From positions 2,955,501 to 3,019,500 of the forward strand of contig CP070233.1 of NCBI GenBank assembly GCA_017355425.1: DNA of 64,000 nt, written 5' to 3'. The translations under genes and the position numbers were made by a program. How positions within the stretch are numbered: the first letter of the stretch is position 1; the number at the start of each line of letters is the position of its first letter. Shown in pieces: positions 1 through 64,000 of the stretch. The notes below the pieces were generated by a model. It was not told the origin of the DNA. It saw only the letters and a program-made list of their open reading frames with translations, and ran no database searches. The DNA comes from Dolichospermum sp. DET69. GTDB taxonomy: Bacteria; Cyanobacteriota; Cyanobacteriia; Cyanobacteriales; Nostocaceae.

Positions 1-2859
1 CTAAGGATTCCATCGGGATTAATTACGGCGTGGAAGCAAGACAAAGATAACATTTTTGATGTTAATGATAAGGAATCTGAATGTGGAACAAAAGTAACTG
101 TAATAGTAAAAAATCCTGACACTATACAGCAATACCTTTCTGATGAAGCTAAAAGATTCGGTACTGAGATTAATCAAAATAGCATTATTAGTACAAAACC
201 AACGGATGATAAAGATTGGGTAAAAAATTATTTGCCAATTGTAGGCATCCTTGCCGTTGCTAAAGAAGCCCTAACTCAGCAGCAAATAGCTGATTTTTCC
301 ACTATACAGATTGGCTATATTTCTTCTATAATTATTACCATTAAGCAATTTTTAAAAGAAACTGAAGGTGATACAGCATTTAGTTATCGCTTTTATCATA
401 ATTCGTTAAAAGAATACTTATTAGACAATAAACGTAATAGGGCTTATCTATTAATCGAAAAAGACTATCATGATAAAATTGCATCCTATTACAAAGAAAT
501 ATCTAATTCCTGGAAAAACATAAATTTAATAGACCACTATGGATTATTGCATTTACCTCAACATTTAGCTGCTGCTGGACGGGAAGAGGAACTTTACACG
601 CTGCTGACTGCTTCCCCAGACTGGATGAACCGGAAACGTGATGTATATAAGAGCGATCGCCCTTATGTCAATGATCTGGAATTAGCGATCGCTAAATTTA
701 AAGATACTGTACCCCCAGAACAATTGCTAACCATCATTAAGCTTAATGCTGCTCTGCAAGTAGTATATCAGCGCGGAAGTAGTTATGACGATAGGGCTTT
801 AGAAACTTTGGCGTGGTTAGGAAGAAAAGATGAAGCATTAAGTTATGTTCGTTTACGTACTGATCCTGAGCAAAAGTTGAACGCTTTATTGATTATATAT
901 CATGGGTTGCAAGGTACTGATCAATCTGATTCTACTATTTTAGATGAAGCGACAAAACTTGCAGAGGATGAAATTGAAGACGATTCATGGTCAATAACAA
1001 AAATTTTGCGAGATTTGGTAATTGCTTTAATTAGAACTGGACGATTAGTCAAAGCAGAAGAAATATTAAATAAAATTAGAAATGAGAGTTTTGAAAAGAT
1101 AGAAGTATTAGTAAAGTTGGCAACAGGTTTAGGAGAAATTGAAAAACTCAACGAAGCTGAAAATATTATAGAAAAAATAAATAACGCTGACTCTAAATTT
1201 AAGGCTTTTTTATATTTAGCAACTACTTTAGCTAACACTAAAGAAGCTAAAAAAGCCGAACACCTGTTTAGCTTGGCTAAAAAACTTATAGAAACAGCAG
1301 ACTGGAGTAACGTCTTCCCAGAATTATCGCTAACTTTAATTAAGTCTGAAAGATTGCTAGATTTAGCAACAGCTTTAGCCCGTGCAGGATATAAAAAGGA
1401 AGCGAATTTAATATTAAATAAAGTTCAGGAAATAGCAGATAAAATTGAAGATAAAAATAATGAAGAACGATTAGTAATTTTGGGAAATCTGGCAATTTCA
1501 CAAGCACAACTTGGGGATAAATCGGCCAGTGAAGCCTTGTTGGTCGAACTAAAAACACTTGCCGATGGAATTAAAGAAAACAACAAAAAGAAAGCAGAAT
1601 TGTTACAGTATCTGGCAACTGTCTTAGCAAAAGCTGGGAATATACAGCAGTCGAGAGAAGTTTTCGAGGAAGCCATGAATATTTCCAACGTCATTGAGGA
1701 TGCTTGGGACAGAACAGCAAGATTACGGACATTCACCGAAAATTTAGTCGAGGCTGGGTTTATAGAGGAAGCATTCGCATATTTTTTAAAGGCAAAGGAA
1801 GCTATACAACATATTCCTAATACCAATAAATTTGCGAAAGCAGAGGAATTACGAAGATTGGCAATAGCTATAGTTAAAAGTAAGTATCTTGAAGAAGCCC
1901 GTAAAGCTTTTAATGAAGCCGAGGAACTCGCACCGAATATAGAGCAAGGTGAGTATACTGAAGAAGTTCTAAGTCAATGGTCAGTAATCTTAGCAGAAGC
2001 TGGTTTTAGGGAGAAAGCACAAGCACTTTGCCATAATATTCAGAACTCCGCAGCAGCGAAACAAGAGATGGATAAATTCAGGAAACGTGCGGAAAGAATG
2101 ATAGAACTAACTGAAAGGTACGATCATGATAAAACTTTAAGAGAAGAACGGGATATCTTTTTACAAGAAATAGATCAAGCTGTAAACTCAGAAGTGAAAA
2201 AAATTGCTGAGACTGCCATAAAATCCAAATATTTTATTTGTCAAGATTTGCTAGGTTTGGTAATAAACATAGCTCAAGGAAGGGAATTTCGTATAGCCAG
2301 AAAAGTTGCATACGCTATTGAAGAAGACTGGAAGCAGATAGGGGTACTGAGAGAATTGGCGGACATTGTAGCTTGGCTTGGTTACTTTAAGGAAGCATTT
2401 ATCATTAGTGGACTAAAAAATGGATTGATTCAATTTTTAGATGACTTAAGCCACTGGATCTGCTCTTATAAAACCGTTGAGCAAACGTTATCCCTGGAGA
2501 TACTGCAAGAAACTACACGCATTTTTGGTTGGACATATCCATATTGGGCAGGAATTTCCAAACAGTTAATTTCTAACAGTAATGAAGCGGAGTTTCCAAA
2601 TAGGAAAAAAACCTTAACAAGTTTCAATAGCCAAGAAAAGGAGGAGCTAGATCCCCCAAAATTATACATTATCAATATTTTCCCCACTATCCCTCTTGAA
2701 CAGATTCAACGCTTTGAATCTTGTATTGAGGAAGCTGTTGATATTCTTTACCAGAATATCGAATCAAAAAGTCTTGAAAATTTTGAAGAAGCTGTACTGA
2801 AGCAAATTATCCAGAGCCTTAGTACGAAAATATCTTCTAACAATTCAATTCGATATTAA
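1..2859 (+). CDS. STAND-type NTPase, C-terminal part with helical repeat solenoid (5' end outside window)
   Basis: The reading frame is open from base 1, so the gene starts upstream; the first in-window start (TTG at 232) is only a convenience. Early residues match the region that follows the nucleotide-binding domain in STAND/NACHT-type proteins: a winged-helix-like segment, then FYHNSLKEYLLD, then YGLLHLPQHLAAAGREEELYTLL. This is the usual bridge to a repeat sensor. The remaining ~650 residues are degenerate TPR-like helical pairs rich in A-x-x-G-x-x-x-E-A (for example LARAGYKKEANLIL, VLAKAGNIQQSREVF). Proteins of this class are signalling or conflict switches, often anti-phage or cell-death regulators. 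The NTPase and effector domains are not in the window, so the output activity is unknown. The next gene follows 29 bp downstream. Confidence 0.7.
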   Translation, partial: LRIPSGLITAWKQDKDNIFDVNDKESECGTKVTVIVKNPDTIQQYLSDEAKRFGTEINQNSIISTKPTDDKDWVKNYLPIVGILAVAKEALTQQQIADFSTIQIGYISSIIITIKQFLKETEGDTAFSYRFYHNSLKEYLLDNKRNRAYLLIEKDYHDKIASYYKEISNSWKNINLIDHYGLLHLPQHLAAAGREEELYTLLTASPDWMNRKRDVYKSDRPYVNDLELAIAKFKDTVPPEQLLTIIKLNAALQVVYQRGSSYDDRALETLAWLGRKDEALSYVRLRTDPEQKLNALLIIYHGLQGTDQSDSTILDEATKLAEDEIEDDSWSITKILRDLVIALIRTGRLVKAEEILNKIRNESFEKIEVLVKLATGLGEIEKLNEAENIIEKINNADSKFKAFLYLATTLANTKEAKKAEHLFSLAKKLIETADWSNVFPELSLTLIKSERLLDLATALARAGYKKEANLILNKVQEIADKIEDKNNEERLVILGNLAISQAQLGDKSASEALLVELKTLADGIKENNKKKAELLQYLATVLAKAGNIQQSREVFEEAMNISNVIEDAWDRTARLRTFTENLVEAGFIEEAFAYFLKAKEAIQHIPNTNKFAKAEELRRLAIAIVKSKYLEEARKAFNEAEELAPNIEQGEYTEEVLSQWSVILAEAGFREKAQALCHNIQNSAAAKQEMDKFRKRAERMIELTERYDHDKTLREERDIFLQEIDQAVNSEVKKIAETAIKSKYFICQDLLGLVINIAQGREFRIARKVAYAIEEDWKQIGVLRELADIVAWLGYFKEAFIISGLKNGLIQFLDDLSHWICSYKTVEQTLSLEILQETTRIFGWTYPYWAGISKQLISNSNEAEFPNRKKTLTSFNSQEKEELDPPKLYIINIFPTIPLEQIQRFESCIEEAVDILYQNIESKSLENFEEAVLKQIIQSLSTKISSNNSIRY

Positions 2860-2888
2860 TTTTAATTCCACAAATGGAGTAAAAACAC

Positions 2889-3401
2889 ATGAAAAAATCA
2901 CAGTCTTGTTTGCTTCTTGTATCTTCAATTGTCACCCTATCTATTTTGAGTGTGGCGGATATTGGTTCTGCTTTTCCAGCCCGTGTACGCAGAGACAATC
3001 AGGTTAAATTAGGTTGGGGTAAGTTTTATGGAAAAAACAGAAGACTTGAGATAGATCGATGCGATCAACGTACTTGCACCGTCATACGTAAGGGAATGAT
3101 TTATTCCGATAAAATTGAGAAAACATATCTTTGTAGTGATGTCAGAGATATTCAAAACTTTAGTGGTATTGGTCCTTGTAAATTTTTCACAAATGCTTCA
3201 GATCAAACAATCGAGATAAATGATCAAGATTGTAAGAAAATCTCCAATATATCAAAGATTCAGATTGATCGGTTACTAATCAAGCTGGAAAATGAAAACA
3301 TAGCACCATCTGACGAAAAAAGTTCCAAATTGGAGAAAAATATCATTGAGACTCTTTATCCTCGATGCACACTCCCCGACCAGCCCAATAATTCAATCTA
3401 A
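2889..3401 (+). CDS. Secreted small protein of unknown function
   Basis: 170 residues. The N-terminus (MKKSQSCLLLVSSIVTLSIL..GSA-FPA) is a clear Sec signal peptide with likely cleavage after GSA near residue 28. The mature part is hydrophilic with six cysteines (CDQRTC, LCSD, GPCKF, QDCKK, PRCTL), consistent with disulfides in the periplasm or outside the cell. I do not recognise the family. It starts 29 bp after the STAND gene, so the two could be co-transcribed. A perfect hairpin lies about 50 bp past its stop. Confidence 0.55.
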   Translation: MKKSQSCLLLVSSIVTLSILSVADIGSAFPARVRRDNQVKLGWGKFYGKNRRLEIDRCDQRTCTVIRKGMIYSDKIEKTYLCSDVRDIQNFSGIGPCKFFTNASDQTIEINDQDCKKISNISKIQIDRLLIKLENENIAPSDEKSSKLEKNIIETLYPRCTLPDQPNNSI

Positions 3402-3453
3402 AATCAAGTTCAGGAATGAGAATTACAGCATTTTGCATCTAAATTGAACATAT

Positions 3454-3483
3454 TGTAGAGACGTTTTATCAAACGTTTCTACA
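3454..3483. repeat. Perfect hairpin after the secreted-protein gene
   Basis: TGTAGAGACGTTT and AAACGTTTCTACA pair around a four-base TATC loop, allowing one G-T pair. This resembles the short palindromes common between cyanobacterial genes. It could terminate transcription, but no T-run follows, so that is uncertain. Confidence 0.5.
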
Positions 3484-3592
3484 GAGTTTCATTAAACAGA
3501 GCCACTATTCCAAGTGACATTAATGTGTGTGCAATTTCAGTGGAATGGAAAAGATCAAAAATTTGTAACCCAATTAGAAATAGGAGAAATTC

Positions 3593-4447
3593 ATGTTTTA
3601 TTCTGAAGGTTTTGATTTAGATATCGCTCTTGAATTAGGTCAACTAATTAATAATGCTTACCAACAATACGAACAACGCGATAATGATTCCCAGTCACAG
3701 ACATGGCAGCCTGATGGTTACACTATAAGAACCACATTTAAATCTAAGCAAAATGAAGATACTGTCCCTTTTGGATTTGTTGCAGAGAAAAATAGTAATG
3801 TCTATATAATTTTCAGAGGAACAAGAACAGCTTCTGAGTGGACTGATAATGCCGAGATAAATCAAACAGAATCACAATCCATTGCTGATTGGGGTGAAAG
3901 TAAAACAACTGCTGGGTTTAATGACATTTACAGTGAACTATCCCCAAATATTATTTCAGATTTAAAAGATTTAAAGAAGATATCAGCACAAAAGAAAATC
4001 TTTGTTTCTGGACATAGTTTAGGTGGAGCTTTAGCTACTTTATGTGTCGCAGACATTTTGACAAAAACTAACTTTAAATCAACTGATTTAGAACTATATA
4101 CTTTTGCTAGTCCACGGACAGGTAATATAGAATTTGCTACAGAATTTTTATCTCGCAAAATATATTCTTGGCGTATTTTTAACACTGAGGATATTGTTCC
4201 TTATTTACCATTGGCAACACTGAATCTAAAAACAGAAGCATTCGGCTTGCAAAAATTTGGCGAAAAATTTGTTGCCAATATTTTAGAAAAAGTCTTCAAT
4301 TTACCAGAGTCCATAATGGGTAGTGATTTGACTTTTCAGCATATTGGTATCCCGATTGCAATTACGTTTCAATTAGGGAACATTCCTGACAATCATAACC
4401 TAGATAAATATCTGGAAATCTTATCTAAATCTTCTAATTTATATTAA
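3593..4447 (+). CDS. Class 3 (fungal-type) lipase
   Basis: 284 residues with an alpha/beta-hydrolase lipase fold. The nucleophile elbow is G140-H141-S142-L143-G144; the likely triad is Ser142, Asp200 (NTEDIVPYLP) and His268 (DNHNLDKYLEIL). YIIFRGTRTASEW supplies the oxyanion region and FASPRTGN is a family hallmark. It should hydrolyse acyl esters, possibly glycerolipids. There is no signal peptide. A good ribosome site (AGGAGA, 6 bases upstream) fixes the start. It precedes a broken copy of the DUF1906 gene and lies near two intact peptidoglycan-binding proteins, which suggests a group of envelope-acting enzymes. Confidence 0.85.
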   Translation: MFYSEGFDLDIALELGQLINNAYQQYEQRDNDSQSQTWQPDGYTIRTTFKSKQNEDTVPFGFVAEKNSNVYIIFRGTRTASEWTDNAEINQTESQSIADWGESKTTAGFNDIYSELSPNIISDLKDLKKISAQKKIFVSGHSLGGALATLCVADILTKTNFKSTDLELYTFASPRTGNIEFATEFLSRKIYSWRIFNTEDIVPYLPLATLNLKTEAFGLQKFGEKFVANILEKVFNLPESIMGSDLTFQHIGIPIAITFQLGNIPDNHNLDKYLEILSKSSNLY

Positions 4448-4475
4448 ATCAACCAAATCTCAAAGAGAATAACAA

Positions 4476-4651
4476 ATGAGCAATATAGCAAAAACTGAAC
4501 CAAATAATCGTCCCAACCTCCAAAAAGGAGACAAAACAGAGTGGGTTGTCTTTCTTCAAGATATATTAAATGGATGCATTTTAACCAAATCAATCCATTC
4601 TTAGACAATCCAGAATTAGTTATCCAACGACTCATTTTACCACCAGCATAA
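4476..4651 (+). pseudogene. Internally deleted copy of the PG-binding/DUF1906 gene
   Basis: The first ~105 bases match the start of the intact gene at 7397 almost exactly (same MSNIAKTEPNN start), and the last ~70 match its 3' end through the stop codon and beyond. 829 bases of the middle are missing. The join falls at GGATGCA/TTTTAACC with one base of shared sequence. Because 829 is not a multiple of three, the frame shifts and stops at 4602-4604 after 42 codons. It cannot encode a working protein. Confidence 0.9.
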
Positions 4652-4676
4652 TTATCGCAATTTCAACAAACCCTAT

Positions 4677-5072
4677 TTAATTGTCTAGTTCCGCTGCCAA
4701 CTGATACTTTTCAAGTCGGAATAATAGATCATCATATAATTCATCAAAAGTCATACAGTAGACTTGTTTAGAATTTAGAATTAGGTTTTTCTGTCGCCAT
4801 TCCAGCCTCTTTTTCTCTCTAGGTTCTAAATGCTCATTTCTGCCAATAATTAGCAATCCCATATAGTCAATATTTCTGGCAGTAAACCTATCTTCAAAAG
4901 CATCTGTTTTTTCTAAATCGTCCAGTTTCCAAAACCAATCTAAAATCTGGGTGAATCCTTTTTCAAATCTGGAAGACCATTCAGGAGTATTTTGATCTGG
5001 AAACAAATATGCTGTTAGATGCAGCATCTTCAAATTCCACAAAACAATAGGATTTTTTAATAGAATCTCCAA
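4677..5072 (-). pseudogene. Truncated DUF4263 / Shedu-like protein (C-terminal part only)
   Basis: 131 residues from a TTG that directly follows an in-frame TAA, so no upstream coding remains in frame. The C-terminal stretch (GLLIIGRNEHL, then REKKRLEWR, then NSKQVYCMTFDEL) resembles the end of DUF4263 proteins, the family of the anti-phage Shedu protein SduA. The nuclease core that normally precedes this (with a VEIK-like motif) is absent. Only 117 bp of non-coding sequence separates it from the PIN toxin gene. I infer a decayed defence gene. A short standalone protein is possible but less likely. Confidence 0.5.
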
Positions 5073-5189
5073 TTACTAAGTAGGTTGGCGTTAAAAATTG
5101 TCGTTATGACAAGGGAACAGGGAACAGGAAGAGAGTTTTGGGCGATTTTACTTTTCTTCACATACATTTAAATTTTTCGGTTCACCTAC
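5073..5189. repeat. Short intergenic element with inverted ends
   Basis: The segment begins with AAGTAGGTTGGCG and ends with GGTTCACCTACTTA, so the outer ~9 bases (TAAGTAGGT) form an inverted pair. A GGGAACAGG repeat lies inside. It looks like a small MITE or transposon remnant at the break of the DUF4263 gene. Confidence 0.35.
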
Positions 5190-5609
5190 TTATTTTAATA
5201 ACCGAATATAACCAGCTTGTTCAAAATGATTATCTGTAGTTAATGCTTCTTGAATATCAAATTGTTTCATGATAACAAAAGATGTACTATCTACCAAAGA
5301 CCAAGTTTTATCCTCCCTTGTTTTCAGTAAGTCCCAAGCTGCTATATCAATAGATATATCAATATGAATTAAGTGAATATAAGAAGCTGTTCTCACAGCA
5401 TCCACATACTGAAATAACTGTGAACGCGGTACACGCAAAGGACTATTCAATAATGCAACTAATTCAAGAACGACATAATTAGTTGTGATCATTTCTAACT
5501 TTTGTCTTCGTGCTTCTTGAAACCACAATTTTGCTTTTTCATGATAAGACTCAGTAGCAACAAATAAATTAGCCCACCCTGAAGTATCTATAAAAACCTT
5601 ATTTGTCAA
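5190..5609 (-). CDS. PIN-domain ribonuclease toxin (VapC family)
   Basis: 139 residues. The PIN signature begins at once (KVFIDTSGWANLF, acidic Asp8), with a conserved acidic residue in YVVLELVALL and the C-terminal cluster WSLVDSTSFVIMKQF plus ALTTDNHFEQAGY. VapC toxins are Mg-dependent RNases that cleave tRNA or other RNA when the antitoxin is lost. The gene overlaps the upstream antitoxin by 11 bp, the usual coupled arrangement. Both read leftwards. Confidence 0.8.
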   Translation of the reverse strand: MTNKVFIDTSGWANLFVATESYHEKAKLWFQEARRQKLEMITTNYVVLELVALLNSPLRVPRSQLFQYVDAVRTASYIHLIHIDISIDIAAWDLLKTREDKTWSLVDSTSFVIMKQFDIQEALTTDNHFEQAGYIRLLK

Positions 5610-5856
5610 CTTTTAATTCCTGTTGTAAATTTTCTCTGAGATAATTATCATGATTTTTCCCAATATCAGAATTTTCAAATCTTAATGTACCCAATAAAGG
5701 TAAAATAGGATCATCTTCATAGCTATCTATCAATTTTATTGATTTGGTTAGTGATTGTAAAATTAATTCCTCTAAAGATAAATTGAGTTTTTTAGATTGA
5801 ATTAATAACTTTTCTTCTAACTCATTTGATAACTGAATTGTTAATGCTTTACTCAT
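5599..5856 (-). CDS. VapB-type antitoxin
   Basis: 85 residues. The N-terminus (ALTIQLSNELEEKLLIQSKKLNLSLEELILQSL) has the strand-helix-helix pattern of ribbon-helix-helix antitoxins. The C-terminal half is acidic and probably wraps the PIN toxin encoded by the overlapping next gene. Expected roles are toxin neutralisation and autorepression. AT-rich sequence of ~220 bp upstream probably holds the promoter. Confidence 0.65.
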   Translation of the reverse strand: MSKALTIQLSNELEEKLLIQSKKLNLSLEELILQSLTKSIKLIDSYEDDPILPLLGTLRFENSDIGKNHDNYLRENLQQELKVDK

Positions 5857-6075
5857 GATATTTACGTGACCTCCATTTTCAAATCAAAACTTGAGAGTTA
5901 GTAATTTTGCACTAAAAAATAATTTTCCTTAAAAATTAAATTTTCAAACATCCTATTCACAATTATATCATAATAATCATTTTATATGCACGGATTATTG
6001 TCAAGGAATTTTAGAAAAGGAAACTAACCCAAAATCCTCTAATATAAAATATATCAACACAATCCCCATACCCAC

Positions 6076-6222
6076 ATGAGTAGAGAATTTAATGTAATTA
6101 TTGAACGAGATGCTGATGGTTATTTTGTCGCATCTATGCCTAGTATTCCTGGTTGTTACACCCAAACAAAATCTTTAATTGTAGTTGATAAGTTATCGGT
6201 TGACATATTTGTTTTCTCCTAA
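6076..6222 (+). pseudogene. HicB antitoxin head fused to foreign sequence
   Basis: The first ~33 codons read MSREFNVIIERDADGYFVAS and then MPSIPGCYTQTKS, a textbook HicB N-terminus. Immediately afterwards the sequence becomes the 94-bp block duplicated from the UPF0175 antitoxin start region (see 6178-6271), read in the opposite sense, giving a meaningless tail and a stop at codon 49. No hicA gene is adjacent. The gene is broken by recombination. Confidence 0.8.
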
Positions 6223-6271
6223 ATTCTGACTCACTAGGATACTGTAACGTACCATCGAAGACAAAGCGTTA
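6178..6271. repeat. Duplicated start/promoter region of the UPF0175 antitoxin gene (copy 1)
   Basis: This 94-base stretch aligns without gaps to 9181-9274 with six differences. It contains, on the minus strand, the first ~10 codons of the antitoxin (start at 6206; MSTDNLSTTI versus MSTHNLSTTI), its ribosome site and the upstream region. The match stops sharply at both sides, marking recombination junctions. Confidence 0.9.
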
Positions 6272-6474
6272 ATTATTTGATAACCTGTAACAGTATCGTT
6301 TGTCAGGATTCTTAAGTTCCTTGCTTAAGTTGGCAAACTTCCATTGCTTTGGGGCATTGGAAAGTATACTCTGTGACTTTAGTGATCGCTGAATGAGTTT
6401 TCGGAGTGCTGCAAAAAAAAGCAAATTAAAGTTCTTCTGTCTTCAGAAATATCTGTTTCTCAACACAAAAATAT

Positions 6475-7308
6475 ATGCCAACCGTAAAACAAGTAATTGC
6501 CAATCAGTCTAATGGTTCTTGTAGCACAGCTATAGTTAGAGGTCTAAGCCTACAAATTATTGCTGAAATGAATCTTCTCATTCCTAATGTGCTAGTGAAT
6601 TTTGAAGATTTGAATATCAATCCTACCAGCCAAGCAGTTAATCCTTTTCTTCAACCCGCAGCCAAAGAAGCACTCCGACGTGCTATACAAACACGCGGAA
6701 CAACTCTTAAAATAAATTCTGCTTATCGGACAGTTGCTCAACAGCACCTTCTGCGTAGCTGGCATGAGAATGGTCAGTGTAACATACCACGTGCAGCCAG
6801 GCCAGGTTTAAGTAATCATGAAGATGGTTTAGCTTTGGATACTCCTGATTTTCAGGCTTGGATATCTGCTTTAGAAAATGAAGGTTGGGATTGGTTTGGT
6901 AATGCTGATTCAGTTCATTTCACCTATAGAGGTAGCGGTGTTAGGGATGATATTGGCGATATTGGGGTAAAGGCTTTTCAGCAACTCTGGAACAAAAACA
7001 ACCCCAACGATCAAATAACAATAGATGGTACATTCGGACCCCAAACAGCAGCACGACTGGATATGTCTCCAGCCGAAGGTTTTGCTACGGCTAGACTTCT
7101 GAAACTTACTAATCCTAATTTGCAAGGTGAAGATGTTCGCAAAGTTCAGCAAGCGTTAGTTAATGCTGGTTTTCTAAACGCAACCCAAATTAATAGTATT
7201 TATGATGACAATACGGAATCTGCTGTAGAGAAGTTTCAGAAACAAAAAGGTTTAAGTCAAGATGGTGTTGTTGGACCTCAAACCCGCAGATTATTAGGTA
7301 TATCTTAA
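6475..7308 (+). CDS. M15-type D-Ala-D-Ala carboxypeptidase-like protein with two peptidoglycan-binding domains
   Basis: 277 residues. Residues ~55-152 are a VanY/M15-type zinc peptidase: INSAYRT, then SNHEDGLALD giving His115 and Asp122, then DSVHFTYRG giving His148. Two PG_binding_1 domains follow (about 158-200, with DGTFGPQTAARL, and 210-275, with DGVVGPQTRRLL). It should trim peptide stems of peptidoglycan. There is no signal peptide, so it is either intracellular, released by lysis, or exported by another route. Its neighbour at 7397 is also a leaderless peptidoglycan-binding protein. The 250 bp upstream hold no gene. Confidence 0.75.
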   Translation: MPTVKQVIANQSNGSCSTAIVRGLSLQIIAEMNLLIPNVLVNFEDLNINPTSQAVNPFLQPAAKEALRRAIQTRGTTLKINSAYRTVAQQHLLRSWHENGQCNIPRAARPGLSNHEDGLALDTPDFQAWISALENEGWDWFGNADSVHFTYRGSGVRDDIGDIGVKAFQQLWNKNNPNDQITIDGTFGPQTAARLDMSPAEGFATARLLKLTNPNLQGEDVRKVQQALVNAGFLNATQINSIYDDNTESAVEKFQKQKGLSQDGVVGPQTRRLLGIS

Positions 7309-7396
7309 ATAGCAACCTCTGATGTTAAAGGTATGGCGATCGCTCCCTCAACAAGCCAAACTGGAATAAACATATTAAATATCAAAAAAATACCAA

Positions 7397-8401
7397 ATGA
7401 GCAATATAGCAAAAACTGAACCAAATAACCGCTCCAACCTCCAAAAAGGAGACAAAACAGAGTGGGTTGTCTTTCTTCAAGATATGTTAAATGGATGCAA
7501 ATGTAACCCATTAAACCTTGATGGAGATTTTGGTAATAATACAGAAAATGAAGTCAAACGATTTCAGCAACAAGTCGGCTTAACAGCAGATGGTAAGGTT
7601 GGTGTAAATACATGGACAGCCCTTGATAACCATGAAAAATTATTTGGATGGCAATGTGAGTGGCCTAGTTCATTGAGTTTAACCGGCATCGGTGGTGTTG
7701 ATACCTTGGAAAATGTCACAGCTAAAATGATTCCCAAAGCAACCACTTTTATGGAAACACCTCCACGTTTTTGGGGACGATATTTCCAAGGCAATAGCAA
7801 CGATGGTGAGTACCTTCGCGCAAAAGAAAATAAGCCCCTCCACGATGCTAAAATTCGACTTTTACCAATTTCCAGACAGACTAATAAAGTTGATGGTACA
7901 CAACAAAAAGGAAAAGAAATCGGTAATAGTCATGCACAAGATTTGATATCAACCTTTGGGGAAGATTATCTAGCTGCACAGGGAGATGGCTTATATTTCT
8001 TTCTTGACGTTGAAGGAATTGAAGGACAACCATCATTATCCAAAGATTTTTATTTAGGATGGTCAGAAGCCGTTTTAAATGCCAGTAGTAAAGTGAAATT
8101 GCTTCCTTGCGTTTACCTGAGTGCCAAGCAAGATCCAACTTCAAAACAAAATCTCAGTGCTGCTATGAAAGCCGGCGCACAATGTCATGGTTTATGGGTT
8201 GCCAATTACGGTAATAACCTTACAAAACTCCGCAATTGGAATCGAGATCAAGTAGCACCTGCAAACCCAGTTCCTTGTAAAGTTTTAATTCATCAATATG
8301 CTGGAGATATTGCCAATGGACTATTTGATTTTAACCAAATTAATCCATTCTTAGATAATCCAGAATTAGTTATCCAACGACTCATTTTACCACCAGTATA
8401 A
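7397..8401 (+). CDS. Peptidoglycan-binding protein with DUF1906 glycoside-hydrolase-like domain
   Basis: 334 residues. Residues ~15-75 form a PG_binding_1 domain (LQKGDKTEWVVFLQDML, DGDFGNNTENEVKRFQ, DGKVGVNTWTAL). Residues ~105-330 match the DUF1906 (Rv2525c-like) TIM-barrel fold: GRYFQG, ISRQTN, GDGLYFFLDVEG, KLLPCVYLSA, GLWVANYG. DUF1906 is related to GH25-type muramidases, so cell-wall glycan hydrolysis is the likely role, not proven. It has no signal peptide. A deleted second copy lies at 4476, showing that this segment was duplicated. Confidence 0.75.
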   Translation: MSNIAKTEPNNRSNLQKGDKTEWVVFLQDMLNGCKCNPLNLDGDFGNNTENEVKRFQQQVGLTADGKVGVNTWTALDNHEKLFGWQCEWPSSLSLTGIGGVDTLENVTAKMIPKATTFMETPPRFWGRYFQGNSNDGEYLRAKENKPLHDAKIRLLPISRQTNKVDGTQQKGKEIGNSHAQDLISTFGEDYLAAQGDGLYFFLDVEGIEGQPSLSKDFYLGWSEAVLNASSKVKLLPCVYLSAKQDPTSKQNLSAAMKAGAQCHGLWVANYGNNLTKLRNWNRDQVAPANPVPCKVLIHQYAGDIANGLFDFNQINPFLDNPELVIQRLILPPV

Positions 8402-8436
8402 TTATCGCAATTTCAATATTGAATCATTGTTAAAAG

Positions 8437-8919
8437 TTATTCCTTGGCCATATCCAAAACTTCTTGATAAAGTTGTTGACTAATACGTTTACCTTGAGCC
8501 ATCAATTCATCTAGCACTGGTTTGACACTTTCAATCAATCCCTGGTGTTTGGCAATTAATAAAATACCAACAGTACCAGTTACAGGTAAATGTCTGGATT
8601 TTGCTACTTTTCGCGCCGCCCATTCATCAATCAAAACTCGATCTGCGCCCAATTCTTCAGCTAAAATAATCGCAGCACATTCACCTAAGTCTAGATTGGT
8701 TTCTGATTGCAAAATAGAGACTTGCTGAGAATTGCGAATTGATAAAACCTCAATCCAGTTTGCTGATTTTACTGCATTGACTGCTGGATGAGTTCCTGTT
8801 GTGATTTCGTCGTAAACCTCTTGGGGAATGATAACTTTTCCAAAAATATCCCCTAATAAGTTCATTCGTCCTACTTTTGCCAATTCACTGAAGGGGGTGG
8901 TGTTAGAAACAACAATCAC
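8437..8919 (-). CDS. DUF3368 PIN-like toxin
   Basis: 160 residues. MIVVSNTTPFSELAKVG, VIIPQEVYDEI, LDLGECAAIILAEELGADRVLIDEWAARKVA and TGTVGILLIAKHQGLI are the DUF3368 (PIN-fold) pattern. Conserved acidic residues in LGECAA and LIDE fit a metal-dependent RNase site. It lies five bases after its partner UPF0175 gene, the typical order of this toxin-antitoxin type. It converges on the DUF1906 gene, with 35 bp between the stops. Confidence 0.8.
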   Translation of the reverse strand: MIVVSNTTPFSELAKVGRMNLLGDIFGKVIIPQEVYDEITTGTHPAVNAVKSANWIEVLSIRNSQQVSILQSETNLDLGECAAIILAEELGADRVLIDEWAARKVAKSRHLPVTGTVGILLIAKHQGLIESVKPVLDELMAQGKRISQQLYQEVLDMAKE

Positions 8920-8924
8920 TTTTG

Positions 8925-9209
8925 TTACTTCTCCAGCATAGCTAGGGTTTCAGCAACTTCTTGTTCTAATTCTTCCTTGCTTTGGGGTGAAAAAACAGAT
9001 ATTCCATAAACTGCCATTAAATCTATCACTTCTAGACGAGAAATTCCTAACAATCTGGCGGCTAGTCCACTACTAATCTCTCCGTATCTAAGTAAAGTTA
9101 TAATGTAGGCTTCTTTGGCTTTATATTCTGCTTCTTTGCGGCTCGATTCAGAAATATCAGGAATCTGGACACTAAGTTCGATTGTAGTTGATAAGTTATG
9201 GGTTGACAT
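8925..9209 (-). CDS. UPF0175 family antitoxin
   Basis: 94 residues. KEAYIITLLRYGEISSGLAARLLGISRLEVIDLMAVYGI is the helix-turn-helix-like core of UPF0175 proteins, which pair with DUF3368 toxins. Start ATG at 9209 with AGGAG a few bases upstream. The first ten codons and ~65 bases of leader are duplicated at 6178-6271. The acidic C-terminus probably contacts the toxin. Confidence 0.8.
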   Translation of the reverse strand: MSTHNLSTTIELSVQIPDISESSRKEAEYKAKEAYIITLLRYGEISSGLAARLLGISRLEVIDLMAVYGISVFSPQSKEELEQEVAETLAMLEK

Positions 9210-9254
9210 ATTTGTTTTCTCCTAAATTCTGACTCACTAGAATACAGTAATGTA

Positions 9255-9338
9255 CTATCGAAGACAAAGTGTTATGCCAGCAGCGAGAAAGTTGATTATT
9301 TCTTCATAAGCTGGATTAATGCTGATTGATGTTTCCAT
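9255..9338 (-). pseudogene. N-terminal fragment of a small conserved cyanobacterial protein
   Basis: A strong ribosome site (GGAGGT, 11 bases before the ATG at 9338) opens a 27-codon frame starting METSISINPAYEEIINFLAAG. That is like the N-terminus of a family of ~80-residue cyanobacterial proteins of unknown role that I know from memory. The frame then runs into the duplicated antitoxin leader and stops at 9255. The break coincides with the end of the 94-bp duplicated block. A good start with no body indicates a truncated gene. Confidence 0.5.
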
Positions 9339-9480
9339 GATGATTAATTACCTCCTTTTTTAATCTCCTGAACATTGGGTATCTAAGCACTTATCGAAGG
9401 CTTCCACCGCTGGGGATTCTCTCATTCTACTATGGCGATTGAGCAAGTGCTGATTGGTAAATTCGCTTTGCATTCACTAA

Positions 9481-9885
9481 CTACTGACTCCAATCTTCAA
9501 TTTGCAAACCTTCAATTTTCTCAAAATGTTTCACATTATTAGTAACAATAATCAAATCGTTAGCTATAGCAATTCCAGCTATAAGAATATCAATATCATC
9601 AACTGGTGTTCCTTTATTTCGTAAATTGGCGTAAATATCAGCAGCAATTGTTGTAGAGTTTGTATTTAGAGGTAAAATTGTATGATATGAGACGAATTTC
9701 AAGAAAGACTTCAGTTGTTTTTGTGCATCACGATGCTTTAAACCACTGAGAATTTCATAATAAGTAATGATGCTAATGTTAATTTTACTATAAACTCTTA
9801 AATATGCCTCAAACCGCTCAACAACTAAGCTATGATTGCGGAAAAAAAATGATAAAATATTGGTATCAATCAAAGCTGGTTTCAT
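9481..9885 (-). CDS. PIN-domain toxin (VapC family)
   Basis: 134 residues from ATG 9885. A longer frame exists, but this ATG has a perfect AAAGGAG ribosome site and begins the PIN motif directly (MKPALIDTNILSFFF). IITYYEILSGL carries the second acidic residue, and GTPVDDIDILIAGIAIANDLIIVTNN the central Asp cluster; TNNVKHFEKIEGLQIEDW is the family end. Predicted RNase toxin. It overlaps its antitoxin by 20 bp. Confidence 0.85.
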   Translation of the reverse strand: MKPALIDTNILSFFFRNHSLVVERFEAYLRVYSKINISIITYYEILSGLKHRDAQKQLKSFLKFVSYHTILPLNTNSTTIAADIYANLRNKGTPVDDIDILIAGIAIANDLIIVTNNVKHFEKIEGLQIEDWSQ

Positions 9886-10129
9886 CACTTCTCCTTTCAA
9901 AAAATGCCTGTTGACGACGGATGTTGATTTCTTCACTGAAATTAGCAAATGTTTCATCTGACATATCATTCCAACAGCCAGCAAACTGCATAGTTTGTTC
10001 TAGTGAACCTGGAGATGATTCTCCATTCAATCGCCAATAATGAATAAAATTATATAATTCTTCTAATTTATCTTCGGAAATGAGATTAATTTCTGTGATT
10101 ACTTTGGTGCGGATGTTTAAGAAATCCAT
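9866..10129 (-). CDS. Antitoxin paired with the PIN toxin
   Basis: 87 residues. An N-terminal helical segment (SEDKLEELYNFIHYWRL) precedes AGCWNDMSDETFANFSEEINIRRQQAFFERR, a C-terminal pattern common to cyanobacterial VapC partner antitoxins (DUF2281-like). Its stop lies within the toxin's ribosome site and start, so translation is probably coupled. Assigned as antitoxin mainly from position and this C-terminal pattern. Confidence 0.65.
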   Translation of the reverse strand: MDFLNIRTKVITEINLISEDKLEELYNFIHYWRLNGESSPGSLEQTMQFAGCWNDMSDETFANFSEEINIRRQQAFFERRSDETSFD

Positions 10130-10271
10130 AGAGCAAATAAATGTAGAGAATTGACAGATACACTAATTATATAGCCTGTGTTCTTTAAGAACCAAGATAT
10201 TTTCTAATGATTGCGATCGCTCTCCCCAATAAGATAAAGAGCGATACACTCCGTCAACACCCTATATAGCA

Positions 10272-11441
10272 TTAATCACCGTATTTCCTGCCGCGCCATT
10301 CTTTGGGAGTGTGAAATGCAGATAAAAAGATTCGCAGCACCGCTAAAGGGTCAGCTAAGGGAGAAAGCCAGAATAACCAGCCACCTGTAGCATCTTTACG
10401 ATCATAAGAGGGAGCGATCGCTAATAATAAAGCAAAACGAATCACCACCAAAAATATATTTAATCCTAACAACAGCAACGCTGGCAGTGAAAGCACTACG
10501 GCAGGTAGAAATAAATAACTGAGTAAGATGAATAGGGGTAAACCCTGCACCGCAGACAATAACCATAAATCCCCCCACACCTGAGCGCGGGTAGAAGCAT
10601 CTTTCAAATCTAGGCTGCGTCCCCATTCCTTCCAAGTTTCTAACGCCCCTTCATACATCCTCACCTTGAGTACCTTTGCCCCATCCAAAAAGCCCACCTT
10701 AAAGCCCTCAGCGGCAATATTCCGCGCTAAGGTCACATCATCACAAAAAGAACCTTTGGCGCTGGTATAACCATTCACAGCCTTCAAAACAGACCGACGA
10801 CATAAAAAACACTGTCCATTGGCCATTACCCGTGAAGGTTGTTCAGTGTAAATACCTGTAGGATCAAATCTATACAGTAACGTCATCAACAAAGCCGGTT
10901 GTAACCAACATTCCCCCGGATACTTGAGAATAAACTGCGGTGATAAAGATACTAAATCATAACCTTGAGCGATCGCAGTTTTCACCAAACTTGCTACCAA
11001 ACCGGGATGGGGTTGAATATCCGCATCCATTCCCAAGAACCATTCACTCCCCTGGGAAGTGAACAAAAACCCATTATGCAACGCCCAAGGACGACCAACC
11101 CAACCGGAGGGTAAAGGGTCATCTGTCATCACTCGAAAACGCGGATCTTTTAACTGTGCGGTTTTCACCAAATCGGGAGTACCATCTTGAGAGCGACTAT
11201 CAACCACAATAATTTCCCGAACTTCGTAACTTTGGCGACTCAAACCCTCTAACAGCGGACTAATCCGTAATGCCTCATTTAGTGTCGGTACAACCACACT
11301 CACAGTTCCCAAAAGTTCCGGTGTGGGTTGTTGTGGTTCGAGGGCTGGATAACGTCCTGGACCTTTGAGCAACCGGGAAAGTAAAATGGCTGTTGCAGGT
11401 ACTTGGATAAGTAGCAATAGGAGCGGAATAATATTTAGCAA
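10272..11441 (-). CDS. cruG: Family 2 glycosyltransferase, probable 2'-O-glycosyltransferase CruG of carotenoid glycoside synthesis
   Basis: 389 residues. An N-terminal membrane helix (MLNIIPLLLLLIQVPATAIL) is followed by a GT-A domain: VSVVVPTLNEALRI, IIVVDSRSQDGT, FLGMDADIQP (DxD), then FCDDVTLARNI and a KEWGRSLDLKD motif. Two or three C-terminal membrane helices follow. Family 2 transferases of this shape in cyanobacteria include CruG, which adds the sugar to the 2'-hydroxyl of myxol. The symbol rests on overall resemblance, since HpnB-like homologues look similar. It is divergent from fbp and probably sits in the inner membrane. Confidence 0.6.
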   Translation of the reverse strand: MLNIIPLLLLLIQVPATAILLSRLLKGPGRYPALEPQQPTPELLGTVSVVVPTLNEALRISPLLEGLSRQSYEVREIIVVDSRSQDGTPDLVKTAQLKDPRFRVMTDDPLPSGWVGRPWALHNGFLFTSQGSEWFLGMDADIQPHPGLVASLVKTAIAQGYDLVSLSPQFILKYPGECWLQPALLMTLLYRFDPTGIYTEQPSRVMANGQCFLCRRSVLKAVNGYTSAKGSFCDDVTLARNIAAEGFKVGFLDGAKVLKVRMYEGALETWKEWGRSLDLKDASTRAQVWGDLWLLSAVQGLPLFILLSYLFLPAVVLSLPALLLLGLNIFLVVIRFALLLAIAPSYDRKDATGGWLFWLSPLADPLAVLRIFLSAFHTPKEWRGRKYGD

Positions 11442-12120
11442 TTGTCACCCTGACTTTTTGTATAAACTAGATAGTTTAAATATTTTCGCAATTTATCTAA
11501 ATTAACTCAAGTTATAGCTAAATGCAATTGATTGAGAGTCTAAGCCTGTCTGGAAACTGAGACTGTCAAGGGTAAATTGCTTGCTATTATTTTCACAAGA
11601 GAGAACGAACGGCACGGAAGCCACTTGGCAATAGATGCGTGGAGGAAGTGCCAACTTAGAATTTATTCGCCGTGACATGATAGAATTAATTAGGTTTACG
11701 TTTTCTTGATAGCTCCATGAGTATAAAATATATTTTTTTTAAGTATCACTGAATTGGGCAAAAAAATTAGCTCTAATCAGTGGAAAAATGACTGATTTGA
11801 GGAAAACCTGGATGAATAAGAAGATTTACATCTGAGAAAAGTATAAAGATACAGCTAAGAAACTGACTATAAAGTACAGCTACTTCTTGATGTGTTTATA
11901 AATACTATTGTATAGTCAATAATCACTAAAATAATTATTTCTTGTCTAGGAAAATACTGAAAAAACCAGATCCCCGACTTCTAAAAATTAAAATTTCAAT
12001 TCTTTAGTTTATCTAAAATCACGCTTAAGTTATGAAGTTACCTTTCTAAGATAGAAGCAGCGACCAAAAATCGTTACAGGTAAACATGACCTCACAGTCA
12101 ACTGCTAGGAAATAACTAAT
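11442..12120. other. 679-bp divergent intergenic region between cruG-like gene and fbp
   Basis: No gene visible. AT-rich; it must carry the promoters of both divergent genes. At 11969-11983 is a half-copy (AGATCCCCGACTTCT) of the palindrome found complete at 39191-39221. No clear GTA-N8-TAC NtcA site near fbp was found by eye. Confidence 0.6.
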
Positions 12121-13158
12121 ATGACTCAAATATCAGAATCTTTAGATTTGTCCACAGATAAAACCCTAGATCGTGATTGTACAACATTATCCCGCCATGT
12201 TCTCCAACAACTACAGAGCTTTGGACCCGATGCCCAAGATTTAAGTGCGCTGATGAATCGTATCGCTTTAGCGGGTAAACTGGTAGCTCGGCGTTTGAGT
12301 CGTGCTGGTTTAATGGAAGGGGTTCTAGGATTTACTGGAGAAGTCAACGTCCAGGGAGAATCCGTCAAAAAGATGGATGTTTACGCCAATGAAGTATTTA
12401 TCTCTGTCTTCAAGCAAAGCGGCTTAGTCTGTCGTCTGGCTTCCGAAGAAATGGAAAAACCCTACTATATCCCAGAAAACTGCCCCATTGGTCGCTATAC
12501 TCTTCTTTATGACCCCATTGATGGCTCATCCAATACAGATAACAATCTCAGTTTAGGTTCTATTTTTGCCATTCGTCAACAAGAAGGAGAAGACCTTGAT
12601 GGTGAAGCTAAAGACCTATTTACAAATGGACGCAAGCAATTAGCAGCGGGATATATTCTTTATGGACCAAGCACCATGCTGGTTTATACCATAGGTACAG
12701 GAGTGCATTCCTTCATTCTTGACCCTAGCCTGGGTGAGTTTATTCTATCTCAAGAAAATATCACCATGCCAAATCACGCTGCCACTTATAGCGTTAATGA
12801 TGGCAACTTCTGGCAATGGGATGAACCTTTTAGAGAATATATCCGTTATGTTCATCGCACAGAAGGTTATAGTTCCCGTTACAGTGGGGCAATGGTGAGC
12901 GATATTCACAGAATTTTATTACAGGGTGGGGTATTTCTCTACCCAGGAACACTACAAAAACCAGAAGGTAAATTACGTCTGTTATATGAAACTGCTCCTT
13001 TAGCATTTTTGGTTGAGCAAGCTGGGGGGATAGCGACTACAGGAACAATGGATATTTTAGATGTAGTTCCCACTAAATTACATCAACGCACACCCTTAAT
13101 TATTGGCAGTAAAGAAAACGTGGACAAGGTGATGTCTTTTATCAAAACAGGTAATTAG
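12121..13158 (+). CDS. fbp: Class 1 fructose-1,6-bisphosphatase
   Basis: 345 residues. Hydrolyses fructose-1,6-bisphosphate to fructose-6-phosphate in gluconeogenesis and sugar regeneration. The metal site [24 protein letters not shown], the upstream [10 protein letters not shown] and the substrate region [15 protein letters not shown] are class 1 hallmarks. [18 protein letters not shown] closes the domain. In cyanobacteria the type II enzyme (GlpX) usually serves the Calvin cycle, and this type I enzyme is linked to the oxidative pentose phosphate genes. It lies upstream of zwf and opcA in the same direction, with 365 bp between fbp and zwf and no tal gene in that gap. Confidence 0.95.
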
Positions 13159-13523
13159 ACAAAACTCTGATTAATTAAAAATCAAACTTCATGTTCTCAA
13201 TAGAACAATTAACCGAAAAATAGTCGGTTTCAACCGACTTTAGCTATTAGACAGGGAATTTATTCCCTGGATTCCTGGATTTGTGGATTCTCAATCCTAG
13301 ATTCTGATTCTGTACTTATATATCTGCAATATGCTGTCCGTATTCTTTCTGTGTCATTCATGAACTCTTTAAAAGCTAAAGTCAAGCTATTCTCACCTGT
13401 AAAGGGAATTGGGAATTAGGGACTAGGTAATTTTCCTTCTTTCTCCAGACTCTGTGACTGGGCGCAGGCCCTGCGCCCCTACGTGTTTATCACCTCAATC
13501 CAAAATCTAAAATCTAAAATCCT
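13159..13523. other. 365-bp spacer between fbp and zwf with REP-like palindromes
   Basis: Contains a hairpin AGTCGGTTTCAACCGACT near 13222, GGGAATTTATTCCC nearby, and a GC-rich palindrome at 13460-13482. No gene is present; in Nostoc punctiforme tal is reported at this position. The zwf start is preceded by a repetitive CAAAATCTAAAATCTAAAATC run. Confidence 0.65.
13460..13482 (-). repeat. REP-like palindrome GGGCGCAGGCCCTGCGCCC + CTAC tail
   Basis: A 19-base near-perfect palindrome with a CTAC tail. The exact reverse complement of all 23 bases occurs at 25859-25881, so these are two copies of one REP family in opposite orientation. Confidence 0.85.
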
Positions 13524-15053
13524 ATGGTCAGTTTGTTAGAAAATCCATTGCGGGCTGGTTTACAACAGCAAGGAATGCCCGAACCACAAATAATTGTCAT
13601 CTTTGGCGCGTCTGGAGATCTAACCTGGCGGAAGTTAGTCCCAGCATTATACAAATTGCGGAGAGAAAGACGGATTCCCGCAGAAACAACCATTGTCGGC
13701 GTAGCCCGTCGGGAATGGAGTCATGAATACTTCCGCGAGCAGATGCAAAAAGGCATGGAAGAAGCTCACGCTAATGTAGAACTAGGCGAACTGTGGGAAG
13801 ATTTTTCTCAAGGTTTGTTTTACTGTCCTGGGAATATAGATGACCCAACCGGCTATCAAAAACTCAAAACATTATTGGCTGAACTAGACGAGAAACGAGG
13901 AACACGGGGAAACCGGATGTTTTACCTTTCCGTTGCTCCTAATTTCTTCCCAGAAGCTATCAAACAACTAGGGTTAGCAGGAATGTTAGATGATGCTGAA
14001 AAACATCGTCTTGTGATTGAAAAACCCTTTGGACGTGATTTAGCTTCTGCCCAAAATCTTAACCAAGTAGTCCAGAAGTTTTGTAAAGAAAACCAAGTTT
14101 ATCGGATTGACCACTACTTGGGTAAAGAAACAGTCCAAAACTTGTTGGTGTTCCGGTTTGCAAATGCCATTTTTGAACCTTTGTGGAATCGGCAATTTGT
14201 TGACCACGTACAAATAACTGTAGCCGAAACCGTAGGCGTTGAAGACCGGGCTGGTTATTATGAAAGCGCCGGCGCATTGCGGGATATGTTGCAAAACCAC
14301 CTCATGCAGCTTTACTGTTTAACAGCAATGGAAGCACCTAATGCTATGGATGCTGATAGTATCCGTACAGAAAAAGTTAAGGTACTACGAGCTACCCGGT
14401 TGGCTGATGTGCATAATTTATCAAAATCAGCAATTCGTGGTCAATACAGTGCCGGCTGGATGAAAGGTCAACAAGTGGAAGGGTATAGAAATGAACCGGG
14501 AGTCAATCCTGAATCTAGCACCCCCACTTATGTGGCTATGAAGTTTATGGTGGATAATTGGCGTTGGAAAGGTGTTCCTTTTTACCTCAGAACTGGTAAG
14601 CGGATGCCCAAAAAAGTCAGTGAAATTGCTATTCACTTCCGCGAAGTTCCTTCCAGAATGTTTCCTTCTGCTTCTCAACAAGCCAACCCCAACGTTTTAA
14701 CCATGCGGATACAACCCAATGAGGGTATTTCCATGCGATTTGATGTGAAAATGCCTGGTGGTGATTTCCGCACTCGTTCCGTAGATATGGATTTTAGCTA
14801 TGGTTCTTTTGGGATTACTGCTACAAGCGACGCTTATGATCGTCTCTTCCTTGATTGTATGATGGGCGACCAAACTCTATTCACACGGGCGGACGAAGTA
14901 GAAGCAGCTTGGCAAGTAGTTACACCAGCCCTATCTGTATGGGATTTACCAGCAGATCCAGCAACTGTTCCTCAGTATGAAGCCGGCACTTGGGAACCAG
15001 AAGAAGCAGAATTATTAATTAATCAAGACGGCCGCCGCTGGCGCAGACTTTAA
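13524..15053 (+). CDS. zwf: Glucose-6-phosphate 1-dehydrogenase
   Basis: 509 residues, the normal length. First enzyme of the oxidative pentose phosphate pathway: glucose-6-phosphate + NADP+ to 6-phosphogluconolactone + NADPH, the main reductant source in darkness and in heterocysts. The Rossmann motif [11 protein letters not shown] lies near residue 28 and the catalytic RIDHYLGKE near residue 195. Its activity is controlled by OpcA, encoded 125 bp downstream. The ATG follows a CCTAAAATCCT-like stretch without a strong ribosome site, but the family length supports it. Confidence 0.97.
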
Positions 15054-15178
15054 TTGGTCATTGGTTATTAGTCAGTGGTCATTAGTCAGTAGTAAAACAA
15101 CTGACAACTGACAACTGACAACTTACAACTGTCAACTGTTAACTGTCAACTGTCAACCGTCAACTGTCAAAATTAACT
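15054..15178. repeat. Heptameric short tandem repeats (STRR) between zwf and opcA
   Basis: Runs of TTGGTCA/GGTCATTAG change into repeated TGACAAC and TGTCAAC heptamers that reach up to opcA. Such degenerate heptamers are characteristic of heterocystous cyanobacteria. They form no stable structure that I can see. Confidence 0.8.
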
Positions 15179-16552
15179 ATGATTTCCCAAGCACCGACAA
15201 TTTTTTCTTTGCAAGCGCCTAAGGATGTTTCCCTCACCGAAATTGAGGTGGAACTCAATCAAGTTTGGCAAAGTTATGGTATTCAAGGGGAAGACGGTGG
15301 TTTACCCGCTGCTACCCGCGCTACAACATTTACTTTGGTGGTTTACGAACCTGAAGAAACTCAGTATTTGTTAACTGCTACAGGCTTTTATAATGGTCCA
15401 ATTGATGGAATTTTGGGACCACAAACCAAAACAGCCTTACAGGAATTACAGAAAAAGCATCATCTTCCAGAAACTGGTACTGCGACACCAGAAACTCTGA
15501 CTGCTTTACGGGCAGAATATTTCCAACAGCAGCACACCGGACCCAATGGAAATAGTCATGGTGCCGCAATGGGCTATACTTCCAGTCCTACCAGTCCCAC
15601 CATTGCTGATGAAATTGCTATCCGTAACCCTTGCCGGATCATTGCTTTATGTCCCATTGCTGGGGATGATGAAGGGGTAAAGGCTCAAGTTTCTGCCTAT
15701 TGCCCAATTCAAAAGCAGTCTTCTAGCACTCTTATCTGCTGCGAATATATTACTCTGACTGGTACGGCTGCGGCTTTAGAACGCATTGGCGGTATGATTC
15801 CCGCTTTGTTAATTGGTGGTTTGCCTAAGTTCCTCTGGTGGAAAGCTACACCCGATGCTGCTAACCCTTTGTTTAAAAGATTAGCGGCAGTTTGCAATAA
15901 TGTCATTGTTGATTCTTGCAACTTTAATACACCAGAAGATGATTTACTCAGCTTGCAACGGTTAGTAGAATCTAGTATACCTTTGGCTGATTTGAACTGG
16001 CGGCGCTTGTCAGCATGGCAAGAGTTGACAGCACAAGCTTATGATGCTCCTGCTCGTCGCGCTGCGCTCAAAGACGTTGATCGTGTCAATATTGATTATG
16101 AAAAAGGTAATGCTGCTCAAGCATTGTTGTACTTGGGTTGGCTGGCTAATCGCTTAGAATGGCAGCCAGTTTCCTATCAACACGAAACCGGTGATTATGA
16201 CATTACCACCGTTCAATTTCTGTCTCAAGACCAAAGACATATAGAAGCTGAGTTAGCCGGTGTTCCCATTGCTGATATGGGGGAAATTATCGGTGATTTA
16301 ATTGGTTTACGCTTGAGTTCTACTAATGTTCAAGCTAATTGCGGAACTGTGATTTGTTCGGAAACTGGCGGTTGTATGCGAATGGAAACTCATGGTGGCG
16401 CTCAGTCTTCTGGATTGTTCCAACAGGTAACTTCACTTGCAGAACAAAAGGCAGAAGCGTTGTTAAGTCAACAGGTACAACGCTGGGGACGTGAAGCTTT
16501 ATTTGAGGAAAGTCTGGCTGTAATTGGCGAGACTATTAAGTTACGGAAATAG
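15179..16552 (+). CDS. opcA: Glucose-6-phosphate dehydrogenase assembly/activator protein OpcA
   Basis: 457 residues. Activates Zwf and passes redox control from thioredoxin to it. After a short lead, residues ~62-105 form a PG_binding_1-like module (LTATGFYNGPIDGILGPQTKTAL), present in cyanobacterial OpcA, then the OpcA domain proper (NPCRIIALCPIAG, GGLPKFLWWKATP, RIGGMIPALLIGG). Near the C-terminus the cluster NCGTVICSETGGCMR places cysteines at 388, 393 and 399. Cys393 and Cys399 are the residues reported, as I recall, as the redox pair in Anabaena OpcA. It follows zwf and is presumably co-transcribed with it. Confidence 0.95.
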   Translation: MISQAPTIFSLQAPKDVSLTEIEVELNQVWQSYGIQGEDGGLPAATRATTFTLVVYEPEETQYLLTATGFYNGPIDGILGPQTKTALQELQKKHHLPETGTATPETLTALRAEYFQQQHTGPNGNSHGAAMGYTSSPTSPTIADEIAIRNPCRIIALCPIAGDDEGVKAQVSAYCPIQKQSSSTLICCEYITLTGTAAALERIGGMIPALLIGGLPKFLWWKATPDAANPLFKRLAAVCNNVIVDSCNFNTPEDDLLSLQRLVESSIPLADLNWRRLSAWQELTAQAYDAPARRAALKDVDRVNIDYEKGNAAQALLYLGWLANRLEWQPVSYQHETGDYDITTVQFLSQDQRHIEAELAGVPIADMGEIIGDLIGLRLSSTNVQANCGTVICSETGGCMRMETHGGAQSSGLFQQVTSLAEQKAEALLSQQVQRWGREALFEESLAVIGETIKLRK

Positions 16553-16656
16553 TGAATTGGTAATTTTCCTCGTTCCCAGTCTCTGACTGGGAATGCCATT
16601 GAGAGGTTCTGCATCCAAGATTTGTTATCCTCGATTTCCATCAATTAATTTAATTT

Positions 16657-16936
16657 TAGGCGATCGCATTGACAAAAATATCAAATATGTATTGCTATAA
16701 AAACCACGTTTATCGTAGGGGTAAAGGTATGGAAGCCAACGGATAAGTAGGGGCGTATTGCAATACGCCCCTACTTAACTATTGCAATACGCCCCTACTT
16801 AAGTTGACACCAATGATCACTGCTAAACCCCTACACCACGGTTGATTTATCGGTAACAATACAATTCCTTCCAGCCGGAAATAAGGTATTTTGGTGAACG
16901 CATATCATGATTGATTTGTACAATGCGTAAGTCCTA
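16657..16936 (-). mobile_element. MITE copy A (inverted relative to copy B at 20608), carrying a nested insertion
   Basis: Read on the minus strand it begins TAGGACTTACGCA at 16936 and continues through GGTATTTTGGTGAACGCATA-like, CCGATAAATCAACCG and CGTGGTTTTTATAGCAATAC segments shared with 20608-20797. The far end (16657) is eroded. Its centre holds ~100 extra bases, including the palindrome at 16744-16777, where copy B has only a short hairpin. Confidence 0.75.
16744..16777. repeat. Perfect 34-bp palindrome nested in the MITE
   Basis: TAAGTAGGGGCGTATTG is followed directly by its exact reverse complement. A further half copy (ATTGCAATACGCCCC...) follows at 16781. The GTAGGGGC core relates it to the other GTAGGGG-type REP palindromes in the window. 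Confidence 0.85.
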
Positions 16937-17034
16937 AGAAATATGAGTATGGGAACGAGAAACGAGAAATAAACATGAAAAAACCCGGCTGAACCGGGCA
17001 GATGTACTGTTTATCGAGTTTTAGTAAATGATAA

Positions 17035-17409
17035 TTATTGGTTAATTTCACAAGTTAAAGGACAAGCTGCGTAAACAGTGGTTGGGGTTTTCTCAGCTTC
17101 ATCATGTAACCAATTCAACCATTTTATCTGCTTAGGATGAATCCCTTTTGCAGTTAGCACTCCAGCAGCAATTAATACTGCCATGACATTAAACATTACT
17201 AAACCACCTGCCACAATTAATACAGCACTAGCGGGCATCACAGATTGCAAAACAATGGAAAGCAGACATCCAACCGTGGCCATCAATACAACTAATGGAA
17301 ACCCGACAACTAACAAGCACACTGCCAACGTAAATGTCCAGATTAAAAAGCTTCTCATCATTAACAAGGAGTGGGTCTGACCTAGATTAGAGCTTTGAGC
17401 CGAAACCAT
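17035..17409 (-). CDS. Small membrane protein of unknown function
   Basis: 124 residues from ATG 17409, chosen because TTAGGAGA lies 8 bases upstream; a slightly longer frame has no such site. Two closely packed hydrophobic stretches (FLIWTFTLAVCLLVVGFPLVVLM and, after VGCLLSIVL, SAVLIVAGGLVMFNVMAVLIAAGVL) predict two or three membrane helices. The C-terminal tail (ACPLTCEIN) has two cysteines. I do not recognise the family. It stands alone between opcA and pilT, on the opposite strand. Confidence 0.6.
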   Translation of the reverse strand: MVSAQSSNLGQTHSLLMMRSFLIWTFTLAVCLLVVGFPLVVLMATVGCLLSIVLQSVMPASAVLIVAGGLVMFNVMAVLIAAGVLTAKGIHPKQIKWLNWLHDEAEKTPTTVYAACPLTCEINQ

Positions 17410-17992
17410 GACTTTTTCTCCTAAATACACAGCAAGTTTAAATTTCAGTTATTTATTGCCAGAAAGCCAATAAACTGATTTTTTTTGTTTCAGTGAAATT
17501 TAGTATATAAAATCTTTGTTCTAAAATGAGCATTTCTTTACTAAAGTTTACAGTTGATTTTTTCGCCCTATGAATGAGAATTCACCTATACCCACAGGTA
17601 GGGAAAAGAGTTTTGGTATATACCTTTAGAAGTAGAACTTAACGATAGATGAGAAGCAGAGATTGATCCCCGCAATCTGATTACCAAATGCTTAACATTT
17701 CTTATGGAAAACGATATTATTTCTCATAATTCATCAAGAAGTGATCAAAAACAGGTTGTAGGTAATGGGTAATTCTGAATTTTCCTCGCTTTCATCAGTC
17801 TCTCTGCCTTTAATTACTGAATATTATTAGTTACTGTTATATTAGGTAAATCTTACGGAAAATTAAGGATAATCCGTATGTGTTAAAAAATATGTATATT
17901 GGTAAATAACCCACTCAAAAGACTGCATAACAGAGGTAGGGCGCAAGGGAAAATGATTTTTACCAATTACTAATTAACAAAAGTAAAAATAT
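17410..17992. other. 583-bp divergent intergenic region upstream of pilT
   Basis: No gene visible. AT-rich, with an ACCTATACCCACAGGTAGGG imperfect dyad near 17585. It should contain the promoters for the leftward membrane-protein gene and for pilT. The pilT start lacks a strong ribosome site (AAAAGTAAAAATAT before ATG). Confidence 0.5.
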
Positions 17993-19195
17993 ATGACAGA
18001 ACCACAAACACACAGAATGCCACCGCCACCGCCACCGTTACCCACGGCACAGCGACCATCAGCCCCAGCCGCACCACCTGTAGGAATGCGACCACTAGCC
18101 CCAGCCGCACCAGCAGCAATATCTTCTAAACCTTCAGGACTTACTTTGGCGCAGCTGATCAAGGAAGCATTTGATGAAGGTTACTCTGATGTTCACGTGG
18201 GAATAGGAGAAATCCCTCGCTTCCGCAGTCGCGGGGAAATTCAAACTACAAGTTATCCCGAAGCCGATAAACCGACTTTTATGGGTTGGTTGCGGGAGAT
18301 TCTCTCTGATGCAGAAATTCAAAGGTTTCAAGAACATCTAGAATTTGATGGTGCGACTCAGTATGATTTCGCCCGGGTGCGGATTAATGTGTTCGATTCC
18401 CTGCGTGGTTACGCCATGGTACTGCGGTTAATTCCTCTCAAAATTCTGTCTATGGAGCAGTTGCGATTACCACCAGTGTTTAGAGATATTTGTCATCAGC
18501 ATAAAGGCTTAGTTTTGGTGACAGGTCCAACTGGTTCAGGTAAATCCACAACAATGGCGGCGATGGTTGACTATATCAATCGGGAGATGGCCAAACATAT
18601 TATTACGATTGAAGACCCGGTAGAATTTGTCCACCAAAGCCGTAAGTCTCTAGTCAAACAACGGGAAGTAGGAATGCACACCCTGAAATTTGATAACGCC
18701 TTAAAAGCAGCTTTACGGGAAGATCCAGATTTGATTCTGGTGGGGGAAATGCGGGATAAAGAAACTGTGAATACTGCCCTAAAAGCAGCGCAAACAGGTC
18801 ACTTGGTCATGGGAACTCTGCACACTAATAGTGCTGTAAAAACTATTGAACGGATTCTCAATTTGTATTCAGGTGAGGAACAAGAGGCTATGCGTGTGGC
18901 ACTTGCTGAATCCTTGGTAGCAGTAATTGCTCAGGGTTTATGCCGCACTACAGATGGTAAACGGGCAGCTTTTCATGATGTTCTCATTAATACTGAAGCT
19001 GTTAAGGAATGGGTGAAAGATGGTAAGTATGATGAAATTGGGGAGTTAATGAAACAAGCGGGCTTTGATGGCATGGTGACGATGAATCAGTCATTGCTGA
19101 ATCTCTATCAAGAAGGGCGCATTACTGAAGAGACAGCTTTAGAAATGTCCCCCACTCCTAACGAAATGGCGCAATTCCTCCGAGGTCGTGTTTAA
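17993..19195 (+). CDS. pilT: Type IV pilus retraction ATPase PilT
   Basis: 400 residues. A Pro/Ala-rich N-terminus of ~45 residues is followed by the PilT N-domain and the secretion ATPase core: Walker A GPTGSGKST near residue 180, ITIEDPVEFVH (Asp box), LREDPDLILVGEMRD (Walker B) and QTGHLVMGTLHTNSA (His box). PilT hexamers disassemble pilin at the cytoplasmic base of type IV pili and drive twitching or phototactic motility and DNA uptake. The proline-rich head is longer than in standard PilT. The KaiB-domain gene follows closely and may be co-transcribed. Confidence 0.93.
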   Translation: MTEPQTHRMPPPPPPLPTAQRPSAPAAPPVGMRPLAPAAPAAISSKPSGLTLAQLIKEAFDEGYSDVHVGIGEIPRFRSRGEIQTTSYPEADKPTFMGWLREILSDAEIQRFQEHLEFDGATQYDFARVRINVFDSLRGYAMVLRLIPLKILSMEQLRLPPVFRDICHQHKGLVLVTGPTGSGKSTTMAAMVDYINREMAKHIITIEDPVEFVHQSRKSLVKQREVGMHTLKFDNALKAALREDPDLILVGEMRDKETVNTALKAAQTGHLVMGTLHTNSAVKTIERILNLYSGEEQEAMRVALAESLVAVIAQGLCRTTDGKRAAFHDVLINTEAVKEWVKDGKYDEIGELMKQAGFDGMVTMNQSLLNLYQEGRITEETALEMSPTPNEMAQFLRGRV

Positions 19196-19257
19196 TGGAT
19201 AATTGGTAATTGGTAAAATTCCAGTCTCAAATCTCCAGTCCCCAATCCCCAACACCT

Positions 19258-20028
19258 GTGACTCAGTTAAATTTAAATAAACTCTCTAAACCTCAGTTAT
19301 TCAAAGGTATTGCTTTGTTTACGCCTGGAGGGGATTTAATTTATTGTATTGACCCTAGTAAACAAGGACGATGGCATTTACATTTGTGTGCGGCTTTGCA
19401 GGAAATTCTCGATTTACCAGAGCCGCCACATTTTTTAGTCCCTTGTTATACTGCAACTATTGATCACTGGTTAAATCCTCGGACTCAACAAGTCCAGATT
19501 TTTGCGGAGGCTTATCCAGCGGTGATCCGGCATCAAGCTGTGTTGAATGCGATTTTTGGAAAAGGGGACTTAGCGTGGCAATCAGCACCTTGGCAGGATG
19601 GTTTGTGCGATCGCTTGGTATTATCAACTTATCGGACTACATTTGAGCAATTGTGGGAAGATCATGATTTAATTGTCCGGCTAGATTTAGCTGATTTTCC
19701 CTCACAATATCAGCAACCAGTTATCAGTAAAGAACCTGTACCACCAAATAGCCAAAGTCCTCCAGGTTATGTTTTACGCTTGTTTGTTGCTGGTCATAGC
19801 GCGAATACAGAAAAAATATTACAAAATTTGCACGAATCCCTAGAGCGATCGCTAGGATATCCTTATACTCTTAAAGTTATTGATGTTCTCACAAATCCAG
19901 AACAGGCGGAAATTGATCAAGTTTCCGCTACTCCGACTTTAGTTAAAGTTTGGCCGCATCCAATCCGGCGGATGGTTGGTAATTTAGATAATATGGATAA
20001 ACTGTTACAAATGTTAGCAGGAAAGTAG
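19258..20028 (+). CDS. KaiB-domain protein with N-terminal extension
   Basis: 256 residues from GTG 19258. An upstream TTG at 19210 would add 16 residues, but they read through a low-complexity spacer (CCAGTCCCCAATCCCC), so I prefer the GTG. The last ~85 residues (YVLRLFVAGHSANTEKILQNL, then YTLKVIDVLTNPEQAE, then VSATPTLVKVWP) are a clear KaiB / SasA-sensor thioredoxin-like fold. The first ~165 residues (LFTPGGDLIYCIDPSKQGRWHLHL...) are a domain I do not recognise. KaiB-fold domains bind KaiC-type ATPases, so a partner-sensing role is plausible, but a clock function is not shown. It is placed directly after pilT. Confidence 0.7.
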   Translation: MTQLNLNKLSKPQLFKGIALFTPGGDLIYCIDPSKQGRWHLHLCAALQEILDLPEPPHFLVPCYTATIDHWLNPRTQQVQIFAEAYPAVIRHQAVLNAIFGKGDLAWQSAPWQDGLCDRLVLSTYRTTFEQLWEDHDLIVRLDLADFPSQYQQPVISKEPVPPNSQSPPGYVLRLFVAGHSANTEKILQNLHESLERSLGYPYTLKVIDVLTNPEQAEIDQVSATPTLVKVWPHPIRRMVGNLDNMDKLLQMLAGK

Positions 20029-20058
20029 ATAACTATTATGCAGATTTTATAAATCTCT

Positions 20059-20604
20059 CGGTAAGCGTAAAACTCAGCGTCTTCAGACCTGAGATATAAG
20101 CGACCCTTCGGCTACGCTCAGGGCATCGCTCGTGCGACTTTAGTCGCCTACGTTCTTCTTGATTGATTTATCATAAAAATACCCGGTAAGTGGGAAACTC
20201 AGACACTTCAGTGCTGAGAGGGAAACGACTCGTGCGGTTTTAACCGCCTTGAATATTTTTTCATTACCGCCTTGGAGTTGGTAAATTCGGTGTACTTTTG
20301 TAATGTACTTTCAACGGGACAATTACCGATTCAAAATTCCCAACTCTGTACGCATAATGTGTTGCACTCGATGTGCCTCCCTTTCGGGGTGATGTTAGCT
20401 TCGTCAATGTTTTAAGAGCTTTTTAAACTTGCAACACTGTTTCAGTGACTTTAAAACTGTTTAATTGCAAATGACAGAGCAGGGAACTAGCTACGCATTC
20501 CGGGGTGTCGTGACTCAAAAAACGTAGTCAGTGAAGACTTAGACTGGTCAGTACAGCTGGCAATTTCTTACAAGCTCAGTCCCTTTAGGGCTGAGTTACT
20601 GACC
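20059..20604 (+). mobile_element. Coding-free IS200/IS605-type element (copy 1)
   Basis: Two tandem versions of a structured motif (CGGTAAG..GAAACTCAG..CTGAGAGGGAAACGAC..CGTG, starting at 20059 and 20184) lie at one end. The other end is the hairpin ACAAGCTCAGTCCC/GGGCTGAGTTACTGAC (20570-20603). The same two parts, in the same order, occur at 35080-35419. This matches a transposon whose tnpB has been lost, or a structured RNA unit. The family assignment is inference. Confidence 0.5.
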
Positions 20605-20607
20605 ATC

Positions 20608-20797
20608 TAGGACTTACGCACTATACAAATTAATCATGATATGCGTTCACCAAAATACCTTATTTCCGGCTGTAACTAATTCTATTGTTACCGATAAATC
20701 AACGGTGGAGTAGGGGTTTAGCACTGCTAAACCCCTAGGATGAACGTGGTTTTTACAGCAATACATATTTGATATTTTGGTCAATACGTAAGTCCTA
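20608..20797 (+). mobile_element. MITE copy B
   Basis: 190 bp with 13-base terminal inverted repeats TAGGACTTACGCA and TACGTAAGTCCTA (12 of 13 match). The centre is a hairpin TAGGGGTTTAGC/GCTAAACCCCTA. No coding capacity. A second, inverted and expanded copy lies at 16657-16936. Confidence 0.85.
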
Positions 20798-20825
20798 TAT
20801 TTGTCTTATTTTACTAAATTAAAAC

Positions 20826-20873
20826 TATTTTGTCTCTACTTTTAGAGGCTATTTTGTCTCTACTTTTAGAGGT
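20826..20873. repeat. 24-bp tandem direct repeat, two units
   Basis: TATTTTGTCTCTACTTTTAG + AGGC/T occurs twice head to tail, ~115 bp before the first GG-leader precursor start. It could be an operator or simply a slippage product. Confidence 0.8.
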
Positions 20874-20986
20874 AAATTTGCAAACTCTACTTTCTACCTG
20901 TAGGTTTATGAATTATTAGGCAACAATGCTTATAGTTAAGTTGTTGGGTGGTGAAACACCTAATTACGTAAGTGAGGCTAATAATC

Positions 20987-21349
20987 GTGTTAAATCAAAT
21001 CAATGCATCCGATTTACTTGTTGCTTTATCTGATCAACAACAAGAAATAGTGACTGGTGGGGCTGACTTTGAACTAGCTGCTAGTAATTATGCTAACAAA
21101 GGGTCAGTTTTAATGGGAACAAGTGTCTCCGGTCCTCAAGGTAGCAGTGCCACCTCCGCAGGTCGGGCTAATACCATCCTAACTGCGGGACAAGATTTCT
21201 TAGGTCTAGGTGCAGACTTGCCCGCTGGTGTCGGAGCTTTAGGTCCAGCAACACTACCAGGAGACGCAGGAACTGCACCTACACCTGCCGTTGCAACACC
21301 TGTACCTCCTATTAATACTGGAGTTGGAAGTGTAGGAGTTCTTGCGTAA
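20987..21349 (+). CDS. Double-glycine leader peptide precursor (Pro/Ala/Gly-rich core)
   Basis: 120 residues from GTG 20987. I place the start here because GAGGCTAATAATC precedes it, exactly as GAGGCTAACAATC precedes the ATG of the sister gene at 26484. The leader MLNQINASDLLVALSDQQQE + IVTGG ends with Gly24-Gly25, the cut site for C39 peptidases. The 95-residue core has no cysteine, is rich in Gly, Ala, Thr and Pro, and ends PPINTGVGSVGVLA. It precedes the HlyD and C39 transporter genes, the expected exporters. Bacteriocin-like or signalling function is inference. Confidence 0.75.
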   Translation: MLNQINASDLLVALSDQQQEIVTGGADFELAASNYANKGSVLMGTSVSGPQGSSATSAGRANTILTAGQDFLGLGADLPAGVGALGPATLPGDAGTAPTPAVATPVPPINTGVGSVGVLA

Positions 21350-21870
21350 ATATGTGCTACTAACCCTATCCGTTGCTCTATCTTAAAACAAGATTGAACT
21401 AGGGCGACAGACTAGTAATGCGGAGCAGAATTGAAAATTAAGCATTAAAAATTTAAAAAGCAAATCACACGAGCTTTTTAGGGGCTTTTAATGATTAGTT
21501 ATTTTCGCCTCTCTGCACTGCTAGTCAACGGCTTTTTTAGATGATAAAGGGGGTTGGGGGAAATAATTTGAGCTTGCTCAACGTAAGTGAGGACTTTGAG
21601 AAAGTTTGAGCTTTTCCCCGCATTTTCTTAACGTTTGATCCGCGTTGAAGATTTGAGAAAGATAATTCCCTTCTTTAGGGCATAACTATCTCCACCCCCT
21701 TTACTAAATTATAACCTATCATCAAACTATTTTTCACGATGTGAACAAAAAAATTTGCTTGTTTTTATTTCCACTATTTTATTCCCTGAGATAGTTGATT
21801 TTAATTGCATGATCTTAGCAATTTCTATCTTAGGTCAGACTATTTTAGTCCTAACAGAAGGTGTAATACC
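21350..21870. other. 521-bp spacer before the HlyD gene
   Basis: No gene. Near 21545-21710 the segments AAAGGGGGTTGGGGG and CCACCCCCTTTA form an inverted pair ~160 bp apart, with GAGCTT-containing near-repeats inside (TTGAGCTTGCTC, TTTGAGCTTTTCC). It may be a degraded MITE. Confidence 0.45.
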
Positions 21871-23376
21871 GTGAACTCCTTACAGAGTCAAGATAATAAT
21901 TCCACATATAAGTTCAATAATCCAACTACAGAGGATTTGCATATACTAGAAGCTAATGAGTTTCTTCCCTATATCGGTAAATGGATTCATATCGGTGGGG
22001 GGGTGATGATTAGTATGTTTGTAGTTGCTGTGAGTCTTACATCTGTTCTCTATTACAATGTCACAGTCAAAGTCCCTGCAACTATCCGACCATTGGGAGA
22101 ATTACGGTTAGTTCAATCTGCAATGACGGGAACTGTAAAAAAAATTGTAGTCAAAGAAGATCAGGTAGTAAAGAAGGGAGAAATTATTGCTTTTATTGAT
22201 GATTCTCAACTGCAATCTCAAAAAAGACAACTACAAAATACTATCCAGCAAAATCAATTACAACTTATTCAAGTTGATGCTCAAATCAATCAAATCAATA
22301 CTCAAATAATTTCTCAAATTAACTTAAATGACCGCACCATTATAGCTGCACAGGCTGAATTAATTGGAACTGAACGCAACCATAAAGATCAGCAAATTAA
22401 AGCTAGTATGGAAATGACACAAGCTAAAATAACTATAGATTTAGCAAAAGAGCAACTAGCAAGATTACAACAAGAAAAGGTATTAATAGCCACGGTACAA
22501 GAAGCAGAAGCAGCCTTAAAGCTGGCTATTTTACAGCGCGATCGCTTACAAGGTATAGTAACATCAGGAGCAGTATCTCGCAGTTTAGTCGAGGAAAAAG
22601 AACAGGCTGTGAAATCGGCTCAAGCCAAATTAGAACAAGCTAAATCTGCTACTAAAAATCTCCAAGAAGAAAAAGAACAAGCTGTTAAATTAGCCCAAAT
22701 AAACTTACAAAAAGCGAAAATTGCTGTTAATCCTAGTAATGCAACTGTAACAGTAGCAATGGAAAGAATTCAACAAGAAAAAGCCAGAGGTGAAGGTAAT
22801 TTAGCTACTTTAAAAAAAGAACGAGAACTATCACTTCAACAACGTTTAGAGTTACAAAAACAACAAATTCGTACTCGTCAAGAATTGCAACAGCTAGAAA
22901 ATGAGTTAAATAAAAGTGTGATTCGCTCCCCAACTAATGGCACACTAATGCAACTTAAACTCCGCAACCCTGGACAGGTTGTACAACTCAGTGAAGCTCT
23001 TGCTCAAATTGCTCCTGTGGATGCTCCTTTAATCATCAAAGCTAACATTTCGGCTAAAGATATTGACAAAGTAAAAACAGGTCAAGCAGTGCAAATGCAG
23101 GTTTCAGCTTGTCCCTATCCAGACTATGGAACTCTCAAAGGAACTGTAAAAACAGTTGCACCAGATGCTCTAGCAATTACGCAAAATAATTCGATTATCA
23201 GTACACCCCAGATAGCTACTTACGAAATCAATATTGAACCAGAAAGTCTATTTTTAGGAAAAGGCAATCATTTATGTTATCTCAAATCTGGTATGGAAGG
23301 ACGTGCTGATATTATTTCTCATCAGGAAACTGTCATGCAATTTATTCTGAGAAAAAGCAAGTTGATCACGGATTAA
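21871..23376 (+). CDS. HlyD-family membrane fusion protein of the peptide exporter
   Basis: 501 residues from GTG 21871, preceded by AGAAGG 8 bases upstream; the TTG at 21805 gives a longer, unsupported N-terminus. One membrane helix (GGGVMISMFVVAVSLTSVLYY) follows a cytoplasmic ~65-residue head. Then come a lipoyl half-motif (TGTVKKIVVKEDQVVKKGEIIAFID), a long coiled coil (~residues 115-355, Q/E/K/A-rich), the second lipoyl half (VIRSPTNGTLMQLKLRNPGQVV) and a beta-barrel region. It bridges the inner-membrane ABC transporter to the outer envelope. It lies directly upstream of the C39 transporter. Confidence 0.88.
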   Translation: MNSLQSQDNNSTYKFNNPTTEDLHILEANEFLPYIGKWIHIGGGVMISMFVVAVSLTSVLYYNVTVKVPATIRPLGELRLVQSAMTGTVKKIVVKEDQVVKKGEIIAFIDDSQLQSQKRQLQNTIQQNQLQLIQVDAQINQINTQIISQINLNDRTIIAAQAELIGTERNHKDQQIKASMEMTQAKITIDLAKEQLARLQQEKVLIATVQEAEAALKLAILQRDRLQGIVTSGAVSRSLVEEKEQAVKSAQAKLEQAKSATKNLQEEKEQAVKLAQINLQKAKIAVNPSNATVTVAMERIQQEKARGEGNLATLKKERELSLQQRLELQKQQIRTRQELQQLENELNKSVIRSPTNGTLMQLKLRNPGQVVQLSEALAQIAPVDAPLIIKANISAKDIDKVKTGQAVQMQVSACPYPDYGTLKGTVKTVAPDALAITQNNSIISTPQIATYEINIEPESLFLGKGNHLCYLKSGMEGRADIISHQETVMQFILRKSKLITD

Positions 23377-23487
23377 ATGGGATTAAAGGATTACACAGAT
23401 TTAATAGATAGATAATATCAATTTTGATCACGGATTTAAATGGGATTACGGGATTGCACGGATTTAATACGTAGATAATACCAAGTT
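23363..23487. repeat. 62-bp imperfect tandem duplication spanning the HlyD stop codon
   Basis: TGATCACGGATTAAATGGGA... at 23363 is repeated as TGATCACGGATTTAAATGGG... at 23425, each ending GATAATA-TCAA-like. The first unit contains the HlyD stop (GAT TAA), so the gene's last codons are part of the repeat. Confidence 0.75.
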
Positions 23488-23515
23488 TATTAATTTTTGA
23501 AGTTCGATTTTTTTT

Positions 23516-25684
23516 ATGCTGAATATCTTCAAATCTGATCGAAATTATCAGTGTACTTTACAGTTAAGTGAAGAAGACTGTGGAGCAGCTTGTTTAGTTT
23601 CTATCACTAAGCATTATGGACGCTTTTTAAGTATGATTAAAAGTCGAGAAGCTGTTGGTACCGGACAATTAGGAACGACATTATTAGGTTTGAAACGAGG
23701 TTCAGAAAATCTCGGTTTTAATGCTAGAGCCGTCAAAGCTTCTCCCGAAATTGTAGATAGAATTACAGAAATTACATTACCTGCAATAATTCATTGGCAA
23801 GGCTATCATTGGGTAGTTTTATATGGTAAAAAGGGAAAAAAATACGTTATTGCCGATCCTGCTGTTGGACTTCGTTATTTGACAAAAAAAGAACTAACTG
23901 ATGCTTGGAATGGGGTAATGCTCTTATTAGAGCCAGATCCAGATCGCTTTTCTGAACAACCCCAAGAAGAATCAAAAGGGGGAATAACACGCTTTTTTCG
24001 CCGCCTTTTACCCTATCGTGGTTTGCTAAGTCAGGTTTTAATGATCAATGTTGTCCTGGGTTTACTAGCTCTAGGAACTCCTGTTTTAATTCAATTATTA
24101 ACAGATGATGTTCTCGTGCGTGGAGATGTACAATTACTCACTGTTGTAGTTTCCGCAGTTGTCGTTATGAGTTTATTTGGTGGAGGGTTGCAAGTATTTC
24201 AAGCCTTAATGATTTCTCATTTTGGACAAAGATTACAATTAGGTTTAGTTCTAGAATTTGGTCGTAAATTACTGCAATTACCTTTAAATTATTATGAATC
24301 TCGTCGCAGTGGGGAAATTACTAGCCGACTCCGAGATATTGGGGAAATTAACCAATTAGTATCACAGATTGTAATTGTTTTACCTAGCCAGTTTTTTATT
24401 GCTGTTATCTCTTTATGTTTAATGTTATTTTATAGCTGGCAATTGACAATTGCAGTTCTGTTAATCGCTGCCGTAATGACTTTATCTACTTTGCCTTTTT
24501 TACCAATTCTGCAACAAAAAACCCGCAGTCTCTTAGTTTTAGGGGCAGAAAATCAGGGTGTTTTAGTAGAAACTTTTAAAGGCGCACAAGTAATTAAAAC
24601 TACAAATGCTGCGCCTCAATTTTGGGATGAATTCCAAAGTCGTTTTGGTCGTCTAGCTAATCTTGCTTTTAGTACCGTGCAAATAGGAATTATCAACGGT
24701 ACTATTGCTAAAATTTTGTCTACAATTGGTGGTGTTATCTTGCTAGGATTTGGGAGTATGTTAGTAATTAAAGGCAATTTAAGTATTGGACAAATGTTAG
24801 CTTTTAATGCTTTACAAGTTAATGTTTTAGCTTTAATTAACTCATTAGTTAGCTTTGTTGATGACTATTTTCGTTCCCAAACCGCAGTTTCTCGATTATT
24901 AGAAGTTATTGATGCTACGCCGGAAGTAGTAGGAGGAAGTCTCAAGCCAACTGCACAAATTTCTAGTGTGGCAGATATTAATTGTTCCCATCTCCAATTT
25001 CATCACGCAGGTAGAATTGACTTATTAGATGATTTTTCTATTCAGATTCCGGGAGGAAAAGTCATTGCTTTAATTGGTAAATCAGGTTGTGGTAAAAGCA
25101 CTTTAGCTAAATTATTGGCTGGGTTATATGTACCAGATTCCGGTAATATCCGCATTGGTTTTTTAAATATCCAAGATATTGCTTTGGATTGTTACCGACA
25201 ACAAGTAGTTTATGTTCCTCAAGAACCTCATTTTTGGAGTCGGACAATTTTGGAAAACTTCCGTTTAGGAATACCTTCTATTTCCTTTGAAGACATTGTT
25301 CAAGCTTGTGATATTGCAGATGCAGATGGTTTTATCAGTCAATTACCTAATAAATATCAAACCGTTTTAGGAGAATTTGGCGCAAATCTTTCGGGAGGAC
25401 AAAGACAACGATTAGCGATCGCTCGCGGAATTCTCACAAATCCACCTATACTAATTTTAGATGAAGCTACCGCAGGATTAGACCCCATGAGTGAAGCTCA
25501 TGTTCTAGATCGTCTTTTGGAATATCGCGCAGGTAAAACCACAATTTTAATTACTCATCGTCCCAGTGTTATTCAACGCGCTGATTGGATCGTTCTCATA
25601 GAAAAAGGCCAGGTACAAATTCAAGGAACTCCTGAGACATTTTTATCGAAACCCGGAGAGCATTTACAGTTTCTAACTGTATAA
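23516..25684 (+). CDS. C39-peptidase-containing ABC transporter (PCAT) for double-glycine peptides
   Basis: 722 residues. Residues ~10-140 are a C39 cysteine peptidase: Gln16 (oxyanion), Cys22 in EEDCGAACL, a His in YHWVVLYG and an Asp in IADPAVG. Six membrane helices follow, then a nucleotide-binding domain with Walker A IGKSGCGKST, signature LSGGQRQRLAIARG, Walker B ILILDEATAGLD and the switch His in LITHRP. It cuts precursors after Gly-Gly and exports the core. All catalytic parts are intact. Five GG-leader genes lie within 5 kb on either side, the expected substrates. Confidence 0.93.
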   Translation: MLNIFKSDRNYQCTLQLSEEDCGAACLVSITKHYGRFLSMIKSREAVGTGQLGTTLLGLKRGSENLGFNARAVKASPEIVDRITEITLPAIIHWQGYHWVVLYGKKGKKYVIADPAVGLRYLTKKELTDAWNGVMLLLEPDPDRFSEQPQEESKGGITRFFRRLLPYRGLLSQVLMINVVLGLLALGTPVLIQLLTDDVLVRGDVQLLTVVVSAVVVMSLFGGGLQVFQALMISHFGQRLQLGLVLEFGRKLLQLPLNYYESRRSGEITSRLRDIGEINQLVSQIVIVLPSQFFIAVISLCLMLFYSWQLTIAVLLIAAVMTLSTLPFLPILQQKTRSLLVLGAENQGVLVETFKGAQVIKTTNAAPQFWDEFQSRFGRLANLAFSTVQIGIINGTIAKILSTIGGVILLGFGSMLVIKGNLSIGQMLAFNALQVNVLALINSLVSFVDDYFRSQTAVSRLLEVIDATPEVVGGSLKPTAQISSVADINCSHLQFHHAGRIDLLDDFSIQIPGGKVIALIGKSGCGKSTLAKLLAGLYVPDSGNIRIGFLNIQDIALDCYRQQVVYVPQEPHFWSRTILENFRLGIPSISFEDIVQACDIADADGFISQLPNKYQTVLGEFGANLSGGQRQRLAIARGILTNPPILILDEATAGLDPMSEAHVLDRLLEYRAGKTTILITHRPSVIQRADWIVLIEKGQVQIQGTPETFLSKPGEHLQFLTV

Positions 25685-25858
25685 GTAGCCGGACAAAATT
25701 AAATTCACTCGTTGAGAGAGGGAACACCGGAACAGGGAACAGGGAACAGAAAAATCAGTTGTGTAATTAATTGTGTCCCATTACTTAAATCAATGTTTTC
25801 AAAAATTTCCTAGCGATATGCACTCTTCGTAAGATCCAGTCAGTAAATCGCAAACGCC

Positions 25859-25881
25859 GTAGGGGCGCAGGGCCTGCGCCC
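25859..25881 (+). repeat. REP-like palindrome, identical inverse of 13460-13482
   Basis: GTAGGGGCGCAGGGCCTGCG + CCC, an exact 23-base reverse complement of the fbp-zwf copy. It lies ~85 bp before the next precursor gene. Confidence 0.85.
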
Positions 25882-25965
25882 TCAATAATATTCCATCAAA
25901 GGCGATAACCGCTATATTAGTCTATCACCTAACCTCAAATAATGACTTATACAAGGAGTAATAAT

Positions 25966-26220
25966 ATGTCTAAGAATACTCAATTATTTAGATATCTTTC
26001 TAATGCAGAACAAGAATCTTTTGTTGGTGGACAAATGTTTCCTATGTTAAATCTATTTACTGAAGGTAAGTTATTCTTCCAAAACACTGATCTGGAAACT
26101 GAAGGAAAAAGTGATTTAACTCTTGCTTCAGGTGATTCTACTTCACAAACTACCAAATATAAATTATCCCAAATGACCATGGCACTTTCTTTCACATTTG
26201 GATTGTTAATGAGTTGGTAA
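25966..26220 (+). CDS. Double-glycine leader peptide precursor with hydrophobic C-terminus
   Basis: 84 residues from ATG 25966, which has AAGGAGT 8 bases upstream. The leader is short (MSKNTQLFRYLSNAEQESFV + GG, Gly21-Gly22) but keeps the L-S-x-x-E-Q-E pattern. The 62-residue core has no cysteine and ends in a membrane-like helix (LSQMTMALSFTFGLLMSW). A hydrophobic end like this is seen in some pore-forming unmodified bacteriocins, but the resemblance is general. It is the first gene after the C39 transporter, 281 bp downstream, and a terminator hairpin follows. Confidence 0.65.
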   Translation: MSKNTQLFRYLSNAEQESFVGGQMFPMLNLFTEGKLFFQNTDLETEGKSDLTLASGDSTSQTTKYKLSQMTMALSFTFGLLMSW

Positions 26221-26286
26221 TTTATTACCCTATTTTCTAAATAATTTCTTTTCATGAAATAGCCAAAATTGAATTTAAACATTTTT

Positions 26287-26321
26287 TGTAGAGAGAAAAT
26301 TTTATTTTTCTCTACATTTTT
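26287..26321 (+). terminator. Probable Rho-independent terminator after the 25966 precursor
   Basis: TGTAGAGAGAAAA and TTTTTCTCTACA pair around a short AT loop, followed by TTTTTG. Lies ~65 bp beyond the stop. Confidence 0.65.
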
Positions 26322-26390
26322 GTCGCTGAGTTAAATAAATAGTTTTATTTAAATATAACTATACCCTAAGAGAAATTTAAGTTTTGCAAA

Positions 26391-26410
26391 TTTATAACCA
26401 AAGAATCATT
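26391..26410 (+). promoter_or_regulatory. Conserved upstream element of GG-leader precursors (copy 1)
   Basis: TTTATAACCAAAGAATCATT, exactly 93 bases before ATG 26484. The same 20 bases with one change occur exactly 93 bases before ATG 28553. A TTATAAAA box (possible -10) lies downstream of both. Likely a shared promoter or activator site. Confidence 0.65.
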
Positions 26411-26483
26411 TTTTTCTAATTATTAATAGTTATAAAAGAAGCATAGGTGTTATTGATCTATTCATAACTTGAGGCTAACAATC

Positions 26484-26720
26484 ATGTCAAACCACATCAT
26501 TCAATCTGATTTAATCGTTGATTTATCGCTAGATGAACAAGAAATTCTCACTGGAGGAATGTGCAGTAAGGAAGACAATAAGAGTGATGGGGATAAATCT
26601 AAGATTTCTCCCTCTAATGATCAAGAAGATAGTTTAGATAAAAGTAGTAACCCTAAATATCAATTCTTGGTCTATCGTCCCATAGTAAACAATCCCAAGA
26701 CTTATATCCGAGCTAGTTAA
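26484..26720 (+). CDS. Double-glycine leader peptide precursor (Asp/Lys/Ser-rich core)
   Basis: 78 residues from ATG 26484, with GAGG 8-11 bases upstream; a TTG at 26469 is in frame but lies in the conserved GAGGCTAA leader. Leader MSNHIIQSDLIVDLSLDEQE + ILTGG with Gly24-Gly25. The 53-residue core begins MCSKEDNKSDGD, is strongly hydrophilic, has a single cysteine and ends NPKTYIRAS. The leader is closest to that of the 20987 gene. It shares the -93 element with the 28553 gene, and a strong terminator follows at 26808. Confidence 0.72.
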   Translation: MSNHIIQSDLIVDLSLDEQEILTGGMCSKEDNKSDGDKSKISPSNDQEDSLDKSSNPKYQFLVYRPIVNNPKTYIRAS

Positions 26721-26807
26721 ACTATCTCTTTTCATTATGATTCATAAATGACTTTGATGAGTTGACACGTAGCAACTTTAAAATATTCAAAGTTATAGCT
26801 CTAATTT

Positions 26808-26848
26808 TGCACCCATCAAAGTATGTAAATATCATGGGTGCATTTTTC
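26808..26848 (+). terminator. Rho-independent terminator after the 26484 precursor
   Basis: TGCACCCAT and ATGGGTGCA form a perfect nine-base stem, immediately followed by TTTTTC. It isolates this precursor from the next one. Confidence 0.8.
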
Positions 26849-27501
26849 TTGGCAAAAAAAGTTAAGTAAAATTATTTAAACATGAAATAGCCTTAAATGC
26901 TTATTACAAATTTATTCCTATATGAAGGCATTAATTAATATTCCCAAAGAAATAAGAATATTTCTATATATATAACTAAGGGATAATTCTAATTTTATAA
27001 AACATAGTTATAAATAAATTAACAGAAGATAAGGTGATCCACCTAAGAGATTATTTAATTCGATTATCCAAGCTCTGAACTATTAATTGAGGGATCATTC
27101 TAAAAAGTAGTAATACGGATTAGATGTGAACCAGACCACCCTGAGTGTAGTCAAAGGGTAAACGTTATTTAAGTCATGACACCTTGGGATTCGCTAGTTC
27201 CATGATCTGTCGGTACTGATTAAACATTCTGAAAGGAAAGTGTCTTTACCTTAACAAGCTTAGATAACTAGGTTGAAGCAAACTTTACTTAGAAATAATG
27301 ACTGGTCAAACCGACCGCAAACGTCAATAGTAGGAAATATTTTTCTGCTATTGACTACGAAACACTACATTATTCTGGGATTAGGACCTATGGCAACTAC
27401 TAGAGACAACCATACCCTTTCTCTTTTCTCCTAATCAACTTTCTCTCTTTCCTAATCAATAGGAAAACAATTTCACTTTCCAGTAAGCAAGGAACATAAT
27501 T
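26849..27501. other. 653-bp spacer between two precursor genes
   Basis: No gene found. AT-rich with A/T runs at first. It contains a hairpin GTCAATAGTAGGAAA/TTTCTGCTATTGAC around 27326-27358 and a CTTTCTCTTTTC-rich stretch before the next gene. The -93 element is absent here. Confidence 0.5.
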
Positions 27502-27705
27502 ATGTTAACCCAAAATATTGCAACTGATTTACTTGTAGAACTAGCCCCAGAAGAACAACAACTTTTATCTGGGGGATGTCAACAATCCCTCCCTTGTTGT
27601 AAACCTAAAAAACAAAAATGTGGATGTGGTGAAGAATACTCAAAATCTGATCAATTTCCACCCTCTGACAAGTATGAGACCTATCCTAATAATGGCGACA
27701 GTTGA
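27502..27705 (+). CDS. Double-glycine leader peptide precursor, cysteine-rich core
   Basis: 67 residues. Leader MLTQNIATDLLVELAPEEQQ + LLSGG with Gly24-Gly25, the most canonical leader of the set. The core starts CQQSLPCCKPKKQKCGCGEE: five cysteines and five lysines in the first 17 residues, then a hydrophilic tail. The stop TGA is formed by TTGACACTCCCC, the end of an IS605-type hairpin, so the natural C-terminus may have been cut by insertion. AAGGA precedes the ATG. Disulfide-linked or metal-binding core is inference. Confidence 0.72.
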   Translation: MLTQNIATDLLVELAPEEQQLLSGGCQQSLPCCKPKKQKCGCGEEYSKSDQFPPSDKYETYPNNGDS

Positions 27706-27973
27706 CACTCCCCGGTCTAAAGACACGGGGATTCTATAGAGAGTTTCAGTCTATATCCCTCAGTTATCCCAGTTTCAGGCAGGGATCCTTAAATATTTGG
27801 GTTCTTGCCCTGATCCTGTTTGCCATTACTGGCAGAATCATATCTGACAAGGACTTGTGTGTACACCGTAACCTCGCTCTTCGAGAGGGGGCTATGATAT
27901 ACCTCATAAGAGCAGGAAGTGCTGTAAACTTCCTAAAAGGACGGGGCTTGACCCATGTTTCGCTCCGCTCCAC
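27702..27973 (-). mobile_element. Remnant of an IS605-type element end
   Basis: Starts with TTGACACTCCCCGGTC, pairing with GACACGGGGATTC, the kind of hairpin seen at the end of the tnpB element at 57511 (TTGACATCCTCCCC). The next ~240 bases hold no convincing protein; an apparent 115-codon frame does not resemble a gene. I read it as the non-coding tail of a lost tnpB element. The inner boundary is unclear. Confidence 0.45.
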
Positions 27974-28459
27974 ACAAGGCTTGCTACCCCCGCTCCCTGC
28001 TCCCTTTCCCTCTGCCTCTTCCGATGAGGAGAAATTTTCAATTACTTGATGTAAAGAATTAGCAATATCTTAGTTTCTGATCTTCTCAGAAATATTTACC
28101 TCCACGGCTGAGAAATAAAATAGGATCTGCTAGAATTCTTGCCATAATTTTCTCCTCTATTCTTTTTTTATCAAACAGAATTCAGGAGTCACAGAGTCAG
28201 AATTCAGTTGGGTATTCTGTGCGAGTGGCGGATGAATAACCGGCGTTTTTGCACCCCCACCAAATCGCAGATTTGGTGGTCTTTAATCAGTCGCAGGTCT
28301 GAATCCTCGACTGATTGATTCTGACTCGGTGGCTACTGACTCGGTGACTCCTTCTTCAAATTGGGCTTTTAATTTGGGAATTACCCATAATTGTCAAAGT
28401 CTATTGTCAGTAAGAAAATAAATTTATTTGAGTCAAAAGATAGAAATTGTAAATTAATA
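27974..28459. other. Spacer with several hairpins before the last precursor gene
   Basis: Contains CCACCAAATC..GATTTGGTGG near 28258 and AATCAGTCGCAGG..CGACTGATT near 28287, plus repeated ACTCGGTG/GAGTCA words near 28320. No gene seen. Confidence 0.45.
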
Positions 28460-28479
28460 TTTATAACCATAGAATCATT
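28460..28479 (+). promoter_or_regulatory. Conserved upstream element of GG-leader precursors (copy 2)
   Basis: TTTATAACCATAGAATCATT, 19 of 20 identical to 26391-26410 and also exactly 93 bases before its start codon. TTTATAAAAAG follows at a similar distance. Confidence 0.65.
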
Positions 28480-28552
28480 AAAAATATTAAAATAAGGTTT
28501 ATAAAAAGATTGTAGGTAAACAATATTTATCAACCAATGGAGCCAAATAATT

Positions 28553-28708
28553 ATGTCTGTTAAAATTCAAAACATCAAATTAGATTTGCTTGAGGAATTA
28601 TCAACTGAAGACCAACAACTTATTTCTGGTGGTCATGGTCGTTGGGGCAGTGGTCGTGGTCCTAGGGGCGGTAGCTGGGGCTGGGGTCCCCGCCGCCGAT
28701 GGTGGTAA
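28553..28708 (+). CDS. Tiny double-glycine precursor with Gly/Arg/Trp core
   Basis: 51 residues, easily missed. Leader MSVKIQNIKLDLLEELSTED + QQLISGG, with Gly26-Gly27, matches the other leaders. After the predicted cut the 24-residue core starts HGRWGSGRGPRGG and ends PRRRWW: eight Gly, six Arg and five Trp, with no acidic residue or cysteine. Arg/Trp-rich cationic peptides commonly disrupt membranes, so an antimicrobial role is a reasonable inference. The -93 element, a GGAG-like site (AATGGAGCC) and a canonical leader all argue it is real. Exported presumably by the C39 transporter 2.9 kb upstream. Confidence 0.75.
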   Translation: MSVKIQNIKLDLLEELSTEDQQLISGGHGRWGSGRGPRGGSWGWGPRRRWW

Positions 28709-28749
28709 ATTAGCCCAAAGAACAAATTCAAGAATGCCCTAATATACAT

Positions 28750-29655
28750 TTAATTTTTCTGAATTTGCTCTTTTTTCTCAGCTAGTAATTCACCAATCCA
28801 ATCAAGTAAAATCGGATTTACTAACTCAGGAGCTTCATCTTGAGGACAGTGTCCCACTCCTTCTAAAGAAATAAACTTTTCTACAGTGGGAAAATCGGCT
28901 AACTCTTTACCTAAATCAATAGGTTCCCAAGGGTCAGCCGTTCCCCATAAAATAATTACTGGACAAGATAATACAGGTAATAAGTCTTCCGGTAAAGGGC
29001 CACTGGAATAAGCAGTAAAAGCCAGAAATACAGCCGCAGCACCAGGATCTTTTGCTGGTGTCATCAAAATATCTATTAACTCGTCTGTCACCGTTTCCCT
29101 ATTAGCATAGGCTTGTAAAAGAATCTTTTTAACGGTTTGCGGTTGTGCCAGGCGATTAAAAAAGAAATCACCTACTGGTTTAATTGCCAAAAAGTTTTGG
29201 AGAATTGGCGCACCAAACCGCTTTATCCAAGGTAAAGCCACCCGTTTACGATCATGTAATAACCGCAAAGAACAGTTAAGCAAAGCAGTTCCTAAAGCCA
29301 TATCTGGGCTAATTACCGCAGCTTGCATAGCGACAATACAACCAATAGAATTTCCCACCAAAAAAGCCGGTTCACCTACCACTTCTTGACAAAAATCCGC
29401 TACTTGTTGTCCCCAAGTTTCTAGGGTATAGGTAATTTTTTCCCCTGGGTTGGGTTTAGCTGAACCCCCAAAGCCAATTAAATCAATCGCATAAACCCGG
29501 CAATTTGTAGCTAAAGCTGGGATATTTTTCCGCCAATGCCCCCATGATGCACCAAATCCATGTATTAAAATCACAGCAGGTCCAGTAGTACCTTGTGTTT
29601 GGTAACAAATAGGGAAATCTTGCCAAATCCAGGTTTTTGTAGAAGTTCTCATCAT
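28750..29655 (-). CDS. Alpha/beta-fold hydrolase
   Basis: 301 residues from ATG 29655; a TTG 42 bases earlier is possible. ILIHGFGASWGHWR (oxyanion loop), VGNSIGC (nucleophile Ser), WGTADPWEP (Asp) and GVGHCPQDEAPE (His) complete a standard triad. The sequence resembles the cyanobacterial/plant branch that includes pheophytinase and chlorophyll dephytylase, so an esterase acting on a chlorophyll derivative is possible, but the substrate cannot be read. It follows kdpC on the same strand with ~50 bp between and may be transcribed with the kdp genes. Confidence 0.8.
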   Translation of the reverse strand: MMRTSTKTWIWQDFPICYQTQGTTGPAVILIHGFGASWGHWRKNIPALATNCRVYAIDLIGFGGSAKPNPGEKITYTLETWGQQVADFCQEVVGEPAFLVGNSIGCIVAMQAAVISPDMALGTALLNCSLRLLHDRKRVALPWIKRFGAPILQNFLAIKPVGDFFFNRLAQPQTVKKILLQAYANRETVTDELIDILMTPAKDPGAAAVFLAFTAYSSGPLPEDLLPVLSCPVIILWGTADPWEPIDLGKELADFPTVEKFISLEGVGHCPQDEAPELVNPILLDWIGELLAEKKEQIQKN

Positions 29656-29704
29656 AAATACAATTCTGAATAAATAAAACTTGATGCTTCTTCTCAATAA
29701 CTAA

Positions 29705-30304
29705 CTAATTTTGCTGACGATTGATATCTTGTAAATCCAGAGCATAATTTAAGCGTAAAAGATTTACCCCAGGTTCACCGAAAATTCCTAAAAATCTACC
29801 ATCAAGATATTTACTAATTAAGGGAATAATATCATCTTCCTTAATACCCCGTGCCTGTGCCACTCTCTCTATTTGTTGTCGTGCTGCTTTCAAGGAGATA
29901 TGGGGATCTAAACCAGAGCCTGAAGTATAAATCAAATCAGCCACAGGTTGCTTATTCTCATTCTGAAATTCTTCTGCTTGCTTGAGAATGCGTTCCTTGA
30001 GTTCTGGATTCGTAGGAGCGAGATTACTACCACCAGAAATACCACCAGGTTGAGCTTTTCGCCCCTGACTATATCTAACAGCACTGGGACGACCATGAAA
30101 ATAACGGTCTGATATAAATCCTTGACCAATCAAAGTCGAACCAATAGGTTGATCATTGATATTTAACATCATACTGCCATTAGCTGAAACTGGGAAAAGA
30201 GACTGACCTACTAGCAATATAAAAAGAGGATATACAATTGCTGTTAATAACCAAATTACCAAAGTCATTCTGATGGCTTTAAAAGCTTCTCTAAAAATAG
30301 ACAT
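29705..30304 (-). CDS. kdpC: Potassium-transporting ATPase subunit C
   Basis: 199 residues. A single N-terminal membrane helix (MTLVIWLLTAIVYPLFILLVGQSLFP) precedes a periplasm-facing domain with IGSTLIGQGF, YFHGRPSAV, SGGSNLAPTNPEL and TSGSGLDPHIS, all KdpC signatures. KdpC stabilises the KdpFABC complex and aids K+ binding. It is the last kdp gene of the leftward operon; no kdpD or kdpE follows in the window. Confidence 0.95.
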   Translation of the reverse strand: MSIFREAFKAIRMTLVIWLLTAIVYPLFILLVGQSLFPVSANGSMMLNINDQPIGSTLIGQGFISDRYFHGRPSAVRYSQGRKAQPGGISGGSNLAPTNPELKERILKQAEEFQNENKQPVADLIYTSGSGLDPHISLKAARQQIERVAQARGIKEDDIIPLISKYLDGRFLGIFGEPGVNLLRLNYALDLQDINRQQN

Positions 30305-30373
30305 AATTTAATGTTGAATTTTATTTTAGGAGTCAGGATTGAGGAAAAAAAGAAAAAGAAGTAATGCCAATTA

Positions 30374-30598
30374 TTAAAAGCGTTCTGGCTGAAAAATAAC
30401 TATTAACAAATAAACTACTAACATTAAAGTAATAAATCCTAAAACCCCAATTGCCCAAGTAGAAACTTTATCTAAGCTAATACCAGTATTAGCATAAACC
30501 AATGGAGTAATAAATAAATTTAAACACATCACCATCAAAATAGTGAGCGGTAATTGATTTTTAAACTTGAAGAATCGAATAAGTGGGATCATTTTCAA
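30374..30598 (-). CDS. kdpG: KdpF-like / cyanobacterial KdpG small membrane subunit
   Basis: 74 residues with two membrane helices. The C-terminus (LMLVVYLLIVIFQPERF) matches KdpF, the tiny stabilising subunit of the Kdp ATPase. The extra N-terminal helix (LPLTILMVMCLNLFITPLVYA) makes it longer than enterobacterial KdpF. In Anabaena a gene between kdpB and kdpC is called kdpG, and this one is in that position. A 406-bp MITE separates it from kdpB. Confidence 0.75.
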   Translation of the reverse strand: MKMIPLIRFFKFKNQLPLTILMVMCLNLFITPLVYANTGISLDKVSTWAIGVLGFITLMLVVYLLIVIFQPERF

Positions 30599-30612
30599 AG
30601 AAGTAAAAGGTA

Positions 30613-31018
30613 AGAGGTTGTTTGATAGCTTGCATGGCGTTAGCCATAAAGTGTTTCGCTGTGACTTTAGGCACTTTTAGATCCCCCCTAACCCCCCTTA
30701 AAAAAGGGGGAACCAGAATCGAAGTCTCCCTTTTTAAGGGAGATTTAGAGGGATCTAAAACTTTTGATCCCGACAAAAGGACTTTTAAAACATCCTCTAA
30801 GGGACTCTTAAAAAAGGGGGAACCAGAATCAAAGTCTCCCTTTTTAAGGGAGATTTAGAGGGATCTAAAACTTTTGATCCCGACAAAAGGACTTTTAAAA
30901 CATCCTCTAAGGGACTCTTAAAAAAGGGGGAACCAGAATCAAAGTCTCCCTTTTTAAGGGAGATTTAGAGGGATCTAAAACTTTTGATCCCGACAAAAGG
31001 ACTTTTAAAACATCCTCT
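30613..31018. mobile_element. MITE with three 110-bp tandem units inside the kdp operon
   Basis: Ends are AGAGGTTGTTTGATAG (30613) and CTTTTAAAACATCCTCT (to 31018), an inverted pair also found at 60967/61131. From 30701 a unit beginning AAAAAGGGGGAACCAGAATC recurs at 30811 and 30921, exactly 110 bp apart, each containing the hairpin TCTCCCTTTTTAAGGGAGA. Apparent reading frames across it are spurious. Confidence 0.85.
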
Positions 31019-31040
31019 AAGGGACTCAAGAGATAATTAT

Positions 31041-33140
31041 TTACGCTAAACCTACAAATGTGATCATCATATCTATTAATTTAATCGCAATAAATGGAGA
31101 AATTACCCCACCCAAGCCATAAATTACAATATTTCGTTGCAGAAGTTGATTAGCTGTCAAAGGTCGAAACTGAATACCTTTTAATGCTAAAGGAATCAAA
31201 GCCGGAATAATTAAAGCATTGTAAATCAATGCCGAAAGAATAGCCGAATTAACACTGCTTAACTTCATCACATTCAAACTTTCTAGATTAGCAGCAGTGA
31301 AAAGTACCGGAATAATCGCAAAATATTTAGCAATATCATTAGCGATAGAAAACGTTGTCAACGCCCCACGGGTAATTAACAGTTGCTTACCAATACTAAC
31401 AATATCAATTAATTTGGTGGGATCAGAATCTAAATCCACCATATTAGCAGCTTCCTTAGCAGCTTGCGTTCCTGTATTCATCGCCACACCTACATTAGCT
31501 TGTGCTAAAGCGGGAGCATCATTAGTTCCATCCCCTGTCATCGCTACTATTTTACCCTCAGCCTGTTCCTGTTGAATTACAGCGATTTTATCTTCTGGTG
31601 TAGCTTCAGCGATGAATTCATCTACTCCGGCTTCCTTAGCAATCACAGAAGCAGTAATGCGGTTATCTCCCGTGAGCATGATTGTCCTCACTCCCATGCG
31701 TCGGAGTTGGTCAAATCGTTCGCGGATACCAGGTTTAACAATATCTTTGAGATAGATAACACCGTAAATTTCCTGATCCAGACAAACAGCTAAGGGTGTA
31801 CCACCTTGGAGAGAAACCTGTTCATAGGCAACATCTAATTCGGTTGTATCCTGTCCATGACGCGAAAGAACAAAGCTTTTAATTGCTTCTACTGCACCTT
31901 TCCGCACTTCCCTACCTCCAGGTAAATTAGTGCCACTCATGCGCGTTTTGGCGGAAAATTCTATACCCTGTGCTTGTTTGCGGTCTAAATCAAAGTTTGC
32001 ACCTAACTTTTCTGCCAGTCGGACAATGGATTTACCTTCGGGAGTATCGTCAAAGATACTAGCTGCCAAAGCCACATTAGCAATTTCTGTCATTGAATGG
32101 CCGTTAATGGGAATAAACTCCTCTGCCAAGCGGTTGCCAAGGGTAATTGTCCCAGTTTTGTCAAGAATGAGGGTATTGATATCTCCACAGGCTTCTATTG
32201 CCCTGCCAGAGGTAGCAATGACGTTAAATTGTGCAACCCTATCCATCCCCGCAATACCGATGGTACTCAGTAAACCGCCAATAGTTGTGGGGATGAGTGC
32301 TACCAAAAGAGCAATCAGAACAGGTACACTAATGGGACTATTGACATAGTAGGCAAAGGCGGGAAGAGTTGCCACGACAAATAAAAATACTAGGCTCAGA
32401 ACTGCTAATAATACTGTTAAAGCAATTTCATTAGGTGTTTTACTGCGTTCTGCTCCTTCCACTAAAGCAATCATCCGGTCAATAAAGCCTTTGCTTGGTT
32501 CAGCAGTAACGCGAATAATCAGGTCGTCAGAAATGATCCGTGTACCACCCGTAACTGAACTGGCAACGTCTGAACCAAATTCTTTGAGAACTGGGGCAGA
32601 TTCGCCAGTAATGGCTGATTCATCCACAGACGCGACACCCATGATCACTTCACCATCTGCGGGAATAATATCACCGGAAACGACGTATATAGTATCTCCC
32701 CGTTTCAAGTTATTAGCAGGAATTTCTGTAATTGTGCCGTCTACGGTGATAGTTTTAGCAACTGTAGCTGACTGAGTGGAACGTAAAGTATCAGCTTGGG
32801 CTTTACCTCGTCCCTCCGCTACAGCTTCCGCAAAGTTGCTAAATAAAACTGTGAATAATAAAATTCCTGTTAATAGTCCGTTAAAAAGATGGGGGTTTTT
32901 TTGATTTATTGGGCCAAACAATTCGGGATAAATGGTAACAGAGAAAGTAATAACTGTTCCTATCCATACCAAAAACATCACGGGATTTTTGATGGCATAT
33001 TGGGGATACAATTTAATAAAAGCATTACCAATTGCCCGAAAATACAGTCCTTTGTTAGTTACCCGTATTTTTCTGCGTTTCTTGTGACGATAACGAGGAC
33101 GAGGAGCTTTAGAATTGGAGTTAGTTCCGTTTGAGTTCAT
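31041..33140 (-). CDS. kdpB: Potassium-transporting P-type ATPase subunit B
   Basis: 699 residues. ATP-hydrolysing subunit of the high-affinity K+ uptake complex. ITGESAPV (actuator), LDKTGTITLGNR (phosphorylated Asp near residue 325), MLTGDN and MTGDGTNDAPALAQA (P-domain) are all intact. Four N-terminal and three C-terminal membrane helices as usual. The N-terminus has a basic ~35-residue extension (RPRYRHKKRRK). Located 68 bp downstream of kdpA. The MITE after its stop could weaken read-through to kdpG-kdpC. Confidence 0.97.
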   Translation of the reverse strand: MNSNGTNSNSKAPRPRYRHKKRRKIRVTNKGLYFRAIGNAFIKLYPQYAIKNPVMFLVWIGTVITFSVTIYPELFGPINQKNPHLFNGLLTGILLFTVLFSNFAEAVAEGRGKAQADTLRSTQSATVAKTITVDGTITEIPANNLKRGDTIYVVSGDIIPADGEVIMGVASVDESAITGESAPVLKEFGSDVASSVTGGTRIISDDLIIRVTAEPSKGFIDRMIALVEGAERSKTPNEIALTVLLAVLSLVFLFVVATLPAFAYYVNSPISVPVLIALLVALIPTTIGGLLSTIGIAGMDRVAQFNVIATSGRAIEACGDINTLILDKTGTITLGNRLAEEFIPINGHSMTEIANVALAASIFDDTPEGKSIVRLAEKLGANFDLDRKQAQGIEFSAKTRMSGTNLPGGREVRKGAVEAIKSFVLSRHGQDTTELDVAYEQVSLQGGTPLAVCLDQEIYGVIYLKDIVKPGIRERFDQLRRMGVRTIMLTGDNRITASVIAKEAGVDEFIAEATPEDKIAVIQQEQAEGKIVAMTGDGTNDAPALAQANVGVAMNTGTQAAKEAANMVDLDSDPTKLIDIVSIGKQLLITRGALTTFSIANDIAKYFAIIPVLFTAANLESLNVMKLSSVNSAILSALIYNALIIPALIPLALKGIQFRPLTANQLLQRNIVIYGLGGVISPFIAIKLIDMMITFVGLA

Positions 33141-33184
33141 ATATTAGTTATTAGTTATTAGTCATTAGTTATTAGTCATTAGTG
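33141..33184. repeat. Heptameric STRR between kdpA and kdpB
   Basis: ATTAGTT and ATTAGTC heptamers repeated about six times. Confidence 0.8.
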
Positions 33185-33208
33185 GAGATTGGAAAAAATG
33201 ATCTTTAT

Positions 33209-34894
33209 CTAACTACCAGCAGCGAGTTTAAAACCTTCGGCGATTGGTCCTAAAGCTAGAACGGGGAAGAATGTCAAAATTCCTAAAATTAGGGTGATAC
33301 CAGCGGTAATCCCAGTAAATAGCAAAGAATCAGTTTTCAAAGTTCCGCGACTTGCACAGACTACTTGTTTTTCAGACATACTATCAGCTAAGAGAAGCAG
33401 GGCAATAATAGGTATATAACGTCCTGCAAAAATACTGACTGTTGTACTTAAATTCCACCATAATGTCCCGTCATTTAATCCCTCTAAGCCAGAACCATTA
33501 TTAGCTGCTGCTGAGGCATATTCATAAACTACTTGGGAAATACCATGAAAACTTGGGTTACTAATTCCTGATAAAGATATAGGATAAGCCAAAGCGATCG
33601 CACTGGGAATTAAAATCATCATGGGGTGAATTAATAGCACTACACTAGCCAGAACAATTTCCCGTTTTTCAATTTTGCGCCCAAAAATTTCCGGGGTCCG
33701 CCCTACCATTAACCCAGTGATAAAAACGGTAAGAATCAGGTAAATGAAAAGATAAGCTGTTCCTATTCCCTGTCCTCCCCAAATTATTTGTAAAAATAGG
33801 TTGAATAAGGTAGAAAATGTGCCATTGGGCATGAGAGAATCGTGCATTCCATTCACAGCACCGCACATAGTAGCGGTAGTTGTAATTGCCCATAATGCAG
33901 TTTGCGCCCAATCAAATCTGACTTCTTTACCTTCTAAATTGGGTAATTCTAATCGCAAAGCATTGTTAATCAAGGGATTTCCTTGTAATTCTCCTGTGGC
34001 TGTAACGCCAATGAGAACAACAAAGATCATAAACACCATTGAGAATAATAACCAGGTTTGTTTAAGGTTGTTGGCAAATACCCCGTAGGTGTAAATTAAG
34101 GATGTGGGAATGGCCAGCATGGCGATGATTTCTATTAAGTTAGAAGCGCCATTAGGATTTTCAAAGGGGTGAGCGGAATTAGCTGTAAAAAAGCCGCCGC
34201 CATTTTCACCTAACATTTTGATCATTTCCCAGGATGCTACTGGACCCCTAGCTATATACTGAATTCGCCCTTCTAAGGTTTCTACTACGAGGGTTTTGGC
34301 TAAAGTTTGGGGTACACCTGAGATAATGAGAGCGATCGCCCCAATAATAGATAAAGGTAGTAAAATTCTGGTGATAGCCTGGGTAAAATCAACATAAAAA
34401 TTCCCCAACTTTCTCCCTGTCAAACCTCGGATAAAGGCAATTCCCACTACTAAACCACTAGCCGCTGAGGTAAACATCAAAAAGCCTAAAGCCGATGTTT
34501 GGCTAAAATAACTAAAGGTATTTTCTGTTGCGTAGTGCTGTTGGTCCGTGTTGGTCAGGAAAGAAATGGTGGTATGTAGTAATAAATCCCATCTCATTCT
34601 CCCCAGTTCATTGGGATTCCAGGGCAAAAATTTCTGATAATAAAGCAGGGCATAAACCATCACACCCATGACGACGTTGCTGGATAATAAGGCTTGAATA
34701 TACTGCCAACCAGTCATATCATTTTTTTTGCCCACACCCCCTAAAATATAAATTATTGCCTCTATGGGCTTCATAACAGGATCAAGGATTGTCCTTTCTC
34801 CCAAGAAAACGCGAGCTATGTATTTTCCTAGTATTGGCGTAATTAACACGACAATACACAGCGTTAAAGCAATTTGTAAAAAACCTTGTCCCAT
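33209..34894 (-). CDS. kdpA: Potassium-transporting ATPase subunit A (K+ channel-like subunit)
   Basis: 561 residues, about ten membrane helices. [69 protein letters not shown] and NNGSGLEGL are the pore-forming signatures. It selects and conducts K+ and is energised by KdpB. First gene of the leftward kdpA-B-G-C operon; the promoter should lie in 34895-35080. Confidence 0.96.
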
Positions 34895-35568
34895 GTAGTT
34901 TGCACTCTATTCAACTGAAGTTTTAGCCAGTTAATACTCAACAGTAATGCTTAAATTACTAATAAATTGAATTTTTAGTGATGAGATGATTTTTCATCCC
35001 ACCGCAATCAATATAGTATTGTTTTATCTGAGTTTAACTAAATATTTTATCCAGTATATTTTTAATTCATAAAACCTCGCGGTATGCGGGAAACTCAGTG
35101 GCTAAAGCCGGTGAGAGGGAAGCGACACGAGTGAATTTATTCACTGTGGTATTTAAATGCTGATTTTTGAATGGATATAATCCCGGGAACCAGCAAACCC
35201 GTTCAAGTCCCCTCGCCCAACTAATCCAAAATGTCTTGTCTTTAACCAACGACTTAACAAACAGTCTTGCAGATAATCCGATAGCGTAGCGTGGCGTAAG
35301 CCATACTGGGGAAGTATTCGGAAGTGCGGATCAGGATTAGTCTCAATGGGCTAGTCGCTGCTTGTGTTGTAAAGTTTGTTCTTTACAAGCTCAATCCCTT
35401 TAGGGTTGAGTCAGTGACTTAACTGCACATCAGATTATAGTTTACCATTCCCTAAAAATATGCTTTTAATTATAGTTAAGTTTGTCTAAGTAAAAATCAT
35501 CGAGTAATTAGTATATTTTTAGACATAAATTTGGGGCAGATAAATATATACTGATGATTATAGGCTAA
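34895..35568. other. Intergenic region upstream of kdpA, containing an IS605-type remnant
   Basis: The first ~185 bp are AT-rich and presumably hold the kdp promoter. 35080-35419 is the remnant described separately. The rest (35420-35568) is AT-rich with no gene. Confidence 0.5.
35080..35419 (+). mobile_element. Coding-free IS200/IS605-type element (copy 2)
   Basis: Begins CGGTATGCGGGAAACTCAG and carries GTGAGAGGGAAGCGACACGA, related to both motifs at 20059 and 20184. Ends with the hairpin TACAAGCTCAATCCC/GGGTTGAGTCAGTGACT. Same order and orientation as copy 1 but ~200 bp shorter. No transposase gene. Confidence 0.5.
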
Positions 35569-36066
35569 TTAGCTCAACTGACGATGAACTGCAAATAAAC
35601 AATCATTATATTGCTTGTCAACCTCAAGATTTGTAAATGCCCAAGCCGCTTTATATGGCTTTTGGTATTCTCCTAAGATATTAATACGGTGACAAATATC
35701 AGGAATTTTAGTCAAATATCTAGCAGTTAAGGGGAAATCAGCAGCAAATATACCTTTAACTCTTTGTGCTGCACCTGTGTCATATTTAATCATGATTGCT
35801 ATACAGTAGGTATCTTCTGATGTATGCAGGACTTGAACTGACCCATCATGACTGATATTTACTAGATGATCAGGTAATTTCAATGCTTGGCTAGTATCTA
35901 ATGGTATATTTTGAGTTTTCACCCAATGGAGAATTTCTTGATGTTTTGCTAGTGCTGTGCGTTTTTGGTAAAAGTATTTAACGTTAACAATTGAACTGAT
36001 GATCCAGTATGGTAAATATACGAGTAATAACACAAATCCGCTGAAGATTCTTTGTAGTTTATACAT
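35569..36066 (-). CDS. Membrane-anchored protein of unknown function
   Basis: 165 residues. One strong hydrophobic helix (IFSGFVLLLVYLPYWIISSIV) near the N-terminus, then a soluble domain of ~130 residues with no motif I recognise (YCIAIMIKYDTGAAQRVKG, PDICHRINILGEYQKPYKAAW). It is divergent from the AbiEi-like gene, whose start lies 57 bp away, so the two probably share a control region. It could belong to the defence block or simply flank it. Confidence 0.5.
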   Translation of the reverse strand: MYKLQRIFSGFVLLLVYLPYWIISSIVNVKYFYQKRTALAKHQEILHWVKTQNIPLDTSQALKLPDHLVNISHDGSVQVLHTSEDTYCIAIMIKYDTGAAQRVKGIFAADFPLTARYLTKIPDICHRINILGEYQKPYKAAWAFTNLEVDKQYNDCLFAVHRQLS

Positions 36067-36122
36067 TTTGGTTATAATTGATTTGATTGAACACGCTAAT
36101 TAAACAATATTTTTAATATGCT

Positions 36123-37199
36123 ATGCAACCGAAACATCCTTGGTTACAAAAATGTATACAAAAGTTGGAAGAATTACCCCAGATAGAGACAACAACGATT
36201 ATAGAACCTTTTTTAGAAAACACTCTTGCGGATGGGTTGTTAACTATTTATACGCCTCAAAACCGAATCAAATATATCGTTGAAATCAAAGCTCCTATCA
36301 CTTTAGAAACACTTGATTCAACCATTAATTATCTCCACCATCTCAAAGAAAAACTCAGCAATGGTAAAAGAACACTGCTTGTTACATATAAACTTTCTGA
36401 TGAAGTTTTTAATCTCTTAGTAAAAAATAATATTGAATTTATTGACACGACAGGTAATATTTATCTTAACAATTCATCACTATATATTTTAATTAGAAGT
36501 AGTTCAACGCCGAGCAGAAAATTATCATCTACTCCCAAGATTACTAACAGCACTTTTAAAGTAGCTTATGCTATACTTCAAGACCCAATCATTTTAGAAT
36601 ATCCTACTTTAGAACTAATAGCAAATGCTGCGGGAGTTGACGGAAAGACAGTTAAACGCAGTTTAGAAAGTTTGTATCTACTAAATTATTTACAGCGTCA
36701 ACGCAGTGGAAAATATCGCATTAAAAATTACAGAAAACTCTTAGAAAGATGGGAAATGGGGTATATAGAAAATCTACGTTCAGAACTTCTGATAGGTACA
36801 TTTAATTCTAGAGAGAATATAGATTTTAACGATATATCAAACCAAATATTAGCAATAGCCCAAAATCAAAAAATAATAATTGGGGGAGAATTAGGTGCTA
36901 CAATTATCACAGGTTATTTAAAGCCAATTAGCATGATTCTTCACATTCCAGAAGAAGATAATTATCGTGTTATAACTACTATGCTGCGCCTCAAACCAGA
37001 TCCAAAGGGTAATATTAGCATTTTCAAGCAATTTGGTAATAAAAATCAGCCTAAATATCCCTTGTCTGAATTTGTTGCAGACCCGTTACTCATTCATGCA
37101 GAATTGTCTCTACATCCAGATGAAAGACTAAAAGAAACGGCTAAACGTCTGTACGAAAAATATATTATCTTTTATCAAGAAATTTCCGAAATGGTATAA
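36123..37199 (+). CDS. AbiEi-type protein: nuclease-like N-terminus plus winged helix
   Basis: 358 residues. The N-terminal ~120 residues have a PD-(D/E)xK-like arrangement (Asp37 in LADGLLTI, Glu54 and Lys56 in YIVEIKAP), then FIDTTGNIYLNN, the family's strand hallmark. A winged helix follows (~150-205: TLELIANAAGVDGKTVKRSLESL), then a ~150-residue C-terminal domain. The pattern fits type IV AbiEi antitoxins, which repress their own operon and counter an AbiEii nucleotidyltransferase, here encoded one base downstream. Whether the D-E-K set is catalytic is unknown. Confidence 0.65.
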   Translation: MQPKHPWLQKCIQKLEELPQIETTTIIEPFLENTLADGLLTIYTPQNRIKYIVEIKAPITLETLDSTINYLHHLKEKLSNGKRTLLVTYKLSDEVFNLLVKNNIEFIDTTGNIYLNNSSLYILIRSSSTPSRKLSSTPKITNSTFKVAYAILQDPIILEYPTLELIANAAGVDGKTVKRSLESLYLLNYLQRQRSGKYRIKNYRKLLERWEMGYIENLRSELLIGTFNSRENIDFNDISNQILAIAQNQKIIIGGELGATIITGYLKPISMILHIPEEDNYRVITTMLRLKPDPKGNISIFKQFGNKNQPKYPLSEFVADPLLIHAELSLHPDERLKETAKRLYEKYIIFYQEISEMV

Positions 37200-37200
37200 T

Positions 37201-38043
37201 ATGAGCGACTCAAATTCTCCACTTAACTCAGAAACTAAAAAATTTCTTACTGATTTTAAATCTATTATTGATTTACTAGAAGTTCCTATGCTGTTGATAG
37301 GCGCTCAAGCTAGACTTTTAATTTTTGACAGTCAATATCAAGTTCAAGGTCGAGCAACAAATGATTGGGATGTGGCGGTAAAATTGGATAATTGGGATAA
37401 ATATAATTTACTGATAACCACAATGACGACTGGACAAAATCCTCTATTTAAAAAAACCAGAGTTATTCACAAATTTATACATATTGAAACTGAATTAGAA
37501 GTTGATGTTGTTCCTTTTGGCGATATCAGTAAACCAAAAGAGGAAATTAACTGGCAAGATGGTAATCAAATGAGTGTTTTAGGCTTAGAAGATGCCTTTG
37601 CAAATACAGAGATTATAATAATTGATAACATAGAAATTCGGGTAGCTGATATTGATGCTTTTATAGCTTTGAAACTACTAGCTTGGAATGAAAGAAGAGC
37701 AAATAAAGATTTAGAAGATATTATAACAATATTGCTAAAGTCTGCCAATGAAGAAGATGAACAGCGTGTTTATGATGAATTTGTTGATGAAATTATAGAA
37801 GGGAACTTTGAAGTAGATGAAGCTGCAATAATTTTTATAGGAAGAAATATTCAGAATAAATTCAAACCTGAATCTTTTAACAAAGTTAAAGAAATTGTTG
37901 TTATTATCCTGCATAATCAAGATAGATATATTCCCCAATTTGTATCTAAAAATTTAGAGGAGCAAGAATGGGATACAGCTTTTGATAAAATAGTGAAACG
38001 TTTTGAATCACTACAATATGGATTAATAAATGATCATAAATAA
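37201..38043 (+). CDS. AbiEii-type nucleotidyltransferase (putative toxin)
   Basis: 280 residues. LLIGAQARLLIFD, then TNDWDVAVKL (acidic pair Asp55, Asp57) and VDVVPFGD (third acid) form a nucleotidyltransferase-fold site. FIALKLLAWNERRANKDLEDI is the helical motif shared by AbiEii/AbiGii toxins, which transfer nucleotides to RNA and stop growth. The helical C-terminus is ~100 residues. ATG lies one base after the AbiEi stop, indicating coupled translation. The methyltransferase gene follows 18 bp later. Confidence 0.65.
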   Translation: MSDSNSPLNSETKKFLTDFKSIIDLLEVPMLLIGAQARLLIFDSQYQVQGRATNDWDVAVKLDNWDKYNLLITTMTTGQNPLFKKTRVIHKFIHIETELEVDVVPFGDISKPKEEINWQDGNQMSVLGLEDAFANTEIIIIDNIEIRVADIDAFIALKLLAWNERRANKDLEDIITILLKSANEEDEQRVYDEFVDEIIEGNFEVDEAAIIFIGRNIQNKFKPESFNKVKEIVVIILHNQDRYIPQFVSKNLEEQEWDTAFDKIVKRFESLQYGLINDHK

Positions 38044-38061
38044 TTAAATAGTTATTAGTAA

Positions 38062-39183
38062 ATGACAATTAAACCTACCATATTCTCCTTCTTCTCCGGT
38101 TCAGGATTCCTCGATTTAGGCTTTGAAAACACAGGTTATATAATCGCTTATGTCAACGAAATATTCCCCCCATTCATCTCCGCATATCGCTATTCAAGAG
38201 AAAAACTCCAACTTCCACAACCTGAATATGGATATCATGAAGGAGAAGCCGCAGACGTAAGTAAATTAATAGCAGGAACACCTACACAAAGATTAAATGA
38301 ATTAGTCACAGATTCCCGTAAATCAAATAATATAATTGGCTTTATTGGTGGTCCACCCTGTCCTGATTTTTCCATTGGTGGTAAAAACAAAGGATATTTA
38401 GGGGATAACGGTAAACTCTCATCTGCTTATGTTGAATTAATTTGTCAAAACTTACCCGATTTCTTTTTATTTGAAAATGTCAAAGGTTTGTGGAGAACAA
38501 CCAAACACAGATTATTTTTTGAAGAACTAAAAATCAAATTACAAAAAGCAGGCTATATATTAACAGAACGGTTAATCAATTCGATTGAATATGGTGTACC
38601 TCAAGATAGAGATAGAATTATTTTAATCGGCTTTAAAGATAATTTTCTCAAAGACATGAAAATCAAAGATAACTTTACCTTTCCTTGGGAAAAATATATT
38701 TTATATCCTCAAAATCAAGTATTTGCTTATCCTTGGCATAAATGGGAACCATTTCAAGAAGATTCCCTAATTCCTTGTCCTGAAAATATTCCTCAACAAC
38801 TAACCGTTGAATATTGGTTTAGAAAAAATAACGTTATTAATCATGCCAATGGTCAACATCATTTTCAACCAAGAGCAGGTAAAATTAAATTTGCTACTAT
38901 TGCCGAAGGAGATGATTCCAAAAAATCATTTAAACGTTTGCACCGTTGGCGTTATTCTCCCACAGCTTGCTATGGTAATAATGAGGTACATTTACATCCT
39001 TACAAAATTAGACGGATTTCTGTAGCGGAAGCCTTAGCAATTCAATCGTTACCCGCTAATTTTTCACTTCCCGAAAATATGTCACTTACCAATATGTTTA
39101 AAACCGTTGGTAATGGTGTTCCATACTTAGCAGCAAAGGCATTAGCGCAAACTATACTTGACTTTTTAAATACTGACTCATAA
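38062..39183 (+). CDS. DNA (cytosine-5)-methyltransferase
   Basis: 373 residues. All key C5-methyltransferase motifs are visible: I FSFFSGSGFLDLGFE (AdoMet), IV GGPPCPDFS with catalytic Cys100, VI FFLFENVKGL with Glu138, VIII PQDRDRIILIGF, IX/X RRISVAEALAIQSLP and KTVGNGVPYLAAKAL. It methylates cytosine in a short DNA target that cannot be read from sequence. No recognisable restriction endonuclease is adjacent; instead it forms a tight run with the AbiE-like pair. Confidence 0.88.
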   Translation: MTIKPTIFSFFSGSGFLDLGFENTGYIIAYVNEIFPPFISAYRYSREKLQLPQPEYGYHEGEAADVSKLIAGTPTQRLNELVTDSRKSNNIIGFIGGPPCPDFSIGGKNKGYLGDNGKLSSAYVELICQNLPDFFLFENVKGLWRTTKHRLFFEELKIKLQKAGYILTERLINSIEYGVPQDRDRIILIGFKDNFLKDMKIKDNFTFPWEKYILYPQNQVFAYPWHKWEPFQEDSLIPCPENIPQQLTVEYWFRKNNVINHANGQHHFQPRAGKIKFATIAEGDDSKKSFKRLHRWRYSPTACYGNNEVHLHPYKIRRISVAEALAIQSLPANFSLPENMSLTNMFKTVGNGVPYLAAKALAQTILDFLNTDS

Positions 39184-39190
39184 GACTTCA

Positions 39191-39221
39191 GATCCCCGAC
39201 TTCTTCAAGAAGTCGGGGATC
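39191..39221. repeat. 31-bp perfect palindrome after the methyltransferase gene
   Basis: GATCCCCGACTTCTT and its exact reverse complement flank one base. A half copy lies at 11969-11983. It may act as a transcription stop, though there is no T-run, or be a REP element. Confidence 0.8.
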
Positions 39222-39303
39222 TTGTGGTTGTTAATGGTTTAATATAAAAGAAATACTTTAATTTTCATCAAGTTTAATAAACTCTACACCAAAAGAAAAA
39301 ACG

Positions 39304-39990
39304 ATGGCAGCAGACTATCCAAACATTGATATTGCGCCATTTATTGACCACTCTCTGTTATTACCAATTGCAACTCCAGAGCAGATAAGTCAATGGTGCG
39401 ACGAAGCATATAGATATAACTTTGCAGCCGTATGTGTAAATCCCTGTTATGTCAAGCAAGTAGCAGAACTGTTGTATAAAAAAAATCCTCAAATTTGTAC
39501 AGTTATTGGATTTCCCAATGGTGCAAATACTTCCGCAGTGAAGTTATATGAAGCTAAGGAAGCAGTAGATAATGGCGCTACTGAGTTAGATGTAATGATT
39601 AACTTGGGGTGGTTAAAAGCCGGGAAAACCGAAGAAGTTCACCGAGAAATTGCCACAATTTGCGAAGAAGCCGGACAGCCTGTTAAGGTAATTTTAGAAA
39701 CTAGCCTTCTCACGGATACAGAGAAACAAATAGCTGCGGAACTAGCTATGGATGCCGGTGCAGCATTCTTAAAAACCAGTACAGGTTGGAATGGTGGTGC
39801 AACTGTAGCAGATATTAAGTTTTTAAAGGAAATCACAAAAGATCGAGTAGGCATCAAAGCATCAGGAGGTATTCGTACACACAACGAAGCCTTAGATTTA
39901 ATTATAGCTGGTGCGACTAGATTAGGCACATCTCGTGGTGTGGATTTACTTCGTCAACGCCATAACCCAGAACAAGAAAAAAGCGAGTAG
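39304..39990 (+). CDS. deoC: Deoxyribose-phosphate aldolase
   Basis: 228 residues. Cleaves 2-deoxyribose-5-phosphate to glyceraldehyde-3-phosphate and acetaldehyde in deoxynucleoside catabolism. [15 protein letters not shown] carries Asp96, FLKTSTGW carries Schiff-base Lys157, and [11 protein letters not shown] the second catalytic Lys. TIM-barrel length is normal. It stands apart from other deo genes, followed by a large hairpin and then recO in the same direction. Confidence 0.95.
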
Positions 39991-40073
39991 CTCGGTCATC
40001 TTTTGTCAGTTGTTGGTTGTCCTTGATTAGTTAACCACTGACTAATAACTAAGTAAATGAGCAGAAATAAATT

Positions 40074-40143
40074 CTGGGCAGGCTAGAAGCCCACCCCACA
40101 AGAATATTATATTTATTGTGGGGTGGGCATCTTGCCTGCCCAG
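40074..40143. repeat. 70-bp imperfect hairpin between deoC and recO
   Basis: CTGGGCAGGC..GCCCACCCCACAA pairs with TTGTGGGGTGGGC..GCCTGCCCAG around an AT-rich loop, with one five-base internal bulge on each side. Likely a MITE or a bidirectional transcription stop. Confidence 0.85.
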
Positions 40144-40178
40144 AGCCAACAACATCATTTTGATATTATTTCAGCCCA

Positions 40179-40250
40179 TATATCTAATAACTAATGACTA
40201 ATAACTAATAACTAATAACTAATAACTAATGACTAATGACTAATAACTAA
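40179..40250. repeat. Heptameric STRR just before recO
   Basis: About nine copies of CTAATAA/CTAATGA heptamers run directly into the recO start codon. Confidence 0.85.
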
Positions 40251-41149
40251 TGACTAAAACCTATAAAGCAACAGGTATTAATCTCAAAGCGCAGGCACTG
40301 GGAGAATCAGATAAAATAGTCACAATTTTAACTCAAGAATTTGGGCTGATTCGAGCAATTGCGACGGGAGCGCGGAAACAAAATTCCAGCTTAGGTGGAA
40401 GAATGGGGATGTTTGTCGTCAATGAATTACTCATTTCCCAAGGCAGAAACCTAGATAGAATTACTCAAGCTGAAACTATAAAAACTTATCCCGGTTTATC
40501 TAAAGATTTGGGTAAACTAGCTGCTAGTCAATATTTAGCTGAAATAGTTTTGTGTCAAGCTTTAAGCGAACAACCCCAAACAGAAATTTATGAGTTATTT
40601 AATAAACATCTTCAGCGGCTAGAGGATATACCCAAAACAGAGATAAAATGTGTAGTCGCTCATCTAGCTCAGGGCGTATTTCAGCTTTTAAATTTAGCAG
40701 GACTCACCCCACAAGTCGAAGTTTGTTGCTTAACCCAGCGTCTGTTAACTCCAGACTGGACGAATCCTCAATGGCAAGTTGGATTTAGTATTCCCTCCGG
40801 TGGGATAATTTGTTTAGATGCTTGGAAAAGCTTGCGAAAAGAAATAGAGCAGGGGAAATGGGAAAATGGGGAAATAGCCCAAACCTGTGCCTCTAACCCT
40901 AGCTATGAAACAGTTTTTCATCAGCAGGAGTTACCAATTATTTCTCGTCGGTTAAATGGGAAACAACTGGTTATGCTTCAACATCTGTCGGAAACAGAGA
41001 TAATGAAAATAGATGCAGCCTCAGATTCTGGATGGTTAGCTGTTGAGCAAATTTTGCGTCAGTACGTCCAGTATCATTTGGGGCAGCCTATTCGCTCTGC
41101 CACTTTGATTGACTCCTATTTTGCCGCCAACCATGATGCAATCGTCTGA
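40250..41149 (+). CDS. recO: DNA repair protein RecO
   Basis: 299 residues. The N-terminal OB fold ([40 protein letters not shown]) is unmistakable, followed by the helical domain with [17 protein letters not shown]. RecO loads RecA with RecR in gap repair. The start lies right at the end of an STRR run, so upstream spacing has been altered by the repeats. The end overlaps the MFS gene by 17 bp. Confidence 0.93.
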
Positions 41150-42755
41150 TTTAGATAAAAAAAGCCGAACTCACTCACCTAGCGACGCTAAAAAAAAGCA
41201 TAGAGCATCAGATCATAATGTTGTCTCTTCACCTAAACTTAGTCATATTCATAGTCCAGAAATGTCACTAACTGATGTTTCTAAGGATGGAAATTGCACT
41301 TCAGAAATTCCAGTAACTGATATTCCCAAACCATCAGAAATTATACACACAAATGATAAAACTAATGGTATTCAGGAAAATGCCCCAGTTACAACGGAAT
41401 TAACACCGGAAACACTACCATTGATAGATGCTGATTCTGAAGATACATCTTCAGTAAATAATCAACAGGTGGGTTTTTTACCTGTATTAAAAAACCCTAA
41501 CTTTCTCGCTCTTTGGGCAGGTCAAGTTTTCTGTCAACTAGCTGATAAAGTTTATTTAGTATTAATGATTGCTTTGATTAATAGCCAATTTCAAGCTAGT
41601 GATCAAAGTATTAGCGGTTGGGTTTCAGCTTTAATGATGGCGTTTACTATTCCAGCCATATTATTTGGTTCTGTAGCTGGAGTTTTTGTAGATCGTTGGT
41701 CAAAAAAAGTTGTCTTGGTAGCATCAAATATTTGGCGTGGTATTCTGGTTTTGCTCATTCCTCCCTTGCTATGGTTAACCCACGATTGGCAGCCTGTGGG
41801 AGTTTTACCAGTGGGGTTTTTGATTATTTTAGGTGTGACCTTTTTGGTTTCTACCTTGACACAATTTTTCGCGCCGGCAGAACAATCGGCTATTCCTTTA
41901 ATAGTGAAAGAACAGGATTTGCTTTCAGCTAATTCTCTCTATACAACGACAATGATGGCTTCGGTAATTGTTGGTTTTGCCGTAGGAGAACCAGTTTTAG
42001 CATTAGCAGATGGACTTTGGACAAAATTAGGTGGTAGTGGTGGATTAGGTAAGGAAATTTTAGTAGGTGGCAGTTATGCGATCGCTGGGTTAATATTATT
42101 TCTACTGCGAACTAATGAAAAACCCCACCCCCCAGAAACAGAATTTCCTCATGTTTTCTCAGACTTGCGCGACGGGTTTCGTTATCTCCAAGAAAATCAT
42201 CGCATCCGTAATGCTTTACTACAACTAGTTATCTTGTTTTCTGTCTTTGCAGCCCTGACTGTGCTTGCAGTTCGGATGGCAGAAATTATCCCAAATATGA
42301 AAGCCTCTCAATTCGGCTTTTTACTGGCATCTGCTGGTATAGGTGTAGCGATTGGGGCGACAATTCTCGGCCAATTTGGGCAACGCTTTTCCTATAAACA
42401 ACTCAGTTTTTGGGGTTGTCTCGGTGTGGCAGGATCTTTAATTGGTTTATCACTGTTTACTACCCAACTCTTACCTGTGCTGCTATTCATTGCTTTAGTG
42501 GGAGTATTTGGAGCTTTGGTGGGTATTCCCATGCAAACTGCAATCCAAACGGAAACACCCGCAGCTATGCGCGGTAAAGTATTTGGACTGCAAAATAATG
42601 TAATTAATATTGCCCTCTCCCTACCTTTAGCTTTAGCTGGTGTAGCTGAAACCTTTATTGGCTTGAAAGCAGTATTTTTTACCTTAGCTGCCATCGTCTT
42701 AGTCGGCGGTCTGTTTACCTGGTATAATTCGGGTGATTCCTCAGATGGCAAATAG
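41133..42755 (+). CDS. Major facilitator superfamily permease with long hydrophilic N-terminus
   Basis: 540 residues from ATG 41133 (or the adjacent ATG 41136). Residues 1-~115 are hydrophilic and probably disordered (Ser/Thr/Asp-rich). About twelve membrane helices follow, starting [19 protein letters not shown], with the MFS loop [13 protein letters not shown] after helix 2 and [13 protein letters not shown] near helix 10. Resembles permeases of the enterobactin-exporter-like MFS group; substrate unknown. The overlap with recO suggests translational coupling. Confidence 0.85.
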
Positions 42756-43051
42756 CCAAAAACTGCATCAAACTCTTGAGTTTCGTGCTAAACTTAGTCC
42801 AGCAAGATGCAAAATACTTGCTGGGGATCAACTAAATAATCAGCATATTAATTTGTAATCAAGTTAAAAAAATTTATAACTTATTAGCATCATTAATAAA
42901 GCTATTTATTGAATTTTTAATTGCCAAGATTATTTGAGGTTTCAAATTAGAGATATTTGAGTTTTTGTGATCAACAAAAATTCATTTATGCCAACTGGAT
43001 TAATAAAAACAGTATAGTTTACACTCGCTTTTTTTTATAGATAACTGAAGA

Positions 43052-44194
43052 ATGCGTATAGCTTGGATTGGAAAAAAAACCCCCTTTTGCGGTAACGTCA
43101 CCTACAGCCGAGAAATTACCAACGGATTGCTAGACAAAGGACATGAGGTTAGTTTTCTCCACTTTACTGAAGAAGAAACCACAACAGATAACTGGCCTAA
43201 TGAAGTTCCTTTGCCATTTATTTACAAGTCCCAGGTTTACACAATTCCCTCTTTTAAAGCCACTAAGGTTTTGAAAGATTCTCTGCGGGAAATTAAACCA
43301 GATATAGTTCACGCTTCTCTGACTCTCTCAACTTTAGACTTTTTTTTACCAGAGATTTGCGAAGAATTAAATTTGCCCCTAATTGCGACTTTCCACACTC
43401 CATTCGCAGGTAAGGGAGCAAAATTATTATCCAGTACCCAACTTTTAGCTTATCAACTTTACGCTCCTTTTTTGGATCATTATGATCGCGTAATTATCTT
43501 TTCCCAAATTCAACGGGAATTGTTATCAAGTATGGGAGTTAGAGAAAAAAAGATTGCTGTTATCCCTAATGGTGTAGATCCTGTTAAGTATTCTCCCGGT
43601 ACTTCCCAAGTTAAAGCTGAATTTGGGGCTGAACGTTTGTTTGTTTATCAAGGGAGAATCGCTCAGGAGAAAAATGTTGAATCTCTCCTCCGGGCTTGGA
43701 AGCAATCAGATATGGGAGTTAAGACCAAATTGCTAATTGTGGGTGATGGTCCATTAAAGCCTTCTCTAGAGTCATTTTATGGGCGAGAACATGGCATCAT
43801 CTGGTTAGGATTTATTGCTGACGAAGATCGCCGCATCGAAATTTTACGGGGATCTGATGTATTCATTTTGCCTTCTTTGGTAGAGGGTTTATCCTTGTCT
43901 CTATTAGAAGCAATGTCTTGTGGTTTAGCCTGTTTAGCTACTGATGTCGGTGCAGACGGGGAAGTTTTAGAAAAGGGTGCTGGTGTTGCAATTAATACAA
44001 GCAGTGTGCGATCGCAGTTAAAAACCCTATTACCACTATGCCAAGATCATCCAGAGTTAACAACATTATTGGGAGAAAAAGCGAGGAAGCGGATATTAGA
44101 ACGCTATACCCTGAATGATAACATCACGCAATTAGAAGAGCTTTATAGCCAAGTTCTGGCACAGCGTCCTTTAACACTGAGTTGGGGCGTTTAA
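43052..44194 (+). CDS. Family 4 glycosyltransferase
   Basis: 380 residues. GT-B fold: IAWIGKKTPFCGNVTYSREI at the N-terminus, ATFHTPFAGKG, KIAVIPNGVDPVKYSPG, YQGRIAQEKNVESLLRAW and the C-terminal donor site VFILPSLVEGLSLSLLEAMSCGL (E-x7-E). It transfers an unknown sugar, likely to a lipid or polysaccharide. The 297-bp region upstream is AT-rich and gene-free. A GC-rich repeat array begins 15 bases after the stop. Confidence 0.88.
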   Translation: MRIAWIGKKTPFCGNVTYSREITNGLLDKGHEVSFLHFTEEETTTDNWPNEVPLPFIYKSQVYTIPSFKATKVLKDSLREIKPDIVHASLTLSTLDFFLPEICEELNLPLIATFHTPFAGKGAKLLSSTQLLAYQLYAPFLDHYDRVIIFSQIQRELLSSMGVREKKIAVIPNGVDPVKYSPGTSQVKAEFGAERLFVYQGRIAQEKNVESLLRAWKQSDMGVKTKLLIVGDGPLKPSLESFYGREHGIIWLGFIADEDRRIEILRGSDVFILPSLVEGLSLSLLEAMSCGLACLATDVGADGEVLEKGAGVAINTSSVRSQLKTLLPLCQDHPELTTLLGEKARKRILERYTLNDNITQLEELYSQVLAQRPLTLSWGV

Positions 44195-44198
44195 CCCT

Positions 44199-44224
44199 CC
44201 GTAGGGGCGGGGTCTCCCCGCCCT
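44199..44224 (+). repeat. REP hairpin at the head of the repeat array
   Basis: CCGTAGGGGCGGGGTCTCCC + CGCCCT: stem GGGCGGGG/CCCCGCCC with a TCT loop. Its exact reverse complement lies inside the RAYT gene at 44762-44787. Confidence 0.85.
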
Positions 44225-44352
44225 CTGGGGTCTCCCCGCCCTCTGGGGTCTCCCCGCCCTCTGGGGTCTCCTCTGGGGTCTCCTCTGGGGTCTCCTCTGG
44301 GGTCTCCCCGCCCTCTGGGGTCTCCCCGCCCTCTGGGGTCTCCCCGCCCTCT
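44209..44352 (+). repeat. Compound minisatellite built from the REP
   Basis: Three 18-base units GGGGTCTCCCCGCCCTCT, three 12-base units GGGGTCTCCTCT, then three more 18-base units. It is open in one frame (repeated Gly-Val-Ser-Pro-Pro-Ser), but I regard that frame as accidental. Confidence 0.9.
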
Positions 44353-44427
44353 GGGGTCTCTCTCTACTGCCCTTTGTCTATCCTTTCCCCGCCCTTTGTC
44401 TATCCTTTAATATTATTCTTTCATTCC

Positions 44428-45015
44428 ATGAAATATAATCCCAAAATTCATCATCGCCAGTCAATTCGCCTGCGGGGTTATGATTATTCACAGCCGGGGG
44501 CATATTTCATCACCCTGTGTACCCAAAACAGTGAATGTAATTTAGGTGAAATTATGAATGGGGAAATGAAATTCACAGTTCGGGGTCTGATTATTGATGA
44601 ATTTTGGTTAAAAATCCCTGACCATTTTCCTAATGTGGAATTAGATCAATTTGTGGTTATGCCTAATCATATTCATGGAATTATTGTGATTAATGATGAA
44701 TTGTTGGGCGAACAGAACATAAAGGAGACAAATACAAATACAAATACAAATACAAATATAGAGGGCGGGGAGACCCCGCCCCTACGGAAGAAAACGACGT
44801 TGGGACAAATTATTGCTTATTACAAATATCAAACAACAAAAATTATTAATCAAGTTGATAATACCCCTGGACTGCGTATATGGCAACGCAATTATTATGA
44901 GCGCATTATCCGCAATGATAAAATTTTAAACCTTGCCTGACAATATATTTTCCAAAATCCTTTCCGTTGGCATAAAGATCCTAATCACCCCTGTAAACTG
45001 AGTAAAAGCTATTGA
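44428..45015 (+). pseudogene. REP-associated tyrosine transposase (RAYT, Y1 family) with a nonsense mutation
   Basis: HHRQSIRLRGYDYSQPGAYF, MPNHIHGIIVI (HUH pair His81/His83) and RIWQRNYYERIIRND (candidate nucleophile Tyr156 or 157) define a RAYT. At codon 171 a TGA (44938-44940) interrupts the frame where the family has Arg (CGA). The frame continues past it with QYIFQNPFRWHKDP, the normal C-terminus, to a stop at 45015. The middle also carries a hexamer run (ACAAAT) and an in-frame inverted REP giving IEGGETPPLR. Probably inactive. Confidence 0.85.
44762..44787 (-). repeat. Inverted REP inside the RAYT gene
   Basis: Exact reverse complement of 44199-44224, in frame within the transposase gene and preceded by five ACAAAT hexamers. 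Confidence 0.85.
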
Positions 45016-45144
45016 CACCGACGGAAAAATTTGTTATCATAGAAACGACGAGGAAGAACTATCTTTGATGTATAAGCGTAATAAATAAGGTATTAAAGTA
45101 ATTAAGCAAATAATAATTCTTTGGTGGGCATTGCCCACCTTACA

Positions 45145-47796
45145 TTACGCTAATTTATCTAGGTAAGGACTGACATCAACAGCTAATTTTTTGCCCAACT
45201 TGAGTAATTGCCGACATTGAATAGTTTCGGCTTCACTGTCAATACTGGTAATACGTGGCAATATTTGACTGTGTAAACAACTCCAATATAGTTCTTGGGA
45301 ATGGTTTAAATTAATGCCCAGATGTAATTCATGAGCAACATCAATTAATCTTTCTAAACGTTGAATATCAGCATCCATTTTGCTATTGGCAGCATACAAT
45401 AATTGCCACAATAAATGGACTATTAATTGTTCGATGATTTGGTTGCCATTGGGAATATTTAATTGACAACGAAGATGTTTGGCTTCAGTAGCGATCGCTT
45501 CTAATTCTCCGATATGATTCCAACTTAATTGCAGTTCACTAATATCTTGTTCTAGGGATCTCAATGTTGTGAGACAACGATACCCCAAAGCAATTTCCGC
45601 TGCTACCTGTAATTCTCGTGGTACTTCCAACTCATCCCGATGAAAGGCCATAATCACACCGTAATTATCACGGTATGCCTGAGTATATAACTGGTCTAAT
45701 CGTGCCAGTGTTTCCTGACTTAACAACCGCATAATTCGGTGACGTTCTTCCGCAAATAAAGTCTGTAAACTAAAGGTATCATCCCCAAATAATTGAGTCA
45801 TTACCAAAATTACATGAGCAATACTAGCCTGTTGCAGTGCCGTAAACAGCTTTTCTTTAATTTGACTATAGTTACGCCGTCCTTCAAACTTTTGAATACA
45901 GCAATGAAAATCCCAACCACCCAAATGCAAAACGGCAAATACTAAATTTTCACTTTCCCAAGTAATATCTGACACTAGCTGCAAATGCCCCACCGCCATA
46001 GTTAATGGTCCGAAGCTCTGCTTATGATAATCTAATTCATGGGCATCATAGCAGTAGACACGCTGATGATGAGGATGGGCGTTTTCTGGTGTCTCTTGTC
46101 CAGGGATAGTATTTTTGTGATGATTAAATAAGGAAGTAATAGCGTAATGGGCAGCCACTTGTTTGAACCCAATTTGGGCAGTTAACACCAATTGACGATA
46201 TATTTCTGCTCCATGTTTAAATTCTGGCACATTACTAGGAGCTAAACCGAGGCGTTTAATAAAACCCTTTTCTAACTGCACACCTGCCACATCTTCTGCT
46301 AATTCTAAGGCCCGGGAGGCATAGCGCAAAATCTGTGTTCCCTCTGGGCGAGAAAGTTCTTCAAAAAACCAGCCGCAACTGGTAAACATCAGTAAAGAGT
46401 GCCGCTGCATTTCCAATAAGCGTAAAGCTTCTACCTGTTCAGCAGCTTGAAGTTTGCGAGTTTGATGATGAGCCAGAAAACGGTTAATATTAGCGGGGGT
46501 GCGATCGCCCATTACCTGAATATATTCGTCCCTTGCTTGCCAATGATCACGGAATAATGTCCCACCATATTCCTCATAGACATTACCTAACTGATCTCGC
46601 AGCCAATTCAACGCATTTCGTAACGGCCGCCGCCATTTTTGATGCCACACGCCCCCTTCACCACCACAACCACAATCATCTTGCCATCTATCCACACCAT
46701 GAGCGCAACTCCAAGCCGTCACCGACTTTAATTTTACTTCCCAAGAGGGAGGATTTAAACTCAAATAGTGGGCGAAATTGGTAACAGTCCAACCATGACG
46801 GGGAAACTCACCAATAAAGGCATAAGCTAAAGTTTTTTCTGTTCCCTTTTTGTGATGTCCAAAGGTTTCCCCATCTGTAGCTACAGAAATTAGTTGGGAC
46901 TGACGATGATCTCCGCGAATAGCTGCCCCAATTCGTCCCGCAAAATGATGGGAATTGTAGACAACATCACTAAAACCCATATCCCGTGAAATCGGACCAT
47001 CGTAGAAAAAGATATCAATATAGGGAGTTGATTTTTTGGCCGACTCCTTACTATCCAAATAACAACGATAAGGCCGGGTAGGATCAATCTGATTACCCCC
47101 TACCTCATGCCATTGATGATCACAACCATCTTCTGTGGAGATAGGACGACAACGCTGGGCTTGAGAAGGGGCTAAAATAATAAACTTAATCCCTTCGGCC
47201 ACCAATGCTTCTAAAGTGGCATAGTCTACGGCTGTTTCTGCCAACCACATTCCTTCAGGATCACGGCCAAAGCGAGAACGGAAATCTTCCTTACCCCAGC
47301 GAATTTGTGTATGTTTATCCCGTTCATTGGCTAGAGGGAGAATAATGTGATTATAGACTTGAGCGATCGCATTCCCATGACCATTCAAGCGATCGCAGCT
47401 TTTAGCATCAGCCTCCAAAATCCGCTGATAAACTTCTACATCGTAGCGTTCTAACCACGACATCAGCGTCGGCCCAATATTAAAGCTCATGTATTCATAA
47501 TTATTCACAATCTTCACAACTTCGCCCCGGTCATTGAAAACCCGCGCAAAGGCATTAGGACGATAACACTCCCAATCAATGCGCTCATTCCAGTCATGAA
47601 AAGGACTAGCGCTAGGTTGACGTTCAATCGCATCAAGATAAGGATTTTCTCTAGGAGGTTGATAAAAATGACCATGAACCGTAACATAAACACCCTGAGC
47701 AGTTTTTAGGGGATCATGTTCAGGACTGGATTTAGCCTCTTTATCTAACGGTAATACTAAGCTAGAACTACTTGGTATTTCGGCAGTCGAAGTCAT
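45145..47796 (-). CDS. GH57-type glycoside hydrolase with DUF3536
   Basis: 883 residues. VTVHGHFYQPPRENPY and ERIDWECYRPNAFARV open a family 57 barrel; YEYMSFNIGPTLMSWL, GMWLAETAVDYATLEALVAEGIKFIILAPSQAQ and VATDGETFGHHKKG (candidate acid Asp/Glu) continue it. The C-terminal half is the DUF3536 region (helical, with CGCGGEGGVWHQKWRRPLRNAL). Related proteins act on alpha-glucans such as glycogen, but the substrate of this subgroup is not established. Single gene, divergent from cax. Confidence 0.82.
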   Translation of the reverse strand: MTSTAEIPSSSSLVLPLDKEAKSSPEHDPLKTAQGVYVTVHGHFYQPPRENPYLDAIERQPSASPFHDWNERIDWECYRPNAFARVFNDRGEVVKIVNNYEYMSFNIGPTLMSWLERYDVEVYQRILEADAKSCDRLNGHGNAIAQVYNHIILPLANERDKHTQIRWGKEDFRSRFGRDPEGMWLAETAVDYATLEALVAEGIKFIILAPSQAQRCRPISTEDGCDHQWHEVGGNQIDPTRPYRCYLDSKESAKKSTPYIDIFFYDGPISRDMGFSDVVYNSHHFAGRIGAAIRGDHRQSQLISVATDGETFGHHKKGTEKTLAYAFIGEFPRHGWTVTNFAHYLSLNPPSWEVKLKSVTAWSCAHGVDRWQDDCGCGGEGGVWHQKWRRPLRNALNWLRDQLGNVYEEYGGTLFRDHWQARDEYIQVMGDRTPANINRFLAHHQTRKLQAAEQVEALRLLEMQRHSLLMFTSCGWFFEELSRPEGTQILRYASRALELAEDVAGVQLEKGFIKRLGLAPSNVPEFKHGAEIYRQLVLTAQIGFKQVAAHYAITSLFNHHKNTIPGQETPENAHPHHQRVYCYDAHELDYHKQSFGPLTMAVGHLQLVSDITWESENLVFAVLHLGGWDFHCCIQKFEGRRNYSQIKEKLFTALQQASIAHVILVMTQLFGDDTFSLQTLFAEERHRIMRLLSQETLARLDQLYTQAYRDNYGVIMAFHRDELEVPRELQVAAEIALGYRCLTTLRSLEQDISELQLSWNHIGELEAIATEAKHLRCQLNIPNGNQIIEQLIVHLLWQLLYAANSKMDADIQRLERLIDVAHELHLGINLNHSQELYWSCLHSQILPRITSIDSEAETIQCRQLLKLGKKLAVDVSPYLDKLA

Positions 47797-48014
47797 ATAT
47801 TTTTATCCAAATAAATGTGTAATTTTGCAAAATATTCTGGCTATATCTACCTTTCTACAATTGTTTTCTCATAAAATCATTGATAAATAACACATAAGAA
47901 ACAAAACTAAATTTTGTTACCATTATTTCCAAACAGCCTTGACAGATATGATAGGTATTTAAATGCACATGATTTTTAGACATCGTGCAGATATCCCCTG
48001 AACTCAAGGTAAAA

Positions 48015-49100
48015 ATGTCAATCAAGAACATTATTTTCACCGTTCTGCTGTTGTTTATACCCATATCTCTAGCAGCCCACTTTTTAGAATGGGGAGACTT
48101 GGTAGTTTTCATCACTGCTGCATTAGCCATACTCCCCCTAGCAGCTTGGATGGGTACAGCTACCGAAGAAATTGCCGTAGTTGTCGGGCCAGGAATTGGC
48201 GGATTTTTAAACGCGACTTTTGGTAATGCGACAGAATTAATTATTGCCTTAGTTGCCCTCAATGCAGGCCTAATTGATGTCGTTAAAGCCAGTATAACTG
48301 GATCAATTATCAGTAACTTACTTTTAGTTATGGGTCTATCGATGCTATTAGGCGGTATTCGTTATAAAGAGCAAACATTTGAATCAGTTATAGCTCGTGT
48401 AAATGCTTCTTCTATGAACTTGGCGGTAATTGCGATTTTGTTACCAACAGCAATGAACTATACCTCCATAGGGATTAGTGAAGCAACCGTACAGAATCTT
48501 TCCCTAGCTGTGGCTGTCGTCTTAATTCTGGTTTATGGCTTAACACTGCTATTTTCCATGAAAACTCATGCCTATTTGTATGAAGTTGGTGTGGCAGATA
48601 TAGAAGAGGAAGAAGAAGTTTCCCATGAAAAACCAAATATTTGGTTGTGGAGTGGTGTACTTTTAGTTTGTACCCTGTTAGTTGCCTTTGAATCAGAATT
48701 GCTAGTAGGTTCTTTAGAAGTAGCTACATCTAAACTAGGTTTAACTGCACTATTTACCGGGGTAATTTTAGTCCCTATTATTGGTAATGCTGCTGAACAC
48801 GCTACCGCAGTTACTGTAGCTATGAAGAATAAAATGGATCTAGCTATGTCTGTGGCTGTGGGTTCAAGTATGCAAATTGCCTTATTTGTAGCTCCGGTTT
48901 TAGTAATTGCCGGTTGGGTAATTGGTCAACCAATGGATTTAGATTTCAACCCCTTTGAATTAGTCGCTGTTGCTGTATCAGTTTTAATTGCTAATAGCAT
49001 TAGTTCTGATGGTAAATCTAATTGGTTAGAAGGGACATTACTCCTAGCAGCTTATGCTGTCTTGGCTTTGGCCTTCTACTTTCATCCAGTTACGGTATGA
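48015..49100 (+). CDS. cax: Calcium/proton antiporter, Cax family
   Basis: 361 residues from ATG 48015, which has AAGGT 5 bases upstream; a GTG 30 bases earlier is less likely. The two inverted alpha repeats are plain: GNATELIIALVALNAGL and GNAAEHATAVTVAMKNKMDLAMSVAVGSSMQ, with an acidic loop EEEEEV between halves. About eleven membrane helices. Exports Ca2+ in exchange for H+. An antisense frame over its start is a shadow. Confidence 0.93.
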   Translation: MSIKNIIFTVLLLFIPISLAAHFLEWGDLVVFITAALAILPLAAWMGTATEEIAVVVGPGIGGFLNATFGNATELIIALVALNAGLIDVVKASITGSIISNLLLVMGLSMLLGGIRYKEQTFESVIARVNASSMNLAVIAILLPTAMNYTSIGISEATVQNLSLAVAVVLILVYGLTLLFSMKTHAYLYEVGVADIEEEEEVSHEKPNIWLWSGVLLVCTLLVAFESELLVGSLEVATSKLGLTALFTGVILVPIIGNAAEHATAVTVAMKNKMDLAMSVAVGSSMQIALFVAPVLVIAGWVIGQPMDLDFNPFELVAVAVSVLIANSISSDGKSNWLEGTLLLAAYAVLALAFYFHPVTV

Positions 49101-49192
49101 GTTAATTGCACTATAGCCTTTCTTTTGTTGAGTGAGATACAAGAACCCCACCCCCTAACCTCACAAGGGTAGGTTTTTTACATTGTCGTGAG

Positions 49193-49322
49193 GGCAAGAC
49201 TTGGAAGACAAGGCAGACAAGGTGGCAAGGGAGGAAAAGCGGACAAAATAAACCATAAACTGAGTATTTTGTGGATAAAATCCACCTTGTCTACTATCCT
49301 TCCTTGTCCTCCTGGTCTTGCC
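49193..49322. mobile_element. Small MITE with ~40-bp imperfect inverted ends
   Basis: GGCAAGACTTGGAAGACAAGG..ACAAGGTGG at the left mirrors CCACCTTGT..CCTTGTCCTCCTGGTCTTGCC at the right. No coding potential. Confidence 0.75.
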
Positions 49323-49552
49323 TTTACAGAAAATATTAAAAACCTACATCTGTCAGCCCCCAACCCCCTCATCGCTTGCCGGGAGAGGGCTATGATTTAG
49401 CTCATTCGAGTGCATACCGCTATATACCGCAGTGCTAAGATCTTTCTTTACTCCTTGGTAAATACTGCAACAAATTTATTAAAGATTTGATAATCCCAAT
49501 CTAATTAATTGGGATTTTTTATAAGTCTCTCATGGTGTATCAAATATTTTCA

Positions 49553-49800
49553 GATCCCCCTAAATCCCCCTTAAAAAGGGGGACTTTGACTAGTGTGTTA
49601 ATTCTGAATCCCTTATCCCATAAGACTTCATGCACAAAATGTGTCGCATATTTTCATGAGGAAGTGCCTGGAAAAGATGCTTTCGGTGTAAACTACGGTA
49701 ACACCAATAATTTTCTAGACAATCCCTCCAAAATACACAGAATTAACATACTAGACTTTGACTCTAGTTCCCCTCTTAAAAAGGGGGGTTAGGGGGGATC
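49553..49800. mobile_element. 248-bp MITE with long inverted ends
   Basis: Starts GATCCCCCTAAATCCCCC and ends GGGGGGTTAGGGGGGATC. Complementarity extends inward through ACTTTGACTAG and AGTGTGTTAATTCTG versus CAGAATTAACATACT, about 55-60 bases per arm, with one arm carrying an extra short hairpin. Non-autonomous. Confidence 0.85.
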
Positions 49801-50318
49801 AGTAAGTACCTAAAATTACCACTCAAAACTTTTCAAACAACCTCTTAAGATAGATGAATAAATCTAATAATTATCATAGTCTCAAATTAGATCATCCGTT
49901 TGATATCAACCACTAGGTTTATTGGTATCTGCTCAATAAATGGGGGCGAACTACCTGTTCGGGAACGATTTTACGCCATTTGAGGCTTGTCATGGAAGGA
50001 TTTACCCCGGATTATTGAGCGGTTACGTTTATTGTTACTATCTTTACTTGTAATTTCAATTCAAGGTATAGTAAAAGTCAAAAGCTTATTGTAAATTGGT
50101 TTTGGCGTTTTAGAATATCCTAACGTCCTTGTCTATTGCTGTATCTTGATTATTAGGTTGCAATTTTATATATACTACATTATTTTCAACTATTTGATGG
50201 TAGTAATTATATACAAGAATAATATTTGATTTTTCAAATAATTCAACAACATTCTATATCACTTCTTCTCTTATTTTGCTATTTCCTACTTTATAAATAA
50301 ACACGACTATAAAATACA

Positions 50319-50876
50319 ATGACTCTAATCGGACTGGCAATGATGGATGTATTAAATCCAAAATCACTAAATACACCCAATATTTTAGCACAGAAAGTCT
50401 TTACTATAGAAAATGGTATCCGTTCAAAAAATCATCAATCAAATAAGTTAGTTGCTTCTGCTCAAATTACACCACCAGAATTTACTCAGATAGGTAAAAC
50501 TTCTCTAAATAATCTTTCAAGACTCTCGTTTCGACGACACAAAATCATTGAGCAAATAGCACAAAAACAGATGTCCGTCAGTTCTTTTGAAATAGCTGAT
50601 GCTGGCAATATCCCCTTAACAAAGAAAAAAGGTGTTCAGGTATCAACAAGATATGCTGAAATCTATAACCAACCTATGCCCGTCATTGGTTTTGGTAGTT
50701 CTGGTATATCTGTGAGAGCTTTACAAAAACTTTTAATTGCTAATGGTTATGGAATACCTATTGATGGTGTTTTTGGACCAATTACCGAAACTGCTGTCAA
50801 AGCTTTTCAAAATCGTCGCAGTCTATCAACAGATGGTGTAGTTGGTCAAAAAACTTGGTGGGAGCTAACAATGTGA
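50319..50876 (+). CDS. Peptidoglycan-binding domain protein
   Basis: 185 residues. The last ~65 residues are one PG_binding_1 domain (SSGISVRALQKLLIANGYGIPIDGVFGPITETAVKAFQNRR, then TDGVVGQKTWWEL). The first ~115 residues are low in motif content and not obviously a signal peptide. Likely anchors to the cell wall; no catalytic domain is visible. Gene stands alone, followed by STRR repeats. Confidence 0.75.
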   Translation: MTLIGLAMMDVLNPKSLNTPNILAQKVFTIENGIRSKNHQSNKLVASAQITPPEFTQIGKTSLNNLSRLSFRRHKIIEQIAQKQMSVSSFEIADAGNIPLTKKKGVQVSTRYAEIYNQPMPVIGFGSSGISVRALQKLLIANGYGIPIDGVFGPITETAVKAFQNRRSLSTDGVVGQKTWWELTM

Positions 50877-50877
50877 T

Positions 50878-50964
50878 TGGTAATTAGTAATTAGTCATTA
50901 GTCATTAGTCATTAGTCATTAGTCATTGGTCATTAGTCATTAATCATTAGTCATTGGTCATTGG
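50878..50964. repeat. Heptameric STRR (TTAGTCA)
   Basis: About ten TTAGTCA/TTGGTCA heptamers. The array resumes at 51091 after the MITE, showing the MITE inserted into it. Confidence 0.85.
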
Positions 50965-51090
50965 CAGGGCAAACGCATCTTATTTTTAGAATGCTTACTG
51001 GACAAAGGTTTTGACGATTGTTTAGTTTTGTAACTAAAAGTTGAAACCCTTGCTGGACATGGATTACAGAATTTAGGTGCGTTTGCCCTG
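50965..51090. mobile_element. 126-bp MITE inserted in an STRR array
   Basis: Ends CAGGGCAAACGCATCT and AGGTGCGTTTGCCCTG (15 of 16 inverted match). Flanked on both sides by TGGTCATTGG heptamer repeats. Confidence 0.85.
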
Positions 51091-51147
51091 TGGTCATTGG
51101 TCATTGGTCATTGGTCATATAAATCATCTAAATCACAAGAATCATAG

Positions 51148-51978
51148 TTAAAGAAAGGTTCTATCAGTCAAAATTTCATAGCCACTATCTGTCACTAATA
51201 CAGTATGCTCAAACTGAGCAGATAAAGCATTATCAACTGTTACCGCAGTCCATCTATCAGCTAAAACTCTGGTATTTTTAGAACCAGCATTTAAAATTGG
51301 TTCAATAGCTAAAGTCATTCCTGAGCGTAACTTCACATTCGGTATATCACGAGTCCGATAGTTAAAAACTGCTGGTTCTTCGTGTAAATTTCTACCAACA
51401 CCATGACCAGTAAATTGTTCTACCACTGCATAACCATTAGCTTTTACATGGTCTTCAATTGCACCTGCAATTTCCACCAAATGCACACCAGCTTTTACCT
51501 GTTCAATCCCTTTATATAAAGATTCTTCCGCTATTTTAATCAGTCTCGCGGCTTCAGTTGTCACATTACCTACAGCGATAGTAATACAGGAATCACCGTG
51601 AAAACCTTGATAATAAGCTCCTGTATCAACTTTTAAGACATCTCCAGCCCGAATTACCTTTTTCCGGCTAGGAATACCATGAACAACTTCATTATTAATA
51701 CTAGAGCAAATAGAAGCCGGAAACCCATGATAGCCTTTAAAACTAGGAGTTGCATCCATTTCGCGGATACGTTTTTCAGCAAAAGCATCTAAATCAGCCG
51801 TTGTCATTCCTGGCTGGACTAGTTCAGAAATTTCTTTCAGCACAGTTGCCACAATCCTCGCTGATTGCCGCATAATTTCGATTTCACGGGTTGATTTAAT
51901 TTCAATCCCTCGGCGTTGTCGTTTTTCGGCTGTTGGCTGGGCTGGTTGAGAAAGCAAGTTAGTGAAAATATTCATCAT
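51148..51978 (-). CDS. map: Methionine aminopeptidase type I
   Basis: 276 residues. Removes N-terminal Met from new proteins. Metal ligands sit in [17 protein letters not shown] (two Asp), [12 protein letters not shown] (His), LAIEPIL (Glu) and QFEHTVLV (Glu). A ~25-residue N-terminal extension ([17 protein letters not shown]) precedes the domain. It is leftward, downstream of the cupredoxin gene, with a 160-bp gap. Confidence 0.95.
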
Positions 51979-52137
51979 GAAGTTTAGAAATTACAGGCGC
52001 TTAACCGATAATGTGTGAAGTTGTTGAGATTTATTGCGAAGAAATATCTATATTTTAACGTATTTTCCGTCTCTAAAGAAACACAGATGTTCATCTGTGT
52101 TAATCCTGTAAATCCTGATTCTGACAGTGAGAAATTA

Positions 52138-52617
52138 TCAATTAATTACAATCTCTCCCTTCATTCCTGCTTCTGTGTGTCCAGCTATAGTACATCCTAA
52201 AGCATATTTACCTGGTTTAAGAGGAACAAACACCCATTCCGCTTCTGCACCAGGTTTAAGTTCTAATTCGTGAATATTACCTTTAATTTCTACATTGCCG
52301 GCTTCGACTTTTTGTGTCCAAATTGCATCAGCAAAGTCTTTAGCTGTAAAATAATGTTTTTGGGAACTAGGATTATTGAATTTGAGATTGTAGCGTTTAC
52401 CTGAGATAAATTCTAAATGATTTGGCTCAAATTTTAATTCATTAGCAGCATTACCCAAGCTGACTGTAATTTCTATAGGTGGTTGTTTTAGGAGATTATT
52501 AGATAAATTCTCTGCTGTTGCTGGAAATGCACCCATGATGACTAGACTAATTAGGAGGGAGAATATATAGATAATTCGCGGTAGATTGTAGTTGACCTTA
52601 ATTAAAAAGTTACTCAT
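52138..52617 (-). CDS. Secreted cupredoxin (plastocyanin-like copper protein)
   Basis: 159 residues with a signal peptide (IIYIFSLLISLVIMGAFPATA, cut near 35). The cupredoxin fold carries a type 1 copper set: His88 in SSQKHYF, then Cys142, His147 and Met152 in GCTIAGHTEAGMKG. It differs from photosynthetic plastocyanin in the spacing and in the N-terminal region, so it is more likely a periplasmic electron carrier or copper-handling protein. Lies just downstream of the M16 peptidase gene, same strand. Confidence 0.8.
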   Translation of the reverse strand: MSNFLIKVNYNLPRIIYIFSLLISLVIMGAFPATAENLSNNLLKQPPIEITVSLGNAANELKFEPNHLEFISGKRYNLKFNNPSSQKHYFTAKDFADAIWTQKVEAGNVEIKGNIHELELKPGAEAEWVFVPLKPGKYALGCTIAGHTEAGMKGEIVIN

Positions 52618-52670
52618 GGCTAAATAGATTATTTTAAATCACACCTATCTCTATTATCCATGACTAATGT

Positions 52671-55526
52671 TCATTTAATTTTCTTATGTGCCAGAATTTG
52701 TGGCCCTGCTGTGACAACAACAATTTTATCAGGATGAAGTAATTCACGAGCAGCCTGATTGACTTGATTGAGGTTAACTTGCTCTATTTTGCTGATAAAT
52801 GAGCGCAATTCCCCCTGATTTAAGCCATAAACTTGATTCATTACCATTCTCTGACTTAACTGTTCGGGATTAGCCAAAGAAATATTGTAATTACTGATTA
52901 AATTACGTTTGGCTGTTTCTATTTCCTGTAGAGTAACACCTTGTTGATGAACTTGTTTCAGGAGGTTGCGGGTACTGGAAATTGCTTTGGGTGCGTCTTC
53001 TGGACTAGTTTGCATTTCAATCAGAAATGTGCCGACATTCTTACCTGTGATGAAATTGCTATAAATTCCGTAGGTTAGTCCCTGGCGATCGCGCACTTCT
53101 GCCCCCAGTCTACTCGATAATGTATCACCTCCGAGAATTTGATTCAAGATCATGGCGGCATAAAATCGTTTATCCTGACGATTAATTCCCGTATAACCCA
53201 TGTAAGTAATCGCTTGGGGTTTACCAGGAATAACAGGATTAACATTAATGACATTTTTCGGCATCCCCACATTAGGATATTTTACCGTTGGTGGTTGCCC
53301 TTTAACTCGCCAATCTCCCAATTGTGCTTGAATGAGCGATCGCACTTTGTTAACATCAAAATCCCCCACAATTGCTAAAACTGTAGTATCAGGACGATAA
53401 TGTTGTCCTTTAAAAGCAATCACATCTTGACGTTGAATTTGTTCAATACTCTCCGCTGTCGGAAAGGTATGTAATGGGTGTTTCTTGGGATAAATAGACT
53501 GAACAAAGATGCGATTTGCAATCTTTTGAGGATCATCCAAATCTGAATCTAGGGAAGTTAAAGCCTGTTGACGTGAAAGCGCAAACTCTTTTTCTGGGAA
53601 GGTACTATTTCTAATTACGTCCGTCAATGTTCCCAGCAAAACTGGTAAATCCACCGCTAAACTACTACCTTTAATCCGCACACCTTCACGAGAGGCTTCA
53701 AACTCCAAATTTGCGCCTTTTGCGTCTAATCCTTGGGCAATAGTCCGCATATCTTTGTTTTTCGTACCATTCATCAGATTTTCTGCCACCAAAGAGGCCA
53801 ATCCCCCTTGATTATCTGACTCAAATTCTGTTCCCGCTTTAATATATCCGCTTAAAGTGACTGTAGGTGTAGTTTTATCTGGCAACAGTAATATGCGTAA
53901 CCCATTAGCCAGTTGTAATTGCTGGGGTATTTGTCTTTTTTCCGTTTTGGGTAATATATCTAAAGGTGGTAAATATTTCTTTACCTCCGTGGGAACTACC
54001 GCAACATCAACAGCAAAATTATCTGGTGTTACAGTTGAATAAGATTGAGTCTGATTGTTGGGTGAAATCGAAGCACGGGTGGTTTCTGCTGGTTTAGTAG
54101 GTTCAAAAAATCCCACTTTCCGGGCTTCTGGTTGTAGATATTTATTGATGACATTCATCACATCAGCCACTTGAACTTTCTGAATATCTACCAAGTGGTT
54201 ATCTGTATATTGATAATTATCCGTTGTGATGTGATCATTACCCAATTGCATAGCTTGATTGGTAATATCACGGTTATTCAAAATCACTGAAGCTGTTAAT
54301 TGGGTTTTTGCTCTTTCTAGTTGCTCGGCTGTCACACCGATTTTAGCAAGTTTCCCTAAGGACTTCATGACTACTGCATCAATTTTAGTTAAATTCTGAT
54401 TTCCTCCAGCCGTCACCAATATTTCATACCAGCCACCCGCACGTAAACTAGCGACATTTCCTGAAACATTATTAGCTAAACCCGATGCTACCAACTCTTG
54501 ATATAAGTAAGAATTTTTACCCGCAGTCAAGATATAATCCACCACTTCCAAAGCTGGGATATCTGGTTGATTGATTTGGGGAAGCGGATAAATTAGTTGT
54601 AGTAATGGATTCCCCCCCGGTTCTTGCAATCTAATCGGAGGTGTAGGTTTAGTGGCAGGTAATGGAGTTATCAGCTTATGGGGTGAATATTGACGCTTAG
54701 GAATTTTACCAAAAACAGCTTGGACATTTTTTAAAGTTCGTGCGGTGTCAAAATCTCCCGCAATTACCAAAACAGCATTGTCAGGACTATAGAATTTTTG
54801 ATAATATTCCCGCATTTGGGCAACTGTGAATTTTTCCACATCAGCCTTAGTCCCACCAATAGGTAATCTATAGGGATGATTAGGAAAAGTGGACATCATC
54901 ACAGCGCGATTTAGACGATATTCAGGGCTATTTTCATAACCTTGTAATTCAGAAATTACGACCCGTTTCTCACTAGCTAACTGTTGAGGATCAATCAGCG
55001 AGTTTTGCATTCTATCCGCTTCTAACGTCAACAGGGCTGTAAGTTTATCACGTTCGGCCGTATTGTAATATGCAGTTTGGTCATAACTGGTGAAAGCATT
55101 AGAATCACTGCCTAAAGCACTAAATAACTGCCCAAATTGAATGGGACGATTTTTAGTACCTTTAAACATGATATGTTCTAACTGATGAGCAATACCATTA
55201 ACTCCAGGTGCTTCTTGACCTGAACCAAATTTGTACCATACCTGCACTGTCACCACAGGAGCATTATGAACCTCCTTAGTGATCACAGTTAAACCATTAT
55301 CCAGGACTGTTTTCCGAACATTTGCTGTAATAGCGAAATTTGGTGTTTCTTTAGCAACTGGTGTTTTATCAGATTTTTCTGGATTGGAGTTGTCGGAAAG
55401 AGCAAGAAAACCCACTTTTTCCCCACTAACAGCAGCATCTTGATTGAAGACAAAAGCCGCTATTACCCAGATACTCAAGATAAATAAAGAAAAGCGATGT
55501 CGTTGTGCGAGCGAAGAAAAAGGCAT
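52671..55526 (-). CDS. Two-domain M16 zinc peptidase
   Basis: 951 residues. A signal-anchor stretch (FSLFILSIWVIAAFVF) leads to an M16 domain with the inverted zinc motif H114-x-x-E117-H118 and a downstream glutamate (TLEADRM). A second M16-like domain begins near residue 500 (LANGLRILLLPDKT) and lacks HxxEH, so it is probably structural. Fused pairs like this are pitrilysin/processing-peptidase relatives acting on peptides in the periplasm. Single gene followed by the cupredoxin. Confidence 0.88.
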   Translation of the reverse strand: MPFSSLAQRHRFSLFILSIWVIAAFVFNQDAAVSGEKVGFLALSDNSNPEKSDKTPVAKETPNFAITANVRKTVLDNGLTVITKEVHNAPVVTVQVWYKFGSGQEAPGVNGIAHQLEHIMFKGTKNRPIQFGQLFSALGSDSNAFTSYDQTAYYNTAERDKLTALLTLEADRMQNSLIDPQQLASEKRVVISELQGYENSPEYRLNRAVMMSTFPNHPYRLPIGGTKADVEKFTVAQMREYYQKFYSPDNAVLVIAGDFDTARTLKNVQAVFGKIPKRQYSPHKLITPLPATKPTPPIRLQEPGGNPLLQLIYPLPQINQPDIPALEVVDYILTAGKNSYLYQELVASGLANNVSGNVASLRAGGWYEILVTAGGNQNLTKIDAVVMKSLGKLAKIGVTAEQLERAKTQLTASVILNNRDITNQAMQLGNDHITTDNYQYTDNHLVDIQKVQVADVMNVINKYLQPEARKVGFFEPTKPAETTRASISPNNQTQSYSTVTPDNFAVDVAVVPTEVKKYLPPLDILPKTEKRQIPQQLQLANGLRILLLPDKTTPTVTLSGYIKAGTEFESDNQGGLASLVAENLMNGTKNKDMRTIAQGLDAKGANLEFEASREGVRIKGSSLAVDLPVLLGTLTDVIRNSTFPEKEFALSRQQALTSLDSDLDDPQKIANRIFVQSIYPKKHPLHTFPTAESIEQIQRQDVIAFKGQHYRPDTTVLAIVGDFDVNKVRSLIQAQLGDWRVKGQPPTVKYPNVGMPKNVINVNPVIPGKPQAITYMGYTGINRQDKRFYAAMILNQILGGDTLSSRLGAEVRDRQGLTYGIYSNFITGKNVGTFLIEMQTSPEDAPKAISSTRNLLKQVHQQGVTLQEIETAKRNLISNYNISLANPEQLSQRMVMNQVYGLNQGELRSFISKIEQVNLNQVNQAARELLHPDKIVVVTAGPQILAHKKIK

Positions 55527-55672
55527 ATCTTTGGCGAATAGCTATATGTAATTTAAGTTACATATATTGATTGACTATAAAAATTGGGCAAATGTTTCTG
55601 CACCTCACGGAAATTTAAAATGTACCTGAAAAGGAAAAAAGTTATATCACCCAAAAGGCATTAATAGTAATT

Positions 55673-56101
55673 TCAAGCCGATTTATGCAAAAACCGTAAA
55701 AATTCCAGAGGCAATCCGTCAAAATCAGCGATAAATGCGACTTCTAGGATATTATCGCCGATTTGCTGCTGTGTAGGTTCTAAAAGAATTTTCAGAGGTG
55801 GTAAACTTTCTATTCCAGCTAACCGTGTTTTTAAACTTTCTAACCAAGTAGGCAGATCTGGTGTGATCTCTGTCACATCGAAAGCAAGATGATAATAGCC
55901 CACATAATGTTCATCATCAAAAGCATCGGGGGCTGGTTTAGGTTGGGGAATTTGGATGAGTTCAATTCTCCCACCTAAACCTTCCATCCAGCAAGCTAGA
56001 GTATAACCGGTGGTGAAGCGATCGCCCACCGTAAATCCTAGTTGCTCATAAAAAGCGATCGCTAAATGGATATTTGCCGTTCTAATAGAAGCATGGTGCA
56101 T
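55673..56101 (-). CDS. VOC / glyoxalase-like protein
   Basis: 142 residues. MHHASIRTANIHLAIAFYEQLGFTVGDRFTTGYTLACWMEGLGGRIELIQ and YYHLAFDVTEI show the paired beta-alpha-beta-beta-beta modules of the vicinal oxygen chelate superfamily. Metal-binding candidates are His2/His3, Glu in RIELI, His in YHLAF and Glu near the end. The reaction is unknown. Confidence 0.75.
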   Translation of the reverse strand: MHHASIRTANIHLAIAFYEQLGFTVGDRFTTGYTLACWMEGLGGRIELIQIPQPKPAPDAFDDEHYVGYYHLAFDVTEITPDLPTWLESLKTRLAGIESLPPLKILLEPTQQQIGDNILEVAFIADFDGLPLEFLRFLHKSA

Positions 56102-56103
56102 AG

Positions 56104-56200
56104 GATTTTGTCAGTTGTTAGTTGTTAGTGGTCAGTTGTTAGTTGTTAGTTGTTAGTTTTTTATTATCATGAACTATGAACCACTGACCACTGACCACTG
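56104..56200. repeat. Heptameric STRR (TTGTTAG/TGACCAC)
   Basis: GTTAGTTGTTAG runs on one side and GAACCACTGACCACTGACCACTG on the other, with opposite sense, forming a loose inverted pair. Confidence 0.75.
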
Positions 56201-56204
56201 ACAA

Positions 56205-56720
56205 CTACTCAAACAAGCGGAAATAGGGGTAACGCACCGGCACACCAGGTTCTTTATCCAAATCAAAGTTAATTACTTCCCAGCAAGGTTCGGCAACAGA
56301 ATCAGGGCTAAACTCTACAGGTAAGCCATATAATTTAGCCCCCGTAGTCACCTCACCTTGTCCAGAACGCCAAGGTGTACTGCGTTCCAGATAGCCACTC
56401 ATCAACTCCTGATAACGTTGAGCAACAATGATTCTAGTGGCACGATATCCTTGGGTATAAAGCTTATCTAAAGCTTCGTGAATTTCAAACCGAATCCCAT
56501 CAGGATGAGTATGTTGACGATACCATTCACCATCCCATCTGCGCCAATGACGACCAGACTGTAAATGAACCAACTCCCCAGTTTTGGGTTCAGCTTCAAA
56601 AGCGCCATGACGGGGACACAGATAAGTATCCGTCAATGTCAACGCCGAAATAGTTTGGCGACAGTGAGGACACTGTATTTCAGGGCCAAAAATCGGGTAC
56701 TGAAAGCCTGGATTTATCAT
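56205..56720 (-). CDS. Cyanobacterial conserved protein with zinc ribbon (TIGR02652-like)
   Basis: 171 residues from ATG 56720; the longer TTG/ATG at 56759 adds a poor lead. IQCPHCRQTISALTLTDTYLCPRHGAFEAE is a zinc-ribbon-like cluster (Cys-x2-Cys ... Cys-x2-His). WRRWDGEWYRQHTHPDGIRFEIHEALDKLYTQGYRATRIIVAQRY follows. It matches my memory of a family restricted to cyanobacteria with unknown function. Divergent from the gamma carbonic anhydrase gene. Confidence 0.65.
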   Translation of the reverse strand: MINPGFQYPIFGPEIQCPHCRQTISALTLTDTYLCPRHGAFEAEPKTGELVHLQSGRHWRRWDGEWYRQHTHPDGIRFEIHEALDKLYTQGYRATRIIVAQRYQELMSGYLERSTPWRSGQGEVTTGAKLYGLPVEFSPDSVAEPCWEVINFDLDKEPGVPVRYPYFRLFE

Positions 56721-56956
56721 GAAGTGCGTATAAACATAGTATTGTTTTTGTGTCAGCACCAGTAGGTTTAAGTTTACACTCCTGCTCCAACTTTAGATAA
56801 CTTGTTCTCTGCTACATAAAATGAAGATAGTGCCTGAAAACAAGTTTTACAACTGCCTGACGATAGAAGTCTCCAGCGTGATATTCTGATTTTACAACCA
56901 GCCCTAAAGGTTGAAGTCTCTCCAGTGTTCCACAGGTTCCATATCCATATTCTATC

Positions 56957-57460
56957 GTGTCTATCTCTTCTGACTGGAAATCTCCAGAATTTTCTCAAGC
57001 TGCTTTTGTGGCAGCCAACGCCACAATTGTTGGTTCTGTGACTATAGCAGCCAGAGCCAGTGTTTGGTATGGGGCTGTGGTAAGAGGTGATGTAGAACGG
57101 ATTGAAATTGGCGAATGTACAAATATTCAAGATGGAGCAATTCTCCATTGTGATCCAGGTGTCCCCACAATCTTAGAAGATCATGTCACTATCGGCCATC
57201 GGGCTGTGGTACATTCTGCCCACATTGAACGTGGTAGTTTAATTGGTATTGGTGCAATCGTTCTAAATGGTGTGAGAGTCGGCACAGGTAGCATTATCGG
57301 CGCAGGTGCAGTAGTCACCAAAAACGTACCCCCCGGTTCTCTAGTCGTCGGCCTCCCCGGTAAAGTAGTCCGTCAACTCACAGACACCGAAATCACCGAA
57401 CTCATCGAACACGCCGAAAAATACCATCAATTAGCCCTTCTTCACGCTACTAATGAGTAA
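56957..57460 (+). CDS. Gamma-class carbonic anhydrase-like hexapeptide protein
   Basis: 167 residues from GTG 56957. A left-handed beta-helix of hexapeptide repeats (VWYGAVVRGDVERIEIGECTNIQDGAILH) with zinc ligands His in AILHCD, His in TIGHRAVVHSA and the following His. This is the YrdA/CaiE-type family related to CcmM gamma carbonic anhydrase. True CO2 hydration activity varies within it. Monocistronic. Confidence 0.85.
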   Translation: MSISSDWKSPEFSQAAFVAANATIVGSVTIAARASVWYGAVVRGDVERIEIGECTNIQDGAILHCDPGVPTILEDHVTIGHRAVVHSAHIERGSLIGIGAIVLNGVRVGTGSIIGAGAVVTKNVPPGSLVVGLPGKVVRQLTDTEITELIEHAEKYHQLALLHATNE

Positions 57461-57510
57461 TTAGTAAAAATTCTTCCCAGACAACTGACTAATGACTAAG
57501 AGACTTTAAA

Positions 57511-57550
57511 TTGACATCCTCCCCACCTTACTTCGTTGAAGGTGGGGATT
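57511..57550 (-). mobile_element. Right end hairpin of the tnpB element
   Basis: On the minus strand GGAATCCCCACCTTCAACG.. pairs with AAGGTGGGGAGGATGTCAA. In IS605 elements the sequence after tnpB encodes the guide RNA scaffold; this hairpin would be its 3' boundary. Confidence 0.65.
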
Positions 57551-57557
57551 CCAAAGA

Positions 57558-58766
57558 TCACTCTTTGGGCTTCCTCTTTCCACGAGTTGATTTGCTTGAA
57601 GGAGTTTCCCCACTCAAGTATTGATCAGTCTCTCCCGAGGCGTTAGTTCCGACGTGACCCGCCGTACTCAATCCTTTTTCTAATATGTTACGCGCTGCGT
57701 TCCAATCACGGTCTTGGATATGCCCACAATGAGGGCATACATGGGTTCTGATGCTCAGGGTTTTCTTCACCACTTCACCACAATTCGAGCAGTTTTGTGA
57801 GGTGAAATGAGGCGGCACAGCAACCGTGACTGCGCCAAACACTTTACCAAAATACTCAACCCATTCACGGAACAAAGTCCACGCTGCGTCACTAATCGAC
57901 TTGGCAAGGTGTCTGTTCCTTACCATATTCCGCACTTTCAAATCTTCATACGCCACGAGGTCGTTAGACTTCACTACGCACCTTGCTGTTTTTACAGCAA
58001 AGTCTTTACGTTGGCGACTTACTTTGAGGTGCTTACGTGCCAGTTTATTTCTCAACTTGACTCTATTTTGAGAACCCTTTTTAGTCTTGGACATCCGGCG
58101 TTGCCATCGTTTTAAAGACTTCTCGCTCTGGCGAAGATGTCTAGGATTGGCGACTGTTTCACCGTTACTGTCGGTGTAGAAATGGTTCAATCCCACATCA
58201 ATACCAATAGTCTTACCCGTTGGTTCACGCCTTTCTACTCGTTCTTGGTCAATGCAAAACTGGGCATAATACCCATCAGCCCGACGCACAACCCGCACTC
58301 TTTTAAACTGTTTGAGTTGGTAGAAGTGCAAGTCACGGGTTCCCCAAAGTTTAAATGTTCCTGCTTCAAATCCATCGGTGAAAGTGATGTATCTGCGGTT
58401 GTCAGAAAGTTTCCATCCACAGGTTTTGTACTCTACAGATCCGTGTGTTTGTTCTTTCTTAAACTTTGGGAATCCCTTTTTCCCTGGTTTACCTTTTTTG
58501 CAGTTATCAAAAAACCTAGCAATGGCAGACCACGCTCTTTCAGCGCTGGCTTGTCTTGCCATCGAGTTGAGTTTCGATACCCAAGGAAACTCAATATTGG
58601 CTGCAAGCACAGCGCAGAATTTATTCAGGTCATAGCGTCCAATCCCCTTGCTATCCATCCAGTATCTCAGGCAACTATTCCGCACAAAACGAGCAGTTCT
58701 AATCGCTTCATCAAGCGCTCGATACTGCTCGTCAAGTCCTTCAAGTTTTGCCTCAAATACGATCAT
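57558..58766 (-). CDS. tnpB: TnpB RNA-guided nuclease (IS605 OrfB family), no tnpA
   Basis: 402 residues, full length. RuvC residues are intact: Asp190 (IGIDVGLN), Glu274 (VAYEDLKV) and Asp354 (QDRDWNAARN). A zinc finger has Cys326, Cys329, Cys344 and Cys347. TnpB cuts DNA at a site specified by an RNA made from the element's right end and helps retain the element. No TnpA transposase gene is nearby, so the element depends on one elsewhere. Flanking hairpins at 57511 and 58893 mark its ends. Confidence 0.93.
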   Translation of the reverse strand: MIVFEAKLEGLDEQYRALDEAIRTARFVRNSCLRYWMDSKGIGRYDLNKFCAVLAANIEFPWVSKLNSMARQASAERAWSAIARFFDNCKKGKPGKKGFPKFKKEQTHGSVEYKTCGWKLSDNRRYITFTDGFEAGTFKLWGTRDLHFYQLKQFKRVRVVRRADGYYAQFCIDQERVERREPTGKTIGIDVGLNHFYTDSNGETVANPRHLRQSEKSLKRWQRRMSKTKKGSQNRVKLRNKLARKHLKVSRQRKDFAVKTARCVVKSNDLVAYEDLKVRNMVRNRHLAKSISDAAWTLFREWVEYFGKVFGAVTVAVPPHFTSQNCSNCGEVVKKTLSIRTHVCPHCGHIQDRDWNAARNILEKGLSTAGHVGTNASGETDQYLSGETPSSKSTRGKRKPKE

Positions 58767-58892
58767 TTATGTCTAACTTTGGTATATAAATAGTATATCA
58801 TGATTTGTTAAAAACTTAGCTACTATGCAGATTCTATTTCGCTAACGCTCAATATTTATCTGCCTAGTGCTGCGTTTTGAACCGCTTTACAT

Positions 58893-58921
58893 CCCCCGCC
58901 TAGGAGACCTTGAGGCGGGGG
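58893..58921 (-). mobile_element. Left end hairpin of the tnpB element
   Basis: CCCCCGCCT..AGGCGGGGG separated by an 11-base loop, 127 bp upstream of the tnpB start. This fits the subterminal palindrome of an IS200/IS605 left end. Confidence 0.65.
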
Positions 58922-59192
58922 TCTTACAGCGATTCGATAAAAAAATACTCCAAATTCTCTTGTGGTGCAGGCCAAACAGCCTGCTAATAATATCAGGACC
59001 GGACCAGATGCCCATCCCACAAGATTGGATTATCTTTTTTGTGGAGTTCTCTAATGACCAATGACTAATGACTAACAACATTTAATCAATCTTTACAGAG
59101 AATCTGGGAAAACATCCGCACTTTAGATAAAAATAAAAGTGAGAACTGTTGACAAAACTTAAACTTTTTTAATTTACAGAGGGATTCTAGAT

Positions 59193-59318
59193 ATGGACTT
59201 TGATAATCGCGTAGTAATTGTTTTAGCACCTGTAGTGATTGCTGCTAGTTGGGCTGCTTTCAATATCGGCGCTGCTGCTATCAGACAAATACAAAACTTT
59301 TTGAGTAAAGAAGCTTAA
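59193..59318 (+). CDS. psbY: Photosystem II protein Y
   Basis: 41 residues: [20 protein letters not shown] then [22 protein letters not shown] single membrane helix with the PsbY pattern D-x-R-V-x-I-V-L-A-P and W-A-A-F-N-I-G. It is a peripheral low-mass subunit near cytochrome b559 in the thylakoid membrane. GAGGG lies ~10 bases before the ATG. Too short for usual gene finders but a close match. Confidence 0.93.
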
Positions 59319-59380
59319 TTTGGTTAATTGATATAGCGGTATGCACTTAGATGAGATACAGTTATTAAATTACAAACCCT

Positions 59381-59404
59381 GTAGGGGTGGGGTTTCCCCG
59401 CCCT
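59381..59404 (+). repeat. REP-like hairpin between psbY and folC
   Basis: GTAGGGGTGGGGTTTCCCCG + CCCT, a variant of the 44199 family. Confidence 0.7.
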
Positions 59405-59474
59405 CGATTGTATTTCATCCGACCGAGAACCGCTATAATTGATAATTAATAATTATTATTAATTATCAATTACC

Positions 59475-60734
59475 ATGAATATAGATTCTCTACTCCAATC
59501 TTTTCAGCATTTCGGTGTGAATTTGGGGTTGTCCCGCATTGTTGATTTATTGGCAAAGCTGGGAAATCCCCATCACCAAGTACCAATTATTCATGTAGCT
59601 GGAACTAATGGTAAAGGTTCTGTTTGTGCTTACCTGTCTGCGGTACTTACTGAGGCTGGTTATAAAACCGGACGCTACACATCGCCCCATTTGATTAATT
59701 GGACAGAACGCATCTGTGTTAATGAACAGCCAATTGATGATGATAAACTGTGTGAATTAATACAGCAAATTCAAGCCGCTATTAATCCCGAAGCAGAATC
59801 ACCGACTCAATTTGAAGTTATTACTGCTGCGGCTTGGTTATATTTTGCCCAGCAACAAGTTGATCTTGCTATCATTGAAGTAGGATTAGGTGGGCGTTTA
59901 GATGCTACGAATGTTTGTGATCAACCGTTAGTAACAATTATTACTTCTATTAGTCGGGAACATTGGCAACAACTTGGCCCGACTGTAGCCCATATTGCCA
60001 GAGAAAAAGCGGGAATTATTAAACCAGGCTGTCCAGTGGTAATGGGTTCATTGCCAGAAGAGGCGGAAAGAGTAGTGCTTTCGCGTATCCTAGAATTACA
60101 ATGCCCGATTTATACCCCTCAACCATCTCATCGAATTAACCAAAATTGGGCAGAATATCAAAAACTGAAAAGTTCCGAAACAATTAAATATCCCTTACCA
60201 TTACAGGGAGAAATTCAACTCCATAATTCAGCTTTAGCAATAGCAGCTTTGGAAATATTGCAAACACAGAATTGGCAAATTTCCGAACAAGCTATTATTG
60301 ACGGAATGGGTAAAACCAAGTGGCCAGGAAGAATGCAATGGGTAACTTGGCAAAACCATAAACTCCTCATTGACGGCGCACATAACCCAGCCTCAGCCAC
60401 AGTTTTACGTCATTATGTAGATAGTCTCAATACCAAAAATATAACTTGGGTAATGGGAATGTTGGCCACTAAAGATCATGGTGATATTTTTCAGGAACTT
60501 CTCAAACCAGAAGATAAATTATATTTAGTACCAGTCCCCGATAGCAATTCAGCAGATTTAGAAGAATTAGCAAAATTAGCAAAATCAATTTGTCCAGATT
60601 TACAACTTTGCAACACCTATTCAGATGTTTTTTCAGCCTTAGATAATGCTTTTATTGCTACAGACAATCAAGTCGTATTATGTGGTTCTTTGTATTTAAT
60701 TGGTTATTTTTTTGGCCAATCGAATTCACGTTAA
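59475..60734 (+). CDS. folC: Folylpolyglutamate synthase / dihydrofolate synthase
   Basis: 419 residues. Adds glutamate to dihydropteroate or folates, using ATP. HVAGTNGKGSVCAYL (P-loop), EVGLGGRLDATNV and LLIDGAHNPASA are the Mur-ligase-type FolC motifs. The start follows an AATTATTAATTATCAATTACC repeat that has no clear ribosome site, but the length and N-terminus fit the family. Confidence 0.95.
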   Translation: MNIDSLLQSFQHFGVNLGLSRIVDLLAKLGNPHHQVPIIHVAGTNGKGSVCAYLSAVLTEAGYKTGRYTSPHLINWTERICVNEQPIDDDKLCELIQQIQAAINPEAESPTQFEVITAAAWLYFAQQQVDLAIIEVGLGGRLDATNVCDQPLVTIITSISREHWQQLGPTVAHIAREKAGIIKPGCPVVMGSLPEEAERVVLSRILELQCPIYTPQPSHRINQNWAEYQKLKSSETIKYPLPLQGEIQLHNSALAIAALEILQTQNWQISEQAIIDGMGKTKWPGRMQWVTWQNHKLLIDGAHNPASATVLRHYVDSLNTKNITWVMGMLATKDHGDIFQELLKPEDKLYLVPVPDSNSADLEELAKLAKSICPDLQLCNTYSDVFSALDNAFIATDNQVVLCGSLYLIGYFFGQSNSR

Positions 60735-60767
60735 CTTAAAATTCTTGGTTTGATTTTGTGTCTTTTT

Positions 60768-60943
60768 TTGTCTGAATCAGGATGTCCAGGATTCGAGGAT
60801 TAACAGGATGTTATTGATTACTTTTTTGTTGGCATCAGAATTTAAAGATATTATATGATCACCAAACTTCTATTTCTAATGTTCTCATCAACAAAAATAT
60901 TATCCTGTACATCCTATAATCCTGGTTATCCTGATTCAGACAA
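60768..60943. mobile_element. 176-bp MITE with 16-bp perfect inverted ends
   Basis: TTGTCTGAATCAGGAT and ATCCTGATTCAGACAA are exact inverses; complementarity continues (CCAGGATT, ATCCTGG..). No coding capacity. Followed by TTACCAA heptamers. Confidence 0.88.
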
Positions 60944-60966
60944 TTACCAATTACCAATTACCAATT

Positions 60967-61131
60967 AGAGGGTGTTTGAAAAGTATTAAATAAAACCAAT
61001 AATATCCAAAAACCTAACCCCCCTGCCCCCCTTCCCTACGAGGAAAGGGGGGTTTCAAAGCCTCTCCCCGCTTCGGGGAGAGGTTTGGAGAGGGGTTAAT
61101 TTATACCTGGAAAACTTTTAAAACATCCTCT
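60967..61131. mobile_element. MITE overlapping the stop codon of the solute-binding protein gene
   Basis: Ends AGAGGGTGTTTGAAAAGT and ACTTTTAAAACATCCTCT (16 of 18 inverted match). Inside are two hairpins, CCCCCCTTCC..GGAAAGGGGGG and CCTCTCCCCGCTTCGGGGAG + AGG, which may stop transcription from both converging genes. Same end family as 30613-31018. Confidence 0.82.
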
Positions 61132-62429
61132 TACCGATTATCCCACTGCTGCGCGGCATCTTCCACGGCTTTATCTACCGTTTTTTGTCCTAACATTGCT
61201 GCTTGTAAATTTTCGTAAATTGCCTTTTGCAAAACTTTAAAATCTTTGAGTTTGGGGGTTAATACCTCAGCTTGTTGTAATTGTGCAGCACTAATTACCC
61301 GTCCCTTTTCCGCTGTAGTAGCATTAGCGGGAACTTCCTTAAAGTAAGTATCAGACAATGCCTTAATTGTAGAAGGTAAGACATTAGCAGCTTTAGCAAA
61401 AGCTAATTGGTTTTCATCATTAGTAACAAATAAAGCGAATTTAACAGCTTCAACAGGATATTTACTATCACGAGGAATAACGAGATTCATGACAGCGACA
61501 TTTTTCTTGCCTGTATCACCTGTAATTTGCGGGGCAATTGCGGAAGCTTGGGCAACCTTGGGGGCATTATTCGCAATGGTTTTGAGAAATTCAGGACCAG
61601 AAGCTAAAAAAGCTGTTTCTCCTGATTGGTATAAATCTATCGCATGACGATGACCTTGAGTTAAGGATTCTTTCGGCAACAAACCTTTTTTATACAAATC
61701 TACCCAATATTGAAAAGCGGCTTTTCCTTGAGGAGTATTAAACCCAGCTTTACCTTCCGCATTAATTAGGGTGACACCCATTTGTACTAAGGATTCCAGC
61801 ACTTCACCAGAGTCTTGGGGGACAAAGGTAGCGAAGAAAGCATACTTACCAGTTTTATCTTTAATTTGTTGCGCCATTTTCCCTAATTCTGCGTAAGTGG
61901 CAGGAGGTTTTGCAATACCCGCTTGTTTTAACAAATCGGTGTTATAAATAGTTAGTCTCGTAGTTAAATACCAAGGAATCCCAAAACTCTTACTATTGAG
62001 GCTACTTGCTTGCCAAATATTTGGCAAATAGGTGGAACGGACTTGATTGGGAATTTTGGCATCTAAATCTAACCAAGCATTTTTTCCCGCTAATTGGGAA
62101 GCAAAGTCTGGATTAAGGTTAACAACATCTGGTGGCGTTTTTGCTGAGACCGCTGTTAAAATCTTGTTCTCCATTGCAGACCAGGGAACATCTACCCATT
62201 TAACTTTGATACTTGGGTTTTGTGATTCAAAGGTCGTAATTAGACTTTGGAAGTAGTTGGTAAATTGCGGTTGGAGTTGCATTGTCCAAAACTCAATTGT
62301 GGACACAACCGTTGCGGCAGGTTTGGAATTATTCACATTGCTTGTGCTACAACTAACAATCCAGCTAGTAAGTAAGCCTAGTAATGCCAAACAAACCAGT
62401 TGTTTAAATTTTTGCAATCGAATCATCAT
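61131..62429 (-). CDS. Sugar ABC transporter substrate-binding lipoprotein
   Basis: 432 residues. Lipoprotein signal with lipobox (LLTSWIVSC, Cys27). Family 1 solute-binding protein features: EFWTMQLQPQFTNYFQSLITTFESQNP, VPWSAMENKILTAVSAKTPPDVVNLNP, ATYAELGKMAQQIKD. It likely captures an oligosaccharide or glycerol-phosphate-type solute in the periplasm for an ABC importer whose permease genes are not here. The stop codon lies at the edge of a MITE. Confidence 0.88.
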   Translation of the reverse strand: MMIRLQKFKQLVCLALLGLLTSWIVSCSTSNVNNSKPAATVVSTIEFWTMQLQPQFTNYFQSLITTFESQNPSIKVKWVDVPWSAMENKILTAVSAKTPPDVVNLNPDFASQLAGKNAWLDLDAKIPNQVRSTYLPNIWQASSLNSKSFGIPWYLTTRLTIYNTDLLKQAGIAKPPATYAELGKMAQQIKDKTGKYAFFATFVPQDSGEVLESLVQMGVTLINAEGKAGFNTPQGKAAFQYWVDLYKKGLLPKESLTQGHRHAIDLYQSGETAFLASGPEFLKTIANNAPKVAQASAIAPQITGDTGKKNVAVMNLVIPRDSKYPVEAVKFALFVTNDENQLAFAKAANVLPSTIKALSDTYFKEVPANATTAEKGRVISAAQLQQAEVLTPKLKDFKVLQKAIYENLQAAMLGQKTVDKAVEDAAQQWDNR

Positions 62430-62509
62430 AGTAGGTGGTAATATTTTGAGAATTAATCTGGGTAAAAAGAAGATGGAGCATTGTGGAGATTATAGGATAT
62501 ATCAATTTT

Positions 62510-62670
62510 GGTAATAGGTAATAGGTAATAGGTAATGGGTAATAGGTAATAGGTAATGGGTAATAGGTAATAGGTAATGGGTAATAGGTAATAGGTAATG
62601 GGTAATAGGTAATAGGTAATGGGTAATAGGTAATAGGTAATAGGTAATAGGTAATGGGTAATAGGTAATA
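62510..62670. repeat. Long heptameric STRR (GGTAATA / GGTAATG)
   Basis: About 23 head-to-tail heptamers of GGTAATA with regular GGTAATG variants, followed by CTGACTC repeats up to 62730. It lies in the divergent spacer between the binding-protein gene and pilM. Confidence 0.92.
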
Positions 62671-62765
62671 TTCTTCCTCCTTCTTCTTCCTCCTTGTTCC
62701 TCCTGACTCCTGACTCCTGACTCCTGACTTTAATATTTTTCTTTAGTAATCTAGCGGGTAAAACT

Positions 62766-63872
62766 GTGGTTAAAGCCTTCACTAGTTTTTTTGGTAAATC
62801 CAATAAAGGTATTGGTATTGAACTAGCACCAGAACGGGTGAACGTAGTACAACTACGTAAACAACGCCAAAACGTAAAAATCGAATCTTTGACAACAGTA
62901 CCAGTACCAGAAGGTATCTTTACTGATGGTCAAATCACTGATTCGGTGGGAATGTCCGAAATTATTCAGCAAGCGATCGCTCAAAGCAAAATAAAAGCTA
63001 CCCGTGTTGCTACTTGTATACCGGGACGGGACTCTATTGTGCGATTGATTCCTGTGCCATCTGAATTAGATGACAAGGAATTGCGGGAGATGGTACTCAA
63101 CCATGAAGCCTCTTTATATTTGCCTTATGACCGGGAAGAAGCTGATGTTGACTATCAAAAACTTGGGTATTTTATAGACGAAGACGGCATTGAGAAAGTT
63201 CAGGTTTTGTTAGTTGCGACTCGTAAAGATGTCACACAAACCTATTTAAATACCTTTGAACAGGCAGGATTAACTGTTGATGTCTTAGAAATAAATAGCT
63301 TTGCCCTCATTCGCACTATTCGTGATCAACTGCGGTTATTTGGACCAGAAGAAGCAGCGGTATTAGTTGATATTGAGTTTGATAGTACGGAAATTGCCAT
63401 CATTATCAATGGTGTGCCACAATTTTCTCGAACAGTACCAATTGGAACTTATCAACTACAATCGGCACTGTCAAAGGCTATGAACTTACCCGCATCACGG
63501 GATATGGATATGTTAGAAAGTATGACTATTCCTGCAACTTCAGTAGATTCAGGCAATAGTGGGATAACTGGCAGTAATCCTGGTATGGCTTCGATGTTGA
63601 AAGTTCTGGGAGAATTAGCTGATGAACTGCGGCGCTCTATTGATTTTTACCTCAATCAAAGTGAAAATCTGGAAGTCGCACAGATTCTGTTAGCAGGACC
63701 AGGGGGAGGATTACCACAAATTGATGAGTTTTTTACTCAAAGACTGGGTTTACCAACTACCCAAATAGATCCGATTACTTCTTTGTCTTTGGAGGTAGAT
63801 GCCGAAAAATATCCGTTAATTAAACGTCCTGGGTTGGGTATTATCCTGGGTTTAGGAATGAGAGGGGTGTAA
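62766..63872 (+). CDS. pilM: Type IV pilus assembly protein PilM
   Basis: 368 residues from GTG 62766. Actin-like ATPase fold: GIGIELAPERVNVVQL, TRVATCIPGRDSIVR, AVLVDIEFDSTEIAIIINGVPQFSR and ILLAGPGGGLPQIDEFF. It forms the cytoplasmic ring that binds the PilN N-terminus. pilN begins four bases after its stop. The upstream region is a repeat array, so the promoter is not obvious. Confidence 0.92.
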   Translation: MVKAFTSFFGKSNKGIGIELAPERVNVVQLRKQRQNVKIESLTTVPVPEGIFTDGQITDSVGMSEIIQQAIAQSKIKATRVATCIPGRDSIVRLIPVPSELDDKELREMVLNHEASLYLPYDREEADVDYQKLGYFIDEDGIEKVQVLLVATRKDVTQTYLNTFEQAGLTVDVLEINSFALIRTIRDQLRLFGPEEAAVLVDIEFDSTEIAIIINGVPQFSRTVPIGTYQLQSALSKAMNLPASRDMDMLESMTIPATSVDSGNSGITGSNPGMASMLKVLGELADELRRSIDFYLNQSENLEVAQILLAGPGGGLPQIDEFFTQRLGLPTTQIDPITSLSLEVDAEKYPLIKRPGLGIILGLGMRGV

Positions 63873-63876
63873 TCCA

Positions 63877-64000
63877 ATGTACAGTCTAGATATTAACTTT
63901 CTTAAAGACCGTCCAGAATATCAAAAGCAAACTACAACAGGGGCTACAAAACCTTCTATTCAACTAGGAAATTTAATCCCAGTTTATATAGGAGTAGGAG
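63877..64000 (+). CDS. pilN: PilN, N-terminal part (3' end outside window)
   Basis: Starts ATG 63877, four bases after pilM, with AGAGGGG about 10 bases upstream. MYSLDINFLKDRPEYQKQ matches the conserved cytoplasmic N-terminal peptide of PilN, which docks in PilM. The membrane helix begins at the window edge (LIPVYIGVG). Confidence 0.85.
   Translation, partial: MYSLDINFLKDRPEYQKQTTTGATKPSIQLGNLIPVYIGVG

Follow-up and report, generated by a model that had tools for sequence, protein, structure and literature searches.

A double-glycine export cassette of Dolichospermum sp. DET69 and a candidate anti-Shine-Dalgarno RNA beside its exporter genes

The C39 peptidase domain of double-glycine exporters cuts precursors after the Gly-Gly motif during export, and HlyD links the exporter to an outer-membrane channel; ComC is a double-glycine peptide exported by a C39 exporter. 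Anti-Shine-Dalgarno small RNAs carry CCUC in a C-rich apical loop that pairs with the ribosome site. In the portions of the literature drawn on here, Wang, Fewer and Sivonen (2011; PMC3140520) report 145 clusters of the exporter-and-precursor kind with 290 precursors in 58 cyanobacterial genomes; those of group III, named bacteriocin clusters, have a short C39-ABC exporter, HlyD and several double-glycine precursors (mean 3.89) with diverse cores, and SurA, LanM and a second ABC gene belong to other cluster groups. In Synechococcus elongatus, several small double-glycine proteins (EbfG1-4) accompany the C39 exporter PteB; EbfG secretion needs this exporter, EbfG1-3 form amyloid, and the authors report mature EbfG to be without homology to proteins of other cyanobacteria (PMC4997328, PMC9981879). 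In Streptococcus pneumoniae the csRNAs, five similar RNAs under CiaR, repress comC (PMC4507080).

The cassette described here lies in a 64-kb stretch of DNA from Dolichospermum sp. DET69 (the window) and is of a type that Wang et al. 2011 had described as group III. It comprises one HlyD gene, one C39 peptidase-ABC gene and five small genes with double-glycine leaders (Table 1), an arrangement typical of cyanobacteria, proposed by an earlier sequence-only reading and confirmed by ORF coordinates, Pfam domains and a leader HMM. The exporter contains PF03412, PF00664 and PF00005, with C39 at residues 11–142 of 722 followed by the ABC domains, and no CAP_ED match was found among the 20 families listed; LanM, SurA, an S8 peptidase and a second ABC transporter are absent from the cluster by ORF list and domain search. 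In all these respects, and in the diversity of its cores, the locus is like the group III clusters, but the RNA and the fixed slot order reported below are not mentioned in the portions of that description used here (PMC3140520). It also resembles the EbfG1-4/PteB system (PMC4997328, PMC9981879) in pairing genes for several small double-glycine proteins with one for a C39 exporter.

Table 1. Features of the export locus, in window coordinates
Feature	Position	Strand	Remarks
Ribosome-site motif of precursor A	20966..20977	+	ACGTAAGTGAGG; same letters on this strand as element loop
Precursor A	20987..21349	+	GG leader; Gly/Ser/Asn/Pro-rich core; start GTG; CTB family bacteriocin NF038167 above cut-off
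Candidate small RNA	21545..21701	-	length about 157 nt, each end predicted; outer stem, three hairpins, anti-Shine-Dalgarno loop
Anti-Shine-Dalgarno apical loop of candidate RNA	21581..21592	-	CCUCACUUACGU; complement of ACGTAAGTGAGG
TATAAT -10 box of candidate RNA	21708..21713	-	adjoins outer stem
HlyD-type membrane fusion protein	21805..23376	+	PF13437; longest ORF begins TTG
C39 peptidase-ABC exporter (PCAT)	23516..25684	+	722 aa; short type without CAP_ED
Precursor B	25966..26220	+	exporter-linked family
Terminator-like hairpin 3' of B	26287..26316	+	pattern match only
Precursor C	26484..26720	+	acidic/Lys-rich core; FLVYRP tail
Precursor D	27502..27705	+	Cys-rich core
Precursor E	28553..28708	+	Gly/Arg/Trp-rich core
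Alpha/beta hydrolase	28750..29697	-	closes locus; syntenic in relatives

In the list of ORFs of at least 50 aa, the 20.9–28.7 kb interval holds no ORF above 115 aa besides the seven genes, and between 20.03 and 28.75 kb none exceeds 125 aa besides HlyD and the exporter. One small non-cassette ORF in the 20.9–28.7 kb interval is a degraded mobile-element remnant. The alpha/beta hydrolase is not thought to be part of the export system. For HlyD, GTG at 21871 is a likelier start than the TTG of the longest ORF; longer in-frame starts also exist for A, B and C, where the starts in Table 1 are likelier and the extra codons are probably just the ribosome-site region read as codons.

The leader HMM was built solely from leaders of relatives and run on the ORFs of the window, where the five precursors score 39.0, 37.5, 34.3, 33.2 and 17.6 bits and the next best ORF 6.7. 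With all relatives of the genus removed from the model they still score 16.2–37.4 bits, and the maximum among 31,213 simulated ORFs (40 Markov copies of the window) is 8.3. Random occurrence of the leaders is thereby ruled out, and the five leaders and exporter genes together are far beyond chance. The leaders are kept in relatives, so that half of the test that the sequence-only reading had set itself came out in its favour. A Pfam search of precursors A to E gave no result. Precursor A belongs with the CTB family bacteriocins of NCBIfam (NF038167; 76.6 bits, cut-off 32), unlike B, C, D and E of the window, which stay under that cut-off (19.3, 24.1, 14.9 and 15.7 bits). Among B proteins of relatives, 44 of 52 match NF038167 at E<=0.01 (best 4.3e-8), and Pfam gives weak mixed matches only; homology between the A and B cores was rejected, as a profile comparison aligns the leader only (28 columns). 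Family E is grouped by short-word similarity and composition, not by a profile.

The five cores had been described as unrelated. They are mutually dissimilar, with no similarity among them at E up to 10, but they do not form an arbitrary cocktail, because the locus is syntenic across Nostocaceae and the core families hold recurring slots in conserved order. The A and B cores are conserved across genera, and selection on the measurable cores within the genus-level clade is purifying, with pooled core dN/dS of 0.42 for A, 0.41 for B, 0.72 for D and 0.32 for E, the last from about 29 codons per pair; C, a single pair, has no value. Between the window and L019, the two closest strains, 3 and 4.5 synonymous changes separate A and B, too few to judge. 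The two strains have in common a 20-nt deletion that shortens B and removes its C-terminal helix. AlphaFold places two 22-residue strands in A of the window (pLDDT about 85) and two 20-residue strands in B of the relative L081 (pLDDT about 79 in the better part), and both proteins are predicted to be long beta-hairpins. A search for solved structures gave none for B and four chance-level matches for A.

These observations bear on what the peptides do. The family name of A and the name given to group III clusters (PMC3140520), together with cores that are small, diverse and partly cationic, suggest five unmodified antimicrobials released by one exporter as a bacteriocin cocktail. We regard this as possible but doubtful: the A and B cores are kept across genera, the cyanobacterial double-glycine proteins with reported tests build biofilm in the papers as far as drawn on here, and no widespread immunity-like gene was seen among non-leader ORFs of at least 35 aa in 61 loci, a search that could miss shorter or fast-evolving genes. 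In that search the top three ORF clusters, from 17, 12 and 10 loci, lie across the RNA element described below, and the other clusters listed occur in at most 7 loci. The peptides could instead form a secreted matrix or fibre set, in which A and B would be beta-hairpin subunits, with Gly/aromatic, acidic or Cys-rich linkers supplied by E and the C/D slot, giving surface or biofilm material like EbfG1-4 with PteB; to this we assign slightly less than an even chance. The predicted strands of A and B point this way, as do the composition of E (41% Gly, with repeats; 31 copies), the amyloid and C39-dependent secretion of the EbfG proteins, and, if it belongs to this locus, Nodularia nsp31980, by name a CTB bacteriocin, which stands in a table of the 50 strongest gene starts. 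Against it, both structural models are partial (pTM 0.40 each), and B of the window lacks the helix of the modelled L081 protein. Given the recurring slots and the predicted hairpins, a matrix role like that of EbfG1-4 is for A and B at least as likely as killing. In the portions consulted, neither the EXCRETE paper nor a study of the Anabaena exoproteome yielded these proteins.

The sequence-only reading saw no modification enzyme among the cassette genes, which the ORF list bears out, and suggested that the peptides may act unmodified. This cannot be concluded from the locus alone because two LanM proteins (DUF4135; C2:33530 and C1:2880000) and one YcaO are encoded elsewhere in the genome; an unmodified state is likely but unproven. 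Those two LanM proteins raise the idea that the precursors are lanthipeptides modified in trans by a distant enzyme. This is very unlikely, as the LanM cluster on a 200-kb contig comes with an exporter of its own and with a candidate precursor whose leader is of a different type, and the A and B cores in this strain are free of Cys. No LanM lies beside the precursors at the locus. That release goes through a single exporter, also supposed earlier, may not hold: the genome encodes 8 C39 proteins, four of which, counting this exporter, are at least 59% identical to it, and a second A and B pair adjoins another exporter.

Between A and HlyD lies a structured RNA that is missing from the sequence-only reading. 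Alignment of its copies indicates that this gap carries a conserved, covarying fold: 84.8% of alignment cells are paired compared with 44.7–56.8% when the fold is slid, and changes on both sides of a pair affect 98 cells, where shuffles give 43.4 +/- 5.9 and none of 500 reached 98. Cruder measures were not clearly above shuffles (the number of double-change pairs was reached by 54 of 500, that of further pair types by 228 of 500). Related copies also occur downstream in relatives, 39 of 41 of them 6–93 nt after the stop of a leader gene, and a separate alignment of 30 of 33 downstream copies (one partial, one weak and one other row left out) has the same outer stem, hairpin 1 and hairpin 3. 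No Rfam 15 family matches the element over its gathering score, and identity with a known Rfam RNA was rejected on that basis; the best sub-threshold match beside it is rliB (18.5 bits of 40), and HEARO matches only elsewhere in the region.

Intergenic DNA here is rich in hairpins and HEARO mobile-element RNAs occur in the same locus, so the element might be nothing more than a mobile repeat or the scar of a terminator. We consider this extremely unlikely and reject the mobile repeat, since the element model has one match in this genome, the copies occupy the orthologous place in 50 loci and form one clade (support 0.997, midpoint-rooted tree), and the stems carry compensatory changes. In 60 genomes, 24 of 25 element matches lie within 3 kb of this exporter (compared by hand); the exception (G030:C22, 43 bits) is not near an exporter. 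Because the copies share ancestry, the number of independent events is far below 50, and the RNA has been lost from few loci. An A gene is not always followed by the element, as L030 shows with one copy for eight A genes. Nor are there degraded copies after B to E in the window, where the best score with filters off is 11.8 bits.

As to the strand of the element, its forward and reverse strands fold equally well. On the minus strand, TATAAT is kept 6/6 at a fixed distance in 49 of 50 upstream copies, and in this strain GTGAAA (21737-21732), 18 nt upstream of TATAAT and the putative -35 box, matches TTGACA at 4/6. A U-rich 3' flank is found on the minus strand in 42 of 50 copies and on the plus strand in 7 of 50. 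Wobble departures in unfitted upstream alignments favour minus in 16 of 22 pairs, weak alone (sign test p 0.04–0.23 over eight settings). The element is apparently an independent minus-strand small RNA, and we treat it as a candidate. It could also act as a plus-strand RNA, in the 3' region of the A mRNA or the hlyD leader, that mimics the ribosome site and binds the same regulator. This would fit the loop, which on the plus strand is the A ribosome-site sequence, as well as the downstream copies, which sit just past leader genes and favour plus-strand wobbles in 19 of 24 pairs; model-fitted counts of the upstream copies also lean plus (93 wobbles vs 79), in an alignment that had been fitted to a plus-strand model and with the reverse result in unfitted ones. 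We judge it unlikely in view of the minus-strand TATAAT, U-rich flank and unfitted wobbles of the upstream copy, and of 11 loci that have the element with no leader gene detected to its left.

The motif at the ribosome site of A has the letters of the loop on the plus strand, so it is complementary to a minus-strand RNA. In the predicted fold the first 8 nt of the loop arm are unpaired (probability 0.81–1.0), so that the candidate RNA would present an unpaired loop complementary to its target ribosome site. The 12-mer occurs at exactly two places in the 6.04-Mb genome, the A ribosome site and the RNA loop, and A ranks first of 45 window genes in pairing with the loop arm; with the whole RNA, at least two window genes beat A (44182, -37.2; 19210, -33.5; A, -33.1). 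Counts of leader genes across loci take in only those, 327 in all, whose core is defined and whose upstream sequence spans at least 60 nt. At least 10 of 12 positions match at 120 of 277 leader genes, whereas none of 613 other ORFs and 34 of 5,540 random windows do so. Of the 49 loci with the RNA, 47 carry the exact 10-mer at the ribosome site of a leader gene, and of the 11 without it, 1 does; that one is by elimination L069, whose sequence ends before the RNA's place, and none of the 10 loci that hold the gap with no RNA detected has it. Among its 140 occurrences in 61 loci, 49 fall in the RNA and 84 at leader genes; of the other 7, 6 precede a start codon with an ORF of 8–24 aa. The match is not universal: 29 of 73 A genes in RNA-bearing loci (two fifths) lack the exact 10-mer, and where the loop base preceding GTAAG has changed, the targets follow only in part. 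In this strain the motif is at A only, C, D and E matching at 6–8 of 12; B, and mostly E, are without it.

With CCUC in its apical loop the candidate is like the C-rich-loop anti-Shine-Dalgarno RNAs, and unlike them in general it is apparently dedicated to one locus, with a 10–12 nt match that extends beyond the common GGAG core. It is like the csRNAs of comC, as described in the portions of PMC4507080 used, in being complementary to a peptide-precursor mRNA, with repression putative here, and unlike them in being one RNA inside the export locus; we claim no common origin. A study of small RNAs conserved among heterocystous cyanobacteria makes no mention, in the portions consulted, of HlyD, bacteriocin or secretion. 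A small RNA beside this exporter looks to be unreported.

We consider it rather likely that the locus is a type-I export cassette that handles small secreted proteins and encodes a regulatory RNA of its own. The C39 domain would cut the precursors after Gly-Gly during export while HlyD joins an outer-membrane channel. The element would be transcribed as an independent minus-strand small RNA, from the TATAAT by the outer stem to the U-rich stretch after it, and its apical loop would present UCCUCACUUA to the Shine-Dalgarno region of precursor A and, in relatives, also to those of variable downstream precursors. Pairing may block translation until a signal removes the small RNA, a control that B, and mostly E, would escape. 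After release, A and B probably have an extracellular role, be it as allelopathic peptides or as components of matrix or surface with beta structure. In a fuller circuit, plus-strand downstream elements of relatives would in addition pair with the small RNA as sponges. All 9 same-locus pairs of small RNA and downstream element form stronger predicted duplexes than with shuffled targets, which may follow from descent alone, these being opposite strands of homologous elements; we hold the full circuit tentatively and think it rather unlikely. Since no downstream copy is detectable in this strain, it would run only the small-RNA half of the circuit.

When the products of such clusters are made, and what function they serve, is little understood. 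A small RNA encoded in the locus itself and matching ribosome sites over 10–12 nt would offer a direct handle on how they are switched, and the recurring slot order and beta-hairpin predictions provide a testable alternative to the label 'bacteriocin'. If the sponge circuit is true, the composition of the secreted mix would be set by RNA; if control by the small RNA is true, the control of comC by csRNAs would have a counterpart in cyanobacteria.

All of the components that the sequence-only reading had described, an HlyD gene, a C39-ABC exporter gene and five small genes (precursors A–E) with a leader ending in Gly-Gly (GG), are present at the coordinates it gave, and the leader family that it took them to share is real. 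A leader HMM was trained solely on relatives (201 leaders, excluding those of the window); with it the five window leaders reach 39.0, 37.5, 34.3, 33.2 and 17.6 bits, and no other ORF in the 64 kb exceeds 6.7 bits. When relatives from the genus were removed (153 leaders), the five scored 16.2–37.4 bits, against a maximum of 8.3 bits among 31,213 simulated ORFs. The cut-off of the NCBIfam CTB model is passed by A alone, with B–E of this strain falling below it. The genome (6.04 Mb in two contigs, C1 and C2; window at C1:2955501-3019500) encodes eight C39 proteins, and from synteny the five precursors likely use the adjacent exporter, which shares 99% identity with the exporter of Dolichospermum sp. 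ST_sed8. The cassette itself is a further example of an already known kind.

Features of the cassette region (window positions)
Feature	Position	Strand	Remarks
KaiB-domain protein	19210-20028		272 aa; KaiB domain at C-terminus only (residues 190-269)
HEARO RNA, solo	20389-20603	-	within cassette region
A Shine-Dalgarno region	20966-20977		ACGTAAGTGAGG; nine bases ahead of GTG start; same plus-strand sequence as RNA loop
Structured element	21545-21720		~175 nt; gap between A and HlyD
53-nt repeat	23373-23488		two imperfect copies between HlyD and exporter
Precursor B	25966-26220	+	
HEARO RNA	27126-27288	+	77.2 bits, just below cut-off 83
53-aa remnant	27273-27434		after second HEARO

The named loci from an exporter scan of relatives are the best 80 of 298, and 60 of these 80 have exporters of at least 76% identity. 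HlyD lies directly upstream of the exporter in 58/60 loci and an A-family gene (1–8 copies each) upstream in 42 of the 57 with enough sequence; B follows the exporter immediately in 40/59, at a median distance of 37 nt; 27/52 have an E-type gene, and the same alpha/beta hydrolase as in the window lies beyond the cassette in 36/52. The slot between B and E is occupied by varying families, many of which, in our reading of the list, have a short, basic, beta-like tail together with a stretch that is acidic or of low complexity. The cores had been described as dissimilar and are indeed unrelated to each other, but because gene order and slots recur across loci they are not an arbitrary set. E-slot proteins (loci L020–L085, mostly at 13.0–15.4 kb) carry Gly-aromatic repeats (WGGGW, GYGGL, GHHGY) in varying number, and are alike in composition and place and unlike in sequence.

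Of 386 genomes of the phylum, 32 contain family B by a profile search, and 30 of the 32 belong to Nostocaceae. In a hand comparison of the genomes also covered by an exporter search, none of the 18 strong B matches (E below 1e-10) is farther than 332 nt from an exporter. B is not universal, being absent from 19/59 loci and decayed in the relative's locus L029. In the window copy a 20-nt deletion, common to L019, removes the C-terminal amphipathic helix; there are too few changes in this shortened B to tell whether constraint is relaxed. AlphaFold models of window A (strands 27–48 and 51–72; pTM 0.40) and of B from relative L081 (strands 38–57 and 63–82; pTM 0.40) suggest long beta-hairpins, and a search for solved structures related to either found none.

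Two HEARO RNAs (mobile, HNH-nuclease-associated RNAs) lie inside the cassette region and may account for part of its long gaps. Along a 30-aa stretch the remnant behind the second is 57% identical to the beginning of another ORF of this genome, 433 aa long, which we take to be IscB-like. The whole genome has 70 HEARO matches (E≤0.001, 6 Mb), and three copies, including the solo copy of the cassette, all score exactly 152.9 bits, suggesting that they spread recently. The KaiB-domain gene sits behind a PilT-like ATPase gene at 17993.

Another short C39 exporter of the same genome (L129, G000:C1:1009000-1025000) likewise has a B-like and an A-like gene beside it, in the order A-B-exporter-HlyD. 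Two further close exporters have candidate precursors bearing different leaders, one beside a LanM gene. L130 (G000:C1:317000-333000) has a further C39 exporter with HlyD and, next to them, four small genes that resemble each other; their GG leader is of another type, with AQAAEIISGG or EQAAEIISGG at its end. L131 (G000:C2:28500-44500, on the 200-kb contig) is lanthipeptide-like, with LanM, a C39 exporter, HlyD and a candidate precursor of 76 aa with a Cys/Ser/Thr-rich core. LanM domains are located at C2:33530 and C1:2880000, and a single YcaO at C1:4760775.

As to function, Wang et al. 2011 named such clusters bacteriocin clusters and described most of their products as unknown (PMC3140520). 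This naming speaks for killing peptides, which we consider the less likely role. A Nodularia gene with the same family name, nsp31980, is called a CTB bacteriocin in one paper and is listed among the 50 strongest gene starts (25,978 reads) in another. We tentatively favour surface or matrix components: in the literature consulted, the GG proteins whose role has been tested are EbfG1-4, which support biofilm, and three of them form amyloid (PMC9981879, PMC4997328).

In a survey of conserved non-leader ORFs, the gap between A and HlyD gave short 'ORFs' on either strand, recurring in 10–17 loci because a structured element is located there. An nhmmer search identified 91 copies of it, every one on the same DNA strand, spread over 53 loci of which the window is one. 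Fifty lie before HlyD (upstream copies) and form a single clade (support 0.997), 11 of them lacking any detected leader gene on their left side; of the 41 others (downstream copies), 39 begin 6–93 nt past the stop of a leader gene. The fold comprises an outer stem and three hairpins. In 48 aligned rows, 84.8% of cells are paired, compared with 44.7–56.8% when slid, and 98 cells are changed on both sides, compared with 43.4 ± 5.9 in shuffles (reached by 0/500); two other counts, 22 pairs with a double change and 58 further pair types, do not stand out clearly from the shuffles. A separate alignment of 30/33 downstream copies again forms the outer stem, hairpin 1 and hairpin 3, at -28.1 versus -0.4 ± 0.7 for shuffled columns. 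A covariance model gave 83 matches in 81 sources. It has a single match in its own genome and none at L129; a set of 60 related genomes, its own among them, gave 25 matches from 19 genomes, and 24 of these matches lie within 3 kb of the same exporter type as in the window; across the phylum 29 of 386 genomes (own included) have matches, all Nostocaceae.

Which strand is transcribed appears to differ between the two groups. A perfect minus-strand TATAAT lies 7–8 nt from the outer stem in 49/50 upstream copies, and the 8 nt past the other end of the stem are U-rich in 42/50 on the minus strand versus 7/50 on the plus strand. In a wobble test of pairs common to both strand foldings, departures favour minus in upstream copies (16 pairs versus 6; sign p 0.04–0.23 over eight settings) and plus in downstream copies (19 versus 5; p 0.004–0.044 over four settings). 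Folding energies did not discriminate the strands, and a model-fitted alignment leaned the opposite way to the minus-strand reading. We read the upstream element as a putative small RNA gene of its own, transcribed from the minus strand (in the window, from about 21701 to 21545), and downstream copies as probable parts of plus-strand transcripts.

The apical loop is near-invariant (GTAAGTGAGG on the plus strand in 49/50 upstream copies), and the 12-mer ACGTAAGTGAGG occurs twice in the genome, in the RNA loop and in the Shine-Dalgarno region of A; the pattern read backwards occurs once. Among relatives, a match of at least 10/12 lies upstream of 120/277 leader genes versus 0/613 other ORFs of at least 150 aa, and in 34/5,540 windows drawn at random from the loci themselves, possibly including true sites. 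The exact 10-mer precedes 44/73 A genes in RNA-bearing loci versus 0/12 in loci without the RNA, and 32/82 versus 2/20 other leader genes; by family it precedes B in 0/32, E in 1/25, C in 4/7 and D in 1/7. Per locus the counts are 47/49 with the RNA and 1/11 without (Fisher 9e-9, relatedness ignored). Ten loci with no detected upstream copy have a best match of 9 or less, so the single exception is L069, whose contig starts 211 nt before the exporter, with the RNA's place outside the sequence. Loci with exporters below 76% identity have none (0/15). Across 61 loci there are 140 exact occurrences, of which leader genes account for 84 and the RNA for 49. Of the remaining 7, six precede a start codon with an ORF of 8–24 aa, perhaps a decayed leader gene. 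Where the loop base before GTAAG varies, targets are alike in L040, L042, L048 and L073 (T in both) and do not follow in L019, L053, L057 and L068. The loop is predicted to be open, and A ranks first of 45 window genes in predicted pairing with the loop arm, at -21.9 against -18.1 for the runner-up; when the whole RNA is used, A is surpassed by two or more other window genes.

No Rfam 15 family matches the element, and as far as Rfam 15 and the searched open-licence literature go, a dedicated structured RNA with matching ribosome sites is apparently undescribed. Pairing at a Shine-Dalgarno sequence normally blocks initiation, and we therefore propose that the RNA acts as a repressor of A. The nearest tested parallel known to us is csRNA control of comC (PMC4507080). 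In this strain the RNA would repress A, and in relatives A together with the variable precursors, whereas B, and mostly E, would escape its control.
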